Shown here: positions 1 through 64,000 of the stretch, in pieces
Layout: each line of letters opens with the position of its first letter
Position numbering within the stretch: the stretch's first letter is position 1
Assembly: GCF_000019165.1 (NCBI RefSeq)
Contig: NC_010337.2
Location: 351,501-415,500 of the forward strand
DNA length: 64,000 nt
Direction of reading: 5' to 3'
Origin: Heliomicrobium modesticaldum Ice1
Lineage (GTDB): Bacteria; Bacillota; Desulfitobacteriia; Heliobacteriales; Heliobacteriaceae
The notes under the pieces: generated by a model
Seen by the model: only the letters and a program-made list of their open reading frames with translations
The model's database searches: none
Told to the model about the DNA's origin: nothing
Program-made: the position numbers and the translations under genes

Positions 1-197
1 TTCTCCTTCCTGCGATCTGGCGAATCGGCATCTTACGGATTGGCAGATCCCGAAATAGGGCCTACTCTGCGGATCGACCGTTTTAGCGGTTTGGCCGCTC
101 CTCGTCGTTCTGCCTCTTCCTACATAAATGACTGCACTATCATCCTTGACACCTAATCATTTGGCTAGTCCCGTGAAAAAACCTGCCGGGATCGGCG

Positions 198-224
198 AAA
201 AAAACAGAGCCCCTGCGGGCTCTG
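198..224 (-). terminator. Terminator of the rubrerythrin-like gene
   Basis: An 8-bp perfect stem (205-212 with 217-224) and a 4-nt loop are followed on the minus strand by a run of about seven T. It lies 41 nt past the stop of the rubrerythrin-like gene. Confidence 0.8.
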
Positions 225-264
225 CTTTTGCCTGTCCGATTTCGGCAACCTTTGCCGAATCAAG

Positions 265-684
265 TTACTTGAAGTACCGGTCCAGCATCCCTTTGAGCAT
301 CTGGGCGTGCCGGGCCTCATCTTTGGAGGACTCATCGAAAAAATCATGGGCGGCGTCGATATCGTTTTGCTTGGCCTCAGTGGCGGCCATCTTTTTGCCC
401 TTATTGGCGCCGATCTCGCCGGCCAGCATCTTCTCCAGGTTCTCCTTCGTCGATTCGGAGATCATCCCGTTCAATTCGGCAAAATGGGCGGCATGCTCCG
501 CTTCCTCCCAGGCGATGCGCTTCAGCACTTCCGCCACTTCAGGGTAGCCTTGCCGCTGGGCTTGGCGGGCCATGGCCAGGTAGAGGCCCGTCTCTTGCGT
601 CTCACCGCGGAAATTGGCATTCACAGCATCTTCCACGACAGTTCCTTTGGTGACACCCAGTTTCACTTCATTGACAAATTCCAT
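265..684 (-). CDS. Rubrerythrin-like ferritin-fold diiron protein
   Basis: 139 aa. The protein has the ferritin-like four-helix pattern of rubrerythrins: an ExxxxE helix near the N-terminus, EEAEHAAHF in the middle and DEARHAQML near the C-terminus, which supply the Glu/His diiron ligands. No rubredoxin-type CxxC domain is present, so electrons probably come from a separate rubredoxin such as the one encoded just upstream. The expected role is cytoplasmic removal of hydrogen peroxide in an anaerobe. I chose the ATG at 684 because AGGAGGTT lies 8 nt upstream; an in-frame ATG at 768 falls upstream of the promoter. A consensus promoter and a Fur/PerR-like palindrome precede the gene, and a terminator follows it. 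Confidence 0.85.
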
Positions 685-697
685 TCCGGCAACCTCC

Positions 698-712
698 TGA
701 TAATAATAATAA
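698..712. promoter_or_regulatory. Fur/PerR-like box before the rubrerythrin gene
   Basis: The plus strand reads TGATAATAATAATAA, which matches 12 of the 14 defined positions of the 7-1-7 Fur/PerR consensus. It lies between the promoter and the ribosome site of the rubrerythrin-like gene. The tract is also a simple TAA repeat, so a chance match is possible. PerR control of rubrerythrins is known in Clostridium; its action here is inferred. Confidence 0.4.
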
Positions 713-735
713 TTGTTACTACTTAATTTATCTTT

Positions 736-764
736 AGTATAGCCGTGGTTTTTCCCATTGTCAA
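736..764 (-). promoter_or_regulatory. Sigma-A promoter of the rubrerythrin-like gene
   Basis: On the minus strand TTGACA (764-759) and TATACT (741-736) are separated by exactly 17 nt. This is close to the perfect vegetative consensus and gives a 5' leader of about 45 nt. Confidence 0.8.
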
Positions 765-840
765 CCATGATCCAGCATTTTTTGCTTCCTTCCCCCCGAT
801 AGTATGGGCCGGCGGTTATCGGCCTATTCGGTGAATCAAG

Positions 841-873
841 AAAAACCGCCCTCCCGATTTCCGAGAGAGCGGT
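841..873 (-). terminator. Terminator of the rubredoxin gene
   Basis: A 9-bp stem with one G-T pair (845-853 with 865-873) is followed on the minus strand by TTTTTCTT. It lies 56 nt past the rubredoxin stop. Confidence 0.75.
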
Positions 874-928
874 AGCGAAAAATCGCTCCCAAGGGTCTTC
901 CCCTCAAGATTTTTCCTTTGGATCTCGA

Positions 929-1087
929 TTATAGAGTCTCGAACTCGTCCTTGCCGACGCCGCAGAGAGGGCAGACCCAGTTGTCTGCAAGCTCTTCAAA
1001 GGGGGTTCCGGGAGCAACGCCGTTGTCCGGATCTCCTTTGGCGGGATCATACACATACCCGCAAACCAGACAGCCGTACTTTTTCAT
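929..1087 (-). CDS. Rubredoxin
   Basis: 52 aa, the usual rubredoxin length. Two Cys pairs, [10 protein letters not shown] near residue 6 and [11 protein letters not shown] near residue 39, form the Fe(SCys)4 site. It is a cytoplasmic one-electron carrier, and its neighbours fit a reductase-to-rubredoxin-to-rubrerythrin chain. The ATG at 1087 has AAGGAGTG at good spacing; an in-frame ATG farther out at 1144 lacks a comparable site and would add residues not seen in rubredoxins. The flavoprotein gene ends 75 nt upstream, so the two may be co-transcribed, and a promoter also lies in the gap. Confidence 0.95.
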
Positions 1088-1114
1088 GACCGGTTCACTC
1101 CTTTCTCGTATCTC

Positions 1115-1144
1115 ATCATAACAAATCAATGCAATCATTGCCAA
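1115..1144 (-). promoter_or_regulatory. Possible promoter of the rubredoxin gene
   Basis: On the minus strand TTGGCA (1144-1139) and TATGAT (1120-1115) are 18 nt apart, between the flavoprotein stop and the rubredoxin start. Expression of rubredoxin apart from the upstream gene is plausible. Confidence 0.5.
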
Positions 1145-1162
1145 GCCTGTCCAAAAAAGACC

Positions 1163-2383
1163 TTATTCATCCGCCAGAGCCGCCAAAAAGGCCTCCATGG
1201 TCCCCGTGGCCCCGGAAAAATCACGGCCGCTCTCCATGGCCGCCTTCAACCGATTGGCCCACTTCAGGTCGCCCATGAGGACCGCCCCCACCAGCCGGCC
1301 GTCGCTGAAGAAAAACTTTTTGTATTCCTTGGCGCTGGCTTCCTCATCGCCCAGTGTGACTCCCGAGGAAACCGCACCGAGCGAAAAGATTTTGATCCCG
1401 AAGACGTGGAGCATGTTCGAAGGCGCCGCCGGACGGTAGGGCGTCCAATCGGTCTGCGGGAGGACCGCGTTGCGCCCCGCCCTCTTTCCCTGCTCGGCAG
1501 CGACCGACCAGAGCCCCGGCAGGTTGCCCTTAAACTCCGCCACATCGCCAGCCGCAAAAATGGCGGGAACAGAGGTCTGCATCCATTCATCGACACAGAT
1601 GCCCCGCCCCGCAGCGATCCCCGCCGATCGCGCCAGTTCCAGATTGGCCCGAATCCCCGTGGAGAAGATGATCCGTTCCCCCTCGACCGTTCGCCCGTCG
1701 GCGAGGCGCAGGCGAAGCACCCCTTCCCCTTTCTCAATGGCCATGCTGTCCGCTTCGGTAAGAATGGTGATGCCCTCGTCTGCGGCCAGCCGCTCCAAAA
1801 GCCGCGATCCGCCCGCATCCAGTTGGCGGCTGAGGAGACGTGGACCATGCTCCACGACCGTGACGGCGATCCCTTGCTCGTGCAGCGTCCAGGCCGCCTC
1901 CAGCCCTAGGATCCCGCCGCCGACGACGATCACCCGGCGGCCGGGACGCAGGTCGGTGTTGATCGCCGCCACATCGTCCACTTGCCGCACCGTATAGACA
2001 CCGGGGAGCTCCGTTCCCGGCAGCGGCGGCAAAAAAGCAGCGGCGCCCACGGCGATCACCAGGCGTCCGTAAGGGATGGTCTCTCCGCTTTCCAAGGTGA
2101 CGATGCGCCGCTCCGCATCAATGGAACGGGCGCGCCGCCCCGTCAGCACGACGATATTGCGCTCATCGTACCAAGCAGGCGGGTGGATCAAGAGACTCTC
2201 CTTGTCGAAGGATTGCCCAAGCAGGAAGGAGAGCCGCAACCGGTAGTAGGGGTAGTGGCTTTCCTCTGCACAGATGGTGATAGGCCGTTCCGGATCGGCC
2301 TGTCGGGCGGCTTCAGCCGCCGACAGGGCGGCGATCCCGCCGCCCAAGATGAGGATCTGTTCTCTATGGCTCAACAGAGGCAC
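1163..2383 (-). CDS. FAD/NAD(P)-dependent oxidoreductase (rubredoxin reductase / nitrite reductase large-subunit type)
   Basis: 406 aa. The protein has the two-dinucleotide-fold layout of the pyridine nucleotide-disulfide oxidoreductase superfamily: an FAD-binding GGGIAALSAAEAA near residue 14, an NAD-binding VVGGGILGLEAAWTL near residue 150 and the second FAD motif FAAGDVAEF near residue 285. There is no redox CxxC pair. This layout is shared by NADH:rubredoxin oxidoreductases and NirB-type flavoprotein domains. The rubredoxin gene directly downstream favours NAD(P)H:rubredoxin reductase, but that is inference. The outermost start is a GTG at 2383, overlapping the ribosome site; a TTG at 2374 with GGGAGG 8 nt upstream is the better start and gives 403 aa. 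Confidence 0.85.
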   Translation of the reverse strand: MPLLSHREQILILGGGIAALSAAEAARQADPERPITICAEESHYPYYRLRLSFLLGQSFDKESLLIHPPAWYDERNIVVLTGRRARSIDAERRIVTLESGETIPYGRLVIAVGAAAFLPPLPGTELPGVYTVRQVDDVAAINTDLRPGRRVIVVGGGILGLEAAWTLHEQGIAVTVVEHGPRLLSRQLDAGGSRLLERLAADEGITILTEADSMAIEKGEGVLRLRLADGRTVEGERIIFSTGIRANLELARSAGIAAGRGICVDEWMQTSVPAIFAAGDVAEFKGNLPGLWSVAAEQGKRAGRNAVLPQTDWTPYRPAAPSNMLHVFGIKIFSLGAVSSGVTLGDEEASAKEYKKFFFSDGRLVGAVLMGDLKWANRLKAAMESGRDFSGATGTMEAFLAALADE

Positions 2384-2505
2384 CTCCCTCGATCATGGGA
2401 ATAATGTATGATTCGCACCGCCGCAACCTTTGTCCTTCCGCCATTCCTGGATTGCCCTTGCGGTTCGTGGTATGATGAAAAAAGCCCTATCGAGGAGGTC
2501 CTGCC

Positions 2506-3675
2506 ATGTCCAGTCCACTGCAGCAGGCAATCGGCGATCGCATCCGGGCTGAGGGCCCGATTCCCTTCCGGGACTATATGGAGCTGGCCCTGTATCATCC
2601 CCGGCACGGCTATTACACCGCCGGCGATCCCCCCATGGGTCGAAGGGGCGACTTTATCACCGCTCCGGAAATCAGTCCTTTGTTCGGCCGCGTCATCGGA
2701 AGGCAACTGACAGAGATGTGGGAGCACCTGAAGCGGCCAGACCGCTTTGACATCATCGAATTCGGACCGGGGCGGGGACTGCTCGCGAAAGCCGTGCTGG
2801 AAGCCTTGACCGCAGGTCCCCTGGCCGATCGGCTCGTCTATCACCTCGTCGAGATCAGCCCTACCCTGCGCGCTCACCAGCGAGAAAGCCTCGCCGGACT
2901 GCCGCTAACGGTATACCCAGATCCGGCCGAAGCCATACCGGGCTCCTACGGCTGGTCGGCAGCGAAGGCTCTCCCGTGCGGCCTCACCGGCGTGGTCCTG
3001 TCCAACGAGTTCCTCGACGCCCTGCCGGTGCACCGCCTGATCCACAAAGACGGCCGTCCCTGGGAACTCTATGTGGCGAAAGGGACGGCCCATGCTGGCC
3101 CCTTTTGTTGGCATTACGGTCCTCTATCGGACCCCTGTCTGGAAGACTGGATCGCCCGTCATATCACCGGAAAGGGCGTCACCCTTGAAGAGGGTCAGCT
3201 CTTCGAGGTCAACCTGGCCGCCGCCGATTGGATGAAGGCCGTCGATCGCCTGCTGACGCGCGGCTTTGTCCTCACCGTCGATTACGGTCACCCCGTCGAA
3301 AAGCTCTACAGCCCGGAGCGATACGAGGGTACCCTCGTCTGTTACCGCCGTCACCGGGCCGACGCCGATCCGCTGGAAGACGTCGGCGAAAAAGATATGA
3401 CGGCCCACCTGGACTTTACGTCCCTGCAGTCAGTCGCCTCCGAACTGGGCTGGCAGAACCTGGGGCTTATAAGCCAGATGTGGTTTCTCGCCCACTGGCT
3501 TCGGCCGGAAGACCTGCTGACAGGTCCCGCCATGACCGTGGAGGATTTCCGACGCCATCAGGCCTTGAAAAAGGTGCTGTTGCCGGGGGGCATGGGCGAG
3601 ATATTCAAGGTCCTCATCCAATCGAAAGGCCTCCCGCCTCTCCCCTTAACCGGACTCGGCGCGACAAACCGATAG
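2506..3675 (+). CDS. MidA-family SAM-dependent methyltransferase
   Basis: 389 aa. The family (COG1565, DUF185; mitochondrial NDUFAF7) is recognised from the N-terminal signature around YMELALYHPRHGYYT, then GDFITAPEISPLFGR and the SAM-binding segment IIEFGPGRGLLAKAV near residue 90. A later LSNEFLDALPVHRL matches the conserved NE(F/L)LDA(L/F)P element. NDUFAF7 methylates an arginine of a complex I subunit; the bacterial substrate is generally unknown. The ATG follows GAGGAGG at 8 nt. The gene is divergent from the flavoprotein and has its own terminator. Confidence 0.9.
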   Translation: MSSPLQQAIGDRIRAEGPIPFRDYMELALYHPRHGYYTAGDPPMGRRGDFITAPEISPLFGRVIGRQLTEMWEHLKRPDRFDIIEFGPGRGLLAKAVLEALTAGPLADRLVYHLVEISPTLRAHQRESLAGLPLTVYPDPAEAIPGSYGWSAAKALPCGLTGVVLSNEFLDALPVHRLIHKDGRPWELYVAKGTAHAGPFCWHYGPLSDPCLEDWIARHITGKGVTLEEGQLFEVNLAAADWMKAVDRLLTRGFVLTVDYGHPVEKLYSPERYEGTLVCYRRHRADADPLEDVGEKDMTAHLDFTSLQSVASELGWQNLGLISQMWFLAHWLRPEDLLTGPAMTVEDFRRHQALKKVLLPGGMGEIFKVLIQSKGLPPLPLTGLGATNR

Positions 3676-3756
3676 AGAACAGCGCTCTTTGTTGCAAAGC
3701 AGCTTCGCTCCATCGAAAGACCGCTTCGGCCCCTCATAGAATCCACCGAAAAAGGC

Positions 3757-3804
3757 AAAAATACCAGACGCACCTGATTTTAGGCCGTCCGGTATTTTTT
3801 TTTT
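3757..3804 (+). terminator. Terminator abutting the next ribosome site
   Basis: The stem ATACC-A-GACG pairs with CGTC-C-GGTAT (3761-3770 with 3786-3795) and is followed by ten T. The T tract runs straight into the GGAGGG ribosome site of the adaptor gene, so it may end the methyltransferase transcript, attenuate the efflux operon, or do both. Confidence 0.75.
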
Positions 3805-3818
3805 GGAGGGATTGTGGC

Positions 3819-4760
3819 GTGATCAAACTGCGGCGACTCTTGCCGTCCCGCACCAGCCTGCCACCGCGCATCATCGTTCTGCTCCTGTCGACGTTACCCC
3901 TTCTGGCGGGCCTGTACGCCCTGTTGCCGAGCCCGCCGGAGGTTGTCACCGTCACCGTCGACAAAGGACCAGTGCAAAAAGACCTCTGGATCAGCGGCGA
4001 GGTGCAAGCCAAACGGCAAAACACCCTCTTCTCCAGCATCCCCGGTCCCATCGAGTGGATCGTCGCCGAGGGAGAACAGGTCAATGAAGGCGACACGGTG
4101 GCCCGCATCGCCGGTCAGCCGCTCACCACTCCGATCGCCGGGCAGTTGATGGAGAAAAAAGTCGCCACCGGCAGTTGGGTTCCGCCGGGAACGCCGCTGG
4201 CCGAGGTGGCCGATCCGACCGATCTGGTCATCCAAGCGATGGTCGATGAAACGGATGTGCTCAAACTGGCGCCCGATCAGGCTGTCCGATGGACGCTGGC
4301 CGGTTATCCTGGACAGGTATTTTCCGGCAAGGTCCTCACCGTATCCCGCGTCATCAGCCGTGACCATGAGGGAAACAAAGGGTTCCGCGTCCTCTTGAGC
4401 GCTCCTCCCGGTCTTACCCTCTATGCCGGCATGACCGCCGAAGGGCGGGTGATCCTGGAAGAACAGGCCGAGGCTGTACGCGTCAGCGTAGACGCCCTCT
4501 GGGAGGAAGAAGGCAAATCCCAGGTCTACCTGCTGCGCAAGGGGCGGGCGATCACCGTTACGGTAGAGACGGGGCTTCGCGATGACCATTATGTGCAGAT
4601 CCTCTCGGGAATCCAACCTGGCGACCGGGTGATCATCCCCGGCGACGTCAAACTCACCTCAGGCCAGAGCGTTCGTCCAAAAGGGTCGGACCGACCGGGC
4701 TCAGCGGATGGGCCGGGGTCGGAGAAAGCGCCCAAGGGGGAGGGCGGAACGAAGACATGA
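3819..4760 (+). CDS. HlyD/MacA-like efflux adaptor protein
   Basis: 313 aa. An N-terminal membrane segment at about residues 12-33 is followed by a short biotinyl/lipoyl-like half (SGEVQAKRQNTLFSSIPG), a beta-barrel region and a C-terminal membrane-proximal domain (GLRDDHYVQILSGIQPGDRV). This is the layout of periplasmic-adaptor proteins, which in Gram-positives sit outside the membrane (compare YknX). The coiled-coil hairpin seems very short or missing between the lipoyl halves. The GTG at 3819 has GGAGGG 8 nt upstream; longer upstream reading shows no protein character. It overlaps the ATPase gene by 4 nt, so adaptor, ATPase and permease form one operon. The substrate is unknown. Confidence 0.85.
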   Translation: MIKLRRLLPSRTSLPPRIIVLLLSTLPLLAGLYALLPSPPEVVTVTVDKGPVQKDLWISGEVQAKRQNTLFSSIPGPIEWIVAEGEQVNEGDTVARIAGQPLTTPIAGQLMEKKVATGSWVPPGTPLAEVADPTDLVIQAMVDETDVLKLAPDQAVRWTLAGYPGQVFSGKVLTVSRVISRDHEGNKGFRVLLSAPPGLTLYAGMTAEGRVILEEQAEAVRVSVDALWEEEGKSQVYLLRKGRAITVTVETGLRDDHYVQILSGIQPGDRVIIPGDVKLTSGQSVRPKGSDRPGSADGPGSEKAPKGEGGTKT

Positions 4761-5482
4761 AGACACTGCCAAAATCCCCAAAGTCTCTTTTGCCAAACAA
4801 CTTGCAAGGTAAATTGATAGAAATGAATGCCGTCGGAAAATCCTTCCCCTTCGGCGCCAGTCCTTTGCAGGTGCTCTCCGGCATCGACCTGACTGTTGCC
4901 TCAGGGGAGTTTCTGGCTGTCATGGGCCCTTCGGGGAGCGGCAAGTCGACGCTGATGAACCTCATCGGCTGCATGGACCGTCCCAGCGAAGGGCAATACC
5001 GGCTGGCCGGACAGGAGACGGCCCGCCTCACCGAAAAAGAACTCTGCCGCCTGCGCAACGCCATGGTGGGCTTTGTCTTCCAGTCATTCCACCTGCTCCC
5101 GCGCCTGACGGCCTGGCGGAACGTGGAGACACCCCTCTTCTACGCCGGCGTCGCTCCGGAAGAACGACGCCGCCGGGCGAAGGAGCTGTTGGAACGGGTC
5201 GGCCTCGGCCACCGGCTGCATCACCGGCCCACAGAGCTCTCTGGCGGTGAACGGCAGCGTGTCGGCATCGCCCGGGCGCTGGCCAACGATCCTGCCCTGA
5301 TCCTGGCCGATGAGCCAACAGGCAACCTGGACCAACAGACCGGGCAGGAGATCCTCGAACTGTTCGCAGCCCTGCGCCGGGAAGGCAAGACGATCGTCAT
5401 GGTCACCCACGACCCCGATGTGGCGAAGTGGGCCGACCGGGTCGTCCGAATTAAGGATGGGAAGCTCTGTGCAACTGCGTGA
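4757..5482 (+). CDS. ABC transporter ATP-binding protein, MacB/LolD type
   Basis: 241 aa. Walker A GPSGSGKST lies near residue 58, the signature LSGGERQRVGIARAL near residue 160, Walker B ALILADEPTGNLD just after it and the switch His in MVTHDPDVA. The insertion FVFQSFHLLPRLTAWRNVE is typical of the MacB/LolD/FtsE subfamily. It powers the permease encoded immediately downstream. The ATG overlaps the adaptor stop as ATGA, and the 3' end overlaps the permease start, which indicates translational coupling. Confidence 0.95.
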   Translation: MKTLPKSPKSLLPNNLQGKLIEMNAVGKSFPFGASPLQVLSGIDLTVASGEFLAVMGPSGSGKSTLMNLIGCMDRPSEGQYRLAGQETARLTEKELCRLRNAMVGFVFQSFHLLPRLTAWRNVETPLFYAGVAPEERRRRAKELLERVGLGHRLHHRPTELSGGERQRVGIARALANDPALILADEPTGNLDQQTGQEILELFAALRREGKTIVMVTHDPDVAKWADRVVRIKDGKLCATA

Positions 5483-6671
5483 ATATATCCGCCTCGCCGT
5501 AGAAGGCATCGCCGCCCACCGGCTCCGTTCGGGGTTGACCGTGCTTGGCGTCGTCATCGGCGTCTTCGCCGTCGTCACCCTCATGTCCTTGGGAGATACG
5601 GTGCGACGGCAGGTATCAGGTCAGATCGCCGAACTGGGCGCCGGCCTGTTGATGGTCATGTCGGGGAGGGAAGATGCCGGCCACGGTCCCGGCTTCATCA
5701 CCATGAATCTCACCCTGAGCGACGCGGACCGGCTGCGGCAGATCGACGGCGTGGACAAGGTCAACCCCAACCTGACCGTCCCGGCCCGGGCCGAAAGGGC
5801 AAAGGCCGGCCTCAGCGTGACTTGTTACGGCGACAACGCCGATTTTCTCCTCGTTCACGGCTATGAACTGGCCAGCGGGCGCATGTTTCAGGCCAGCGAG
5901 GTCATCGCCCGCAGCCATGTGGTCCTGCTCGGCGCAAAAGCGAAGGAAAGCCTCTTCGGGGACGCCGAGGCGGAGGGCCACATGATCCGTCTGAACGGTG
6001 CCACCTTCCGAGTCATCGGCACTTTGAAGGAAAAAGGAAGGGCTCTCATCCATGACCGCGACCGCATCGTCGTTGCGCCGGTGACGGCCGTCCAGGACTT
6101 CTCGGGCTTGAAAAACATCGGCGTCATTTTTGTGCGCGCCGAAGACCCCTCGCGGGTCCCCCTGGTGCGCGAGCGGATCCTCTCGGTGCTGGCCAAGTCG
6201 CACCGGCAGAAGGATGTGCAGGTCTTCTCCCAAAACGACGCCCTTCAGGTGAGCGACAAGGTCCTGGGCACACTGACGGCCTTCCTGGCCTGCATCGCCG
6301 CCATCTCCCTCGCCGTCGGCGGCATCGGCATCCTCAATATCATGCTCGTCTCTGTGCGAGAAAGGACCCGGGAGATCGGCATCCGGCGCGCCTTGGGGGC
6401 GACGCCCGGACAGATCATGACGCAGTTTCTCCTCGAGGCGCTCTTCCTGGGCGCTGCCGGCGGCGCCGCCGGCTCTGTCTTTTCGGTCCTGGCCGTCTAC
6501 GGCCTGACCTGCTGGGCCGGCTGGGACACAGGCGGCCTGACGCACATCCTCTCCAAAGAGGCGCTGTTGCTCGGCATCCTGGGCGCCTCCGGCATCGGCC
6601 TCCTCTTCGGTCTCTACCCGGCGCTGCAAGCCGCCCGGCTCGATCCTATCGACGCCCTCCGCTACGAGTGA
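5469..6671 (+). CDS. ABC transporter permease, MacB family
   Basis: 400 aa. One N-terminal membrane helix (GLTVLGVVIGVFAVVTLMSL) is followed by a large extracytoplasmic MacB_PCD domain and three C-terminal helices that include GGIGILNIMLVSVRERTREI, the FtsX-type signature. No ATPase domain is fused, unlike proteobacterial MacB. The GTG at 5469 gives the expected short N-terminus; an ATG at 5457 is an alternative. With the adaptor and ATPase it forms a tripartite-like exporter, probably for a peptide, lipid or drug. Confidence 0.92.
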   Translation: MQLREYIRLAVEGIAAHRLRSGLTVLGVVIGVFAVVTLMSLGDTVRRQVSGQIAELGAGLLMVMSGREDAGHGPGFITMNLTLSDADRLRQIDGVDKVNPNLTVPARAERAKAGLSVTCYGDNADFLLVHGYELASGRMFQASEVIARSHVVLLGAKAKESLFGDAEAEGHMIRLNGATFRVIGTLKEKGRALIHDRDRIVVAPVTAVQDFSGLKNIGVIFVRAEDPSRVPLVRERILSVLAKSHRQKDVQVFSQNDALQVSDKVLGTLTAFLACIAAISLAVGGIGILNIMLVSVRERTREIGIRRALGATPGQIMTQFLLEALFLGAAGGAAGSVFSVLAVYGLTCWAGWDTGGLTHILSKEALLLGILGASGIGLLFGLYPALQAARLDPIDALRYE

Positions 6672-6699
6672 GAATCTGTACAGAAACAGGTGATGCTGC

Positions 6700-7005
6700 C
6701 TGGAATCAGTCTGCCCCGCCTGCAACGGCCTCGCCCGCGTCTCCATCCCCTGCCGCCGCTGCAGCGCCCTGATGGAGGACCGGGGGCGGTTGGAGGATTA
6801 CGCCCAGCCCTACAGCCCCTATGATATCGATGATCAACTCGATGAGGCATTCCAAACATTGAACAAAGACAGCCGCGCCGACGGCAGCCATGGGCTCCTA
6901 GAGGGGACCGACCGTCCCGCGCCGGGCGTGGTGTGCACCCATCTCTTCGTCTGCCCCCAGTGCGGCAGCGACCGACAGCTGCCCATCCCCCGCCGTTTCA
7001 TATGA
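6700..7005 (+). CDS. Small zinc-ribbon protein with no AUG start
   Basis: 101 aa if read from a CTG at 6700. The frame carries two N-terminal Cys pairs (CPAC and CRRC, 13 residues apart) and a C-terminal CTHLFVCPQCG, suggesting one or two zinc sites. An in-frame TGA stands at 6691, and the first ATG (6772) would delete the first two Cys pairs. AGGTG lies about 9 nt before the CTG. Either a rare CTG start is used or the gene is broken at its 5' end. It begins 28 nt after the ABC permease stop and may share its transcript. No function is recognised. Confidence 0.5.
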   Translation: MESVCPACNGLARVSIPCRRCSALMEDRGRLEDYAQPYSPYDIDDQLDEAFQTLNKDSRADGSHGLLEGTDRPAPGVVCTHLFVCPQCGSDRQLPIPRRFI

Positions 7006-7120
7006 AAAAGACGCGCCGGCATACCATATCAATGACGTTCATGCCAAATGGACCAGTCTGCCGACAAAGTCAGAAGCAGCCTGGTCCATTTTACATCGAT
7101 GATTCTCTATTCCTTATCGT

Positions 7121-8542
7121 TTACTTCCAATTGGTCCTTGTCGGTTTCGCTGTCTCGCCTTTATCCTTAGGCCAACCCCTGGTATTCAGCCGTTCATTGA
7201 TGAATTCGCTGTAGGGCGTTGCTTCAGGGATGTCGTGGAAGTTGCCGGCCTTGGCGGCGGCCATGGTCGACTTCTGGGCCAGATCGATGGACTTGGCCAG
7301 GGTGTTCATCGTCAGCGGCGTGTTGTGGAAGCCCATCGAGTTCTCGGCAGCGACGAAGTCCCAGTACCACTGGGCCGACCGGAGCAGCTTGCGGGCTTCC
7401 GCCAAGTCGGCGTCGCTGGCGCCGGCCTGCATCGCTTTGTTGATGGACTTACCGGCCACTTCGGTCAATGTGCCGGCTTTGTTCAGCATCTCGAAGGTGA
7501 GATCCTGCTTTTGGAGCACATAGTCGCGCAGCTTGTCCACCGGCTCGCGGTGGCAGACGAGACAGGACTGTTCCATCGTCTTCAAGGGCGATGTCCACCA
7601 GTGGCTGGTGATCTTCTGGCCGCCCTGTTTCACATAGGGCATATGGCAGTCGGCGCAAGTGACGCCGTTGATCTGGTGGATGGAGCCTTGGAAGGTCTCA
7701 AACTCGGGGTGTTGTGCCTTCAAGAGCGGCGCGCCCGTCGCCGGCTGAGTCCAGTCGGCCTTGAAGTTGTTCTCCTTCGCCGCCACCTCGTCATAGTAGG
7801 CCTCAATGGCGGTGGGGGTGAAGCCCTTGTCCCAGGGGAAGGTCACTTCTCCCTTCTTAGCCGGGTTGAAGTAGTATTCCACGTGGCACTGGGCGCAAAC
7901 ATAGTCGCGCAGCTGCTGCTGGGTGGCCTTGGTCACGTCTTCGCCGCGCCGTTTCATCGCGTCGATGAAGGCGGGCTGGACGACGCGCAGCTTCATCGTC
8001 TGGGGATCATGGCAGTTGGAGCAGGTCATGCCATGGGTGGCGTTCTTCAGGTGCTCCTCCACCGGCGTCGTGTAATAGGCTTCGCCCATCTTGGCGATCA
8101 TACCGGGCACTTCCGCCGATTTGCAGGTCAGACAGGAGCCGATCTGTTTTTTTCCGTTCGGCAGGCTGGTAACCCGCTTGACCGTGGCCAGGTCCTTCAT
8201 CGTATAAACATGGCCTCGATCTTCGTTGTATTCGAGAGAGAAAGCGTAACCGCCAAAGAGGCTTTTCAGGTAGGGGTACTTCTCCAGGTGGCTATCTTTT
8301 TCGAGGTTGCCGCCGTACTTGGTGCCGACGCTGCTCATCTCGGCGTTTTTCATGAAGGAGTCGTAGTGGTGGGGATAGAGCTTGGCAAACTTGTCCAGAT
8401 CCATCTCATCGGGCGCCAAACCAGTGTCGCCCAGCGCCGCCGTCGTAGAAGCGGGCTTTCCGCCACACCCGGCCACTGCGACTGCAGCAAAGGCGACCAG
8501 CAGGACCAACCAGATGGCAAGGATCCACTTCTTTCTGATCAT
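7121..8542 (-). CDS. nrfA: Ammonia-forming cytochrome c nitrite reductase, catalytic subunit
   Basis: 473 aa. Five haem c sites are visible: the catalytic CLTCK (residues 137-141) with Lys as ligand, the hallmark of NrfA, and CSNCH, CAQCH, CADCH and CLVCH near residues 174, 216, 296 and 327. The signal peptide ends in VAGC (Cys26), so the enzyme is a lipoprotein anchored outside the membrane, as in Gram-positives. It reduces nitrite to ammonium with six electrons delivered from menaquinol by NrfH, whose gene lies 48 nt upstream in the same operon. GGAGAGGAG precedes the ATG. Confidence 0.97.
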   Translation of the reverse strand: MIRKKWILAIWLVLLVAFAAVAVAGCGGKPASTTAALGDTGLAPDEMDLDKFAKLYPHHYDSFMKNAEMSSVGTKYGGNLEKDSHLEKYPYLKSLFGGYAFSLEYNEDRGHVYTMKDLATVKRVTSLPNGKKQIGSCLTCKSAEVPGMIAKMGEAYYTTPVEEHLKNATHGMTCSNCHDPQTMKLRVVQPAFIDAMKRRGEDVTKATQQQLRDYVCAQCHVEYYFNPAKKGEVTFPWDKGFTPTAIEAYYDEVAAKENNFKADWTQPATGAPLLKAQHPEFETFQGSIHQINGVTCADCHMPYVKQGGQKITSHWWTSPLKTMEQSCLVCHREPVDKLRDYVLQKQDLTFEMLNKAGTLTEVAGKSINKAMQAGASDADLAEARKLLRSAQWYWDFVAAENSMGFHNTPLTMNTLAKSIDLAQKSTMAAAKAGNFHDIPEATPYSEFINERLNTRGWPKDKGETAKPTRTNWK

Positions 8543-8590
8543 CGGCTCCTCTCCTTTCGGTTCAATAAGAACAATCAGTGCTGCGACAGG

Positions 8591-9049
8591 CTATGTACTC
8601 GGCCTCTCTCTCCCATGGGGTGTGGAACGGTGGCAATCGATACAGTTTTGGCCGTCCGGTTCTGCCTTCGCCAAATTGGTCTGGGCTACCAGGTCGTCAT
8701 GACAGCGCAGGCAGTTGCGCTGAATGATAGGCTTACTGGCCTCATAGAGCTTTAGGTGGTCCGGTGGCGTTAGCACCGTGTTAACGAAAGCATGCTGCGA
8801 ACCGGCATACACCTTGGACCAGGTTTTGGCGGCAAAGTTCCGCTGGTCCGTATGGCAGTCGTTGCAACCAGCCACCTCCCGGTGGGAGGAGTGTTGCCAG
8901 GAGGCCATGTAGTTGTCCATGACATGACAGGTCCCGCAAAAAGCGGAGTTGCCGGTAATCTTGTGCATGGCCGCCGTTGCTGTGCCAGCCGCCAACAGAA
9001 ATATGCCGCCGGCGAGGATGATGATCTTTGTCTTCTTCGCCCTATCCAC
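8591..9049 (-). CDS. nrfH: NrfH-type tetrahaem menaquinol dehydrogenase
   Basis: 152 aa, of the NapC/NirT/NrfH family. A single N-terminal membrane anchor (residues 8-27) precedes four CxxCH sites: CGTCH, CNDCH, CLRCH and CIDCH. It oxidises menaquinol and passes electrons to NrfA, the product of the next gene. The start is GTG at 9049 behind a run of G. A Crp/Fnr-like palindrome lies about 110 nt upstream, fitting induction by anaerobiosis or nitrite. Confidence 0.95.
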   Translation of the reverse strand: MDRAKKTKIIILAGGIFLLAAGTATAAMHKITGNSAFCGTCHVMDNYMASWQHSSHREVAGCNDCHTDQRNFAAKTWSKVYAGSQHAFVNTVLTPPDHLKLYEASKPIIQRNCLRCHDDLVAQTNLAKAEPDGQNCIDCHRSTPHGRERPST

Positions 9050-9158
9050 CCCGTCGTTCCCCCCCTTCTCCGGACAAATCTCCTTCCTTCGAACCCTTGC
9101 TGCGGCTCATCCCCCTTCCGCTTTTTCCTTCAGTGTACAAAATCATCGCCGTAGATTT

Positions 9159-9174
9159 TGTGATTTTTATCACC
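9159..9174. promoter_or_regulatory. Crp/Fnr-family box upstream of nrfHA
   Basis: TGTGA-N6-TCACC matches the Crp/Fnr-family consensus TGTGA-N6-TCACA at nine of ten positions. It is the only such site seen in the nrfH upstream region, centred about 117 nt before the start codon. Confidence 0.5.
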
Positions 9175-9301
9175 ATTTTGGAGAAAGTTTCTGCATTCAC
9201 GAAATTTGTGGCACTTTTTCTCGAACCATCAGTCCTTTCCCTGCTTGGCGAAAAAAATCACTCCGGCTTCACTGTCCGGAGCGACCCTCACAGGCGTCAT
9301 G

Positions 9302-10240
9302 CTACTTTTTCAAAAACCGGGCAATGCCGTCGAGAACCAGGTTCTGCACCGTCGGCGACTTCATCAGGTTCATCACCGTGCCCATGATCCCTCTCGACGC
9401 TGGCGCGGCAGCAGCCGTTCCCCCACCGCCTTTTCCCAGAAACATGGAGGCCAGGTTCATCATGGCGCCCAGGTCGAGGCCGCCGACGCCGGTGCCGGCC
9501 GGCGCGGGGGCCGAAGAGGCCGCAGCCGCCGCCGCATCCTGCTCTTCCAGGCGGCGCATCCGGTTATAGACCCAGGTCCCCCGCTTCGGCTTGATGCCAA
9601 AGTAGCCCATCGTCCGCACCAGAGAATCGAGGGCGCTGTCGGCCTCTCTGGCCATCGATTCCATCCGGTGGACATTGGACTTGAGGCGGGCCACCTCTTT
9701 TTCGATCCGCTCCAGATCAAGGCCCTTTGCCATCAGCGTGCGCAGCAGCGCCAGGGATTCACCGCTGCCTCCCTCTCCGCCGTCGCCCGACCGGTCCGCG
9801 TCACCGGGAACACCCGTCTTATCTCCCGCCGCCACATTGTCACCTATGGCCGGCAAAGCCAGCAGGTTAGACAGGATGGAACTGACATCGGGCGAAGATT
9901 CTCCATCAGCGCTCCTTTCAGTGTCGTTTTCGCTGACATCCTCAAGGGCCGCCTTTTTTCCGGCATGCTTCTTTCCACTTCTGCCCTTTCCTCTCCCGCC
10001 CTCTCTGTATCTTCCATCTCCATTTCTGCCCTCTCCGCTGCCATCGCCCCTGTCAGGGCGGTCCTGCTCCCAGGGAAGGATAAGGGAGGTTCTTTTCTTC
10101 GTTCTCCTTTTACGTCTCCTCCCTGTCACTGCCGGAGCTTGCAAACGTTCCTCCGCTTCCAATAAACTCACAATATCGCCGGGCATGTTGCCCCGGCGCC
10201 GGCTGTTGGAGCGGCGCCGGGCGCCGGTTCTTCGCCTCAT
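9302..10240 (-). CDS. Hypothetical protein, basic low-complexity N-terminus
   Basis: 312 aa, not recognised. The first half is rich in Arg, Lys, Gly and Asp and is probably disordered. A short coiled coil follows (ERIEKEVARLKSNVHRMES near residue 190), then an Ala/Pro linker and a hydrophobic C-terminus with two Met/Leu/Gly-rich helices (GLDLGAMMNLASMFLGKG and GIMGTVMNLMKS). This recalls spore-associated YqfQ-like proteins in layout only. GGAGGT lies 6 nt before the ATG at 10240; an in-frame TTG at 10270 has no good site. Confidence 0.6.
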   Translation of the reverse strand: MRRRTGARRRSNSRRRGNMPGDIVSLLEAEERLQAPAVTGRRRKRRTKKRTSLILPWEQDRPDRGDGSGEGRNGDGRYREGGRGKGRSGKKHAGKKAALEDVSENDTERSADGESSPDVSSILSNLLALPAIGDNVAAGDKTGVPGDADRSGDGGEGGSGESLALLRTLMAKGLDLERIEKEVARLKSNVHRMESMAREADSALDSLVRTMGYFGIKPKRGTWVYNRMRRLEEQDAAAAAASSAPAPAGTGVGGLDLGAMMNLASMFLGKGGGGTAAAAPASRGIMGTVMNLMKSPTVQNLVLDGIARFLKK

Positions 10241-10323
10241 AGCCCCACCTCCGGATCCTATAGCGTCCAAGGATATCCACTATAGTGTACTGGAGGCGGA
10301 AAAAATTGGTGCAAAGGATCTTC

Positions 10324-11547
10324 TTAACAACATTGTCCGCCGAGAAGCCCGTCCAAGGCCTCGACCACGTCGGCGTCCAGATGTCTCCGATAGGCCATCT
10401 CCTTCAGCATCCCCTGGATAGCCGCTGTCTCCAACCCTTTGCGGTAAGGACGGTCGGCCGCCAACGCCTCGTAGACATCGGCTACGGCGATGATGCGCGC
10501 TTCCATCGGCAGCATCTCTCCGGTGATCCCCAGGAAATAGCCGGATCCATCAAGCCGCTCGTGATGGGCCGACGCCCAGAGGGCGATCGTCTCCAAGGCC
10601 GGGATCTGGTTCAATATACAGGCCGTATAGTAAGGATGGTTCCGCACCAGATCAAACTCCTTCGCCGTCAAGGGGCCCGCCTTCTCCAGGATCGCCTTGG
10701 GGATGGCAATCTTGCCGAGATCGTGCAGCAATCCGGCCAGATAGATTTGATGCTTCCGCGCTTCCGGCAAAGCCATAGCGCCGGCGATCCGCCGAGACCA
10801 GTCAGCCACATTGCGGCTGTGATCGGCTGTAAAGGGCGTCTTCACGTCGATAAAACGCGCGAAGGCCTTGCCGAGCAGGTGCATCGTCCCGCCGGCCAGG
10901 GTGATTGTCTCTTCGGGACGGAAGCGATCGACGACCCGTCCCTGGGAGAAGGCAAAGAGATCGAGGCAGAAGGCGCGGTCCCGCAGCAGCGCCTTCAGGG
11001 CGGCCACAATGGCCGGATCAAAAACGCCGGTGTCGCGCTGGAAGTAATCCTCGACTCGGGTCCGCCAGTTCCAAAAATCGCGGTGCTCTCCGCCGACCCG
11101 TTCTGCAGCCACAGCGACGGCCAGGATGCGCGCCACCAACGGGATAGCCTGCCCGCGCAACGCCAAGGGACCGCTGCCGTCCCATCGCTCCCATCGCCGA
11201 TGCAAGGCTTGGTCGGCATCGATGAGACTCGTAACGGAATCGAGTTTCCCTTCCTCTTCAAAAACCTGGCAGAGGGGGCAGAGTTGATTTTGGGAAGACA
11301 CACCGATATCATGAAGCAGGGCGGCGTAGTAAAGGGCGTCCCGCTCACTCCCGCCGATGCAAAGCGCCTGGGCCACATGGTCGGCCAAGAAAGAGATCGA
11401 CTGGGCATGCCGCAAGGGCTTGCCTTCCGCCAGGTCGATGGCCAGTGAAAAACCGCCGATCAAGTCAGGCAGCGCGACATGGACAGGTGCCGGCTGTTCT
11501 AACGTCTGATGAAACGAAATGTGGGCAAACTCCCTGTTGACGGACAT
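10324..11547 (-). CDS. HD-GYP domain protein, probable cyclic-di-GMP phosphodiesterase
   Basis: 407 aa with two HD-type halves. The N-terminal half has HAQSISFLADHV and AALLHDIG, with a cysteine pair CPLC beyond. The C-terminal half is a full HD-GYP domain: DHSRNVADWSRRI, LLHDLGKIAIP, the HH of ASAHHERLDGSGY and IIAVADVYEALAADRPYR. HD-GYP enzymes hydrolyse cyclic di-GMP; the first half may be a degenerate regulatory copy. No receiver or membrane domain is present. The ATG has GAGGAGGG upstream, and a Fur-like palindrome lies 78 nt before it. Confidence 0.88.
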   Translation of the reverse strand: MSVNREFAHISFHQTLEQPAPVHVALPDLIGGFSLAIDLAEGKPLRHAQSISFLADHVAQALCIGGSERDALYYAALLHDIGVSSQNQLCPLCQVFEEEGKLDSVTSLIDADQALHRRWERWDGSGPLALRGQAIPLVARILAVAVAAERVGGEHRDFWNWRTRVEDYFQRDTGVFDPAIVAALKALLRDRAFCLDLFAFSQGRVVDRFRPEETITLAGGTMHLLGKAFARFIDVKTPFTADHSRNVADWSRRIAGAMALPEARKHQIYLAGLLHDLGKIAIPKAILEKAGPLTAKEFDLVRNHPYYTACILNQIPALETIALWASAHHERLDGSGYFLGITGEMLPMEARIIAVADVYEALAADRPYRKGLETAAIQGMLKEMAYRRHLDADVVEALDGLLGGQCC

Positions 11548-11624
11548 GCTAGCCCTCCTCTATGCAACGCAGCGCCTCCCCGGTTTCCCTGAAGACGGTT
11601 TTATGTAGTCCTTTTCATTTTAAT

Positions 11625-11639
11625 TGAAAACAATTTTCA
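11625..11639. promoter_or_regulatory. Fur-like palindrome upstream of the HD-GYP gene
   Basis: TGAAAACAATTTTCA is a near-perfect palindrome (6-3-6, extended one base on each side) and matches 12 of 14 defined positions of the 7-1-7 Fur consensus. It lies 78 nt upstream of the HD-GYP start. Regulator identity is inferred. Confidence 0.4.
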
Positions 11640-11682
11640 ATGTCAATGCCACTCCGATTTTAGAGCCACTCCCCTGATCTTA

Positions 11683-11708
11683 AAAGCCCCCGCCTGCGCG
11701 GGGGCTTT
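11683..11708 (-). terminator. Terminator of the 99-aa hypothetical gene
   Basis: An 11-bp perfect stem (11683-11693 with 11698-11708) is followed by TTTT on the minus strand. The plus side also has T-rich sequence, so it may work in both directions. Confidence 0.75.
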
Positions 11709-11744
11709 CTTTGCCACAACATATGAATGAGAAGCTGATAGATC

Positions 11745-12044
11745 TTAGAGCATCTTGCGAATCTGCTCCAGTGCCGCCTTGTCTTTGTCGGACACCTTCT
11801 GGGTCTTCATCAGTTGATCGAGCAGTGCCTTGATCTGCTTGCCCTGTTCCGGCGACAGGTAGCGTGTGAACTGTGACACCAGTTGCACCGCCTGATTGCG
11901 TTCGGCGTCATTCAGACCCTTCTTTTGTTTCACCTTGTCGATGAACCCCTTGACCTGTTTTTCCTGCTCGGCGCCGATGGGCAGATTGATATTGCCTTGA
12001 TTCATCAACTGGCCCAGAACCTCTTTTAGGTTGCTCAAATCCAT
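11745..12044 (-). CDS. Small helical hypothetical protein
   Basis: 99 aa, highly charged and predicted all-helical, with no membrane segment or Cys. Its segments LSPEQGKQIKALLDQLMK and KAALEQIRKML look like amphipathic helices. GGGAGG lies 8 nt before the ATG at 12044; a longer frame from 12101 lacks a good site. Function not recognised. Confidence 0.7.
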   Translation of the reverse strand: MDLSNLKEVLGQLMNQGNINLPIGAEQEKQVKGFIDKVKQKKGLNDAERNQAVQLVSQFTRYLSPEQGKQIKALLDQLMKTQKVSDKDKAALEQIRKML

Positions 12045-12138
12045 AACCCGCTGCCTCCCCAAAAACAAAATCTCATCTGCGATCATGATATTCGGGGACA
12101 AGGCGACGGGTTCCAGCCCCTCCAGGTTGAAGCTTCAA

Positions 12139-12261
12139 TCAGCGACGCTTCGGCCAATAGCGGTGGCCGAGGTAAAAGAGCATCATGATCACCGGGATGT
12201 GCAGGCCCCACCAGGCCCAGCGCAAAAACTCGAAGGCCGTTCCGTCGAGGGGATTGCCCAC
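12139..12261 (-). CDS. 40-residue single-pass membrane microprotein
   Basis: Read by hand from GTG 12261 to TGA 12139. The 40-aa product has a hydrophobic Trp-rich core (FLRWAWWGLHIPVIMMLFYL) and a basic tail ending RYWPKRR, which predicts one membrane helix with the tail inside. GAGGAGGGAGG stands directly upstream, much stronger than expected by chance. It lies 94 nt upstream of the 99-aa gene on the same strand. No family recognised. Confidence 0.6.
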   Translation of the reverse strand: MGNPLDGTAFEFLRWAWWGLHIPVIMMLFYLGHRYWPKRR

Positions 12262-12404
12262 CGTCCTCCCTCCTCCTCAAGGACCGTCTATCCCAAACCC
12301 TATGCGCCGACCTTTTCGGTTAGAACCGGCGCAACCTCATGTTCTGCCGCCGGAACTGGCATGCTATAGGGAAAAGGGGAATTGCCCGTAAGGAGTGGAT
12401 CGGC

Positions 12405-14426
12405 ATGGTTGCGCGCCCTCGTGTTCCCTATTTTTCTTTTCTCTCGATCACCTTGTTTTTGGCCATTACCCTGTCAGTGATAGGACTTTTCCCGATAGGT
12501 TTTTTTCCAATAGGCCTTTTCCAACTCGAACTTCTCGCCCCTATATCGCTGCCGGCCGCCTATGCCGAAAAACCGCCGCTTCCAGCCTCGGCGCCGCCCC
12601 TCGATTATCGGATCCAGTGCCGTTACTTCCCCGAAAGGACAACCATCGTCGGTCGGGTAGATTTGACCTGGCCTTTTCCCGGCGCACAACCGCTGGAACA
12701 GTTGGCGCTCCACCTCTACCCCAACGCCTTCCGTCCCGGCTCCACCTTCCGGAAGGAATCGTCAGGCAAGCACCGGGGCTACACAGCCGGCCAGGGCGAC
12801 GATGGCGAGATGGAAGTGACCCGGATCACCGCTAACTACGACGGGGAAAGCATCGACGTGACCAAAAGCCTCCGCTACATCCAACCTGATGACAACAACC
12901 TGAACGATAAAACCCTGGCCGCCGTCGACCTCCCCCGTCCCCTCCGCCCAGGCCAAAGGCTGGAATTGGCCATCGAGTTTCGCACCCGACTGCCCCGCGT
13001 CTACGCCCGCTCCGGCACGGCGGGGCCCTTCGTCATGGCCGGTCAGTGGTACCCCAAGCTGGCCGCCTTTGAGCGCTACGGGCAGCGAGGCCGGACCCGG
13101 GAAGGGTTCAACCTGCACCAGTTCCACGCCAACAGCGAGTTTTACGCCAACTTCGCCAACTACGACGTGCAGATCACCCTGCCGAAAGGGTACACCGTAG
13201 GCGCTACCGGTCAGGAGACGGCGCCGCCAGTGGTGCAGGATGGCCTCCAGACCGTCCGCTTCGGCCAGGCCTGGGTCCACGACTTCGCCTGGTCTGCCGA
13301 TCCGCGTTTTCGCCTCTTCACCCGCACCGTCACGCCCCAAGGCGGCCGGCCGGTGGAGATTCGCCTCTATTGCCAAAAGGATCATGTCCATACGGCCGAT
13401 CGACAACTGGACGCCGTCGCCGCCGCCCTGGAGGGTTTGGCCGCCTACGGCCCCTACCCCTATGCCGTTTTGACGGTGATCGACCCACCCGCTGACGCTC
13501 CCGGCGCCGGCGGGATGGAGTATCCCACCCTGATCACCGGCGGCACGCCGAGCTTCCCCGGCGAACGTTCCGCTGAACCGGACCGCCTGCTGATCCACGA
13601 AGCGGCCCACCAGTATTGGTACGGCTTGGTAGCAAGCAACGAGTTTGAGGAGGCCTGGCTCGACGAGGGATTGACCACCTACACCGAAGGCAAGATCCTG
13701 GAACGTTACAAGGCGGACACGCGCATCCCGGTTCGCTTTTTCGGCTTCCCCCTATTGTACTCACCTTTGCGGGACGGCTGTCCGGGGCTCTTTCGCGCCG
13801 CCCTCGGCCCCTGGGTTCCCGATCCGATCCGGCTGGACTCCTGGAAATTCGCCTCCGAACAGTCCTACGCCGTCTCCGTCTACAACCGCGCCGCCCTCGC
13901 CCTTTATTCGCTGGAGCGGCTGATCGGCGAAGAGAAGATGCAGGCGATCCTGTCGACCTACTGCAGCCGCTGGTCCTTCCGCCACCCCGGGACGGAGGAC
14001 TTCCTGCGCATCGTCGCCGAAAAGGCGGGCGATCGGGCAGCCAAACTGTTTCAACAATGGCTGTCTACCCCAGGCGCCCTCGACTACGCCGTCGGTTCCG
14101 TCCGAATGGCGAAGGGCCCCGACGGCCCCGTCTGGACGATCCGCATCGACCGCCGGGGCGAACTGGGTGCGCCTGTAGAAGTGGCGGTCATCGGAAAAGA
14201 CGGTCAGAGGCAGCAGTTTTTCTGGGATGACGGAGAGCGGTACAAGGAGTTTACCCTGCCTGGCACAGCACCGGAGGCGGTGGTAGTCGACCCTGGGGAG
14301 AAACTGGCCTTGGACATCAACCGGTTAAACAATTTCTGGGCAAAAGAACAAAACAACGCAGCGGCGTTGCGATGGTCGCTCTTCGTGGCGGCTGTTTGTC
14401 AAGGGTTGATGGCGGTGGGGTTATAA
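12405..14426 (+). CDS. M1-family (gluzincin) metallopeptidase, membrane-anchored or secreted
   Basis: 673 aa. An N-terminal hydrophobic stretch (about residues 10-45) acts as signal or anchor. The M1 fold shows in the N-terminal beta domain, the substrate-binding GGMEYPTLI near residue 378, the zinc motif HEAAHQYWYG and the third ligand in EAWLDEGLTTYTEGK. Together these specify a zinc aminopeptidase acting outside the cell, probably on peptides. The C-terminal region after the catalytic domain is short and ends in another hydrophobic patch. AAGGAG precedes the ATG at 12405; the frame is open to 12339 without a better site. Confidence 0.9.
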   Translation: MVARPRVPYFSFLSITLFLAITLSVIGLFPIGFFPIGLFQLELLAPISLPAAYAEKPPLPASAPPLDYRIQCRYFPERTTIVGRVDLTWPFPGAQPLEQLALHLYPNAFRPGSTFRKESSGKHRGYTAGQGDDGEMEVTRITANYDGESIDVTKSLRYIQPDDNNLNDKTLAAVDLPRPLRPGQRLELAIEFRTRLPRVYARSGTAGPFVMAGQWYPKLAAFERYGQRGRTREGFNLHQFHANSEFYANFANYDVQITLPKGYTVGATGQETAPPVVQDGLQTVRFGQAWVHDFAWSADPRFRLFTRTVTPQGGRPVEIRLYCQKDHVHTADRQLDAVAAALEGLAAYGPYPYAVLTVIDPPADAPGAGGMEYPTLITGGTPSFPGERSAEPDRLLIHEAAHQYWYGLVASNEFEEAWLDEGLTTYTEGKILERYKADTRIPVRFFGFPLLYSPLRDGCPGLFRAALGPWVPDPIRLDSWKFASEQSYAVSVYNRAALALYSLERLIGEEKMQAILSTYCSRWSFRHPGTEDFLRIVAEKAGDRAAKLFQQWLSTPGALDYAVGSVRMAKGPDGPVWTIRIDRRGELGAPVEVAVIGKDGQRQQFFWDDGERYKEFTLPGTAPEAVVVDPGEKLALDINRLNNFWAKEQNNAAALRWSLFVAAVCQGLMAVGL

Positions 14427-14446
14427 GGGGCGTGATTCACGGCTGA

Positions 14447-15148
14447 TTATTTTTCCTCTTTTTCAAAGTCCTTTCTGAAGGATGCCTTGAGTGCCGCCTG
14501 CTTTTTGCTCCTGCCCAGTAATATCACCCCAACCGTAAAAACAGCAGGCACCAGCCATCCCAGAACCGGCGTGCCGGCGATACCACCTTTTAAGTACGGC
14601 TCATGGGTTACCATCGAACCGGCCGTCCAAGCGATGACACCGGCGCCAAGATATAGGATGATCGGAAACCGTTCCACCAACCGAATAAAGAGGGTGCTGC
14701 CCCATACGACAATGGGCACACTGATCAATAGTCCCAGAACAACGAGAAGGAAACTGCCGTGGGCAGCGCCTGCGACAGCGAGCACATTGTCGATGCCCAT
14801 AACAGCATCAGCGATGACGATCGTTCGGATCGCTGCCATTACATTTTTTTCCGGCTTGATGTCATGCTCTTTTTCTTCGACGATCAGCTTATAGGCGATC
14901 CAAAGCAACAGCAAGCCCCCTATGAAGAGCAAGCCGGGGATTTTCAACAGCCCTACGACGGCTACCGTAGCGATCGCGCGTATGATTATCGCCCCTACTG
15001 TCCCCCAAATGATAGCCTTTCGTTGATGTTCCCTCGGAAGGTTTCTTGCCGCCAACCCAATCACGATAGCGTTATCCCCCGCAAGGACTAAATCGATGGC
15101 GACAATGGCAAGCAATGAGCTGACAAAAGCCGGTGTGATAAATTCCAA
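14447..15148 (-). CDS. TerC/YjbE-family integral membrane protein
   Basis: 233 aa with about seven membrane helices. The family signature appears twice: VAIDLVLAGDNAIVIGLA near residue 16 and IADAVMGIDNVLAVAGAA near residue 125, each with the conserved Asp-Asn pair. TerC/YkoY-type proteins are linked to manganese export and metal loading of secreted proteins. The start is a TTG at 15148 with AAAGGAGG exactly 8 nt upstream; the frame is open to 15304. I see no yybP-ykoY manganese riboswitch motif upstream. Confidence 0.9.
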   Translation of the reverse strand: MEFITPAFVSSLLAIVAIDLVLAGDNAIVIGLAARNLPREHQRKAIIWGTVGAIIIRAIATVAVVGLLKIPGLLFIGGLLLLWIAYKLIVEEKEHDIKPEKNVMAAIRTIVIADAVMGIDNVLAVAGAAHGSFLLVVLGLLISVPIVVWGSTLFIRLVERFPIILYLGAGVIAWTAGSMVTHEPYLKGGIAGTPVLGWLVPAVFTVGVILLGRSKKQAALKASFRKDFEKEEK

Positions 15149-15278
15149 ACCACACGCCTCCTTTACGCTTATGGTGCTTATCTGTTCGAGAAAGAATGAT
15201 TTGAATATCATTCCAATCTTTTTTGCTGAGGCGGACCTGCTTTTGGCACGAAAGCAAGACCGAAACCCCGGAATGATC

Positions 15279-15308
15279 AAGAGTGTGCCCGATGCTAGGC
15301 ACACTCTT
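15279..15308 (-). terminator. Strong stem-loop between two membrane-protein genes
   Basis: An 11-bp perfect stem (15279-15289 with 15298-15308) has an 8-nt loop but only a weak T run on either strand. It is probably the terminator of the gene at 15371, or a processing hairpin. Confidence 0.5.
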
Positions 15309-15370
15309 TGTTCCAGACCAGAACCGTGAGCGGGGTCTTTCTCAGAACAAGTTTTCCACAGGCCAGTCCT

Positions 15371-16126
15371 TTACCTCTTTAAGTGGCTATCATCACCAAA
15401 CTGCCTTCTAAGATGCTGCTTGAAGGCCTCTTCAAAGAGCTTGTTCATTTCCACGGCGTCATTGTAGGAATCCCAGATGCCAAACACGTAAATGGACGGA
15501 AAAAACATCAGCCAATGATAGTCCAACAGATTGCCGATCGCTTCCATTCGACCGGTAAATGTATAGATGACTGCCTGTGGAAAATGGGAGAGGTAAATGA
15601 TGGTCACCAGCCATAATGAGAGGATGACGCCCTTTACCGTCTTCATGTTATAGATGTGACCAAACCCGACGAACAGGGCGGACCAACCGGCCGCAACCCA
15701 GGGATTTTTATGACTTAAATAATTGACTCCCACGATGGAATAGTTGGTAAACTTAAGCTGTCGTTTTTTCTGTTTTCGCTCCAGATCGACAAGCGTATTT
15801 AACTCAACGCTCATGCGATACCCGTCAAAGATTGCAAAACAAAAAACGGAGACGTAAACCAGCGCCCAACCTTCATCGATGACGTCCTGTGCGGCCTGAA
15901 ACCTCCCGGTAAAGGTATACAGAATGGCCATATTCACGTTCGCCTTTAAGTTGACATAGCTTTCCCAGGTCATGAGGATCAGGCCCTTAAAATACTCACC
16001 CATCCATAGATGCCCCAGACCGGGCAACGCCGCCGACCACCAGGCAGCCATCCAAGGGTTTTTTTTATGAAAGATCCCTAGGGAGATGCCGGCCATCTGC
16101 ATTCGCTTGATGCGAAACTGGCTCAT
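15371..16126 (-). CDS. Membrane protein with two copies of one domain
   Basis: 251 aa, no family recognised. It is an internal duplication: residues 20-112 and 139-231 share KNPW-AA-WSA, a Gly-rich G-GH turn, KG-IL--W, Y-FTGR and F-I-D-Y---VE-N-L in the same order. Each copy has two or three membrane helices, and a Lys/Arg-rich linker (residues 116-125) joins them. The N-P-W-A-A/G-x-G-H-x-Y pattern recalls small TM2-like or DUF5683-like membrane modules, but that is only a likeness. The ATG is divergent from the gene at 16199 over a 72-nt gap. Confidence 0.7.
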   Translation of the reverse strand: MSQFRIKRMQMAGISLGIFHKKNPWMAAWWSAALPGLGHLWMGEYFKGLILMTWESYVNLKANVNMAILYTFTGRFQAAQDVIDEGWALVYVSVFCFAIFDGYRMSVELNTLVDLERKQKKRQLKFTNYSIVGVNYLSHKNPWVAAGWSALFVGFGHIYNMKTVKGVILSLWLVTIIYLSHFPQAVIYTFTGRMEAIGNLLDYHWLMFFPSIYVFGIWDSYNDAVEMNKLFEEAFKQHLRRQFGDDSHLKR

Positions 16127-16198
16127 GGTTTATCCTCCAGCGCACTTTGCCCTTAGAATAGCCATGTTTTTTTCGTTTATACTAAATAAGGTGATCCT

Positions 16199-16678
16199 AT
16201 GCGGTTGATCTACGGGTTGTTCAAAACGACCCTGAAGACAGAGTTAGGGATTTATGCGCTGTTGGAAAAAGGGTTTCACCGAGAAAAAGTGCGCGTCGTT
16301 CCCCTCGACGCCACGGTGAGCGCAACCTCTCAGGTGATCGATTCGATGTATAAATCAGACGGACTCAGTTTGTTCGACGGAATGGCCCTGTCTGCCTCGA
16401 TCGGCATGTTGTTCGGCGTCATTTTCGGCTCTGTCCTGTATGTTGGACCCATCGCCCTCGGGATCATCGGATTTTTTCTGGGAGCAGGTATCGGCTATTG
16501 GGTAGACCAAAAGATGAGCAAAGACTTGCATCACAATGTTCCCGGCCCTTCCGGAGAGATTATCGTCTCAGTGGAATGTGATACAGAGGAGGAGCAGGAA
16601 ACGGCCGAAGCGATTTTCAGAGAGTATCAAGCGGTTGCCTTGGGCGTTTTCCCACCATCAACCACGAGGATTGGTTGA
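16199..16678 (+). CDS. Hypothetical protein with glycine-zipper membrane segment
   Basis: 159 aa. A cytoplasmic N-terminal part is followed by two close membrane helices rich in Gly (SIGMLFGVIFGSVLYVG and IALGIIGFFLGAGIGYW), then an acidic C-terminal domain with DTEEEQETAEAIF. Glycine-zipper pairs of this kind occur in stress-related membrane proteins; no specific family is recognised. AAGGTGAT precedes the ATG. Confidence 0.65.
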   Translation: MRLIYGLFKTTLKTELGIYALLEKGFHREKVRVVPLDATVSATSQVIDSMYKSDGLSLFDGMALSASIGMLFGVIFGSVLYVGPIALGIIGFFLGAGIGYWVDQKMSKDLHHNVPGPSGEIIVSVECDTEEEQETAEAIFREYQAVALGVFPPSTTRIG

Positions 16679-16736
16679 TGAAGGCTCTTTGCGGTCTGTC
16701 CGATTTGGAGAAGCCATAGGATGTGATCAGGAGGTG

Positions 16737-17690
16737 ATGATCCTGGCGCACCTATGGTTCATCTTCCGATCGGGAATTAGACTGTCTCTATCCCTTTGGC
16801 CTGTCGCCCTTCTAACATGGCTGTTTCAGGCACTTTTACTGATCCCCTTGCTGATTCCCCTTTTCTCCTATCTGTCCCATGCCCTGCCGCCGCTGGCGGC
16901 CTTATCCGTACCCGGCGAACCGTCTGCTGCCGGCGTCTCCACCGCACTTTCGCTCGTCGCAGGAAGCCACCCCCGCGATTGGGATGCCATGCAGATCTCT
17001 CTCTACTATGATCTGCTGTTTCCCTTCTCGTCGACAGCCGCCGGGAAGCTCTGGCAAAACCTGCAATGGATACCCTTCCTGCTTTTTGCCCTTCTCCGTC
17101 CCTTCTGGCAAGCCGGCGTCTGGTCTTCCCTTCGTCACCGCCTCGTCTTTCCTCGTCACCGAAAGGGCCTCTTTAGGACCTTTTTTGAAGGCGTCGTCTG
17201 CTGGGGCTATGCCAGCCTCCAGATCGCCCTCTGGCTGGCGCCAGTCTGGATTGGCCTCTGGTGGCTTTTCGACAGCCTGTCCAACCGGTTTGACGCCATT
17301 TCTTGGTCCCCGGCAGCATCGCTCCTCATCGCGGGCTTATCCATAATGGTCATCGCTGACCTCCTAGGCCTAGTCGGCGATGCGGCGCGCTGGCGACTGG
17401 TCATGTCTCCTGCTGGTGAAAAGAGGCGCCTTCTCGGACTGCTTCGATCGACAGCATCCGGGCTCACCCGCCACCTCGCTCCGCTGCTGTTGGCCCGCTT
17501 TGCCTTAAACATCATCTTTCTCATCGCCTTGTCGCTGATGCTGTGGTCGCTGCAGCAGTGGCCTGCAGAGGGAATCACCGGAATGACCGGCGCCTTCCTG
17601 TTGCAGCAGACGTCTGTCTTTCTCCTCATCTTTTCCCGGCTTGCCTTAATGGGCGCGACTGCCAGATATCTCCAAAAAACGCAGACCTAA
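16737..17690 (+). CDS. Polytopic membrane protein, unknown
   Basis: 317 aa with about six hydrophobic segments (for example LLLIPLLIPLFSYL and LLLARFALNIIFLIAL). Many Arg residues flank the helices. AGGAGG stands just before adjacent GTG (16734) and ATG (16737) codons. The gap to the preceding gene is 58 nt on the same strand, so the two may be co-transcribed. No family recognised. Confidence 0.6.
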   Translation: MILAHLWFIFRSGIRLSLSLWPVALLTWLFQALLLIPLLIPLFSYLSHALPPLAALSVPGEPSAAGVSTALSLVAGSHPRDWDAMQISLYYDLLFPFSSTAAGKLWQNLQWIPFLLFALLRPFWQAGVWSSLRHRLVFPRHRKGLFRTFFEGVVCWGYASLQIALWLAPVWIGLWWLFDSLSNRFDAISWSPAASLLIAGLSIMVIADLLGLVGDAARWRLVMSPAGEKRRLLGLLRSTASGLTRHLAPLLLARFALNIIFLIALSLMLWSLQQWPAEGITGMTGAFLLQQTSVFLLIFSRLALMGATARYLQKTQT

Positions 17691-17971
17691 CAGACCTTCC
17701 TTGCAAAGGATTAAGCCAGACCACCAGCGCTGCATAAACATAAACTCGATTTATCAACCGAAAGGTGAGCTTTTGGAAAAGATAGCTTGGGCAATGGCCC
17801 GGCTTTCTTCATTTACGTTGACAGATTGAGCATTTGTTTGGCCAGTAAACTGGTTTGAAGGATAGGGGAAAGAATTGGCGAAATAGTAAATAACGTCCGC
17901 CATTGTATAGTGCGCTGGAGACTTTGTCCGAATGGCTGGTAATGGAGCCTAGCAAAATAGGGGGAATTAGG

Positions 17972-18991
17972 ATGAGCACATTCACGCGCCTTCAAGCAGA
18001 AAACTTTTCCGCCTTTGAGAGTCTCGATTTATCTTTTTCCCCGGGGATAAACGTTTTTATTGGCAAAAACGGCACCGGCAAAACCCATGTCATGAAGACG
18101 TTATACGCTGCCGGAGCGATTACAGGCAGGCTTGAAGGCTTTATCGATAAGATGATACGTATTTTTCTACCTTACGAATATAGAATCGGCAGACTAGTGC
18201 GGAGAAAAAGAGGGTCGACTACCGCAAAGATCGTTGTATCCTGCAATAAAGAGCAACTCAGTCTTACCTTTACCAATCACTCAAAAAACACGCCGATTGA
18301 TGCTAATGAGGAGAAGTGGAAGAAGCTCAAGATTAAATGCGCCTATATTCCAGTCAAAGAAATGCTGGCGAATGCGCCGGGATTTCGCTCGCTCTATTCG
18401 GAGCGACTCGTCCATTTTGAAGAAATCTATGCCGATATCATTGACCGCGCCTATCTGCCTCCCAAAAGGGGGCCATTGGAGGAGAACCGGGCCAATCTAT
18501 TACGGAAGCTGGAAAACGTCTTAGAGGGTAAGGTTGTCACAGAAGGCGAAACCTTTTTCTTAAAAAATAATCAGGGAATGTTGGAATTCACCCTGCTCGC
18601 CGAAGGGTTGCGAAAGCTGGCGCTGCTTTGGCTACTGATCCAAAACGAAACACTATTAAAGGGGTCGGTTTTGTTTTGGGACGAACCGGAAGCAAATCTT
18701 AACCCGCAGATGGTACGGGTCGTTGTGGAGATCTTACTGGAGTTGCAGCGTTTTGGCGTACAAGTGTTTATTGCGACCCATGACTATGTGACACTGAAGG
18801 AATTCGAGCTTCAACGAACAAAAGAAGATAAGATATTATTTCACTCTTTTTTCCGCAAAGATGATGGTGAACCGGTCGATATTTCGACCTCTAGTGATTA
18901 CAGCCTTATCGATGAAAATGCGATCATAGATAAATACCTGGACCTCTATGATCGGGAGGTTCATAAGGCGCTGGGAGGAGAAGAGGTTTGA
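17972..18991 (+). CDS. AAA-family (SMC/RecF-like) ATPase, first gene of an ATPase-nuclease pair
   Basis: 339 aa. The N-terminus reads as an SMC/RecF-type ATPase: an RLQAENF...F strand, then Walker A GKNGTGKT at residues 31-38. The C-terminal half has Walker B VLFWDEPEANLNP near residue 235 and the switch His in FIATHDYVTL near residue 268. The region between is about 190 aa, too short for a long coiled coil, which fits the AAA_15/AAA_21 group found in defence systems and OLD-like proteins. No TOPRIM domain is fused. The stop overlaps the start of the next gene, which encodes a PD-(D/E)XK-like protein. The ribosome site before ATG 17972 is weak. Confidence 0.82.
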   Translation: MSTFTRLQAENFSAFESLDLSFSPGINVFIGKNGTGKTHVMKTLYAAGAITGRLEGFIDKMIRIFLPYEYRIGRLVRRKRGSTTAKIVVSCNKEQLSLTFTNHSKNTPIDANEEKWKKLKIKCAYIPVKEMLANAPGFRSLYSERLVHFEEIYADIIDRAYLPPKRGPLEENRANLLRKLENVLEGKVVTEGETFFLKNNQGMLEFTLLAEGLRKLALLWLLIQNETLLKGSVLFWDEPEANLNPQMVRVVVEILLELQRFGVQVFIATHDYVTLKEFELQRTKEDKILFHSFFRKDDGEPVDISTSSDYSLIDENAIIDKYLDLYDREVHKALGGEEV

Positions 18992-19491
18992 TTTTCAGGG
19001 AGAACCAGTTAGAATTTAACTTTACTGGCGCCTTGTCTGTCGAAAAACTAGACCAGCCTGGACAGACACTACCAGAGGGGATGAAGTTTGTAGATTTTGT
19101 GGTAGAAACCGAGGATTCAGTTTTGCTTATTGAAGTAAAAGATCCGAGCAATACACATGCATTGCAACAAACCAGGGTTGAGTTTATCAATCGAATGCAC
19201 AGTGATACACTAGTGGTTAAGGAACTGGTACCGAAGTGCCGGGATAGTTATACGTACTTACATCTGATGGAGAGAGATGGAAAACCCTTTACCTACATCG
19301 TCCTCATCTGTCTGGAGAATTTGAATTTTGATCCTAGGCTATTGCCCGTCGTTACAACAAAATTACGTGCGAGATTGAACAAAGAAGGAGAGCAGCCATG
19401 GAGAAGAACGTACATATCGAACTGTCAAATAATAGACTGTGAGCGCTGGAATCGTGTTATGCCCTATCCTGTAAAACGTGTGGTCACTTAG
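18988..19491 (+). CDS. Putative PD-(D/E)XK nuclease-like protein partnered with the ATPase
   Basis: 167 aa. The core is FVDFVVETEDSVLLIEVKD at residues 34-52: Asp36, 12 residues, then Glu49-Val-Lys51, each on a hydrophobic strand. This is the D-x(n)-ExK arrangement of PD-(D/E)XK nucleases. The rest of the protein matches nothing I recognise. It starts with TTG overlapping the ATPase stop (TTGA), with GGAGGAGAAGAGG upstream, so the two proteins are made in coupled amounts. A nuclease is inferred from one motif; a degenerate or binding-only fold is possible. Confidence 0.6.
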   Translation: MIFRENQLEFNFTGALSVEKLDQPGQTLPEGMKFVDFVVETEDSVLLIEVKDPSNTHALQQTRVEFINRMHSDTLVVKELVPKCRDSYTYLHLMERDGKPFTYIVLICLENLNFDPRLLPVVTTKLRARLNKEGEQPWRRTYISNCQIIDCERWNRVMPYPVKRVVT

Positions 19492-19522
19492 AAAGAACAT
19501 AAAAAATTGAACCGCCTGAAAG

Positions 19523-19573
19523 GAAAAAGACGCCCCTGATAAGGCACTACCGGTAAGCAGCACCAAGGGCGTC
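19523..19573 (-). terminator. Probable terminator downstream of the globin-coupled sensor gene
   Basis: On the minus strand GACGCCC (19573-19567) pairs with GGGCGTC (19535-19529), followed by TTTTT. The 31-nt interior is partly self-complementary. It lies about 130 nt past the sensor stop. Confidence 0.55.
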
Positions 19574-19702
19574 CGCACTAAAAAACATTCCCAAGGAAAG
19601 GCCTTCTCCGCCGTTACCGATGATAACCAGCGCACGAAGGCCTGTTGGCGCATAAGGCGTCGTTCCTGGCTTTCTCTTTTGCGCCTGTCAGTTTAGGCTT
19701 GA

Positions 19703-20998
19703 TCAGCGATTGATGGCCATGACGGACAGCGCCTCGGCAGACCGGGCCACTTCATCAGAGGCTTCCTCGATCTGCTTGGACGTGGTTGTCAGGCTCTCGA
19801 TCTCCGTGGCGATCTGTTTCACCTTATCCTGGTTGTAGCCGATGGACTTGATGATCTCGCCGAAGCTACGAACGACCTCAGCCGCCTGTTGGGAAGCAGC
19901 GTCCATGGCCTTGCTCGTATCGACCATGGCTTGGGAGACTTCGAGCGTGTGCTGGCGCGAGATCCGGATCATTTCGGCGATCTCCTGGACCGACTGTTCC
20001 GAGAATCCGGCCAGCTTCTTCACCTCGTTAGCGACGACGGTGAAGCCGCGGCCCGATTCGCCGGCCCGAGCGGCTTCAATGGCGGCATTCAGGGAGAGCA
20101 GGTTCGTCTGGGTGGCGATGCCCTGGATGACGCCGGCGATCGACTCGATCTTCTCAGAGCTCTCGTCGAGGGCCTTGATCTTGTCCTGCATGCCCTGAAT
20201 CAGGACGTTGAGGTTTTCAATGGCCGTGCCGGTCTGCTGGATCCGTTTCTCGCCGCTCTCGGCCAACTGATTGACCTGGCTGGCGAACTGGGTGGCCTGA
20301 ATGGCGTTTTGGGCGATGCGTTGGGCCGCCGAGGCCATCTCGGCCGCCGAGGCTGCCGTCTCTTCGGCGGTGGCCGCCAAGGTCTGGCTGGAGTCGTTGA
20401 CCCGGGTTTGCAGGAGTTGAATTTCGTTGAGGGCATTTTCAAGCTCTGCCTTCTTGTCGATCTCCTGCATGTAATCGGTGATGTAGGCGGACATGACCGT
20501 CTGCTGGTCTAGGTTGGTCAGGCGCTGCAGCGCCGTGTTGACTTCCAGCGCCCGTCCCTTGTCGCGCATCTCTTCCAAAATGGGAATGATGGCGTTGAAG
20601 AGCGCCTGGTAGGCAGCCGTGTACCAGTAAGCCGGCAATTTGATCCGATTATGTACATGACCGATCTTTTGACGTTCTTCGATATAGCGGTCATCCACTT
20701 TGTCGGTGAAGAGGCTCTTCAAGTACCCTTTGAAGGTTACCCGCAACTTATCGACAGACGAATGGGTTTCGATGAACGATTTCAACTCAGGGATTGCAAG
20801 GAGCTGCTTATAGAAGTTGTTGGCCACCTCGTCGAGACGCGGCTCGATCAACGGGCGCAGTTCCGCTAGTAATGCCAAGTCCCGCGTGCTGAGGTTAAGC
20901 AGCTTTTGCGCCACCTTCGCCTCTTCGCCGGATACGTTGATGGACATGCCGGCTGGTATCGTTACAGGGCCGCTACTTTGGTTCCGGCCGAAAAACAT
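19703..20998 (-). CDS. Soluble globin-coupled methyl-accepting sensor (HemAT-like)
   Basis: 431 aa. The N-terminal protoglobin domain (residues 25-185) carries the proximal haem His116 in [14 protein letters not shown] and a distal-side Tyr63 in NNFYKQL. The C-terminal half is an MCP signalling domain with the hairpin tip [21 protein letters not shown] near residue 300. There is no membrane helix and no C-terminal CheR tether. HemAT proteins sense O2 and drive aerotaxis through CheA/CheW; in an anaerobe this would serve avoidance or redox sensing. The ATG at 20998 has a G run 7 nt upstream; the ATG at 21013 overlaps AAGGAG. Confidence 0.92.
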
Positions 20999-21308
20999 AT
21001 CGCTTCCCCCCATCTCCTTGTCTGCCTGTCACCGATTATTATACATCTTTCGGTTCGCCCTTGGAAAGGCACAAATCTGGTGCCGGCCAAACTCTCCGAG
21101 CCCACAGGCCCAGGCCATATGTTTGTGGGACCACGGGGCGATCAACCGCTCCTTCTGCCGCTTTTTTCCGCGCAGATCTGCCATAACTGGTTCATCAGGT
21201 TTTTCATCAGCAGGATTCCTTTCCTTGTTTGGCGAAAATATCAACGAATCATCCAGCCAAGCATCCGACAGTCTCAGGGATTATCAACTCGGAAGGAGGC
21301 CTCGCTGT

Positions 21309-22193
21309 TTGGACAACTTCACGAAGCGCCCCTACGGTTCCCCTTTCTCCCGTTCTCTCCTCTTGTTCATTCTGCTTGCGCTCGTCTCCGCCATCGCCTT
21401 GTCCGGCTGCAGCCTATCCCGGGCAACGCCCCCGGCTGAAAGTGCCCCTGATGATCAAGGGAAAGCAGTCACCGCTGCTGCGGAAACGACGGTTCGACTC
21501 TTTTTCCCCGATCAGGAGTTGCAACGCTTGGTCAAAGAAGAACGACCCCTGAACGGCGGCGCCGAAGAAAAAGTTCGCCAGACCTTTGAACTCCTGAAAG
21601 GCGGTCCCCAGAACGGCCAACTGACCACGCTCATCCCGGCAAAGACCCGCCTGCTCGGCGTGACCATCAAAGACACCCAGTTGGAAGTGAACCTTTCTCA
21701 GGAGATCCGCCAGAGCAACGTAGGCTCCACCGGGGAAGCCCTGTTGATCGGCTCCCTCGTCAACAGCTTCTCCTCCCTCGGCTACACCGGGGTTCAACTC
21801 ATCGTGGAGGGCCAAAAGGTCGAAACCCTGGCCGGTCACCTGGACATCTCCCGCCCCCTGTCCTTTTTTGACGAATTGACCATCCGCCAGGGACCGATCC
21901 CGCCGCCCGAGAAGATCGGCGACATTGAAAAGGATGTGCGGCAGGGTCACCAGCAGTGGCGCCTTGACCCGCTGGAAGTGACCCGCGTCGACGGGATCGC
22001 CCTCGGATTCGAGCCGGAAAAGGACTGTTTCAGCCTGATCAGCCAATCAGAGGCGGTCGGCAAACCGGTGGCCAAGGTGAGAGTTCGTCACGGCAAGATG
22101 GATTTCCTTGTCGAACTGACCCAACCGGCAGGCGCCGGAAAAGAACACATCTGGGTGATCCGGTCTGTCGCCGCGGTGCCGCCAGGAGCATAA
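21309..22193 (+). CDS. GerMN-domain lipoprotein
   Basis: 294 aa. A signal peptide ends in a lipobox, AIALSGCS, so the protein is anchored outside the membrane. The central region carries the GerMN fold (VRLFFPDQELQRLVKEER, LLKGGPQNG, LEVNLSQEIRQSNVGSTGE and LLIGSLVNSFSSLGYTGVQL), as in GerM of Bacillus and sporulation-linked lipoproteins. The start is TTG at 21309 with AAGGAGG about 10 nt upstream; no in-frame ATG gives a sensible signal peptide. It supports a spore-forming host. Confidence 0.85.
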   Translation: MDNFTKRPYGSPFSRSLLLFILLALVSAIALSGCSLSRATPPAESAPDDQGKAVTAAAETTVRLFFPDQELQRLVKEERPLNGGAEEKVRQTFELLKGGPQNGQLTTLIPAKTRLLGVTIKDTQLEVNLSQEIRQSNVGSTGEALLIGSLVNSFSSLGYTGVQLIVEGQKVETLAGHLDISRPLSFFDELTIRQGPIPPPEKIGDIEKDVRQGHQQWRLDPLEVTRVDGIALGFEPEKDCFSLISQSEAVGKPVAKVRVRHGKMDFLVELTQPAGAGKEHIWVIRSVAAVPPGA

Positions 22194-22311
22194 CGCAATC
22201 TGGCAGCTGGAGCATCAAATCGTACGGAAAAATGAGCCGCCTCCGCCCTCGTCCGCCTCATCAGCTGAATGCCCGCCCCTGCCGGCGGAAAAAATATAAA
22301 AGGGAGGCGAT

Positions 22312-22491
22312 ATGATGGCGGACAAACCGAAAGGCATGCATACCTATCATCTCGATCCGGAATCGCTGGAAAGGCTCTACAAGAAGTACGGACGCCCCGG
22401 GGAAATCGCCCCCGGCGTGAAAGCCCCCCGTAAACGCTCCATCGCGCCGGACCGGGAACCGGGGGCCGTTCCGCTGTTGGAAACAGAGTGA
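22312..22491 (+). CDS. 59-aa small protein, paralogue of the one at 44694
   Basis: Read by hand as 59 aa. The middle reads YHLDPESLERLYKKYGRPGE then IAPGVKAPRKR. The 52-aa protein at 44694 has the same order: Y-L-SPEELEELW, G-KPGE, LAPGIKAPKKR. The shared core is about 34 residues, with an acidic helix, a G(R/K)PGE turn and a basic APG-KAP-KR tail. GGGAGG precedes the double ATG, and a strong terminator follows 22 nt after the stop, so it is a monocistronic unit. Function unknown. Confidence 0.7.
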   Translation: MMADKPKGMHTYHLDPESLERLYKKYGRPGEIAPGVKAPRKRSIAPDREPGAVPLLETE

Positions 22492-22513
22492 TGGACCTTG
22501 ACGGAAGGACAAA

Positions 22514-22550
22514 CGATACCTTTCCCCCCGGGAAGGGTATCGCTTTTTTT
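22514..22550 (+). terminator. Terminator of the 59-aa gene
   Basis: A 12-13-bp stem with one G-T pair (22514-22542, loop CCCC) is followed by seven T. Confidence 0.9.
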
Positions 22551-22568
22551 CGCCCTTTCTCATGTTTC

Positions 22569-22609
22569 GATTTTGAACATAAAATCTCTCATTTCTCGAA
22601 CATAAAATC
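22569..22609. promoter_or_regulatory. Palindrome with a repeated half-site upstream of the cNMP/CBS gene
   Basis: GATTTT-gaacat-AAAATC (22569-22586) is a perfect inverted repeat. The 12-mer GAACATAAAATC recurs at 22598-22609, 23 nt from its first copy at 22575. About two helical turns of spacing suggests tandem binding sites. The regulator is unknown. Confidence 0.35.
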
Positions 22610-22775
22610 GCTGATGAGATCGCTCGCTCAAATGAAGACCGCTTTGCGCCGCCTGCTCCCTGTAGACCTCTCTAATTGATAGAATTTTCAAAAAACCAGT
22701 TGTCTTTTCCTTCCCTGACGATTTAAAATATTGTTACGAGCCGATTCAGGGGCCGCACGGGAAGGAGCGAGGACG

Positions 22776-24698
22776 ATGATGGATCCCCTGGCGCAGATCC
22801 GCGCCATCGCCCCCTTTGATCAGTTACCCGAGGAGGCCTTGCGCAGCGTGGCCGAGAAAATGACTTCCCTTCGCTTTTCCAAAGGGGAGGTTATTTTTTC
22901 GCAAAACCAACCGGCCTTCCCCCACCTCTTCCTGGCGCTCGACGGGATGGCAGAGATCATCATTCAAAACGACGCCGGGGTGTCGACGGTGATCGGCTTT
23001 CGCCAAGGCGGCGAGTTCTTTGGGGAAACCTGCATCGTCGAGAAGAAATATCCTGCCACCGTCAAGGCGATCGATGACATGACCTGCCTGACGATCCCCT
23101 TTGACGAACTACACCGGCTCTGGGAAAAGCACGCCGCCTTCTCGGCCTACTTCTCCCGACTCTTCGCCTCCCGTTTTCGGGCCATGATCGACGAGATTGT
23201 GGCCGAACACTCCGGGGAGGCGCCCGGTATGGATGGGCGGCCCTTTCGCAAACGCGCCGTTGACATGATGTCCTCGCCGGTATACACCATCGCCGCCAGC
23301 GAGCCGGTGACAAAAGCGGCCCGATTGATGGCCGACAAGCGCGTCGGTTCCCTCGTCGTCACTGAAGGGGAGCACCCCATCGGCATCATCACCGAACGAG
23401 ATCTTGTCTATAATGTGCTGGCTGCGCCGTTCCCTGATGACGCGACCGGGCCCCTCGCTTTTCCTCCATTGAAATCGGCCATGAACAGCCGGTTTATCAC
23501 CCTGCCACCCGAATCCTATTATTATCAGGTATTGCTGACCATGATCCGCGAGACGGTCCGTTATGTCGGTGTCGTCGACAAGGGTCGTCTGCTCGGCATC
23601 GTCGCCCTGACAGACCTGATCCGCAACCGCGACGCCGGCGCCCTGTCCATCGTCGACGGGATCGAGCACTGTCGCTCTGTCGATGAACTGGCGGCCAGGG
23701 CCAAGGTGATCGACCGGCTGCTCACGGCCATGGTGGCTGAACAGGCGCAACCAGCCGAGATCACCGAGGTCATCACCGTCCTCTACGACCGGCTGACGGT
23801 GCGCATCATCGAACTGGCCCTCGATGTGCTGGCCAAGCGTCGGCTGACGCCGCCGGCGCCTTTCTGCTGGCTGACCATGGGATCGGGAGGGCGGCGCGAA
23901 CAGACGCTGCGCACAGATCAGGACCATGCCATCGTTTTTGCCGACGTGCCGGAGGAAGATCGGGAGTCGGCGCGCGCCTTTTATCTCGACCTGGGCGAGC
24001 TCGTCACCAAGGGCTTGGAGGCCTGCGGCTTCGCCCGCTGTCCCGGTCAGGTCATGGCCGGCAACCCCCGCTGGTGCCATTCCTTCAGCGAATGGATGCA
24101 CCGCCTCGGCGTCTGGGTAGAGGAATCGGTGCCCGATCATGTGCGCCAGTTGACCATCTTCCTCGATTTCCGCGGCCTCTACGGCGACCAGACGCTGGCC
24201 CGCCGTCTGCGAGACGCCGTCTGTCAGACCTACCGCCGCTTCCCCGTCGGTCTGCACCACCTAGCCAAGGATGACCTGCGCCACCAGGTGAGCCTCGGTT
24301 TCTTCAAACCCTTTGTCACGGAAAAGAGCGGCGATCACAAAGATGAAATCGATCTGAAGCGCAGCCTGTTGGTGCATCTGATCGACTGTGTCCGCGTCTT
24401 TGCCCTGCGCGAGGGGATTCCGGAGACGAACACGCTCACCCGGATCCACCGCCTGGCAGAACGAGGCGTCTTTCACGCCAATGACGCCGAACAGTTTTGT
24501 TTCAGCTATAACACCCTGACGGGCATGCGCTTCCGAGAGAATCTACGCAAGCTGCAAGAGGGGCGCTCCCCCGACAACTACATCCACCCCTACCGGTTGA
24601 CCAAGCGAGAGCAGGCGGCGTTGAAAGAGGCGATTCAGGGCGTCATTCGATTGCAAAGCCTGACCGGTTCGGCTTTTCGCGTCGAGGGCTTCCTGTAA
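22776..24698 (+). CDS. cNMP-binding / CBS-pair / DUF294 nucleotidyltransferase-like signalling protein
   Basis: 640 aa. The domain order is a cyclic-nucleotide-binding fold (residues 10-125, with GGEFFGETCIV), a CBS pair (about 155-295, MADKRVGSLVVTEGEHPIGI and later VGVVDKGRLLGIVALTDLI), then DUF294 with the nucleotidyltransferase motif MGSGGRREQTLRTDQDHAI near residue 370 and its C-terminal helical domain. Proteins of this layout resemble GlnD-type transferases and are thought to sense nucleotides; their substrate is unproven. The ATG at 22776 has GGAAGGAG upstream. Its only same-strand follower, the exonuclease gene, starts 155 nt away. Confidence 0.9.
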   Translation: MMDPLAQIRAIAPFDQLPEEALRSVAEKMTSLRFSKGEVIFSQNQPAFPHLFLALDGMAEIIIQNDAGVSTVIGFRQGGEFFGETCIVEKKYPATVKAIDDMTCLTIPFDELHRLWEKHAAFSAYFSRLFASRFRAMIDEIVAEHSGEAPGMDGRPFRKRAVDMMSSPVYTIAASEPVTKAARLMADKRVGSLVVTEGEHPIGIITERDLVYNVLAAPFPDDATGPLAFPPLKSAMNSRFITLPPESYYYQVLLTMIRETVRYVGVVDKGRLLGIVALTDLIRNRDAGALSIVDGIEHCRSVDELAARAKVIDRLLTAMVAEQAQPAEITEVITVLYDRLTVRIIELALDVLAKRRLTPPAPFCWLTMGSGGRREQTLRTDQDHAIVFADVPEEDRESARAFYLDLGELVTKGLEACGFARCPGQVMAGNPRWCHSFSEWMHRLGVWVEESVPDHVRQLTIFLDFRGLYGDQTLARRLRDAVCQTYRRFPVGLHHLAKDDLRHQVSLGFFKPFVTEKSGDHKDEIDLKRSLLVHLIDCVRVFALREGIPETNTLTRIHRLAERGVFHANDAEQFCFSYNTLTGMRFRENLRKLQEGRSPDNYIHPYRLTKREQAALKEAIQGVIRLQSLTGSAFRVEGFL

Positions 24699-24853
24699 CG
24701 GCTCTATGGTCCTTGCTTGGACATCGGCCTTCCGGCCTGCTCTGCCCTAGCCTCCTGGCGAGGCTTCCCATGATTAAGGATTTCGCTTCCGATGGAGGGG
24801 TTCTCTGACGGGCGCATCGATTGCGCTTTTTCGATCCGGTGGAGGTGTCATCC

Positions 24854-25588
24854 TTGATTGAAACTTTTCGCTATCTTTTCGGCCTTGAACGCAGCGGTTT
24901 CCCCGGGCGGATGCCCGAACCGGCCCTGTCCGCCCGCTTAGTGGAAAAGTGTCGTCGCAATCGGGGGCGCCATAGCCCCTTTCGACTGCTCCGGGACATC
25001 ACTTTCGTCGTCTTTGATACTGAGACAACAGGACTGAGTGTTCCTAACGACGATGTGATCGCTCTCGGCGGCGTAGCCCTGCCGCCTGGTGGCGAAGGGG
25101 CGGAATGGACCGAAGATACCGGGAAGGTGCGAGTCTTTGACCGTCTCGTCAACCCCCATCGCCCTATCCCTGTTCTGGCGCGAGAGATCACCGGCATCGA
25201 TGATGATATGGTTTTTTCCCAACCGACCATCTATCCGGTTCTTGACGACTTTCTGGATTTTATCGACGGCGCCGTCCTGGTGGCCCACGGGATCGCCTTC
25301 GATGTGGGATTTCTCGACAAGTACCTGCGCCCGCTCCGAACGAAGCTCTATCACCCTGTCATCGACACGATCACCCTATCGCGCGTCTTGGAACCTTTTC
25401 GCGCCGAACACAGCCTCGACGCCCTGGTCGCAGACTACGGGATCACGCCCCGCCGCCGCCACAGCGCCCTCGGCGACGCGCAGATGACGGCGGATCTGTT
25501 TGCAGCCATGCTGGTCCGTCTGCAAAAACTTCGGCAAGTACACACTCTCGGCGATTTGCAGCGTATTTTGGCGCAGCAGCACCTCTAG
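24854..25588 (+). CDS. DEDDh 3'-5' exonuclease (DnaQ-like)
   Basis: 244 aa. The exonuclease motifs are in order: FVVFDTETTGL near residue 55, ITGIDDDMV, VLVAHGIAFDVGFLDKY near residue 150 and HSALGDAQMTADLF near residue 210, giving the Asp-Glu-Asp-Asp-His set. It resembles the epsilon proofreading subunit but stands alone, like the family's RNase T/exonuclease X-type members, so proofreading, repair or RNA trimming are all possible. The start is TTG at 24854 with GGAGG 8 nt upstream. Confidence 0.88.
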   Translation: MIETFRYLFGLERSGFPGRMPEPALSARLVEKCRRNRGRHSPFRLLRDITFVVFDTETTGLSVPNDDVIALGGVALPPGGEGAEWTEDTGKVRVFDRLVNPHRPIPVLAREITGIDDDMVFSQPTIYPVLDDFLDFIDGAVLVAHGIAFDVGFLDKYLRPLRTKLYHPVIDTITLSRVLEPFRAEHSLDALVADYGITPRRRHSALGDAQMTADLFAAMLVRLQKLRQVHTLGDLQRILAQQHL

Positions 25589-25733
25589 GAGCGCGCCATC
25601 CCTCTCTTGTCCAGAGGACGCCCTTCACAGCCCCGAAGGGAGTTTGTGTTCCAACGGCAGAGGCGCTAATATAATAAAGCAGCAATGCAGCATAACAATA
25701 AAATGCTTACTCCGGCGGAAGGAGGATCTCTCG

Positions 25734-26933
25734 TTGCACCCATCTCCGCTATTTTCGATCATGCGCCTCCTGCCGATCGCCTTTTTCCTCCTCATCAACT
25801 ACCTCTCCTACATGGCTCTCGTCCGCTGGATGCCCTTTTTCCGACCGGGACGCTGGCGAGTCGCCTTCGTGATCATCGCCTTCCTCTCAGCGCTGCCGCC
25901 CCTGTACAGCGTGGCGACAGGCTTCCAGACCCAGGAGGCCTGGTTGCGCATCGCCTATTACCCCGCTTTCGCTTGGAACATCGGCCAGCTCATCTTCCTC
26001 TTGGCTGTTCCCCTCGTCTTCATCTTCAAACGCCTCCAAAGTTCCCCGGAGGCGGAGGCCCAACAGGAGTCCCAATCCCACGTCCATCTGCCGGAGAAGG
26101 TGACGCGCCGACAACTGCTGCAAGGCGCCATCACCGCCGTCCCCTTCTTCGCCCTCACGGTCGCCGCCGACGGTGTGCTCATCGGCGACAACCGTGTCGT
26201 CACCCGCACCTACCCTGTGACCATCCCCGGTCTTTCTCCACACCTCGACGGGCTCCGCCTCGTCCAGATTTCCGACGTCCATCTGGGTACCTTCTTCCCG
26301 CTTGACCGCCTCGATGACGCCTTGGAACTCGTGGAGAAACAAAAACCGGACATCTTGACCATCACCGGCGACTATGTAGACGACGTGACACTCCTGCACG
26401 AGGCAATCAGGCGAACGGAACAGGTCTCCGCCACCTTGGGCAGCTATTACTGCCTCGGCAACCACGAGCACTACCGAGACCTTGATAAAGTGAGAGGCGC
26501 CTTCCGGAGCAGCTCGATCCGACACTTGGACAACAGTTGCTCCACCGTTGAGAACTCGCTCTGCCTGCTCGGCATCGACTACCCCTTCACAGGCCGCGGC
26601 GAAGACAACCGGGCAGCCGTTACGGAACGGATGCTCGACAAGGCCCTGTCCGGCGCGCCGGCAGAGGTGCCGAAAATCCTGCTCACTCACCACCCCGACG
26701 GGTTCAATGCAGCCCGAAAAAGGGGGGTCGCCCTCTCCCTAGCCGGCCACACCCATGGCGGACAGGTGGGCATCGGCGACCGCTCCCTCTTCCCCTTCGC
26801 CATGGCCTATATGCGCGGCTGGTATGGCGATGACGAGCACAAGCTCTTCGTCCACAGCGGCCTCGGTCACTGGATGCCCTTCCGCTTGGGTTGTCCTTCT
26901 GAGATCGTCACCTTTGTGTTGCGGAGCGCCTAA
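25734..26933 (+). CDS. Membrane-anchored metallophosphoesterase (YkuE/YaeI-like)
   Basis: 399 aa. Three to four N-terminal membrane helices (residues 10-105) and a further RRQLLQG plus hydrophobic segment precede a calcineurin-like phosphoesterase domain: ISDVHLG, ITGDYVDD, LGNHEHYRD, LLTHHPD and LAGHTHGGQVG supply the two-metal site. Family members act at the membrane, for example on UDP-diacylglucosamine-like or phosphatidyl substrates; the substrate here is unknown. The start is TTG at 25734 with AAGGAGG 8 nt upstream. Confidence 0.9.
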   Translation: MHPSPLFSIMRLLPIAFFLLINYLSYMALVRWMPFFRPGRWRVAFVIIAFLSALPPLYSVATGFQTQEAWLRIAYYPAFAWNIGQLIFLLAVPLVFIFKRLQSSPEAEAQQESQSHVHLPEKVTRRQLLQGAITAVPFFALTVAADGVLIGDNRVVTRTYPVTIPGLSPHLDGLRLVQISDVHLGTFFPLDRLDDALELVEKQKPDILTITGDYVDDVTLLHEAIRRTEQVSATLGSYYCLGNHEHYRDLDKVRGAFRSSSIRHLDNSCSTVENSLCLLGIDYPFTGRGEDNRAAVTERMLDKALSGAPAEVPKILLTHHPDGFNAARKRGVALSLAGHTHGGQVGIGDRSLFPFAMAYMRGWYGDDEHKLFVHSGLGHWMPFRLGCPSEIVTFVLRSA

Positions 26934-26960
26934 AGGTTTTTCTTTTCCATTTATCCCCTC

Positions 26961-26989
26961 TTGCTTTGAACGGCCGAATCGCCTATACT
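26961..26989 (+). promoter_or_regulatory. Promoter of the RNase P RNA gene
   Basis: TTGCTT (26961-26966) and TATACT (26984-26989) are exactly 17 nt apart, about 40 nt upstream of the mature RNA. Confidence 0.65.
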
Positions 26990-27030
26990 GATTAAGCATC
27001 TTTTGAGGTGCCCAAAACAGAAGAGCAAAA

Positions 27031-27404
27031 AAGAGTATGGTGGATAGTCGCGGTTTCTGCTTCGCAGGGATCGAGGAAATTCGAGACACGCCCACGACCG
27101 CTTCGGCGGTCGCGGAGTATGGTGCCTGGCGCAAGCCAGGGCAGGGCGACCTGACGACGGCAAAAGCGTCTCTTCGGAGAAGCGAGTCGCCATAAAGTGC
27201 CACAGAAACGATGTTCCCCGGCGACGGGGAAGTGCAAGGGTAAACTCCACCAGCGTGCAACCCAAATAGGCGGCGTCCAGCCGCGGGTAGGGGCACCCGC
27301 TGCGGCGGGAAGGAAGTCAGGCCCTAGGGAGCAGCTTCCTTAGACAAATGACTATCCAACGGCGTAAGCCGGGGACAGAATCTCGATTACAGCCATACTC
27401 TTTT
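27031..27404 (+). ncRNA. rnpB: RNase P RNA
   Basis: The catalytic RNA of RNase P, which trims tRNA 5' ends. Helix P1 closes the molecule: GAGTATGG (27033-27040) pairs with CCATACTC (27393-27400). The universally conserved GAGGAAA element occurs near 27070, AGTGCCACAGAAAC near 27197 and GGGGACAGAATC near 27371. The P4 arms vary together: ATTCGAGA follows GAGGAAA and TCTCGAT follows ACAGAA, replacing the common GTCCGGG/CCCGGC pair. An inner pair GGATAGTC/GACTATCC is perfect. Length about 370 nt. Ends are placed to within a few bases. Confidence 0.92.
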
Positions 27405-27410
27405 TTCTAA

Positions 27411-27450
27411 AACGGCCGGAGGTCTACACCTCCGGCCGTTTATTTTTTTG
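27411..27450 (+). terminator. Terminator after rnpB
   Basis: A 12-bp perfect stem (27411-27422 with 27429-27440) is followed by TATTTTTTTG. Confidence 0.9.
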
Positions 27451-27528
27451 CCTCGATAACGACTTTTCCCGCGACGGCGCGGCAACACTAGCATCGCTGT
27501 AGAGGGAGGAATCGAGGAGGGAGCGTCC

Positions 27529-28659
27529 GTGCCGAGAATCGTCTCCATCGCATCCGCCGTGCCGGACCACGTCTTTTACCAAGAAGATATCTGCCATGCC
27601 GTGCAGCAGATGTTCTCCGCCTCTTTCCGCGACCTAGAACGACTGCTGCCGATCTTTCAAAACGCGCAGATCGACAAGCGCCACTTCTGCGTTCCCATGG
27701 ACTGGTTTCAGCAAAACCACAGCTTCGCCGAGAAAAACAGCCTCTACATCGAAAACGCCGTCGACCTGGGTGTTCGCGCCGTCACGCAATGCCTCAACAA
27801 CGCCGGTCTCGCGCCAGAAGATGTGGATTGCTTTCTCTTTGTTTCCTCTACGGGGATCGCCACCCCGACGATCGATGTGCGCATCGCCAACAAGCTTGCG
27901 ATGAAACCATCCTTGCGCCGCCTCCCCTTGTGGGGGTTAGGCTGCGCAGGCGGCTGCGCAGGCGTGGCCCGGGCCGCCGAGCTGGCCATCGCCCGTCCGG
28001 GCCGCCCCGTACTGCTCCTCACCCTGGAATTGTGCGGCCTTACCTTCCTCTGGGGCGATCGCTCGAAAGGGAACCTGATCGCCACCTCCCTCTTCGGCGA
28101 CGGGGCTGCTGCCGCTGTGATCGTAGAGGACGGACAGACCGCCGCCAGCGATGGCGCTTCTCCAAGTCCTGCCCTTTCTCCCCAGATCATCGCTTCCCAG
28201 ACAACCTGTTGGCCCGACACCCTCGACATCATGGGCTGGGACGTGCAAGACGAGGGCTTGAAGGTGATCTTCTCGCGAGACATCCCTGCCTTTGTATTGC
28301 GCCACATCCCGCCGGCGGTGGACGCCTTTCTCCGGGAACAGGGGCTGGAGCGTTCGGCCATCGACCGCCTGATCGCCCACCCCGGCGGCGCTAAAGTGAT
28401 CAGCGCCTATGAAGAATGCCTCGGCCTCTCATCGGAACAGACGCGCCTGAGCCGCCAGGTGCTGCGCGAGTATGGCAACATGTCGTCGGCGACAATCCTC
28501 TTTGTTCTGGAAAGGGCGATGGAAGAACGGTCCGCCGAAAATTGCGGCGGCGACAGTTGTGGAAATCACGGCGGCGGCGGTATTTGCAGAGGCGAATACG
28601 CATTGATGACTGCACTGGGGCCGGGCTTTTGTTCGGAACTGGCGCTCTTGCGTTGGTGA
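27529..28659 (+). CDS. Type III polyketide synthase (alkylpyrone/chalcone-synthase family)
   Basis: 376 aa. The catalytic triad of the family is visible: Cys139 in LWGLGCAGGCAGVARAAEL, the His in LIAHPGGAKVI near residue 285 and the Asn in YGNMSSATILFVLE near residue 323. Such enzymes extend fatty acyl starters with malonyl-CoA to alkylpyrones or alkylresorcinols. The gene at 28717 encodes an ICMT-type methyltransferase, the same pairing as bcsA-ypbQ (bpsA-bpsB) in Bacillus subtilis, so the product is probably an O-methylated alkylpyrone in the membrane. The start is GTG behind GGAGG. Confidence 0.93.
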   Translation: MPRIVSIASAVPDHVFYQEDICHAVQQMFSASFRDLERLLPIFQNAQIDKRHFCVPMDWFQQNHSFAEKNSLYIENAVDLGVRAVTQCLNNAGLAPEDVDCFLFVSSTGIATPTIDVRIANKLAMKPSLRRLPLWGLGCAGGCAGVARAAELAIARPGRPVLLLTLELCGLTFLWGDRSKGNLIATSLFGDGAAAAVIVEDGQTAASDGASPSPALSPQIIASQTTCWPDTLDIMGWDVQDEGLKVIFSRDIPAFVLRHIPPAVDAFLREQGLERSAIDRLIAHPGGAKVISAYEECLGLSSEQTRLSRQVLREYGNMSSATILFVLERAMEERSAENCGGDSCGNHGGGGICRGEYALMTALGPGFCSELALLRW

Positions 28660-28716
28660 ACGCTGCTCTTTTGCAGATCCTGCCCTTCGCTGACCAGAGG
28701 AAAGCCTGAAGGAGGC

Positions 28717-29259
28717 ATGACGTTGCTCGTCTTCTTCGCCTTGTTCTCGTTCGTGCTGGCCCAGCGGGTGGTCGAACTGGCCATCGCCCGGCGAAACGCC
28801 CGCCGCATGACCGCCAAAGGAGCCGTCGAGGTGGGGCATGCGCACTATCGATACCTGGTGGCCTTACATGTCTGCTTCTTTGCCGCCTTAATGACGGAAG
28901 TGCTCGTGCTGGGCCGAAAGCCGCCTCAGTGGTGGATGGCGCCGGCGGCGGCCTTCCTCATCGCCCAGGGGCTTCGCTACTGGTGCATGACCAGCCTGGG
29001 TCATTTCTGGAACACGCGCATCTTTGTCCTCCCCGGCGCCAATGCCATCCGACGTGGTCCCTACCGATTTTTCCGTCATCCCAACTACCTGGCCGTCGTT
29101 ACGGAACTGCTCTGCATCCCCCTCCTGTTCGGCGCATGGATAACGGCGGCTGTGATTTCCATCGTCAATCTCTACCTGCTGTCGGTGCGCATTCAGGCGG
29201 AAGAGGCCGCCTTGGCCGAAGCGACCGATTATGGCGAAGTCTTTCGCTCTTCCCCATAG
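28717..29259 (+). CDS. Isoprenylcysteine carboxyl methyltransferase-family protein (YpbQ-like)
   Basis: 180 aa with four to five membrane helices. The ICMT/PEMT signature is near the C-terminus: RRGPYRFFRHPNYLAVV, followed by the Glu residues of IQAEEAALAEAT. These enzymes use SAM to methylate membrane-embedded substrates. The partner polyketide synthase ends 57 nt upstream, which points to methylation of its pyrone product. GGAGG lies before the ATG. Confidence 0.9.
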   Translation: MTLLVFFALFSFVLAQRVVELAIARRNARRMTAKGAVEVGHAHYRYLVALHVCFFAALMTEVLVLGRKPPQWWMAPAAAFLIAQGLRYWCMTSLGHFWNTRIFVLPGANAIRRGPYRFFRHPNYLAVVTELLCIPLLFGAWITAAVISIVNLYLLSVRIQAEEAALAEATDYGEVFRSSP

Positions 29260-29331
29260 GGGGGCTTCATGGGACTCCCCATTTCTTATCGGAAGACGGC
29301 TGAGCCGGTGATCTCATGAACAGCAGCCTGT

Positions 29332-31146
29332 TTACCGCTCACCAGAGCGAAAGGGCGTGAGGGAGATATGATGTTTTTGCATCCGCGCAGAAAGGGCAGG
29401 CCGGTTCAACCCCAGCATCCGCGCTGTTTCCACCAAGTCGCCGCCCGTCTCCTGAAGGGCAGACTCGATGATTTTCTTTTCCACGTTTTCCAAGGAGAAA
29501 GGGCCGGCGATCGTCAGGGTAACGCCGTCGCTCTGAAGACAGCGTTCATGGGGCGTCCTTCTTCCAGACCCGGCCTTTGTTCCATCCCCTTCGGCAATCT
29601 TCTCCCGCTCCGCGGCAGATGATGGTTGGTCCTCCCCCGCTCCCGTCTCGACCCGCCTGCGGCGGCGGGAGGTATACAACAACAGCTCCTTGCCCTGGTT
29701 GAGCACCACTGTCTCGCCCGGTCTCTCCTGCGCTGGCAAATTGGCCTTATCTGACCTCCGCTGTGCGGTGCCGCTGTCTTGCTTAGACAGCAGGGGAGTG
29801 CCATCCCGCGTCACTGATGAGACAGCGATGTCCCCTTGCTCGTGTGGCACCGCGCCGACCTGAGTAACCACTTCGCCGGACCGCCGGTTCTGATCGCCTC
29901 TCCTTGTGGAGGCAGCCGCGCCGTTCGCCGAAGATGTGTTCAATCCCGTTTCTTTTTGACCGATGCACGGTGGATCGACAGCAGTCAATTCGGCAGCGGT
30001 GATCCACTCCCCACGGGTGATGATGACCGCCCGCTCGATCCGGTTGGCCAATTCCCGCACGTTGCCCGGCCAGGCATAGCCGGTCAGGATGTGGACGGCG
30101 TCGGCTGTAAATCCCCGGATCCGACCGCGCGGTTCATAACGGCACAAAAAATGCCGGGCCAAGTCGGCGATGTCCTCTTTGCGCACCGATAAAGGCGGCA
30201 GATGGATCGGGATCACATTGAGCCGGTAGTAGAGATCCTCCCGCATCCGTCCCTCCCGTACGGCATCGGCCAAGCTCCGGCTGGAGGCGACGATCACACG
30301 CACATCGACAGCCAACTGTCTTGTCCCGCCGATCCGGGTGAAAGCACCGTCTTCCAGCACACGGCACAGCCTCACCTGCAGATCAAGGGGTAACAGTTCA
30401 ATATCCCGGATCAAGAGAGTCCCCCGGTGGGCCAGTTCCAACCGTCCCGACCGAACCTTCGCTTCATTACCCGCCTTCGCAGGACCGGGCGGTTCCCAGC
30501 CAAACAGCTCGCTTTCGAGCAGGTTGGGCGGGATGGCTGCGCAGGGGAAGACGACAAAGGGGTATTCGCGACGGCGGCTTTGGTGATGGATCGCCCGGGC
30601 GACAACCTCCTTTCCCGTTCCCGCCTCGCCCACCACGGTGACAGGTGCCCGGGCGTCAGCCACCTGAGCGATGAGTTCCCGGATGGCGCGCATGGCCGGG
30701 CTGACGCCGATCAACTCCACGTTCTCCCGCCTCCCGGCTGCTTCCAGGCGCAGGAAACGCACCTCCTGCCGCAAAGACTCTATTTCGAGCGCCTTTTCCA
30801 AGGCTAAGCGGAGTTCGTCGAGGCTAAATGGCTTTTGCAGGTAATCGCGCGCCCCCAAGCGCTGCGCTTCCAAGGCCGTCTCGGCCGATGCCTGACCAGT
30901 AAGGACGAGGAAGGGCACATTAGAACGGACGCCGAGCAGGCGGTGCAAGACCGGCATGCCTTCCGACCCCGGTCCGTCCAGGTCGACGATCACCAGGTTC
31001 ACCGCTTCCCTTTCCAACTGCTGCACCGCCTCATTCCCGTTCTGCACCGAGATGACCCTGTAGCCGACTCGGCTCAGTCCCCGCGCCAAGACCCACCGCA
31101 GGTGCTCCTCGGGACTGAGCAGCAACAAGACGCCTTGCATCGGCAC
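29332..31146 (-). CDS. Degenerate NtrC-family response regulator lacking GAFTGA
   Basis: 604 aa. Domain order: receiver (1-120), AAA+ (about 145-375), a long low-complexity linker (about 390-545) and a Fis-type helix-turn-helix (LVETARMLGLNRPALSARM). The receiver keeps an Asp in VDLDGPGSEG and the Thr and Lys of LTGQ and LQKPF, but the paired N-terminal acids are replaced. Walker A is intact (GEAGTGKE). After ESELFG the sigma-54-contacting GAFTGA is absent, and Walker B reads GTLLIRDIELLP rather than GTLFLDE. It is therefore unlikely to remodel sigma-54 polymerase in the usual way. The kinase-like gene lies 81 nt upstream in the same operon. Confidence 0.88.
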   Translation of the reverse strand: MPMQGVLLLLSPEEHLRWVLARGLSRVGYRVISVQNGNEAVQQLEREAVNLVIVDLDGPGSEGMPVLHRLLGVRSNVPFLVLTGQASAETALEAQRLGARDYLQKPFSLDELRLALEKALEIESLRQEVRFLRLEAAGRRENVELIGVSPAMRAIRELIAQVADARAPVTVVGEAGTGKEVVARAIHHQSRRREYPFVVFPCAAIPPNLLESELFGWEPPGPAKAGNEAKVRSGRLELAHRGTLLIRDIELLPLDLQVRLCRVLEDGAFTRIGGTRQLAVDVRVIVASSRSLADAVREGRMREDLYYRLNVIPIHLPPLSVRKEDIADLARHFLCRYEPRGRIRGFTADAVHILTGYAWPGNVRELANRIERAVIITRGEWITAAELTAVDPPCIGQKETGLNTSSANGAAASTRRGDQNRRSGEVVTQVGAVPHEQGDIAVSSVTRDGTPLLSKQDSGTAQRRSDKANLPAQERPGETVVLNQGKELLLYTSRRRRRVETGAGEDQPSSAAEREKIAEGDGTKAGSGRRTPHERCLQSDGVTLTIAGPFSLENVEKKIIESALQETGGDLVETARMLGLNRPALSARMQKHHISLTPFRSGER

Positions 31147-31227
31147 CTTCCCCTCCCGCCGCCTTTTCGGCTAATTTACAGTCCTTGGCTGTTTCGACTG
31201 AAACGACTGGCCGTCTACCTGTCTTGA

Positions 31228-32619
31228 TCATTCCCTTGCGCCGGCGTACAAGGGCCGGACGCTATCCATCTCATTCTTTTTCGATTCGATGGCGCTCCCT
31301 CGGTGAGAACTCTCCAGCTCCTCATCTCCAGTGCCGTTTTGGGCGGGGGCAGCAGGCGCAGGACGAAGCAAGAACCCTTTGTCTCGCAGAAAACGTTCCG
31401 GCTCCGCTGCTGTAAAGACCGGGGGCATCCGCAACACCACCTGTACCTCTCCGGTAGCGCCGGGGGTGATGACGACCCTGCCTCCTTGCGCCTCGATGGC
31501 CAGGCGAGCCAGATGTCCCTCCGGAGATGCCGTCAATTCCCTCGCCCCTCGCAGGTGACATTCGAGGGTGCACCCGATTTCTCCACCGTTGCCTTTTACC
31601 ATGTTCTCATCGTTCCTTTTATAGGCGCCATCTGCTTCGACTGCAGGGACTGTTTTTTCAGGCGCCACGTTGATCCGAACATGGAGCTGTCCTGTTACAT
31701 CGGGACGGCAAAGTCCCACCAAAAGCCGGCATATCGCCTCAGCCAGGCGTTCCCCCTCTGCCCAGACCTTGAGCGGCACCTGCTGTCGGAAGACTTCTTG
31801 GCTCACAGCATAACCCGGAAGGCGTTTGCGGAACCGTTCCAGCACCCCGTCGACCAGGACGGAAAGGTCCAGCCAATCTGGAGGGGTCCCGTCGACCTGC
31901 AACAGCCCGATGGCCTCCCGGAGGTACTGCTGCTGGCGCTGCGCCTCGACGGCGATGATCCGCGTGTGGAGAATGATGTCGGTGCGGTAACCAAACTCCT
32001 CTTCTAACACCTGGACGGCGCAACGGATGACGCCGAGGGAGTGGTTGAGGGGGGGAACCAGTTCGTCGAGCAGTCGGGCAGGTGCGGAGCATTGGCCGGG
32101 GCATGGCCGTACATCGAACATAAGACCGCCCTTGTCATGGAGAGTAACCGGGCGTTCAGGCCCAGCCTCCTCGTCATCTCCCTTGCCTCCCGCTCCTTCC
32201 TCCTGCTCATCATCCCACCTGCGCTCCCCGTCCCGATTGTTCTTCTCATCCCGGATGTCCCAGCGCAGTGCCTCAAGGTCTCCCTCGTCGTGACCATCCT
32301 CCTCACCGTCAAAACCGCTCTTTTTTCGAGTCGCCCAGAAGCCGATCACCAAAAAGAGGGCCAAAAGGGCAGCCACCCATTCGCGACCATCCAGCAATCT
32401 GCTGAGAAAACCCCCACGGGGAAAAAGAAACACCCCAACCAGGGCCGCAATCGTCATGGCAGCGGCCGTCAGGGTGATCATCAAAAGCGATTTGCGCCGA
32501 GGGTTCACAACAACACCTCGCTCTCGCTCATTCGTTCGGCTCCGAGGCGAGGCCCGGTTGGCGGGATAGAAGCCGAGGAAATTGCCGATGACCACCGAAA
32601 AACCGAAGGCCAGCGCCAT
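31228..32619 (-). CDS. Histidine-kinase-like membrane protein, degenerate
   Basis: 463 aa. Two N-terminal membrane helices (MITLTAAAMTIAALVGVFLF and WVAALLALFLVIGFW) are followed by an acidic charged linker, then a DHp-like helix pair with LNHSLGVIRCAVQVL carrying a possible phospho-His. The C-terminal region resembles an HATPase fold only in parts (EGHLARLAIEAQGGRVVI); no clear N or G boxes are seen. It precedes and probably partners the NtrC-like gene. The start is uncertain: ATG 32619 has GGAGG only 2 nt away, while GTG 32508 is an alternative just before the first helix. Confidence 0.6.
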   Translation of the reverse strand: MALAFGFSVVIGNFLGFYPANRASPRSRTNERERGVVVNPRRKSLLMITLTAAAMTIAALVGVFLFPRGGFLSRLLDGREWVAALLALFLVIGFWATRKKSGFDGEEDGHDEGDLEALRWDIRDEKNNRDGERRWDDEQEEGAGGKGDDEEAGPERPVTLHDKGGLMFDVRPCPGQCSAPARLLDELVPPLNHSLGVIRCAVQVLEEEFGYRTDIILHTRIIAVEAQRQQQYLREAIGLLQVDGTPPDWLDLSVLVDGVLERFRKRLPGYAVSQEVFRQQVPLKVWAEGERLAEAICRLLVGLCRPDVTGQLHVRINVAPEKTVPAVEADGAYKRNDENMVKGNGGEIGCTLECHLRGARELTASPEGHLARLAIEAQGGRVVITPGATGEVQVVLRMPPVFTAAEPERFLRDKGFLLRPAPAAPAQNGTGDEELESSHRGSAIESKKNEMDSVRPLYAGARE

Positions 32620-33027
32620 CGCCTCCGAAAGATCTCGATCTGCCGGCGGCCCTGGACGACAAAAAAGTTCCGCACACTACTGTATTCAAGGGTCGTCCCG
32701 GTTATGTTCGTCCTGTACTCCGGTTGGACCATCGGACGGACCGCTTTCATTACAGCGATCAGCTCCCCCCAGGCCGATTGCAACAGTCGCAGGTCAGGGG
32801 GCTCGCGCTCCCATGTGACAAATCATTAAATGATGTTTCTGAAAATCTTCTAAAGATGCTGCCTAAGTAAGCGAAAAAAGAAATTAGCACAAAAATGCAT
32901 TGAGATTTTACTTTATATGCAAAAAATACTTAAAACTGCATTTAACAACCTTAACGTAAAACCCTTTAACCTTGGTATATAATCACTTGTGAAAGGATTG
33001 ATTACATTTTAAGGGAGTGCATAAAGA
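32620..33027. other. Intergenic region, partly AT-rich, no convincing gene
   Basis: Divergent gap between the kinase-like gene and the 94-aa gene. Bases 32820-33000 are clearly AT-rich relative to the flanks and hold a TATAAT -10 candidate for the plus strand at 32978-32983, with no good -35. I see no RNA structure or gene here. Confidence 0.5.
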
Positions 33028-33312
33028 ATGAACCAAACGGTGCATCATTGGCTTCTGTTGCGCTCCTCGAGTGAACCAGGCATGTATTCGATACTCGACT
33101 TCGGACCATCGGAAAGTGACATTCGACGGACGCGCCGGGATTATCTCGAGTTGAACATCTACCCGAAAAATGCCTTGGTCTTGATCCAGGCAAAAAGCTC
33201 GACGGAGGCCTTGAGAAAAGCGCGCGCCACAGAACGACTGAAAGCAATACCTCTTTCCCACTATTATCAATGGTCAAAGGAAAGCCCTGCACTGTCAACA
33301 GAGCGTTGCTAG
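33028..33312 (+). CDS. Hypothetical 94-aa protein
   Basis: 94 aa, soluble, basic, no Cys motif beyond a terminal Cys. It reads as a mixed alpha/beta protein (YLELNIYPKNALVLIQAKSS, then a helix TEALRKARATERLKAI). AAGGGAGTG precedes the ATG. It stands alone between the kinase-like gene and the T-box leader. Function not recognised. Confidence 0.6.
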   Translation: MNQTVHHWLLLRSSSEPGMYSILDFGPSESDIRRTRRDYLELNIYPKNALVLIQAKSSTEALRKARATERLKAIPLSHYYQWSKESPALSTERC

Positions 33313-33459
33313 AATGCGGTTGCCGACCACTCCATTGGATCATTATCGGGGAAGCGCGCCAGCCTGCCCGAAAAAATTTCTATTCCCCCCATTGCCAGGA
33401 CAGCCCTTCTCATGCTAGAATAACGCCAATCCAATTGAATCAGGTTCTTAATGGAAAAA

Positions 33460-33784
33460 CGATGAAAAGGTAAAGTACCCTTATGGCTTCAGCCCAGAGA
33501 GCCGGGGACAGGTGAAAGCCCGGTCTGCAAGCGATAAGGCGAAGTTCACCTTGGAGTTGCCCGCTGAAGACTCTCCCTCCGAACGCATCGGCAGCGCGAG
33601 AGTTGGTAGGTGAGGCCGGATCTTCCACCGTTATGGGGAAGGGGGTATCGGTGAGGCGCTATGCCTTGGCCCGTACCTTAATGAAGGAGGGCTTGTTGGG
33701 CGCAGTCCCGAAGAGCCAATGAGGGTGGTACCGCGGGTGATGATCCCGTCCCTTGTCGCCAGACAAGGGACGGGATTTTTTATT
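33460..33784 (+). promoter_or_regulatory. T-box leader with terminator, specifier read as UUC (Phe)
   Basis: A T-box riboswitch. The antiterminator signature GGGTGGTACCGCGG is at 33723-33736. The distal stem I motifs AGAGAGCCGGG and GGTGAAAGCCCGG are near 33518-33550 upstream of the specifier loop. The loop reads GAAG-TTC-ACCTTGGAG, which aligns with known leaders of the form GAAC-codon-ACCTTTGAG, so the specifier is TTC at 33545-33547 (Phe). A 15-bp perfect terminator stem (33743-33757 with 33762-33776) and T run end the leader. Uncharged tRNA-Phe would allow read-through into the symporter operon. A one-base shift to GTT (Val) is the main alternative. The 5' end is approximate. Confidence 0.88.
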
Positions 33785-33886
33785 TTGTCCTGTTACTGTT
33801 TTAACGGGGTCTGTTTCAACTTATTTCGTTGCAACCTGTCACTGATTTTAATAAAAATTAACAGCGCAAAGGAGGTGGAAAACAAG

Positions 33887-33994
33887 ATGCTCGGACTGCA
33901 CGATCCCTGGATTGCAGGCGCCTACCTGCTCTGTATCGCCTCGACGCTGCTCTGTGTCGGCTACGCCTACTGGGGCCAGCACCAAGGAGAATAA
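33887..33994 (+). CDS. Symporter small accessory protein (35 aa)
   Basis: 35 aa with one membrane helix: LHDPWIAGAYLLCIASTLLC lies near the N-terminus. The DPW/Y-LLC pattern matches micro-subunits annotated next to SSS-family symporters. AAGGAGG lies 10 nt before the ATG. It sits between the T-box leader and the symporter gene, so all three form one regulated unit. It probably stabilises or assists the symporter. Confidence 0.8.
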   Translation: MLGLHDPWIAGAYLLCIASTLLCVGYAYWGQHQGE

Positions 33995-34147
33995 GGCGCG
34001 ATCGCTGCTCCTGAACGAGAGCGTTCAGCGAATGCGCCAAAAAAGGGCCGATCATTCTCGGAAGATTCAGAAAACATCGATCGCACTAATCTTTTGATTT
34101 GACCGATCATCGGATTTCACACAAGCACAAACGGGAGGGATGGCAAA

Positions 34148-35758
34148 GTGGAACACGGTCTCCTTTACATCATGTTGGCCTTTTATCTCGGCGCCACGGT
34201 GCTCCTCGGCTATCTGGGCTACCGGCACACGCGCTCGTCGAAGGACTACCTCATCGCCGGCGGCAATATCCATCCCTTTCTGATGGCCTTGGCCTACGGC
34301 TCCACCTTCATCTCCACCTCGGCCATCGTCGGTTTCGGCGGCGCCGCCGGCGTCTACGGCATGAGCCTGTTGTGGCTCACCGTCTTCAACATCTTCGTGG
34401 GCATCTTCATCGCCTTCGTCTTCTATGGCGTCAAGACGCGCAAGCTGGCCCACCAACTGGGCGTGCACACCTTCCCCGAGTTTCTCGGCGCCCGCTTCTC
34501 ATCGCCCTTCATCCGCAACTTCTCGGCCGGCGTCATCGCCCTCTCCATGCCCCTCTACGCGGCGGCCGTCATGATCGGCGGCGCCCGCTACATGGAAGAG
34601 GCCATGCAGCTCAACTACACCACCTCCATGATCATCTTCGCCGTCATCGTCCTGGCCTACGTCTTCTTCGGCGGCCTGCGGGGGGTCATCTACAACGACG
34701 CCCTACAGAGTTCCATCATGTTCATCGGCATGGGTGTCTTACTCTACCTCACCTACGACAAGCTGGGCGGCGTCGTGACGGCCCATGAAAAGCTGAGCGC
34801 CCTCAAAGACCTGGTACCCCAGGCCCTGGCGGCGAAAGGCCACCTGGGCTGGACGGCCATGCCCCGGTTCGGTTCCGAGATCTGGTGGTTCGTCGTCTCC
34901 ACCCTCGTCCTCGGCGTCGGCATCGGCGTCCTGGCCCAGCCCCAGTTGGCCGTCCGCTACATGACCGTCTCCGGCAAAAAAGAGATTTACCGCGCTTTGA
35001 GCGTCGGCGGCGTCTTCATCCTCTTCATGACCGGCACGGCCTTCACCGTCGGCGCCCTCTCCAATGTCTACTTCATGGAGCAATCGGGCAAACTCGCCCT
35101 GGCGGCCACAGCCGTGGGCGGCGCAGCGCCGAACGTTGACAAGATCATCCCCCTCTTCATCACCCAGGCCATGCCCGAGTGGATCATGTACCTCTTCCTG
35201 CTCTCGCTCATGGCGGCGGCCATGTCCACCCTGAGCGGCCAGTTCCACCTCATCGCCACGTCGCTCACCTATGACCTCAACCCGAAGGCCAAAAAGGGCG
35301 ATCAAAAAACCCTCCTCTGGGCGCGCGTCGGCACCGTCATCGGCTTCACCCTCACCCTGTTGCTGGCGCTCCAGCTTCCGCCGAGCATCATCGCCATCGC
35401 CACGGCCCTTTTCTTCGGCATGTGCGCATCCGCCTTTTTACCCATGTACACGGCCGCCCTCTACTGGCCGAAGGTGACGCCGGCCGGGGCGACCTGGAGC
35501 ATGATCTCGGCCACCGTCACCTACCTCGTCCTCGTCCTCTTCGTCCATGAAAAAGAAGCGGCCATCTTCGGCGTCTGCCAACAGCTCTTCGGCGCCAAAA
35601 CCCTGGCGGCGGCGCCCTGGACCTACATCGACCCTATGGTGATCAGCCTGCCCGTCAGCGCCGTCGTCCTCGTCGCCGTCAGCCTGATGACGCAAAAGGC
35701 CGCCCAAGCGGACACTACTCTTCTCCCCAAGTCTGCTCCGAGACAGCGGCAACTGTGA
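34148..35758 (+). CDS. Sodium:solute symporter (SSS family), T-box controlled
   Basis: 536 aa with about 13 membrane helices. The SSS family is recognised from GYLGYRHTRSSKDYLIAGG near the N-terminus, STFISTSAIVGFGGAAGVYG, the GGLRGVIYNDALQ segment and the later LMAAAMSTLSGQFHLIATSL. It would import a solute with Na+. The upstream leader reads a Phe specifier, so an aromatic amino acid is the likely cargo, by inference only. The start is GTG behind GGGAGGG. The micro-subunit gene ends 153 nt upstream. Confidence 0.92.
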   Translation: MEHGLLYIMLAFYLGATVLLGYLGYRHTRSSKDYLIAGGNIHPFLMALAYGSTFISTSAIVGFGGAAGVYGMSLLWLTVFNIFVGIFIAFVFYGVKTRKLAHQLGVHTFPEFLGARFSSPFIRNFSAGVIALSMPLYAAAVMIGGARYMEEAMQLNYTTSMIIFAVIVLAYVFFGGLRGVIYNDALQSSIMFIGMGVLLYLTYDKLGGVVTAHEKLSALKDLVPQALAAKGHLGWTAMPRFGSEIWWFVVSTLVLGVGIGVLAQPQLAVRYMTVSGKKEIYRALSVGGVFILFMTGTAFTVGALSNVYFMEQSGKLALAATAVGGAAPNVDKIIPLFITQAMPEWIMYLFLLSLMAAAMSTLSGQFHLIATSLTYDLNPKAKKGDQKTLLWARVGTVIGFTLTLLLALQLPPSIIAIATALFFGMCASAFLPMYTAALYWPKVTPAGATWSMISATVTYLVLVLFVHEKEAAIFGVCQQLFGAKTLAAAPWTYIDPMVISLPVSAVVLVAVSLMTQKAAQADTTLLPKSAPRQRQL

Positions 35759-35813
35759 AGAAAGTGGGACAATAAAAGACAAAAAGACTGCTGTTTCTTA
35801 ACAGCAGCCTCTA

Positions 35814-35844
35814 GCAGGGCATTTGGCCCTGCTTTTCTTTTTTC
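35814..35844 (+). terminator. Terminator of the symporter operon
   Basis: GCAGGGC-atttg-GCCCTGC (35814-35832) is followed by TTTTCTTTTTT. A second small hairpin (CTGCTGT/ACAGCAG) lies just upstream. Confidence 0.85.
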
Positions 35845-35865
35845 ATTTATGAATTCCTAACCCGA

Positions 35866-36156
35866 TTAAGGACCAAATAATAAGGTTCCAACAGCCCAAT
35901 AGAAGTGTGAAAAAAGGAAAAGTGCTGCGTTGGAAATCATGCCCCATTTCGCGTACTTATCCTTGCTATTACGGTATCCCAGATAACCAACAACAAATCC
36001 GATCGGACCTAAAATCATGGGAAAGAAAACTGCCCATCGAAGAAATGACGTGAGACTCAATGAAACAGGCTGAATAAAGAAATTTAAGATGAGTAACCCA
36101 AGTAATGTAGCAACACCAACCGATGTGTACCCTAAAAAGCCTTTTTTTAACTCCAT
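35866..36156 (-). CDS. Small membrane protein, unknown
   Basis: 96 aa with three membrane helices (VGVATLLGLLILNFFI, AVFFPMILGPIGFVVGYLGY and a C-terminal ALFLFSHFYWAVGTLLF). GGGAGG precedes the ATG. Its lower GC than the flanks may mean recent arrival. No family recognised. Confidence 0.65.
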   Translation of the reverse strand: MELKKGFLGYTSVGVATLLGLLILNFFIQPVSLSLTSFLRWAVFFPMILGPIGFVVGYLGYRNSKDKYAKWGMISNAALFLFSHFYWAVGTLLFGP

Positions 36157-36266
36157 TTAGCATACCTCCCAATTCAATCCTACTATGGTAAAGTGAATTT
36201 GTAAAGACTAACTTATAATTGACTGTAACGACAAAAAATGATAATATTGCCATCGTTAAGAGGTAA

Positions 36267-36290
36267 AACGCCTGTTCATGCAGGCGTTTT
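36267..36290 (-). terminator. Bidirectional stem-loop terminator
   Basis: AACGCCTG pairs with CAGGCGTT around a 6-nt loop. T runs follow on both strands; on the minus strand it ends the 94-aa gene at 36321. Confidence 0.7.
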
Positions 36291-36320
36291 TTCAATACTG
36301 CTCAGATAACCATGAAACCC

Positions 36321-36605
36321 TCACCGTAGGGGGAATGGATCGCTAGTTATATAGGCCAAGTGGCGCGCCAAGATTTCCAGTTGCTTCTCGATGCTGACCA
36401 CGCGGGCTTCCAGTTCTTTGACCTGCCCTTTGAGTCCGATTACTTCCACCGCTATGACAGACCAATGCTCCGCGTGAGCCTCTCCAGCCGCCTCTGTTCG
36501 ATCCGCCACAACCTTCGGTTCAGTTGCTTTGTGCATGTTGAGTGAATCTGCAATTCCTCTAACATTCGTTGTGTCTGAGATACCTGTGATCATTGCCCGT
36601 TCCAT
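36321..36605 (-). CDS. Small coiled-coil hypothetical protein
   Basis: 94 aa. The C-terminal half is a coiled coil with heptad-like spacing (IGLKGQVKELEARVVSIEKQ then LEILARHLAYI). No membrane segment or Cys. A purine-rich ribosome site (GGGGGAGAGGGA) precedes the ATG. Function not recognised; the pattern recalls small structural or phage-tail-associated proteins, without direct evidence. Confidence 0.55.
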   Translation of the reverse strand: MERAMITGISDTTNVRGIADSLNMHKATEPKVVADRTEAAGEAHAEHWSVIAVEVIGLKGQVKELEARVVSIEKQLEILARHLAYITSDPFPLR

Positions 36606-36740
36606 TGAAGTCCCTCTCCCCCCGGCGCGCCGGGTATCGAGAAGCGCGCCTACAGGAATATATGCGACGACCGGCCCGCTATTCCCAATGAATCCCCTAT
36701 TGACGAGAAGGAACTTCCCGGTTATACTAACATTTGTCTT

Positions 36741-36817
36741 CGGGGCGTAGCTCAGTTTGGTAGAGCGCTACCTTGGGGTGGTAGAGGCCGCACGTTCAAA
36801 TCGTGTCGCTCCGACCA
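36741..36817 (+). tRNA. tRNA-Pro (anticodon GGG)
   Basis: Full cloverleaf: acceptor CGGGGCG/CGCTCCG, D arm AGCTCAGTTTGGTAGAGC, anticodon stem CTACC/GGTAG with loop TTGGGGT (anticodon GGG), T arm with GTTCAAATC, and encoded CCA. Confidence 0.95.
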
Positions 36818-36824
36818 TGTGTCT

Positions 36825-36910
36825 GGAGGGGTTCCCGAGTGGCTAAAGGGAGCAGACTGTAAATCTGCCGTCTGACGACTTCGTAGGTTCGAATCCTACC
36901 CCCTCCACCA
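36825..36910 (+). tRNA. tRNA-Tyr (anticodon GTA)
   Basis: Class II tRNA with a long variable arm: acceptor GGAGGGG/CCCCTCC, anticodon loop CTGTAAA (GTA), T arm GTTCGAATC and encoded CCA. It lies 7 nt after tRNA-Pro, so both are probably one transcript. Confidence 0.95.
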
Positions 36911-36923
36911 CTTAGCGAATTGA

Positions 36924-36952
36924 CCCGTGCCGTTTGCGGCGCGGGTTTTTTG
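36924..36952 (+). terminator. Terminator of the tRNA pair
   Basis: CCCGTGCCG-tttg-CGGCGCGGG with one T-G pair is followed by TTTTTTG. Confidence 0.9.
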
Positions 36953-37922
36953 CTTTTTTATAACTTTTTTATAACTTCTTTGCTTTTTAAACCCCTTGCC
37001 CTTCCCCCTTTCCTTTGTCCCTGCCCTTGCCAGGCGTACGGAAGCTTGATGAAAAACAAAGACCGGAGCATGCCTTGCCTCCGGTCCTGACCCTTTCCAC
37101 CTTCATTCACGCTGGCTACCGACCGCGTGCATTCAGTTGTCAAAGATAGACCGGCCTTCCCCCTGCGGGGCGTCGTTCCGCTGGGGAACGCGACTGCCGG
37201 GGTATCGCTGCTGGGCGGGGCAGAAAGCAGGTCATCCGTCATTCTTCAAATGCGCCACCTCTTTTGCTCCGGTCCGGCTGCCTTGTCCTCACTCTTGGGC
37301 GCTCGTTCCTCGGTCCACATTCCATCACCCCGCCGTCCATGGCCTATCGGGGCTACGTTTCCGCCGTCTCCCACTCCCGCTGGCGCGGGGTCCCGCTCTG
37401 AAGCGGTCCGAAAACGCCGATGAGACCGCTGGAACGGAGCCGACCGGCTACTTGATTCCCACCTCCCCCGGTTTCCCCGGAGGCCCCTGGGCGTCTGCCC
37501 CAGACTTCCCGCCATTCCCGCCGTCGAAGCGGCCCAACTTGAACGCAATCCCGGGTCATGCGTGCAGCCCTTCATTCGACTGGGGACTCACTCGTTTTCA
37601 CCGGATCCACCGTAGCCTCCCGTCATTCCCCTCCGTTGCAGCAGAACCGATGTCCACCAAGGCGCGGGCAAGCGGACAGACACCAGCCTGCTTAGCCCAA
37701 TGGAATCTCCTCCTCTCTGATAAATCTACCAATCTATTCTCTATTTTCTATTATTTTCCTTCTTTTGGTTTAAAATGTTCATTGTTTTTTTCTATACCGT
37801 CCTGGCACAGTCAGCGACAACCCTGTCTCATTCGATCAGGAAAAAGGGTACGCCTTTGCTGTCATACCCATCCGTGGTAAAATGTTAAGGGAAAGAAAAA
37901 CCATCATAGACGAGGGAAGACA
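36953..37922. other. 970-bp region without a convincing gene
   Basis: Long frames exist on both strands but have Arg/Pro/Gly-rich composition, no ribosome site of note and no recognisable motif. The sequence is GC-rich to about 37650 and AT-rich after that. The minus strand carries a clear terminator at 37050-37086, so a minus-strand transcript of up to about 600 nt, possibly an RNA, may end there. A short minus-strand frame near 37460-37530 has a collagen-like GPPGKPGEVGIK segment but no start with a ribosome site. Confidence 0.45.
37050..37086 (-). terminator. Orphan minus-strand terminator
   Basis: GACCGGAG pairs with CTCCGGTC (37061-37068 with 37079-37086), followed on the minus strand by TTTGTTTTTC. 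No annotated gene lies upstream of it on that strand. Confidence 0.7.
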
Positions 37923-38735
37923 ATGCGCGTATACGCCTTGGTGGGTCCCAGCGGCACCGGCAAAAGCCACCGGGCCATCCGGCTCGCCGCCGAACTCCAC
38001 TGTCAGGTGATCATCGACGACGGCCTGATCATTGAAGAAAACCGCATCCTCGCCGGCACGACGGCCAAACGGTCGTCCACCCGCCTGGGCGCCATTAAAA
38101 CCGCTCTTTTTCAGGAGCAGGAACACCGGGACGAAGCGGTGCAGGCGCTGTTGCGTTGCGCGCCAAAGGGGGTCCTGATCCTGGGCACTTCCGAAGGAAT
38201 GGTAGAAAAGATCGCCGCCCGCCTGAAACTGCCGGCGATTGAGAAGATCATCTACATCCACGACATCGCTTCCTCCAATGAGATCCGCAAAGCCCGCTAC
38301 AACCGGGCCCATCACGGTCGCCACGTCGTCCCCGCCCCCGCTCTGGAAGTGACCCGGAATTGGACCGACGCTCTGATCAACCCGGTGAAGGTCTTCTTCC
38401 AGAAGAAAGGCTCCGAGCGCAAGACCTGGGCCGAACAGTCTGTCGTCCGCCCCACCTTCACCTCCTTGGGCAACCTGTCCATCTCCACCCCGGCCATCGT
38501 CGCCGGCATCACCCACCAGGTGCAGGAAGTGCCCGGCGTGGCCGATGTGGGCAGCATCAGCATCAGCCATGGCGACGACGGCGTCACCGTCCGCCTCCCC
38601 ATCACCGCCGTCTACGGGCAGCCCCTCCATGTGCTGGGTCGCAAGGTGCAGCGCCTCGCTTTCGACATCCTGGAGAATATGGGTATCTCCGTGTTGGCCG
38701 TCGATGTGACGATTGAGAAGCTGGTCATGAAATAG
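37923..38735 (+). CDS. P-loop NTPase fused to an Asp23/Gls24-like domain
   Basis: 270 aa. The N-terminal part is a small P-loop NTPase: MRVYALVGPSGTGKSHRAIR holds Walker A at residues 8-15, with VIIDDGLIIEENRI after it. From about residue 165 the protein reads as an Asp23/Gls24 domain (GNLSISTPAIVAGITHQVQE, GVADVGSISI, VTVRLPITAVYGQPLHVLG). Asp23 proteins are envelope-stress proteins of Gram-positives; joining one to an NTPase suggests an envelope-linked switch. No membrane helix is seen. GAGGGAAG precedes the ATG. Confidence 0.8.
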   Translation: MRVYALVGPSGTGKSHRAIRLAAELHCQVIIDDGLIIEENRILAGTTAKRSSTRLGAIKTALFQEQEHRDEAVQALLRCAPKGVLILGTSEGMVEKIAARLKLPAIEKIIYIHDIASSNEIRKARYNRAHHGRHVVPAPALEVTRNWTDALINPVKVFFQKKGSERKTWAEQSVVRPTFTSLGNLSISTPAIVAGITHQVQEVPGVADVGSISISHGDDGVTVRLPITAVYGQPLHVLGRKVQRLAFDILENMGISVLAVDVTIEKLVMK

Positions 38736-38749
38736 CAGGTCGCTCAATG

Positions 38750-38793
38750 AAAAAACCCCTCCGCAGGATCGCTGATCCTGAAGGGGTTTTTCA
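38750..38793. terminator. Bidirectional terminator
   Basis: AACCCCT and CAGGATC arms pair with GATCCTG and AGGGGTT; T runs lie on both sides. It serves the NTPase/Asp23 gene on the plus strand and bioA on the minus strand. Confidence 0.85.
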
Positions 38794-38899
38794 CTTTTTA
38801 TGCCCCCCTCCGCCGTCATCCGGATGGGCGTTTGTGCAGATCATCCAGTTCGCCGCGCTATGTCGCTTCCTGAATCTTCTCGGAAGCTTCTGCGGCTTT

Positions 38900-40303
38900 T
38901 CATACCGTCATTTCGGACATGACAGCGCCAATCGATTCATAGGTCACTTGCAGCAACTGATCCAGTTCGCTGTCGCTCATGCCCAAGATCGGCATCAGGA
39001 CGAGCACGTCGCCAAGGGGTCGCAGGATGACGCCACGCCTGCGCGCCTCCAGGATCACCCGGTGCCCCATCCGCAGCGCCGGCGCGAAGGGTTCCTTGGT
39101 CGCCTTGTCCTTCACCAGTTCGATGCCGATCATGAACCCCCGCTGGCGCACATCGCCCACATGGGGGAGAGCATGAAAGTGTTCCAGCCCCTGACGGAGC
39201 CGCTCGATCTTACCTTGCAGCCCTTCGATCACACAATCCCGCTCGAAGATCTCGAGGTTGGCCAGGGCGGCGGCGCAGGCCAGCGGGTTGCCCGTGTAGC
39301 TGTGACCGTGAAAGAAGGTCTTGTATTCGCTGTACTCGCCCAAGAAGGCTTCATAGATCTTTTCCGTAGCCAGCGTGGCTGCCAGAGGGAGGTAGCCGCC
39401 GGTGATGCCCTTCGCCAGGCACATCAGATCCGGTGAGACCCCCTCCTGTTCACAGGCGAAAAGGCTTCCCGTGCGGCCGAAGCCGACAGCCACTTCATCG
39501 GCGATCAGGAGGACATCGCATTCGGTGCAGCGTTCGCGCACGGCGCGAAGGTATCCCGGCGGGGCGGTGATGATGCCGGCCGCCCCCTGGACCAAAGGCT
39601 CGATGACGACAGCGGCCAGTTCGTCCTTGTGGGCGCTGATGAGGCGGTCAAATTCCTCCAGACAGGCAAAGCCGCATTCCCCTGCTTCCCGGCCCATGGG
39701 GCAGCGGTAACAATAAGGGGCAGGCGCTTTCAGGCTCTGAAACAGCAAGGGCCGGTACAGCGAATGGAAGAGATCCATGCCGCCGAGGCTGACGGAGCCG
39801 ATGGTATCGCCGTGATAGGCCCCGCTGAACGTTAAAAACCGCTGTTTGCCCCGCTTCCTTGTATCCGGCTGCTGCTGCCAGTACTGAAAGGCCATTTTCA
39901 AGGCGATCTCCACCGACGTGGCTCCAGAATCAGAGTAAAAGACCCGGCTGAGGCCCTCGGGGGTGATCCGGACCAGTTCCTTCGCCAGTCGGGTGGCCGG
40001 GACGTTGGATAGGCCCAGCAGGGTCGAGTGAGACACCTGCTCCGCCTGGCTGCGGATCGCCTCGTTGATCTCTTTGCGGTTGTGACCGTGGACTGTCACC
40101 CAGAGCGATGAGATGCCGTCCAGGTACTTGCGGCCTTGCGTGTCAAAAAGGTAGCTGCCCTCGCCGCGCTCGATGATCAGGTTGTCTTCCCGACAGTACT
40201 CGCGCATTTGGGTAAAGGGGTGCCATAGGTACCTTTTGTCCAACTCCTGAAGGTCTTCGCAACCTGTGTTGGCTGGGATTTTTTCAAGGTCTATCGATTG
40301 CAT
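38900..40303 (-). CDS. bioA: Adenosylmethionine-8-amino-7-oxononanoate aminotransferase
   Basis: 467 aa, PLP fold type I. Key segments: LWHPFTQM near the N-terminus (the BioA signature), FYSDSGATSVEIALKMAFQYW, TFSGAYHGDTIGSVSLGG, LLIADEVAVGFGRTG and the PLP-lysine in CLAKGITGGYLPLAATLAT. It makes 7,8-diaminopelargonate using SAM as amino donor, the step before BioD. GAGGAGG precedes ATG 40303, and the 5' end overlaps bioD by 20 nt, so the two are translationally coupled. Confidence 0.96.
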   Translation of the reverse strand: MQSIDLEKIPANTGCEDLQELDKRYLWHPFTQMREYCREDNLIIERGEGSYLFDTQGRKYLDGISSLWVTVHGHNRKEINEAIRSQAEQVSHSTLLGLSNVPATRLAKELVRITPEGLSRVFYSDSGATSVEIALKMAFQYWQQQPDTRKRGKQRFLTFSGAYHGDTIGSVSLGGMDLFHSLYRPLLFQSLKAPAPYCYRCPMGREAGECGFACLEEFDRLISAHKDELAAVVIEPLVQGAAGIITAPPGYLRAVRERCTECDVLLIADEVAVGFGRTGSLFACEQEGVSPDLMCLAKGITGGYLPLAATLATEKIYEAFLGEYSEYKTFFHGHSYTGNPLACAAALANLEIFERDCVIEGLQGKIERLRQGLEHFHALPHVGDVRQRGFMIGIELVKDKATKEPFAPALRMGHRVILEARRRGVILRPLGDVLVLMPILGMSDSELDQLLQVTYESIGAVMSEMTV

Positions 40304-41027
40304 GCCGTGCGGCCTCCTCTGTAAGCTTGTGGATATCCAACTGCGCCGCCAGAAGGCGGCAGTACTCTGCAAAGAGACCGGCCTGGCTGATATCGCCCAT
40401 ATGGGGCAGCCTGGCGAGGATGGGTATCCCCGTCATGCGACGGATCATCTCCGGGCTGGTCTGCTCGGCCAGGTCCGGTGTCACCGACGCGCCGTTCAGG
40501 ATGATCCCCAGAAGGGGAATCCCCTTTTCCCGCGCATAGCGGACCGTCAGGACGGTATGGTTGATCGTGCCCAGCCCCGCCCGCCCGACGATGAGCAGGG
40601 GCAGCCTCCACCGGCAAGCCAAATCGGCCATGGTAAAGTCCGGCGTCGTGAGGGGCACGGCCAAACCGCCGGCACCTTCGACAAGCACCATATCGCACCT
40701 GTTTGCCAGCCGCCAAAGGAATTGATCGAGTACGTCAAGGTCTACAGGCTGGTCGGACAACGCTGCCGCAACGGCGGGAGCCAGCGGCGCTTCATAACAG
40801 ACCGGACTCAGCCAATCATCAGGCAAGTCGATCTCCAGGTTGCGGCGATAAAAGGCCAGGTCTTCCCGAAAAAAGCCCCCCTCAGTCAGCGGCGCGCCTG
40901 TCTGCACCGGCTTAAAGGGAACAGCCCTGATTTTGACAGCAGTCATCACCTTGCAAAGCGCCGCAGTGACGACTGTCTTTCCCACACCAGTATCCGTACC
41001 GGTGACAAAGATGCCCCCATGCAACAT
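40284..41027 (-). CDS. bioD: Dethiobiotin synthetase
   Basis: 247 aa. The P-loop GTDTGVGKTVVTAAL is at residues 9-23, and the VLVEGAGGLAVPL segment near residue 115 is the family's metal/substrate motif. It closes the ureido ring of dethiobiotin from diaminopelargonate, CO2 and ATP. It is the middle gene of bioY-bioD-bioA; no bioB or bioF is in the window. Confidence 0.96.
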   Translation of the reverse strand: MLHGGIFVTGTDTGVGKTVVTAALCKVMTAVKIRAVPFKPVQTGAPLTEGGFFREDLAFYRRNLEIDLPDDWLSPVCYEAPLAPAVAAALSDQPVDLDVLDQFLWRLANRCDMVLVEGAGGLAVPLTTPDFTMADLACRWRLPLLIVGRAGLGTINHTVLTVRYAREKGIPLLGIILNGASVTPDLAEQTSPEMIRRMTGIPILARLPHMGDISQAGLFAEYCRLLAAQLDIHKLTEEAARHAIDRP

Positions 41028-41076
41028 CCATCCCTGCTTTCCTCACCACTTGCCTGTCTTTACGCCGTCACTTGCA

Positions 41077-41120
41077 CTTCTCTTTGCCATCGTTTGCGCT
41101 TCTCTTCGCCATCGTTTGCG
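41077..41120. repeat. Two tandem 22-bp repeats between bioD and bioY
   Basis: The unit CTTCTCTT(T/C)GCCATCGTTTGCG occurs twice in direct succession (41077-41098 and 41099-41120) with one mismatch, followed by a partial third start. Confidence 0.85.
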
Positions 41121-41126
41121 CTTCTA

Positions 41127-41723
41127 TTACGCCTGCGCCTCTTCCTTGACGCCTTCCTCCACAAAAAGGGCCTTTCCCCTTGTTCCCCGCAAGACCCACA
41201 GCTTGACCCCGATATAAGCCGCTGCGCCGCTCAGCAGGATGTCTCCCGGCAAAGGGAGCAAGATGCCGTACAACAGGGTGTTCCAAAGGGTGATCGACTT
41301 GGCAAGGACCAGGTTCATGATCCCGTAGAGGTAGAGGGCGCCGATGCCGTAGATGACGGCCAGCCCGGCCATAGCCGCCCCAAAGAAGGGGAGAATGCTT
41401 GCCTTTTCCTGCCTCTCCGTCAATCGACCGATAAGCCAGGCGCCCAGGGCAAAGCCGATCAGATATCCGAAAGTCGGCTTGAGCACATACCCCGGCCCTC
41501 CCCCTTCAGCAAAGACGGGCAGGCCGATGAGGCCGATACCGATGTAGACCAACTGGCTGGCCAGGCCCATACGGCTGCCCAGAACGATACCAGCCATGGC
41601 GACGAACAGGTACTGCAAGGTAAAGGGAACAAAAGGCACAGGAACCTTGATGAAGGCGCCTGCCGCCGTCAATGCGGCAAAGAGCGCCACCTGCGCCATC
41701 TCTCGCGGTGTCCAACCCACCAT
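41127..41723 (-). CDS. bioY: Biotin transporter BioY (ECF S component)
   Basis: 198 aa with six membrane helices. The BioY family shows in ALFAALTAAGAFIKVPVPFV, PFTLQYLFVAMAGIVLGSR and FAEGGGPGYVLKPTFGYLIG. It binds and imports biotin, alone or with an ECF module. AAAGGAGG precedes the ATG. A BirA operator and a good promoter lie directly upstream, so biotin probably represses the whole bioYDA unit. Confidence 0.95.
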   Translation of the reverse strand: MVGWTPREMAQVALFAALTAAGAFIKVPVPFVPFTLQYLFVAMAGIVLGSRMGLASQLVYIGIGLIGLPVFAEGGGPGYVLKPTFGYLIGFALGAWLIGRLTERQEKASILPFFGAAMAGLAVIYGIGALYLYGIMNLVLAKSITLWNTLLYGILLPLPGDILLSGAAAYIGVKLWVLRGTRGKALFVEEGVKEEAQA

Positions 41724-41736
41724 GATTGCCTCCTTT

Positions 41737-41769
41737 TTGTCGACTTTCTTTATGTATATTGGTTGACAA
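41737..41769. promoter_or_regulatory. BirA (biotin repressor) operator
   Basis: TTGTCGACT-N15-GGTTGACAA fits the BirA consensus TTGTTAACC-N15-GGTTAACAA, with the right half at eight of nine and the spacing exact. It lies between the -10 box and the ribosome site of bioY, a roadblock position. Confidence 0.85.
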
Positions 41770-41773
41770 ATAT

Positions 41774-41802
41774 ACTGTACTGACTACCATCTTTTATGTC
41801 AA
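41774..41802 (-). promoter_or_regulatory. Promoter of bioYDA
   Basis: On the minus strand TTGACA (41802-41797) and TACAGT (41779-41774) are exactly 17 nt apart, immediately upstream of the BirA operator. Confidence 0.75.
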
Positions 41803-41840
41803 CCGTATATTTTTATTAGGTTCACAATCAGGACGCAAAC

Positions 41841-41872
41841 AACCCTGACCGGCAGCTTGAGCGGTCAGGGTT
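41841..41872 (-). terminator. Terminator of tex
   Basis: An 11-bp perfect stem (41841-41851 with 41862-41872) lies 31 nt past the tex stop; T-rich sequence follows on both strands. Confidence 0.7.
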
Positions 41873-41902
41873 TTGTTTTAACGGGACTTGCGCCGGCCTG
41901 TT

Positions 41903-44065
41903 TCATTGACTTGTCTGCGGCACGCCCCGCATGGTCAATCCGACCCGCTCCCGCTGCCGGTCCACCGAGAGGACGGCCACGGTGACGATGTCCCCGACAG
42001 CGACAACCTCCATGGGGTGGCGGACGAACTTGTCGGCCAGTTGGGACACGTGGACGAGGCCGTCATGCTTGATTCCGATGTCGACAAAAGCGCCGAAGTC
42101 GACCACATTGCGCACCGTCCCTTGCAGAACCATACCTTCCTTCAGGTTATCAAGGGAGAGCACCGCAGAAGAGAAGCGCGGCTTGGGCAAGTCCTCCCGA
42201 GGGTCGCGTCCCGGCTTCATCAAGGCCTCGATGATGTCCTTCAAGGTGGGAACACCGAGGCCGGTCGCTTCCGCCATCTTCGCCACGTCCACCTTAGCCA
42301 GGGCCGCCTTCAGCTCGTTGTGGCGGGGACCGCCGATATCGGCGGGGCCGAAGCCGAGCACCTTCAACAAACGCAGAGCGCCGTCATAGGATTCAGGGTG
42401 GACAGGCGTGTTGTCGAGGGGGTTGTCCCCGTCGGGGATGCGCACGAAGCCGGCGCACTGGACAAAGGCCTGCGGACCAAGGCGGCTCACCTTTTTCAAT
42501 TCCGACCGTTTGCGAAAGGGCCCCTTTTCTTCCCGGTAGGCGACGATGTTCTTGGCCACCTGGGACGAGATACCGGCCACATAGCGAAGCAGCGACGCAG
42601 ATGCAGTGTTCAGGTCGACGCCGACTGTATTGACGCAGGACTCGACGACATCACCCAGCGTCTCTTCCAAGCGCTTCTGGTTCATGTCGTGCTGGTACTG
42701 GCCGACGCCGAGGGCTTTCGGCTCGATTTTGACCAGTTCGGCCAGCGGATCTTGGAGACGGCGGCCGATGGAGATGGCGCTGCGCAGGGACAGGTCGAAA
42801 TGGGGAAACTCCTCGCCCGCCAGAGGGGATGCTGAGTAGACGGAGGCGCCGGCCTCGCTCACGATGATAAACTGGACCGCCTGCTCCATCTCTCCGATCG
42901 CTTCGGCCACCAGCGCCTCTGTCTCGCGGCTGGCTGTGCCGTTGCCGATGGCGATCAACTCGATGCCGTGTTTTTTGACGATTTGACAGAGATTGCCCTT
43001 TGCTTCCTCCCATCGTTTCTGGGGCTCATGGGGATAGATGACGCCCACTTCCAGCAGGCTGCCCGTCTCTGTCAAGGCTGCCCACTTACAGCCGGTGCGG
43101 AAGCCAGGGTCGATGCCGAGGACGCGGCGGCGGCCGATGGGGGGCTGCATGAGCAGGTTTTTCAAATTGGCCTGAAAGACCTTCATGGCCTGCTCTTCCG
43201 CCTTCTCGGTCAACTCGTTGCGCAGTTCCCGCTCCATCGCCGGCGCCAGGAGGCGTTTATAGCTGTCCTGCAAGGTCTCTCTCAGCCGGTCCATAAATAT
43301 CGAGGGGCCTGTGATAAGGCGGCTCTCCAGATGTCGGCCGATCGGTTCCCACTCCACCTCGATCTTTACCTTGAGGACTTTTTCCTTCTCACCGCGGTTG
43401 ATGGCTAGGACGCGGTGCGGCGGGATCTTCGCCACCGGCTCCCTGTAGTCATAGTACATCAGGTACGGCGTCGTAGCTTCCGGATCGACCGCCTTGGCAA
43501 CGAGAACGCCCCTGCGGGCGGTGAAGGCGCGCACCCAGCGACGAACCTCTGCATCTTCGGCCACTTCCTCGGCGATGATGTCGAGCGCCCCTTGCAGGGC
43601 TGCCGCCGCATCGGGCACATCCTTTTCCGGGTTGACAAAGGGGGCCGCCGCCGCTTCCGGCGTTCCCACGCGAAGCGCCTGCGCCTGGATCAGGCGGGCC
43701 AGCGGTTCGAGGCCCCGCTCCCGAGCTTGGCTGGCCCGTGTTTTGCGCTTGGGGCGAAAAGGCAGGTAGATGTCCTCCACCTCAGCCAGGGTCTTGGCCT
43801 GCTCCAGCGCTTTGGCCAGATCGTCTGTCCATTTACCCTGCTCCTCGATGCTCTTAAGGACCTCTTCTTTGCGCTGGGCCAGCGAACGCAGGTACTTGAG
43901 CCGCTCGGCCAACTCGCGCAACTTGTTTTCATCCATCTCGCCGGTGGCTTCTTTGCGGTAGCGGGCGATAAAGGGGATGGTGTTCCCCTCGTCCAACAAT
44001 TCGATGGCCTTGGCCACTTGAACGGCTTTCAGCCCCAACTCTTTGGCGATCATTTCGGCTAACAA
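41903..44065 (-). CDS. tex: Tex-family RNA-binding transcription accessory protein
   Basis: 720 aa, the usual Tex length. N-terminal helical region (IPFIARYRKEATGEMDENKL), YqgF/RNase H-like domain (VLGIDPGFRTGCKWAAL), tandem helix-hairpin-helix (SVGVDLNTASASLLRYVAG...LGPQAFVQCAGF in parts) and a C-terminal S1 domain (GMVLQGTVRNVVDFGAFVDI). Tex is a cytoplasmic nucleic-acid-binding protein linked to transcription and stress tolerance. The start is TTG at 44065 with GGGAG 8 nt upstream; the frame runs on to 44173 without a good site. Confidence 0.96.
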   Translation of the reverse strand: MLAEMIAKELGLKAVQVAKAIELLDEGNTIPFIARYRKEATGEMDENKLRELAERLKYLRSLAQRKEEVLKSIEEQGKWTDDLAKALEQAKTLAEVEDIYLPFRPKRKTRASQARERGLEPLARLIQAQALRVGTPEAAAAPFVNPEKDVPDAAAALQGALDIIAEEVAEDAEVRRWVRAFTARRGVLVAKAVDPEATTPYLMYYDYREPVAKIPPHRVLAINRGEKEKVLKVKIEVEWEPIGRHLESRLITGPSIFMDRLRETLQDSYKRLLAPAMERELRNELTEKAEEQAMKVFQANLKNLLMQPPIGRRRVLGIDPGFRTGCKWAALTETGSLLEVGVIYPHEPQKRWEEAKGNLCQIVKKHGIELIAIGNGTASRETEALVAEAIGEMEQAVQFIIVSEAGASVYSASPLAGEEFPHFDLSLRSAISIGRRLQDPLAELVKIEPKALGVGQYQHDMNQKRLEETLGDVVESCVNTVGVDLNTASASLLRYVAGISSQVAKNIVAYREEKGPFRKRSELKKVSRLGPQAFVQCAGFVRIPDGDNPLDNTPVHPESYDGALRLLKVLGFGPADIGGPRHNELKAALAKVDVAKMAEATGLGVPTLKDIIEALMKPGRDPREDLPKPRFSSAVLSLDNLKEGMVLQGTVRNVVDFGAFVDIGIKHDGLVHVSQLADKFVRHPMEVVAVGDIVTVAVLSVDRQRERVGLTMRGVPQTSQ

Positions 44066-44172
44066 CGATCGTTCTCCCTCTTCCTCGAACAAGCCGGAAA
44101 CCCTCCAGGAGGTCCTTCGTGAACCTCTCCGGTATGCGCCCCGGTATGCTTTCCCTTTGATTCTCCCAGTCA

Positions 44173-44436
44173 CTACTTGTCAAAAAGTCCGCCCTTTTTG
44201 TACTTCTTGATGCCAGGCCGCGCCGACACAGGGCCGCCTTCTGCCTTGCCCTTTTTTGTATGTCCCTGGTTGGCGCTCTTTTGTCTCTTCTCTTCGATGA
44301 TCTTGCGCATAAGTTCTACATTCAACCCGGATTTCTGTTTATCCTTCCCAATCTCGTTCCGGCCGTCTGTCTGGGCTCTTTTCTGTTGCTCATTCTGTTG
44401 TTGGTTTTTCTGTTGTTCTTTCTGTATTTCTTCCAC
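44173..44436 (-). CDS. Lys/Gln-rich small hypothetical protein
   Basis: 87 aa. The first 30 residues are almost only Gln, Glu, Lys and Asn and probably disordered or coiled; the tail is basic with Gly (KGKAEGGPVSARPGIKKYKK). GTG start with AAGAAGGGG upstream. It ends 108 nt before the tex start and may share its transcript. Possibly nucleic-acid-binding; function unknown. Confidence 0.5.
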   Translation of the reverse strand: MEEIQKEQQKNQQQNEQQKRAQTDGRNEIGKDKQKSGLNVELMRKIIEEKRQKSANQGHTKKGKAEGGPVSARPGIKKYKKGGLFDK

Positions 44437-44693
44437 TGTTATAAACCCCTTCTTGCTTACTTCTGTATTTTCATCGAAGATACACCTGTTCCGGCGCCTC
44501 TTTTTTCGGCATAACCGCCTATTTCGACGCTGATTTCGTGCTGGGATGCCTTCTACGGCATTGGCCTCGGCGCAGCCCCGCTATTCTCCGGGGCAGCCCT
44601 TTTCCTCCCTGTAATTCCCTGTTTACGGATTCCCTCTTTTCAGGTTAAAATGGTATGTCCGAAGGATTACAAAGGAAGAAAGGCGGTTCGTAG

Positions 44694-44852
44694 ATGAACG
44701 GAAATGAAGTGCGTTCCTACCTGTTGTCTCCCGAGGAATTAGAAGAGCTGTGGGCCCGCCTGGGTAAACCAGGGGAACTGGCCCCCGGCATCAAGGCTCC
44801 GAAGAAGCGCAACAAGTCATCGGCGCACCGCCCCGAAGATCCGAAGGAATGA
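44694..44852 (+). CDS. 52-aa small protein, paralogue of the one at 22312
   Basis: Read by hand as 52 aa: an acidic helix (SPEELEELWARLGKPGE), then LAPGIKAPKKR and a charged tail. The core aligns without gaps with the 59-aa protein at 22312. AAAGGAAG stands upstream of the ATG, and a hairpin with a T run follows 22 nt after the stop. Both copies are single-gene units. Confidence 0.7.
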   Translation: MNGNEVRSYLLSPEELEELWARLGKPGELAPGIKAPKKRNKSSAHRPEDPKE

Positions 44853-44874
44853 TCTGAGACTCTTCTTTCGTTTC

Positions 44875-44906
44875 AGTCCTGGCTCAGCTGGGGCTTTTCT
44901 TTTTTA
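44875..44906 (+). terminator. Terminator of the 52-aa gene
   Basis: An imperfect stem containing G-T pairs (44875-44895) is followed by TTTTCTTTTTT. Confidence 0.6.
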
Positions 44907-44979
44907 AGCGCGCTGAGCACACCAAACTCGAAGGGCACTGGAACAGTCCTGATGACGAAAAGCTCCCCAAAAAAGGGCG

Positions 44980-45648
44980 CTATCGAATGGAGGATCGGTA
45001 AGCCAGCAACGGCTCGATGACCTCCACTGAACCAGCGATCTGCCCCGGGCCTGCCGCCTCAAGCTCCTCCAAAGAGCCGTAGCCGTAGGAAACAGCCATC
45101 GAGGCGATCCCGTTCGCTTTTGCGCCGATGATGTCATGCTCCCGGTCGCCCACCATGATGACGCGCCGTCGGTCGACGCGAGGGAACAGGGCCAGCGCCG
45201 CTGCGACGACCTCGCTTTTGGCGCAGCGGGTGCCGTCCAGATTGCTGCCGACGATGTGATCGAAATAGCAATCGATTCCGAAATGGCGCAGGATTTGTTC
45301 GGCAAAGCACGTCGGCTTTGACGTGGCGACGGCCAATCGTTTTCCAGCGGCCGATAGACGCGCAAGCAGTTCAGGGATTCCTGGGAAAAGGGCGTTTTCG
45401 TACAACCCTGTCACAGAGAAGTACTCCCGGTAAAAGTCCACCGCCCGGCGAGCCTGGCTCTCGTCAAAGCCGTAGAAGCGCTGAAAAGACTCGATGAGCG
45501 GCGGACCGATAAAGGGGATCAGGCTATCCAGGTCCTCGACGATGATCCCGTATTTGGAGAGGGCGTATTGGACCGATTTGGTGATCCCTGTCTTCGGATC
45601 GGTCAGCGTCCCGTCGAGATCGAATAAAATCAACTCATAGGGTATCAT
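44980..45648 (-). CDS. HAD-family hydrolase (phosphoglycolate-phosphatase-like)
   Basis: 222 aa. HAD motif I FDLDGTLTDP is at residues 9-18, motif II VATSKPT near residue 107, motif III Lys in AKSEVV and motif IV IMVGDREHDIIGAKANG near residue 165. The helical cap between motifs I and II places it in the Gph/PpaX-like subfamily. It removes phosphate from a small phosphoester or pyrophosphate; substrate unknown. AAAGGAG precedes the ATG. Confidence 0.92.
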   Translation of the reverse strand: MIPYELILFDLDGTLTDPKTGITKSVQYALSKYGIIVEDLDSLIPFIGPPLIESFQRFYGFDESQARRAVDFYREYFSVTGLYENALFPGIPELLARLSAAGKRLAVATSKPTCFAEQILRHFGIDCYFDHIVGSNLDGTRCAKSEVVAAALALFPRVDRRRVIMVGDREHDIIGAKANGIASMAVSYGYGSLEELEAAGPGQIAGSVEVIEPLLAYRSSIR

Positions 45649-45754
45649 CGCATGCTCCTTTGGCAGAATCTCTTCATTTCTGCGCCTAATCGCTTTTCCC
45701 GTAACCTATTTCGTCTTATTGTTTTGCCCGTAAGCCGTTCACCATAGCACCGGC

Positions 45755-46921
45755 TCAAGCTTTTTCGCTTGTCTCTGCGGCTTCCTCGCGCCGGGGCGGC
45801 TTCGGCCCGTAGAACTGGTAATAGTTGCACTGGATGCGGCCGTTGTAGAGTTTTCGCTTTTTATCGGCCTTGCGCCCGAAGAGCGCCTCGAATCCGGGAT
45901 GAGACGTGAGCACATAAAAAGACCATGTGTCCAAGGCCGAAAAGACCTTGCCCATCTCCCGGTAGAGCCGTTCCACCTCCTGCCGTTCTCCCAGCCGCTC
46001 GCCGTAAGGGGGGTTGCAGATCAGGTGGCCGTACTTGAAGCGAGATCGGCTCTCCGACATGGGCTGGCGCTGCAGGTGGATGGCGTTGTCCACACCGGCT
46101 TTGCGGGCATGGCGCCGAGCCAGGCTGAGCGCCGCTTCATCGATATCGGTTCCGGTGATGCGCAACTCCCGGTCGAGCGCAGCCAGGCTGTGGGCTTCCT
46201 CGCGGACTTGCTGCCAAAGGGAGGCCGGGATTTGGCCCCACTGCTCGGCGGCGAAGGTCCGGTTGCGCCCCGGCGCCAGATTGCGGCCGATCATGGCCGC
46301 CTCGATAGGGATCGTTCCGGTGCCGCAAAAGGGATCCAACAGCACCCGATCGTGGCGCCAGAAACTGAGTTGGATCATGGCCGCCGCCAGCGTCTCTTTC
46401 AGAGGCGCTTGTCCCACCAGGTCGCGGTAGCCGCGCTTATGCAGCCCGGCGCCGCTCGTGTCGATGGTCAGCGTAGCCACATCCTTCAAGAGGGACACCT
46501 CGATGGTGTAGCGGGGGCCCTTTTCGTCAAACCAGGAACGGCGGTACCGCTCTTTCATCTTCTCGACGATGGCCTTCTTGGCGATGGCCTGACAGTCGGA
46601 GACGCTGAACAGCTTCGAGCGGACCGATTTCCCTTCCACGGGAAACTCGGCCTTCTCAGGCAGCCAGTCCGGCCAGGGCAACGCCTTTGTTCCCTGAAAC
46701 AGTTCTTCAAATGTAGTCGCCGGGAAGGAACCGACCTTGACCAGCACCCGCTCGGCGGAACGCAGCCAGAGGTTGGCCCGACAGATGGCCCTCTCGTCAC
46801 CGCGAAAGATGACCCGACCGTCCTCGACCGACTGATCGTCATATCCCAATTCCCGCAGTTCCCTGGCGACAACCGCCTCCAGGCCGAAGGCGGCTGTCGC
46901 GATGAGTTCCATTTTCGCCAT
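45755..46921 (-). CDS. THUMP-domain class I RNA methyltransferase (YpsC/RlmL-like)
   Basis: 388 aa, typical of the YpsC group. An N-terminal ferredoxin-like/THUMP region (MELIATAAFGLEAVVAREL) is followed by a Rossmann methyltransferase with LLDPFCGTGTIPIEAAMIG near residue 200 and the catalytic HLICNPPYGERLG near residue 295. The N-P-P-Y motif marks N2-guanine or N6-adenine methylation; RlmL targets 23S rRNA G2445. The ATG at 46921 is used because the upstream frame adds an unrelated hydrophobic stretch. Confidence 0.93.
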   Translation of the reverse strand: MAKMELIATAAFGLEAVVARELRELGYDDQSVEDGRVIFRGDERAICRANLWLRSAERVLVKVGSFPATTFEELFQGTKALPWPDWLPEKAEFPVEGKSVRSKLFSVSDCQAIAKKAIVEKMKERYRRSWFDEKGPRYTIEVSLLKDVATLTIDTSGAGLHKRGYRDLVGQAPLKETLAAAMIQLSFWRHDRVLLDPFCGTGTIPIEAAMIGRNLAPGRNRTFAAEQWGQIPASLWQQVREEAHSLAALDRELRITGTDIDEAALSLARRHARKAGVDNAIHLQRQPMSESRSRFKYGHLICNPPYGERLGERQEVERLYREMGKVFSALDTWSFYVLTSHPGFEALFGRKADKKRKLYNGRIQCNYYQFYGPKPPRREEAAETSEKA

Positions 46922-47012
46922 TTCTTCACCTGCATTGAAAGAGCCCGTAGAGCCGGGCATCGCCTTGTTTCCGTGACAATAGTATAAGCGCTTGAAGAGC
47001 AAAATCGCCAGA

Positions 47013-47063
47013 GAAAAAGAAAAAAGAAACCCCGCAATCGTCATTATGACGGCTGACAGGGTT
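47013..47063 (-). terminator. Terminator of the coat-like gene
   Basis: On the minus strand AACCC/GGGTT outer and CGTCA/TGACG inner arms form a hairpin followed by TCTTTTTTCTTTTTC. It overlaps the gap before the methyltransferase gene. Confidence 0.7.
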
Positions 47064-47131
47064 CTCTCTGCCTCACTTGTTTCTGCTTCAATCAGACCAA
47101 CACTGTCGTCCGCTGTTGACCGGCTTTCCAA

Positions 47132-47983
47132 TCAATAGTCGTTCTTGCAGTGGTGATGATGATGATAGGGGGGCGGTCCCAGGGGGATGACGCGCTGCTG
47201 TTTTTGCAGCACCTTCAGCGTCAGGATGATGACCATCTTCTCGGTGAATTTTTTGAAGAGCTTTTCGCCGCTGTCGCAGCAGCGATCCTTGTGCTGGATG
47301 ATGTCTTCCTCATAGATGACGGAGGACAGGAGCTCGCAGAAGGGTTTTTCGTTCTTCACATCGACACAAATGGATTCGTCGGCGATCACCTTGTGTCCTT
47401 CGAATTCGATGTTCACACAGGGTTTAGCCGCATGGAACTGGGGCGGGTTGGCGAAGGTGATCGGCGTGACGCACTCGAAGGGCACATGTACGGTGCAGTG
47501 GCGGATATCACCGCATTTGGTTGAACAATGTTCACAGTCCACAGTGGCGTATTCAATGTTCTTGCGCACGTAGCCGCCGATAAAGAGCTTGTTGGAGCCA
47601 AGCACCAGTTCACATTGGGTCAAGACGACTTCTTTTTTGATCCGCTTGATCTCCAGTGCGTACTGATCCAGTTCCAAGTCAGCTTCCACTTCGATCTGGA
47701 TCGTGGGCTCTGCCAGCACGACAGGGACCTTCACCTGACCGCAGGCCACATTGCCGGGGCTGTTGGGGCAGAGAGGCAATGTCCGCACGCTGACCACCTG
47801 TCCGCAGGTGTCTTTTCGAGGAGCTCTTTTTTCGCTGTCTGCACAGTAATCCACTTCGCAACTCGCCTCTTCGCATTCATACTCCGTCGGTTCGCCGCAA
47901 CATTCTTTCTCTTGGCTCTGCCAGACGCGATGCCAAGAGTAGGCCTTGGGCGCGGGGTAAGACGTCTTTCCTTTTTTCGTCAC
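47132..47983 (-). CDS. Cysteine-rich, His-tailed spore-surface-like protein
   Basis: 283 aa with about 22 Cys. The middle (residues 80-230) reads as repeated beta strands with a CEHCSTKCGD cluster and LCPNSPGNVACGQVKVPVVL, reminiscent of SPOCS/DUF3794 and CsxC-type proteins of clostridial spore coats and exosporium. The C-terminus ends PPPYHHHHHCKNDY, a possible metal-binding or cross-linking tail. No signal peptide, as expected for coat proteins made in the mother cell. GTG 47983 has AAGGAGT upstream. Confidence 0.6.
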   Translation of the reverse strand: MTKKGKTSYPAPKAYSWHRVWQSQEKECCGEPTEYECEEASCEVDYCADSEKRAPRKDTCGQVVSVRTLPLCPNSPGNVACGQVKVPVVLAEPTIQIEVEADLELDQYALEIKRIKKEVVLTQCELVLGSNKLFIGGYVRKNIEYATVDCEHCSTKCGDIRHCTVHVPFECVTPITFANPPQFHAAKPCVNIEFEGHKVIADESICVDVKNEKPFCELLSSVIYEEDIIQHKDRCCDSGEKLFKKFTEKMVIILTLKVLQKQQRVIPLGPPPYHHHHHCKNDY

Positions 47984-48248
47984 TATATCCACTCCTTTCC
48001 TTTTACAATACACATATATTCCATTCATTGCCAATTGGTTCCCGGCAGAGCCACTTCATCCGTAGCCATTCAGATGCCGTTGACCATGACCCCCGATTCG
48101 AGATACGCCCGTATGAGCGACTCGCATCATATTTCCTCGTGATAGGACCTCTTCCAACAGTTCCATTCCGATTCTTGTCATGCAGGTTCGCCCGGATGTG
48201 GCAGCCTCAAATTGGAAGGCGAGACTTCTTTCCGGCGACTCATAAGTC

Positions 48249-48278
48249 AAACCCCACCCTGGCGACAAGGTGGGGTTT
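48249..48278. terminator. Bidirectional terminator in the 47984-48304 gap
   Basis: AAACCCCACC pairs with GGTGGGGTTT around a 10-nt loop. TATTTTA follows on the plus strand. It bounds the AT-rich patch on its left and may end the minus-strand peptide transcript. The rest of this 321-bp gap shows nothing recognisable. Confidence 0.7.
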
Positions 48279-48304
48279 ATTTTACGCGTACTAGATAATC
48301 TCAA

Positions 48305-48466
48305 TTACAAATCCAAGAATGTAGACGATGCGTAAGATGCTTCAGTATAACTAGAATTAGGACCTAAATACGAACTATGTTGATTTAACGCATATGCGGG
48401 GCTGATAAAAATTGTACCTAAAATGATTAAAAGCAACAGTGATTTTACTCCATTTTTCAATTTCAT
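48305..48466 (-). CDS. Secreted 53-residue peptide
   Basis: Read by hand, ATG 48466 to TAA 48305. The product has a classical signal peptide: basic start MKLKNGVK, hydrophobic core SLLLLIILGTIFI and a predicted cut after SPAYA. The mature part would be about 27 residues, rich in Ser and Tyr, without Cys or basic residues. AGGGGAT precedes the ATG. The gene starts 17 nt after the stop of the secreted 159-aa protein gene, so the two form one operon behind a consensus promoter. Signal peptide pheromone, toxin partner or structural peptide are all open. Confidence 0.6.
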   Translation of the reverse strand: MKLKNGVKSLLLLIILGTIFISPAYALNQHSSYLGPNSSYTEASYASSTFLDL

Positions 48467-48483
48467 TTCAAATATCCCCTACT

Positions 48484-48963
48484 TTAGTCAAGATTAAATA
48501 TATTTGTTATCTTCATTTCGTTCTGCAAATAATTTGTGCTAAGCGCTGTAATCTCAACCAGTCTGTAATCATGGGAATAGTCATTATAGAACCCTAAATA
48601 GATTTTTCTATCTTCATTTTTATCCAGCCATCCTATAACATAATCTCCGGTTTTAGCCGCTCCCAACTCTAAAGCAGCACTGATCGCTGTGTCGAAAAAA
48701 GCCTCTTCTGCTGGGCTAATTCCTTCATCACAATAATCTGAAGCAGTTAACATTTTAATTTTTTTAAACTTATTTCCATTTAGTTTGTTTTCAAACTTTT
48801 TTTCCATTTCTTTGTGAACTAAATTAATTTTATTATCCTTTTCCTGTATTGACTCTTTAGATGCAGTTCCCCATTTGAATTCTTGAGGTTTCGCAGTAGC
48901 AACTCCCGTTATTAATAGACACACTAAAGAAATACCAACAATACTTATAGACCATTTTTTCAA
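48484..48963 (-). CDS. Secreted hypothetical protein in the AT-rich patch
   Basis: 159 aa. A signal peptide (hydrophobic ISIVGISLVCLLITGV, predicted cut after ATA) is followed by a Lys/Glu-rich helical region (EMEKKFENKLNGNKFKKIKM) and a mixed C-terminal domain with DYVIGWLDKNEDRKIYLGFY. No catalytic motif recognised. The codons are AT-rich, unlike nearly all neighbours, which suggests horizontal transfer. Start is TTG at 48963 with AAAGGA upstream. Confidence 0.65.
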   Translation of the reverse strand: MKKWSISIVGISLVCLLITGVATAKPQEFKWGTASKESIQEKDNKINLVHKEMEKKFENKLNGNKFKKIKMLTASDYCDEGISPAEEAFFDTAISAALELGAAKTGDYVIGWLDKNEDRKIYLGFYNDYSHDYRLVEITALSTNYLQNEMKITNIFNLD

Positions 48964-49069
48964 TTTAATTCATTCCTTTCTTATTAACAGGTAATATTTT
49001 CTAGGCAGTTTATTAATGGGCTGTCCCGGGCATCCTGTTGTATTCTTTCGGAAAAGTTTTTCAGGGAAA

Positions 49070-49098
49070 ATTTTAATACATTTTATATATTCAGTCAA
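49070..49098 (-). promoter_or_regulatory. Promoter of the secreted-protein/peptide operon
   Basis: On the minus strand TTGACT (49098-49093) and TAAAAT (49075-49070) are exactly 17 nt apart, about 107 nt upstream of the TTG start. Confidence 0.7.
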
Positions 49099-49277
49099 TT
49101 GTAAAATTTTAAATTTATGATTCCCCTGCAAGAAATTACCACTAGGGGGGGTATGAACCAGAAGGATAAGGGAGACCCGGGGTAAAACAGCCGCCACTGA
49201 CGGCAACAATTCATGGGTTCATCATTTTGCCTGGCGGCAATTCCTTTTTCATTGCTCACTGCCCACGGTCGTGTCAC

Positions 49278-49545
49278 TTATAGCAAAGCTTCTTCCAGCC
49301 CTCTTGTGACCGCATGTTTATCGATGGTTGACGGATCGGCTTCCATGGCGGTAATCAAGGCGTAGCGACAAATGTTGTTTACCCTGCGCGCGGGATGCCC
49401 TTGGCCTATTGCGCAATCGTACGGATGGCTTCATCCGTAAAAATCTGCCGGTCTAGGCCGGCTAATTTCAGATTTGCAGCATGGGTACGGTGAGCCGTCA
49501 AACTCGGTACCCTGTGCTGCCCAAAACGATGAAGAAGCCGCCTCC
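49278..49545 (-). pseudogene. Decayed transposon-type AAA ATPase (ExeA/TniB-like) C-terminus
   Basis: The minus strand encodes the C-terminal part of an ExeA/TniB-like transposition ATPase in broken frames. THAANLKLAGLDRQIFTDEA then IRTIAQ, a TAG stop, and AKGIPR are in one frame. A one-base shift then gives VNNICRYALITAMEADPSTI and DKHAVTRGLEEALL to a TAA at 49278. The pattern LKLAG...FTDEA...KGIPR..NN is characteristic of these ATPases. No intact transposase or terminal repeats are seen. The left boundary is approximate. Confidence 0.7.
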
Positions 49546-49655
49546 TGCGTATTTTTTCGCATGAGACGGCTTTTCTGCTTCCTTCGCTGTTTTCCTGCTT
49601 TTTTCGTTCCTGTGAATTGCCGATTTTGTCGGTAAACTGTTTTTTAGAAAGGCTC

Positions 49656-49684
49656 TTGTAAATGTCTAAACATTAGGGTATACT
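49656..49684 (+). promoter_or_regulatory. Promoter of the zinc-ribbon gene
   Basis: TTGTAA (49656-49661) and TATACT (49679-49684) are exactly 17 nt apart, giving a leader of about 100 nt. Confidence 0.7.
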
Positions 49685-49721
49685 ATACACAAGTCCTGAT
49701 ACGGTGAAACGCTAACTCTTC

Positions 49722-49773
49722 TCGATTGCCTGTGGCTAGGGAGGTTTGACGGATATCCCTAGACAGGGCAAAT
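49722..49773 (+). promoter_or_regulatory. Structured 5' leader of the zinc-ribbon gene
   Basis: GCCTGT and CTAGGG arms pair with CCCTAG and ACAGGGC around a loop GAGGTTTGACGGATAT-like region, just before the AGGAGG site. It may be a regulatory leader (cold-shock or ligand type); I match it to no known riboswitch class. Confidence 0.4.
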
Positions 49774-49791
49774 GCTGAGGAGGGTTTTTTT

Positions 49792-50097
49792 ATGTTTCAA
49801 GACAAAGTGTTAACCTGCAAAGAGTGTGGCTGCGAGTTCGAGTTCAATGCCTCTGAACAAGAGTTCTATGCGGAAAAAGGCTTCACCAACGAACCTGGCC
49901 GCTGCCCCCAGTGCCGCGCCGCGCGCAAAGCCCAAAACAACAACAGCCGCGGCGGCTATCGCCAAGAGCGCGAAATGTACCCCGTCACTTGCTCTTCCTG
50001 CGGCAAGGAGACCACCGTCCCCTTCCAGCCCCGCGGCGATAAGCCCGTCTACTGCCGCGATTGTTTCCAACCCCAACCCCGCAGCAATCGCTGGTAA
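49792..50097 (+). CDS. Zinc-ribbon domain protein (zf-trcl type)
   Basis: 101 aa with two zinc ribbons: CKECGCEFEF with CPQCRAARKAQ (residues 10-47), and CSSCGKET with CRDCFQPQ (about 67-93). This two-part layout matches the small CxxC zinc-ribbon family common in Clostridia. The Arg/Asn/Gly linker and basic tail suggest RNA or DNA contact. AGGAGGG precedes the ATG. Own promoter, long leader and terminator make it a single-gene unit; the terminator is the target of the intron downstream. Confidence 0.9.
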   Translation: MFQDKVLTCKECGCEFEFNASEQEFYAEKGFTNEPGRCPQCRAARKAQNNNSRGGYRQEREMYPVTCSSCGKETTVPFQPRGDKPVYCRDCFQPQPRSNRW

Positions 50098-50113
50098 ACT
50101 TCACTAGATACGC

Positions 50114-50143
50114 AAGTCCCGCCAAGAAGGCGGGACTTTTTTT
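50114..50143 (+). terminator. Terminator of the zinc-ribbon gene (intron target)
   Basis: AAGTCCCGCC-aagaa-GGCGGGACTT (50114-50138) plus T run to 50143. The group IIC intron begins 2 nt later. Confidence 0.95.
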
Positions 50144-50144
50144 G

Positions 50145-52028
50145 GTGCGCCCGGCATGGGCGTTGTCTCTAGGGTGGAAGTCCCGAACGCCGAAGGTGGC
50201 AGTAGGCGTTAGCTTAAGGCAAGGGTGTCCGCCGCGAGGCGGAATCTGAAGGAAGCCAGCGGCAAACCTCCGGCCCGAGGACCACGAACCCCAGGTGAGG
50301 CTAGCGGCAGTTGGATGAGCTTGCCGAACAAAGCGAAGTCCTTGTCACCGAAGGCTGCCGAGAGTAAATGGGGCGGGTAGATGGAGGGAAAGGCAACGTT
50401 CTTACCCGGGGAGGCCTGCCGGGGGACCAAGTAACTTGGGAAACCACGCCGAAAGGCGTGGCTGAACCGGCAGGAGTCAGCAGAGGTCATAGTAGGCTGG
50501 CCCGACGTCCGGCCAGATGAAGGACCGAACATGATGGAAGGGGAAGCGACGATGCGTTCGCGTGACGCGCAGAGACAGCCGAATATCCCGAAAGGGAACT
50601 GCCAACGGGAGGAAGCGGTGAATCCGCAGGGGACCGGTGGAGTGCCGAGCGCGTTACCGGCACAAGAAGCGAAGCAACCCCGTGAAGAGACGTATGACCT
50701 GATGGAGAAAGTCGTCGAACGAGGGAACATGACGGAAGCGTATAAGCGAGTCATGGCCAACAAAGGCGCGGCCGGAATCGACGGTATGGGGCTAGAATCC
50801 CTGCGCCCGTACCTAAAAGAGGAATGGTCGCGCATTAAACAGGAATTGTTGGAGGGGACCTATCGACCGCAACCGGTCCGGCGGGTTGAAATTCCCAAAC
50901 CCCAAGGCGGAACACGGAAGCTGGGCATTCCCACTGTCGTCGATCGACTGATCCAACAGGCCCTGAACCAGATCCTGATGCCGATCTTCGACCCTGACTT
51001 TTCCACGAACAGCTACGGATTTCGTCCGGGAAAGAGTGCGCACCAAGCGGTGAAGAAAGCGAAGGAATACATCGCCGACGGCTACCGATGGGTGGTTGAC
51101 ATGGACCTGGCCCAGTTCTTTGATCGCGTCAATCACGACATTCTCATGGCGCGCGTAGCGCGCAAGGTGAAGGACAAACGAATCTTGAAGTTGATCCGAG
51201 AATACCTCAAGGCCGGGGTCATGCTCAACGGGATTCGTGTGAAGAGCGAGGAAGGAACACCCCAGGGAGGTCCACTCAGCCCTTTGCTGGCGAACATCAT
51301 CCTGGATGATTTGGATAAGGCACTGGAAAGCCGGGGACATCGCTTCTGCCGGTACGCCGACGACTGTAACGTCTACGTCCGCAGTCGACGGGCAGGGCAA
51401 CGAGTGATGGAGGGTATGGCAAAGTTTCTGGAGGGGCGGTTAAAACTGCAGGTCAACTGGGAGAAAAGCGCAGTCGACCGACCCTGGAACCGAAAGTTTC
51501 TGGGGTTTTCATTTACGTGGCATAAGGCAGCAAAGATTCGGCTCGCCCCCCAAACGGTGAAACGGGTGAAAGAGAAGATCCGCCAGTTCACTGGGCGGAA
51601 CCGAAGCATTGCGATGGAGGACCGACTGGTCACCCTCAACCAATACCTGAAAGGCTGGATGGGCTACTTTCGACTCATTGACACGCCAAGCGTACTTAAA
51701 GAGTTGGATGAGTGGCTTCGCCGACGACTGCGGATGTGCCTACTCAAGCAATGGAAGCGCCCGAAGACACGAAGACGAAACTTAGTGGCGTTGGGGATCC
51801 CGGAGGAATGGGCATGCAACATCAGCGGCTCACGAAAAGGATATTGGCGTCTGTCCTTGACCCCGCAAATGAATAAAGCCCTTGGCCTCGCCTACTGGCG
51901 GGAACAGGGCTTAGTCAGTTTAGTCGAAACATACCAATCTCATCGTCAACCAGCATGAACCGCCGTATACCGAACGGTACGTACGGTGGTGTGAGAGGAC
52001 GGGGGTTAATCACCCCCTCCTACTCGAT
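50145..52028 (+). mobile_element. Group IIC (bacterial class C) intron
   Basis: The intron starts GTGCGCCCGGCATGGGC, and its ribozyme domains I-IV flank a maturase gene. Domain V is at about 51956-52000: AACCGCCGTATACCGAACGG then TACGTACGGTGGTGTGAGAG in the DV/linker, closely like the Oceanobacillus iheyensis group IIC intron as I remember it. Domain VI ends CCTCCTACTCGAT at 52028. It sits immediately behind a Rho-independent terminator, the known target preference of class C introns. Full length is about 1.88 kb, with no sign of decay. Confidence 0.92.
50531..51958 (+). CDS. ltrA: Group II intron reverse transcriptase/maturase
   Basis: 475 aa. Reverse-transcriptase motifs are intact: NKGAAGIDGM, GFRPGKSAHQAV, VVDMDLAQFFDRVNHDIL, GTPQGGPLSPLLANI and the catalytic FCRYADDCNVYV. 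Domain X (maturase) follows (LVTLNQYLKGWMGYFRL). The protein ends after SLTPQMNKALGLAYW...LVSLVETY with no HNH endonuclease domain, as in class C introns. It splices its own intron and drives retrohoming. The start at 50531 is the first ATG of the frame; its ribosome site is modest. Confidence 0.95.
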   Translation: MMEGEATMRSRDAQRQPNIPKGNCQREEAVNPQGTGGVPSALPAQEAKQPREETYDLMEKVVERGNMTEAYKRVMANKGAAGIDGMGLESLRPYLKEEWSRIKQELLEGTYRPQPVRRVEIPKPQGGTRKLGIPTVVDRLIQQALNQILMPIFDPDFSTNSYGFRPGKSAHQAVKKAKEYIADGYRWVVDMDLAQFFDRVNHDILMARVARKVKDKRILKLIREYLKAGVMLNGIRVKSEEGTPQGGPLSPLLANIILDDLDKALESRGHRFCRYADDCNVYVRSRRAGQRVMEGMAKFLEGRLKLQVNWEKSAVDRPWNRKFLGFSFTWHKAAKIRLAPQTVKRVKEKIRQFTGRNRSIAMEDRLVTLNQYLKGWMGYFRLIDTPSVLKELDEWLRRRLRMCLLKQWKRPKTRRRNLVALGIPEEWACNISGSRKGYWRLSLTPQMNKALGLAYWREQGLVSLVETYQSHRQPA

Positions 52029-52088
52029 TACATCTTTCCTCTGCAGGGCTGCCACCTGTCAAACCGATGAAGACTGTATCAATTGCCG

Positions 52089-52268
52089 CTATCGAGCCAA
52101 CAGGTCGCTCACTATCGATTTCACATGATCTGTACACTTTTTGCAACCAGTGCTCACCTTCGTGGCAGACTGTACTTCCTCAAAGGATTTGGCCCCCTTG
52201 GCGATAGCAGCTTGCAAATCGCCGTAAGTGACCTTTTTGCATCCGCAAACAATTTTACCGGCGTCCAT
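52089..52268 (-). CDS. BFD-like [2Fe-2S]-binding small protein
   Basis: 59 aa, read by hand. The four Cys of the BFD-like [2Fe-2S] domain are spaced as CGC (residues 8-10) and CKKC (42-45), with VTYGDLQAAIAKGAKSFEEV between them. Such domains occur in bacterioferritin-associated ferredoxin, NirB and other redox enzymes; alone, it probably carries one electron or helps assemble clusters. GAGGAGG precedes the ATG. It is convergent with the zinc-ribbon gene, the intron lying in the gap. Confidence 0.85.
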   Translation of the reverse strand: MDAGKIVCGCKKVTYGDLQAAIAKGAKSFEEVQSATKVSTGCKKCTDHVKSIVSDLLAR

Positions 52269-52321
52269 TTTCGCACCTCCTCATCAGACAAAGCTTGTAC
52301 ACATAGCTTTTTGCCAAGATA

Positions 52322-52330
52322 ATTATACCA
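52322..52330 (-). promoter_or_regulatory. Extended -10 promoter of the BFD-like gene
   Basis: On the minus strand TGGTATAAT (52330-52322) is an extended -10 element 54 nt before the start; the -35 region (CTGCAT) is weak. Confidence 0.5.
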
Positions 52331-52434
52331 TATGCGGCCAAGTTATGCAGGTATTCAAAGGCCTGATTGCTATCTTCTTTAGCGGTAAGAACAGAACATC
52401 TGATCGTATTTTGCTGGACTTCCTCGTCAAATGC

Positions 52435-52466
52435 AAAAACCGCCGGAATTTCACCGGCGGTTTTTG
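52435..52466. terminator. Bidirectional terminator after the 5S carboxyltransferase gene
   Basis: AAAAACCGCCGG-aatttca-CCGGCGGTTTTT is a perfect 12-bp inverted repeat with T runs on both strands. It closes the 52.5-64 kb minus-strand cluster. Confidence 0.9.
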
Positions 52467-52517
52467 CGCGATTCAAGCCTCTGTCCCATGTTAGTAAAAG
52501 TCATTTTTAGCGCTTAC

Positions 52518-53927
52518 TCAGGCAGGGTACGTGACAACCTTGCCTTCGTCATCGACGCCTTCCTTAGCGAGCTTGAAGTCCACTTGGGTTTGTTTGGCCA
52601 GGCGCTCTTCCAAGAAGGGCAGCGCCACGTTCGGGAAGATGGCGTAGGTGACGACATCCTGCTCCTTCTGCATGACCGAGGCGACGGCTTTCTTGGCTTC
52701 TTCCATCCCGGGGGGGATGAGGTCGGCCGGGCGGCAATGGATGACCTCGTCGTTGCCAACGATCTTCTTGCGGACTTCTTCGTTGACCGGCGCAGGGGGC
52801 TGGCCGTAGAAACCGCGCATGTACTGCTTGACCTCGTTGGTGGCCATCTTGTACCGCTCGCCGAGCAGGACGTTGAGAGCCGCCTGGGAACCGACGATCT
52901 GGCTGGAAGGGGTGACGAGCGGCGGGTAACCGAAGTCTTCCCGGACGCGGGGCACTTCCGCCAACACATCAGGCAGCTTGTGCAGGGCATTCTGCTGGGC
53001 AAGCTGAGAGAGGAAGTTGGAGATCATGCCGCCGGGGACCTGGTAGACGAGCACGTTCGTGTCAGGCGTGCCATCGGTGAGGTCGAACTCTCTGTACTTC
53101 TTGCGGACTTCCTTGAAGTAGTCGGCGATCTCTTTGAGCTTCAGCAGATCCATGTTGGTTTTGTAGCCGAGGCTCTCCAGGGTGGCCACCATCGTTTCGC
53201 AGGCAGGTTGCGAGGTAGATAGAGCCAGCGAAGAGATCGCCGTGTCGATGATGTCGCAACCGGCTTCGATCGCCTTCAGGTACATCATGCCGCCCATGCC
53301 GGAGGTGTAGTGAGTATGCAACTGGAGCGGCAGACCGACAGCCGCCTTGACCTCTTTGACAAGCTCGTAAGCAGCGCCGGGGGTGAGGATGCCGGCCATA
53401 TCCTTGATGCAGATAGAGTCGGCACCCCGCTCGACCAGTTTCTTCGCCATATCGACGTAATACTTGGTGGTGTGGAAATCACTGATGGTATAGCAGAGCA
53501 CGCCTTGCACGTGGCCGCCGTACTTCTTGGTGTACTCCATCGCCTTTTCCATGTTCCGCACGTCGTTCAAGGCGTCAAAGATCCGGAAGATGTCCATACC
53601 GCCTTCGCAGGCGTACTTGATGAAGGCTTCCAGAACGTCGTCAGCGTAGTGCTTGTAGCCGACGCAGTTCTGACCCCGCAGCAGCATCTGCGTGGGAGTC
53701 TTGCAGTATTTCTTGATGGTCCAGAGACGTTCCCAGGGATCTTCGTTCAGGAAGCGCATGGTCGTATCGAAGGTGGCGCCACCCCAGCATTCGATGGAGT
53801 GGTAACCGATCGCGTCAATTTTTTCGAGAATCGGCAGCATGTCTTCGATTTTCATCCGGGTAGCCAGCAGGGATTGGTGGCTGTCGCGAAGCGTGGTGTC
53901 GGTAAACTTGATAACCCGTTTTTCCAT
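52518..53927 (-). CDS. Pyruvate/oxaloacetate carboxyltransferase (transcarboxylase 5S / OadA type)
   Basis: 469 aa. The HMGL-like TIM barrel shows in TDTTLRDSHQSLLATRM near the N-terminus, the FDALNDVRNM motif, the carboxyl-Lys in ICIKDMAGILTP and the metal-binding LQLHTHYTSGMGG. The C-terminal PYC_OADA region carries CRPADLIPPGMEEAKK. No biotin domain is fused; the carrier is the gene upstream (53977). With a 12S-type enzyme and carrier in the same operon, this is best read as the 5S part of methylmalonyl-CoA:pyruvate transcarboxylase. AAGGAG precedes ATG 53927. Confidence 0.93.
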   Translation of the reverse strand: MEKRVIKFTDTTLRDSHQSLLATRMKIEDMLPILEKIDAIGYHSIECWGGATFDTTMRFLNEDPWERLWTIKKYCKTPTQMLLRGQNCVGYKHYADDVLEAFIKYACEGGMDIFRIFDALNDVRNMEKAMEYTKKYGGHVQGVLCYTISDFHTTKYYVDMAKKLVERGADSICIKDMAGILTPGAAYELVKEVKAAVGLPLQLHTHYTSGMGGMMYLKAIEAGCDIIDTAISSLALSTSQPACETMVATLESLGYKTNMDLLKLKEIADYFKEVRKKYREFDLTDGTPDTNVLVYQVPGGMISNFLSQLAQQNALHKLPDVLAEVPRVREDFGYPPLVTPSSQIVGSQAALNVLLGERYKMATNEVKQYMRGFYGQPPAPVNEEVRKKIVGNDEVIHCRPADLIPPGMEEAKKAVASVMQKEQDVVTYAIFPNVALPFLEERLAKQTQVDFKLAKEGVDDEGKVVTYPA

Positions 53928-53976
53928 GTTCGACTCCTTCCTGCCCTTCGTCTGGGTCGACGTTCCTCGTTTACGG

Positions 53977-54672
53977 TTAGCCAATGACGACCAGAACCTC
54001 GCCGGCGTTGACCGCTTGGCCCTTCTTCACGCGGATCTCTTGGATGGTGCCCGCGTGGTCCGCCTGGATTTCGTTTTCCATCTTCATGGCTTCGAGGATG
54101 AGGACAGTGTCACCAGCCTTGACCACATCGCCGACGTTTTTGCGAACGTCCAGGATGGTGCCCGGCATGGGCGCGGTAATTCCACCACCGCCGGCAGGGG
54201 CGGGAGCGGCGGCTTTCGGCGCAGCCTTGGGCGCCGGAGCGGCAGCGGCGGCTTGGGGCGCAACGGCCGCAGCGGCTTTGGGGGCAACCGGAGCGGCAGT
54301 CCGAGCTACGGGGGCCGGCGCGGCAGCGGTCATGGCGCCTTCACCGGGGATTTCTTCGACTTCTACATAGAACATCTGGTTGTCGACACGGACTTTGAAT
54401 CTCTTCACGAAAATTTCCCTCCCGCTGTCAGGCATTCGGGCAGCGATTTGCCTGGCAATCTCCTCAACTGGGGTATCCGAATCCCTCTGCCCCAAGGCAT
54501 CGGCAAGACCCATGGTCTTCCAATCTGTCCGTCCGGTCCAGGCCGAGCGGGCGAAGCTTTGTCCGCCTGTCACTCTTCCCCGCCGCTTGATGCTGGCCAT
54601 CTGATAACCGATGGCCGACATGACGGCAGCGATGGCCGCTTGGCGACGACGTTTGCGGTCACGATTTAGCAT
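53977..54672 (-). CDS. Biotin carboxyl carrier with an OadG-like N-terminus
   Basis: 231 aa. The C-terminal biotinyl domain carries the biotin lysine in LEAMKMENEIQADHAG near residue 196. An Ala/Pro-rich swing arm (residues 115-160) precedes it. The first 60 residues (QAAIAAVMSAIGYQMASIKR and WKTMGLADALG) resemble the cytoplasmic tail of OadG/decarboxylase small subunits. Inside the frame, GGGAGGG stands 8 nt before a GTG at 54409 (VKRFKVRVDN), so a shorter carrier of about 143 aa may also be made. It shuttles the carboxyl group between the 12S- and 5S-type enzymes. Confidence 0.88.
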   Translation of the reverse strand: MLNRDRKRRRQAAIAAVMSAIGYQMASIKRRGRVTGGQSFARSAWTGRTDWKTMGLADALGQRDSDTPVEEIARQIAARMPDSGREIFVKRFKVRVDNQMFYVEVEEIPGEGAMTAAAPAPVARTAAPVAPKAAAAVAPQAAAAAPAPKAAPKAAAPAPAGGGGITAPMPGTILDVRKNVGDVVKAGDTVLILEAMKMENEIQADHAGTIQEIRVKKGQAVNAGEVLVVIG

Positions 54673-54698
54673 GTTTCGTTACCCAACCCCTTTCCAAA

Positions 54699-54714
54699 GG
54701 GGGGCGACACCCCC
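54699..54714 (-). other. GC hairpin just after the 12S-type gene
   Basis: GGGGG-tgtcg-CCCCC lies directly past the stop of the carboxyltransferase gene, with a three-T tail. It may be a leaky terminator or mRNA-stability element that sets the ratio of the two products. Confidence 0.5.
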
Positions 54715-54720
54715 AGGACT

Positions 54721-56256
<1,536 letters not shown>

Positions 56257-56375
56257 GGGAATGATCCCTCCCAATCTTCATACGCCTGTTTTTGTGAAAG
56301 GATGTTGTGCTCTTTTTCCCGCTCCATGCGGCGATCGCCAGTCACAGCAGGAGCAGTGGTGTAGAGGCGCCGGTG

Positions 56376-57200
56376 TTACTTCAGTTTGCCGGGACGTTGG
56401 CAGAGTTCAACCAGGTGGCCGAAGGTCCCTTTCGGATGGAGGAAAGCGATGTCAGCGCCGCCGGCGCCGCGCCGCGGTTTTTGGTCGATGAGAGGAACGC
56501 CGGCCTTCTTCAGTTCTTCCAGTTTGGCTTCCAGGTCGTCGACGCGGTAGGCCACGTGCTGGATGCCTTCGCCGTTCTTGGCGATGAACTTGGCGATGGG
56601 GCCCTCCGGATCGGTCGATTCGAGGAGTTCCACCTCAGCGTCACCCGAAGGCAGGAAGGCGACGCGAACCTTCTGCTCAGGTACCTCTTCGATGGCGGTG
56701 CACTTGATGCCGATGACGTTCTCATAGAAGGCGATGGCCGCCTTCAGGTCCTTCACCGCGATGCCGACGTGGTCGATGTGCAGGATTTCAGGCTTTTTTT
56801 TAGGGCCGTAAAAGTGCTCTTCGATATAAGCCACGATGTCCCGCGTGTCCGTGCCGGGGGTGAAGATTTCCGCGACGCCCGCTTCCTTCAGGAAGGGGAT
56901 GTCGTCATCAGGGATGACGCCGCCGCCGAGAACGAGGACATCCTTCAGCCCCTGGGCGCGGAGGCCTTCCACCACCTGCGGGAAGAGGGCGCTGTGGGCG
57001 CCGGAGAGCGAGCTCAGGGCAACGACTTGGGCGTCTTCCTGAATGGCGACTTCAACGATCTGGGCCGGCGTCTGGCGCAGGCCGGTGTAGATGACTTCCA
57101 TGCCGGCATCCCGGAGCGCTTGGGCGACGACCTTGGCGCCGCGGTCGTGGCCGTCAAGGCCCGGTTTGGCAACTACTACGCGAATCGGTTTCTTTTCCAT
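56376..57200 (-). CDS. Methylmalonyl-CoA mutase small (B12-binding) part fused to methylmalonyl-CoA epimerase
   Basis: 274 aa, two enzymes in one chain. Residues 1-132 are the cobalamin-binding domain of the mutase, with the [15 protein letters not shown]12 motif (DxHxxG) and [13 protein letters not shown]. Residues 138-274 are a methylmalonyl-CoA epimerase of the glyoxalase fold ([40 protein letters not shown] and [11 protein letters not shown], with metal His and Glu). Most bacteria make these as separate proteins. Fusion puts the (S)-to-(R) epimerisation next to the mutase. It lies 21 nt past the large-subunit gene. Confidence 0.93.
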
Positions 57201-57221
57201 GGTACGATCGACCCTCCCCGC

Positions 57222-58895
<1,674 letters not shown>

Positions 58896-58991
58896 GAACC
58901 GATGAACCTCCTTTCGAACTTGGGAACGAATGGTGCGGTGCCCTTCTCGCCCGTAGATCACATGTTTCCTGACCGCCTGATCGATGGGATT

Positions 58992-59023
58992 CCCGGGCCG
59001 CCGCGCAATGCGGCGGCGCCGGG
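58992..59023 (-). other. GC-rich hairpin between sucD and the mutase gene
   Basis: GCCGCCGC and GCGGCGGC arms around a 5-nt loop extend with CCGG pairs. No T run, so an mRNA-processing or stability hairpin is likelier than a terminator. It lies 11 nt past the sucD stop. Confidence 0.5.
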
Positions 59024-59033
59024 GTTATCTCAT

Positions 59034-59903
59034 TCAGGGACGGCCGAGCAGCGTCTGGACTTTTTCTACGACTTCGTAGGGGAAGGTGGCCACTTGCGCG
59101 CCGGCGGCGGTCAGAGCCTTCACTTTTCCTTCGTAAGTGCCCTTGCCGCGCTCGATGATCGCGCCCGCATGGCCCATCCGCTTGCCCGGAGGAGCGCTCT
59201 TCCCGGCCAGGTATGCGACGACAGGCTTGCTCATGGTCTTGATAAACTCGGCCGCCTCTTCCTCGGCGTTGCCGCCGATCTCGCCCACCAGGACGACACA
59301 CTTGGTGTCTGGGTCGACCTCAAACCGCTTGAGCATATCCACAAATGATGAACCCGGGACGCGGTCTCCGCCGAGACCGACGACACTGGTCTGGCCGATG
59401 CCGACATTCGTCAAGGAGCCGACGATCTCATAGGTCAACGTTCCTGAACGGGCCACGACGCCGACCGGCCCCGGGGAGAAGGCGACGTTAGGGAGGATGC
59501 CCAGCTTGCATTTCCAAGAGGCCATGCCGAAGGTGTTCGGTCCGATGATGACTGCTTCCTTCAGTTTGGCCCGATTGACGATGATCAACTCATCCTGCAC
59601 CGGGATATGTTCAGTGATGATGACGATGACTTTGATGCCCGCTTCGATGGCTTCCAGGGCCGCATCTTTGCAGAAGGCCGCCGGAATGAACAGCACCGTT
59701 GCGTCGATGCGGTGATGTTCGCAGGCTTCTTGGACCGTCTCGTAGAGGGGCACGCCCTCAAAGAGGTTGCCGCCCTTCCCCGGCGCGACGCCGGCGACGA
59801 CGTTGGTCCCGAAGGCCCGCATCTGCTTGAAGTGGAAGCTTCCCTGTTTGCCCGTGATCCCCTGAATAAGTACATTCGATGCCGCATTGACCAGGATCGC
59901 CAT
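59034..59903 (-). CDS. sucD: Succinate-CoA ligase (ADP-forming), alpha subunit
   Basis: 289 aa. CoA-binding QGITGKQGSFHFKQM near residue 14, GPNTFGMASWKCKLG, VARSGTLTYEIV and the phospho-His segment KRMGHAGAIIERGKGTYE near residue 244. With SucC it interconverts succinate and succinyl-CoA, coupled to ADP/ATP. It starts 2 nt after the sucC stop. Confidence 0.97.
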   Translation of the reverse strand: MAILVNAASNVLIQGITGKQGSFHFKQMRAFGTNVVAGVAPGKGGNLFEGVPLYETVQEACEHHRIDATVLFIPAAFCKDAALEAIEAGIKVIVIITEHIPVQDELIIVNRAKLKEAVIIGPNTFGMASWKCKLGILPNVAFSPGPVGVVARSGTLTYEIVGSLTNVGIGQTSVVGLGGDRVPGSSFVDMLKRFEVDPDTKCVVLVGEIGGNAEEEAAEFIKTMSKPVVAYLAGKSAPPGKRMGHAGAIIERGKGTYEGKVKALTAAGAQVATFPYEVVEKVQTLLGRP

Positions 59904-59905
59904 GA

Positions 59906-61033
59906 CTACGCCCCCTCCCCGCGTTTTGCAAGCGCAACGGCCATTTGCGCGGCCGTCTTCATATCCCGATAGGCGTCGATACCGACTTCCTTCAGGATGC
60001 GAACACCTGCTTCCTCGTTGGTGCCGACCATGCGGACGACGACCGGGACGGGGATGCCCATATCCCGCTTTACCTGCGCCAGGGCATTGGCGACGTCATC
60101 ACAGCGGGTGATCCCGCCAAATATGTTGATGAATATGACCTTGGGATTTTGAGCCAGGAGGATGCTGATCGCCTTGGCCGTGCCTTCTACGCCCGTTCCG
60201 CCGCCGGCGTCCATGAAGTTGGCCGGACGGCCGCCAAAGAGTTGAATCATGTCCAGGGTGCCCATGGTGATGCCGGCGCCGTTGGCCATGATGGCGATGT
60301 CGCCGCCCAGTTCGACGAAAGAGCCGACCCCGGCCGCCTTGGCCATCTTTTCCACTTCCGTCATGTCTTCATCGACGAAGGGGATGTCCTTCTGGCGATA
60401 GAGGGCGCTGTCATCGATAGTCAGTTTGGCGTCTGCGGCGATCAGATGGTCACCGGAGACGACAAGCGGGTTGATCTCGACCAGTTCTGCATCCTTGTGA
60501 TTGAGGATACAATACATTTTCGACAGTATGTCAGAAAACTCCTTGGCAAGATTGCCGCGGAGACCAATTTTTCTCGCCACATCCCTGGCAAGAAAGGCCG
60601 GTAGGCCTAAAAAGACGTCCAGATGGGTTTTGACGATGTCCGCTTCGTCCTGCTCCTCAATATCCATGCCGCCCTTGGCCGAGGCGATCACGACAGGCGC
60701 TTTGGCGGCGCCGTCGATGGTGATGGCCACATAGAGTTCAGCGTCGATCTTCAGTTTTTCTTCGACGAGAACACGCCGGACCGGCAGACCCTGGACCGTC
60801 ATGGACAGCACTTCCGCCGCCGCTTGCGCAGCTTCTTCCGGGGTGTCAGCAAATTTGATGCCGCCGGCTTTGCCCCGCTTGCCGGAAAGGACTTGGGACT
60901 TGATGACGACAGGCTTACCGATCTCCGCCGCCGCTTGCGCCGCATCTTCCGGCGTCAGAACCATGCGGCCCCGGGGAACCGGGATGCCAAAGCGCGCGAA
61001 GATTTCTTTCCCCATGAACTCGAAGCACTTCAC
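59906..61033 (-). CDS. sucC: Succinate-CoA ligase (ADP-forming), beta subunit
   Basis: 375 aa. ATP-grasp N-terminal domain (KPVVIKSQVLSGKRGKAGGI) and the C-terminal ligase domain with NGAGITMGTLDMIQLFGG, PANFMDAGGGTG and FINIFGGITRCDDVANAL. Length fits the SucC family. GTG start behind AAGGAGGG with wide (12-nt) spacing. The 286-nt gap to sdhB holds a hairpin at 61236-61267, so sucC may have its own expression level. Confidence 0.96.
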   Translation of the reverse strand: MKCFEFMGKEIFARFGIPVPRGRMVLTPEDAAQAAAEIGKPVVIKSQVLSGKRGKAGGIKFADTPEEAAQAAAEVLSMTVQGLPVRRVLVEEKLKIDAELYVAITIDGAAKAPVVIASAKGGMDIEEQDEADIVKTHLDVFLGLPAFLARDVARKIGLRGNLAKEFSDILSKMYCILNHKDAELVEINPLVVSGDHLIAADAKLTIDDSALYRQKDIPFVDEDMTEVEKMAKAAGVGSFVELGGDIAIMANGAGITMGTLDMIQLFGGRPANFMDAGGGTGVEGTAKAISILLAQNPKVIFINIFGGITRCDDVANALAQVKRDMGIPVPVVVRMVGTNEEAGVRILKEVGIDAYRDMKTAAQMAVALAKRGEGA

Positions 61034-61235
61034 TGTTTTTCAATGCCCTCCTTGTTCGCTGTTGATATGTTAACCCTTTCGGGGCCAACCCTTACCTGTA
61101 GACGGAAAGGTATTTTAACAAATCGACAGTGGACAATGGCATTGCGGTGACTGGTGGTAGAGATGAAGCGGCGGTCGTTGCTGCGATGCACTGTCTGAAG
61201 GATTTATGTAGACAACCCCTATCGGGGCGGTGGAA

Positions 61236-61267
61236 GACCTAGCCGGGGACCCCGCCCCAGCTAGGTC
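61236..61267. other. Stem-loop between sdhB and sucC
   Basis: GACCTAGC pairs with GCTAGGTC around a G/C-rich loop. ATTTTAT follows on the plus strand; on the minus strand the T run is weak, so partial termination of the sdh transcript is possible. Nothing else is recognised in the 286-nt gap. Confidence 0.5.
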
Positions 61268-61319
61268 ATTTTATAACAAGCGAAGCAGAAGGGACTTTGC
61301 GAATCAGCGTCTATAGCGA

Positions 61320-62066
61320 TTACGAGCGCAGCGCCCGATCGATCCAGCGGAACACCGTCTGCCGGCCGATGTCGGCGATGGATGTGGTCAGGGGGATCTC
61401 TTTCGGGCAGACGCGGACACAGTTCTGGGCGTTGCCGCAGTCGGTGATGCCGCCCGGGCCCATGACGGCGTCAAGGCGTTCATGGGACTGCATCTCGCCG
61501 GTGGGGTGAGCATTGAAGAGACGGACCTGAGAGATGGCCGCCGGCCCGATGAAGGCCGACTTCTGGTTGTAGTTGGGGCAGGACTCGGCGCAGCAACCGC
61601 AGGTCATGCAACGGGAGAGTGGATAGGCCCACTCCTGGTCGCGCGGGGCCATGCGAGGGCCGGCGCCCAGGTCATAGGTGCCGTCGATGTCGATCCAAGC
61701 CTTCACCTTTTTCAGGCTCTCGAACATCCGGGTCCGGTCGACCTGCAGGTCGCGGATCAGAGGGAACTTGGAGAGCGGCTCCAGGGTGATGGGCTGGCTC
61801 AGTTGGTCCACCAGAGCCGAGCAGGCTTGACGGGGTTTGCCGTTGACGATCATGCTACAAGCGCCGCAGACTTCTTCCAGGCAGTTGCACTCAAAGACGA
61901 CAGGGGTCGTCTTCTGACCGTTGGCCAGCACGGGATTTTTCTGAATGTCCTGCAACATGGCGATCACGTTGAGATTTTTCCGGTACGGAATGGCGAACTC
62001 TTCCCAACGCGGGGTCCCGTTCGGACCGTCTTGCCGTTTTACACGCAAACGAATCGTTTCGGCCAT
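61320..62066 (-). CDS. sdhB: Succinate dehydrogenase/fumarate reductase iron-sulfur subunit
   Basis: 248 aa. The N-terminal [2Fe-2S] ligands lie in CNCLEEVCGACSMIVNGKPR, and the C-terminal [4Fe-4S]/[3Fe-4S] ligands in CMTCGCCAESCPNY and CGNAQNCVRVCPKEIPL. It carries electrons between SdhA and the membrane cytochrome. It starts 2 nt after the sdhA stop. Confidence 0.97.
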   Translation of the reverse strand: MAETIRLRVKRQDGPNGTPRWEEFAIPYRKNLNVIAMLQDIQKNPVLANGQKTTPVVFECNCLEEVCGACSMIVNGKPRQACSALVDQLSQPITLEPLSKFPLIRDLQVDRTRMFESLKKVKAWIDIDGTYDLGAGPRMAPRDQEWAYPLSRCMTCGCCAESCPNYNQKSAFIGPAAISQVRLFNAHPTGEMQSHERLDAVMGPGGITDCGNAQNCVRVCPKEIPLTTSIADIGRQTVFRWIDRALRS

Positions 62067-62068
62067 GA

Positions 62069-63820
62069 TTAGTTCGCCCCCTTGTCCACGTCATAACGGC
62101 GGGGCCGCGGCTTGATGAGAGAGACATCGACGTCTTCATATTCGAGCACCGGGCCTTGAGCCGTCCACTTCGCCTTCGTCGTCTTCAGGAAGTTCTCGTC
62201 ATCACGATTCGGGAATTCGGGCTTGTAGTGGGCGCCACGGCTTTCATTCCGGTTGAGGGCGCCGATGGTGATCACGCGGGCCAGTTCAAGCATGTTCCAG
62301 AGATGGCGGGTGAAGATGGCCGACTGGTTGGCATGGCGGCTGCTGTCCGGCAGGCCGATCTTCTTCCAGCGGGCCATGAGCTCTTGCAGCTTGTTGTCCG
62401 TCGCCTTCAGGTCTTTGTTGATCCGGACGATGGTGACGTGCTGCAGCATCATGTTGCCGAGCTCTTCGTGGATCTTGTAGGGGTTTTCCGTGCCGCTCAT
62501 GCGGTAGATCTCTTCCATCTTGGCCTGCTGGCGTTTCAGTTCCTGGTCAAAGACAGACTGGGGAACATCGGCAGCCGACTTTTTCAAGCCCTTGACATAC
62601 TTCATGGTCGCCGGGCCGGAGACCATGCCGCCGAAGATGGCCGAGAGGAGCGAGTTGGCGCCGAGACGGTTCGCGCCATGGTATTGGTACTCGGCTTCAC
62701 CGGAGGCGAAGAGACCGGGGATGTTGGTCATGCCGTTGTAGTCAGTCCAGAGGCCGCCCATGGTGTAGTGCATACCGGGGAAGATCTTCATAGGCACTTT
62801 GCGCGGGTCGTCGCCGACGAACTTCTCGTAAATCTCGAGGATGCCGCCGAGCTTGCGGTCCAGGGTCTTAGCATCGATGTGAGACAGATCCAGGTAGACC
62901 TGGGGCTTGCCGTCGATGCCGAGGCCCAGTTCATAGCAGACCTTATGAATGGCGCGGGTGGCCACGTCCCGGGGAACCAGGTTGCCGTAGGCCGGATACC
63001 ATTCTTCGAGGAAGTACCAGGGCTTGCCGTCTTTATAAGTCCACACCCGGCCGCCTTCGCCGCGGGCCGATTCGGACATCAGGCGCAGCTTGTCTTCGCC
63101 GGGGATGGCGGTGGGATGCACCTGAATCATCTCGCCGTTGGCGTAGTAGACGCCCTGCTGGTAAGCCGAGGATTGGGGCGAACCGGTGTTGATGGTCGAG
63201 TTGGTGGAACGGCCGAAGATCATGCCGATACCGCCGGTGGCCAAGATGACTGCGTCACCGCGGAAAGCGCGGATCTCCATAGAGGCCATATCCTGGGCGA
63301 CGATGCCACGGCAGATGCCTTCGCCGTCGATGACAGCGGAGAGGTAGTCCCAGTTCTCATATTTGGTAACACGACCGGCTGCTTCCCATTTGCGGACCTG
63401 CTCATCCAGCGCGTAGAGGAGCTGCTGACCCGTCGTCGCGCCGGCAAAAGCGGTGCGGTGGTGCTTCGTGCCACCGAAACGGCGGAAGTCCAAGAGGCCT
63501 TCCGGTGTCCGGTTGAACATGACGCCCATGCGGTCCATCATGTAGATGATCCCGGGGGCCGCATCGCACATGGCCTTGACGGGAGGCTGGTTCGCCAGGA
63601 AGTCGCCGCCGTAAACAGTGTCGTCGAAATGTTCGTAAGGGGAGTCGCCTTCCCCCTTGGTGTTAACAGCCCCATTGATCCCGCCCTGGGCGCAGACCGA
63701 GTGGGAGCGTTTCACAGAGACCAAGGAAAAGAGGTCGACTTTACCGCCGGCTTCGCAAATTTTGATAGCGGCCATCAGACCGGCAAGACCGCCACCAACG
63801 ACGATAATACGCGTTTCCAT
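62069..63820 (-). CDS. sdhA: Succinate dehydrogenase/fumarate reductase flavoprotein subunit
   Basis: 583 aa. FAD-binding VVGGGLAGLMAAIKICEAG at residues 6-24, the flavinylation region SVCAQGGINGAVNTKGEGD with its His nearby (KRSHSV), and the active-site segments PGMHYTMGGLWTDYNG and RLGANSLLSAIFGG. Length and sequence fit the B-type (Bacillus/epsilonproteobacterial) di-haem enzymes that use menaquinone. Oxidises succinate or reduces fumarate at the inner face of the membrane. Confidence 0.97.
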   Translation of the reverse strand: METRIIVVGGGLAGLMAAIKICEAGGKVDLFSLVSVKRSHSVCAQGGINGAVNTKGEGDSPYEHFDDTVYGGDFLANQPPVKAMCDAAPGIIYMMDRMGVMFNRTPEGLLDFRRFGGTKHHRTAFAGATTGQQLLYALDEQVRKWEAAGRVTKYENWDYLSAVIDGEGICRGIVAQDMASMEIRAFRGDAVILATGGIGMIFGRSTNSTINTGSPQSSAYQQGVYYANGEMIQVHPTAIPGEDKLRLMSESARGEGGRVWTYKDGKPWYFLEEWYPAYGNLVPRDVATRAIHKVCYELGLGIDGKPQVYLDLSHIDAKTLDRKLGGILEIYEKFVGDDPRKVPMKIFPGMHYTMGGLWTDYNGMTNIPGLFASGEAEYQYHGANRLGANSLLSAIFGGMVSGPATMKYVKGLKKSAADVPQSVFDQELKRQQAKMEEIYRMSGTENPYKIHEELGNMMLQHVTIVRINKDLKATDNKLQELMARWKKIGLPDSSRHANQSAIFTRHLWNMLELARVITIGALNRNESRGAHYKPEFPNRDDENFLKTTKAKWTAQGPVLEYEDVDVSLIKPRPRRYDVDKGAN

Positions 63821-63842
63821 TTCATCCCACCTCTATATATCG

Positions 63843-64000
63843 TTAGTGAGCCGCATTCATCAGGAAGTAGAGCGCTCCCAGGCCGCCGACAGAAAGGACG
63901 CCCATGATGCCCATGCACAACAGAAAGGTCACATTTTGCGCTTTCGGACCGATCGTGATGCCCCAGGCGACACAGAAGCTCCAGATGCCGTTGGCGAAGT
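63843..64000 (-). CDS. sdhC: Succinate dehydrogenase cytochrome b558 subunit, C-terminal part
   Basis: The last 51 codons of a gene cut by the window edge. The fragment reads FANGIWSFCVAWGIT, where the HFANG-type haem-ligand motif probably lies just off the edge, then a final membrane helix (FLLCMGIMGVLSVGGLGALY). This matches the end of SdhC of the di-haem b558 type. It heads the sdhCAB part of the cluster. Confidence 0.88.
   Translation of the reverse strand, partial: FANGIWSFCVAWGITIGPKAQNVTFLLCMGIMGVLSVGGLGALYFLMNAAH

Follow-up and report, generated by a model that had tools for sequence, protein, structure and literature searches.

WonAB is a tested pair of an OLD-type ATPase and a PD-(D/E)xK nuclease, in which both genes are needed for protection (PMC12137116). 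Its protection is lost in the ATPase mutants K34A, E300A and H333A and in the nuclease mutant K71A, the action of WonB requires WonA, and activation halts translation and aborts the infection, with genomic DNA spared (PMC12137116). OLD-ABC/PD-(D/E)XK dyads have been described in BREX and BREX-related loci, where they are treated as back-up effectors of BREX; the main text of that report does not use the HEC name (PMC12839542). PARIS (AriA-AriB) likewise joins an OLD-type ATPase to a nuclease inside BREX operons (PMC11341690), AriB being a TOPRIM nuclease. Septu (PtuAB) and the PtuAB proteins of retron Ec78 also combine an ATPase with a nuclease, here the HNH nuclease PtuB, and Gabija consists of an ATPase fused to TOPRIM with a UvrD-like helicase as partner. 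Finally, PADLOC-DB v2 lists HEC-02, where HEC denotes Hma-embedded candidate and the preprint of Payne et al. 2024 (10.1101/2024.01.29.577857) is cited; we found no published experimental test of HEC-02 in the literature searched.

Here we describe a gene pair from Heliomicrobium modesticaldum Ice1, located in a window of 64,000 nucleotides (bases 351,501–415,500 of NC_010337.2) and consisting of an ATPase gene, whose product we call A, and a downstream partner gene, whose product we call B. As judged from its sequence, the pair is a stand-alone, chromosomal and intact member of the catalogued candidate defence system PADLOC HEC-02. This kind of system has been met three times, as HEC-02, as WonAB with its 'OLD-ABC + novel REase' relatives, and as the OLD-ABC/PD-(D/E)XK dyads in BREX (PMC12839542). 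Since systems of this kind have been published before, including cases within BREX, the locus adds little in that respect and leaves concepts unchanged; what is new is an intact stand-alone HEC-02 member in a heliobacterium.

The ATPase and its putative nuclease partner

The two overlapping genes proposed in a preliminary description of this DNA are real, and their coordinates and those of the associated features are given in Table 1. Comparison of the window with its congener G002 gives dN/dS values of ~0.04 (ATPase) and ~0.12 (partner), and thus both genes are under purifying selection, with the partner changing faster.

Table 1. Features of the heliobacterial pair and its leader (window coordinates)
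Feature	Position	Strand	Details or basis
ATPase gene (A), HEC-02A-type, OLD/ABC-class	17972..18991	+	339 aa, ATG start
Partner gene (B), HEC-02B-type, small PD-(D/E)XK-like putative nuclease	18988..19491	+	167 aa, TTG start
Stop/start overlap TTGA, predicted coupled translation	18988..18991	+	4 nt; sequence; relatives
GGGAGGAG, likely ribosome-binding site of gene B, within the ATPase gene	18973..18980	+	Sequence, inference
Leader travelling with the pair	17771..17971	+	Aligns with the leaders of G001 and G002; matched once in each congener genome
Terminator-like hairpin in leader	17787-17802	+	Terminator scan; kept in three genomes
27-nt leader block GAAGGATAGGGGAAAGAATTGGCGAAA	17857-17883	+	Kept in three genomes
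Imperfect inverted repeat CCAGT-AA-ACTGG	17842..17853	.	5-nt arms, AA centre

The motifs ascribed to A lie where they had been placed, with Walker A (GKNGTGKT) at residues 31–38 and Walker B (FWDEPE) at residues 235–240, and A in addition has an AEGxRK signature (residues 210–215) and an ATHD H-loop (residues 268–271). Two alignments showed that the P-loop, the AEGxRK signature, the FWDEPE Walker B, the D-loop and the H-loop are invariant or nearly so across the relatives of A. The PADLOC HEC-02A model PDLC04213 matches A over residues 3–335 of 339 (E=7.9e-128). As had been claimed, A contains no TOPRIM domain, and no long coiled coil was found within its 339 residues. An AF2 model of A was obtained with a pLDDT of 80 and a pTM of 0.84; its best Foldseek matches are PtuA from Septu and retron Ec78, which is the top fold match, followed by Rad50 and SMC heads (E~1e-12).

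B had been said to fit no known nuclease family. Pfam and NCBIfam searches with B alone indeed returned no family or name, but B matches the HEC-02B model PDLC04220 over residues 2–166 of 167 (E=3.9e-67) and is PD-(D/E)XK-like; among 30 relatives of the partner, 29 match an HEC-02B model. The residues on which the nuclease proposal was built, D36, E49 and K51, are all present. The D-x12-ExK string alone means little, because something similar (D-x(9-15)-ExK) turns up by chance: when 160 arbitrary pieces of 167 aa were taken from the window, 13 contained it. The core is nevertheless credible, because its residues are conserved in relatives: among 51 partner sequences, a few of which are near-copies, position 36 is D in 41, E in 9 and N in 1, while E49 and K51 are each kept in 49 and K83 in 47. 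In the AF2 model of B, which was built from the window and homologous-locus sequences (pLDDT 87.7, pTM 0.86), strands 37–40 and 45–51 form a β-hairpin that is followed by a helix (residues 74–93) carrying K83 and by a strand (residues 101–107). The register of the hairpin, as read from the strand limits, would set D36 opposite E49.

Foldseek returned no match to the B model with E<=1e-3, and searches of PDB sequences with B, as a single protein and as a profile, gave nothing significant. The best PDB fold matches, all weak, are mostly PD-(D/E)XK enzymes, namely BspD6I, Hjc, PspGI, Mus81-Eme1, RecU and R2 endonuclease, and the best matches in a library of viral structures include endonuclease I and RecU. 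Single relatives of B also give weak Pfam matches to NERD (7e-5), pPIWI_RE_REase and Tox-REase-9. The predicted fold, the conserved residues and the weak fold and Pfam matches agree with the proposed PD-(D/E)XK fold, and the evidence that B belongs to this superfamily is good though not final.

These properties separate the pair from PARIS, Septu and Gabija. A gives a weak match to AriA models (E=2e-22), but B is of the HEC-02B type rather than TOPRIM and has no AriB match, and we therefore rejected membership in PARIS. Septu was rejected since B has no HNH match; PtuA is also larger than A. Gabija was rejected since A, at 339 aa, lacks TOPRIM and no helicase gene is adjacent. With HEC-02, by comparison, both heliobacterial proteins agree over their full length, and so do gene order and coupling. 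In the database itself two labels look swapped, as PDLC04145, named 'HEC-02A' (170 positions), matches the nuclease and PDLC04146, named 'HEC-02B' (344 positions), matches the ATPase.

The fold matches bear on a possible, if rather unlikely, alternative, in which A would recognise DNA structures of phages or plasmids and B would be a restriction-type DNase that cuts the invading DNA without host suicide. The best-matching folds are DNA nucleases in the case of B (Hjc, RecU, BspD6I, Mus81) and PtuA and Rad50 in that of A, Rad50-like and Septu ATPases can recognise DNA structures, and many relatives of the pair lie inside DNA-methylating systems. However, the heliobacterial pair has no modification gene that would protect self DNA, and WonAB, the best tested analogue, acts by blocking translation and does not degrade genomic DNA (PMC12137116).

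Linkage and operon contexts of the relatives

We searched for ATPase loci in Bacillota and Pseudomonadota genomes, plasmids and viral contigs and obtained 60, of which 55 were non-redundant after five duplicates had been taken out by hand; these come from Bacillota, Pseudomonadota, Cyanobacteriota, plasmids and viral contigs. Co-occurrence of the two genes had been set beforehand as a test of the pair, and the partner lies directly downstream of the ATPase in 48 of the 55 loci, and 32 of those 48 show the identical 4-nt overlap. The carriage of relatives by plasmids and viral contigs is a sign of mobility. A search of phage records returned two matches to A, both in uncultured phage records, and no match to B.

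The preliminary description had also suggested a search for enrichment in defence islands, and relatives often lie in BREX, BREX-related and Hma operons. The pair is embedded in BREX-1, BREX-2, BREX-related or Hma operons in 14 of the 43 loci with useful flanks, compared to none of 14 stretches drawn at random from those genomes; when the comparison is confined to the genomes that supplied the random stretches, the counts are 5/19 versus 0/14. A PADLOC scan of the neighbours at 1e-20 found 120 and 42 families versus 7 in control stretches, counts that are only indicative since many models of one gene overlap. Together, the family match, the linkage and the operon contexts support the reading of the pair as a defence module.

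Nine loci are embedded in BREX-1 (L005, L010, L011, L045, L047, L048, L108, L110 and L116). A position between brxC and pglX is found on Methylomonas and Sphingobium plasmids, in genomes G981 and G820, and in the viral contigs L045, L047 and L048. In the BREX-1 operon of a Comamonadaceae contig (L005, 5021-8528 onward) the pair lies inside pglX, which is thereby divided into two reading frames, an N-half (5021-6835) and a C-half (from 8791). In L116 (G912) the embedded pair is followed by PglZ and BrxL. The published dyads (PMC12839542) have the same architecture as our pair, and their operon position is that of L010, L011, L005, L108 and L110. A BREX-2 case is L148, on the Polaromonas naphthalenivorans plasmid pPNAP01, where an HEC-02-like pair directly follows pglX. 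BREX-related DUF1156/DUF499 operons harbour L104 and L106 (G1187, G813), and Hma operons harbour L043 and, in G579, L144. The latter two are the nearest relatives beyond the heliobacterial family: in the ATPase tree eight of the nine BREX-1 copies fall into one clade (100/100), and the heliobacterial copies join the clade that holds the Hma-embedded ones (95/87). The system thereby gains an operon-specific phylogeny, with a BREX-1 clade and with the heliobacterial ATPases alongside the Hma lineage.

Such repeated embedding beside the methyltransferase of BREX-1, BREX-2, BREX-related and Hma operons is consistent with a back-up alarm, a reading that we regard as doubtful for the pair described here, in which A would sense anti-restriction proteins (DNA mimics, e.g. 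Ocr) with which phages disable BREX, Hma or restriction enzymes, and would fire B as PARIS does. Such a layer has been proposed for OLD-ABC/nuclease pairs in BREX (PMC12839542), and PARIS is present in BREX loci and is able to respond to Ocr, although the PARIS embedded in a Salmonella BREX island gave no Ocr response (PMC11341690). BrxC is absent from four heliobacterial genomes, HmaB is absent except for a partial match in G002, and the genome of the window has neither. The pair of the window therefore does not back up BREX or Hma, and its trigger cannot be the loss of either. More speculatively, and with a low probability in our estimate, HEC-02 might be a portable back-up module that was adopted separately by several methylation-based systems, once in a lineage devoted to BREX-1 and again near Hma, each being adapted to whichever anti-restriction proteins overcome the system that hosts it. 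On this view the heliobacterial copies would form an independent branch that responds to a trigger of its own and whose expression is controlled by a conserved leader RNA.

Proposed mode of action

The reading that we prefer, and consider probable by analogy with WonAB, is that stand-alone HEC-02 uses its OLD/ABC ATPase to sense phage and to license the PD-(D/E)XK nuclease, whereupon the infection is aborted. It builds on the conservation and coupling of the pair, on its family assignment and folds, and on the defence operons in which relatives lie, as described above. A would dimerise on ATP and sense something made or changed by the infecting phage, and would bind the small nuclease B in a complex and license it in an ATP-gated manner. 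B would then cut nucleic acid, with shutdown of the cell and abortion of the infection. As to its target, WonAB suggests that a host RNA for translation (tRNA or rRNA) is more likely than bulk DNA.

In both WonAB and the heliobacterial pair the gene for an OLD-type ABC ATPase precedes that for a PD-(D/E)xK nuclease, and the catalytic residues match (Walker A Lys, Walker B Glu and H-loop His of the ATPase, and Lys of the nuclease). WonA, which we compared by its published description, has a C-terminal extension that docks WonB and is larger than A, its Walker B Glu being residue 300 rather than 238; because of this difference in size the WonAB mechanism is transferred by analogy. Krishnan et al. 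2020 is a further reference on WonAB-like systems. With these correspondences a named candidate system gains a catalytic hypothesis, centred on E49, K51 and the Walker Lys, and should the pair work like WonAB, the OLD-ABC/PD-(D/E)XK abortive-infection family would be widened to photosynthetic Bacillota.

The heliobacterial locus and its leader

In contrast to the Hma-embedded members of HEC-02, the heliobacterial pair stands alone among housekeeping genes. Its flanks encode a membrane protein, TerC, an M1 peptidase, a protoglobin-MCP, a GerM-like protein and a CBS/nucleotidyltransferase protein, and we rejected a local defence island since these are housekeeping-type genes. Collinear flanks enclose a PGA_cap (CapA-like) gene in the corresponding slot of G001, G002 and G004, and an almost empty slot, a gap of ~90 bp, in G003. 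The locus thus presents a gene-for-gene exchange at one site (window 17690-19703 versus L034 2508-3722, L035 4188-5507 and L036 3757-4980). The congeners G001 and G002 carry the pair at another chromosomal site, adjoining a gene for a 169-aa membrane protein, which argues that the pair moves, together with ~200 nt of leader.

Natural variants are on offer among these genomes in addition to the stand-alone pair. In G001 (L038 5891-8759) the ATPase gene is interrupted after about codon 58 by an ISL3-type transposase gene, and the nuclease gene is unbroken. G003 carries an orphan HEC-02A-like ATPase (L146 / L066, C1:1321911-1322879) that is 65% identical and shortened at its end; it has no nuclease gene and lies near a flagellin-like gene. 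The broken copy in G001 bears on another reading, in which the genes would serve plasmid maintenance or act like a toxin-antitoxin pair and would lack a specific role against phages, as might be supposed from a coupled two-gene operon that is common on plasmids and from the match of A to Pfam AAA_21, 'putative AbiEii toxin' (E=7e-20). We regard this as very improbable. Catalytic roles are reversed relative to the AbiE pair, the genes recur embedded in defence operons, and A keeps all ATPase motifs; moreover, since G001 tolerates an intact B beside an IS-split A, a B that is toxic without A is hard to reconcile with the data.

The leader aligns with those of G001 and G002 and includes a terminator-like hairpin and a conserved block (Table 1). 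An Rfam search of the leader gave no match of note, and a promoter scan found nothing above chance. A 35-nt match to the leader block is present in G004, in an intergenic region without the pair (L141, around 1501-1536). The 'perfect palindrome' CCAGTAAACTGG of the preliminary description is not one, as its reverse complement is CCAGTTTACTGG and it consists of 5-bp arms around AA. The leaders of G001 and G002, although conserved in other respects, lack it. Being neither palindromic nor conserved, the inverted repeat was rejected as an operator and is probably unrelated to the pair. The CCAGTNNACTGG inverted repeat pattern occurs once more, at window 51583-51594, with 0.01 copies expected by chance in the window.
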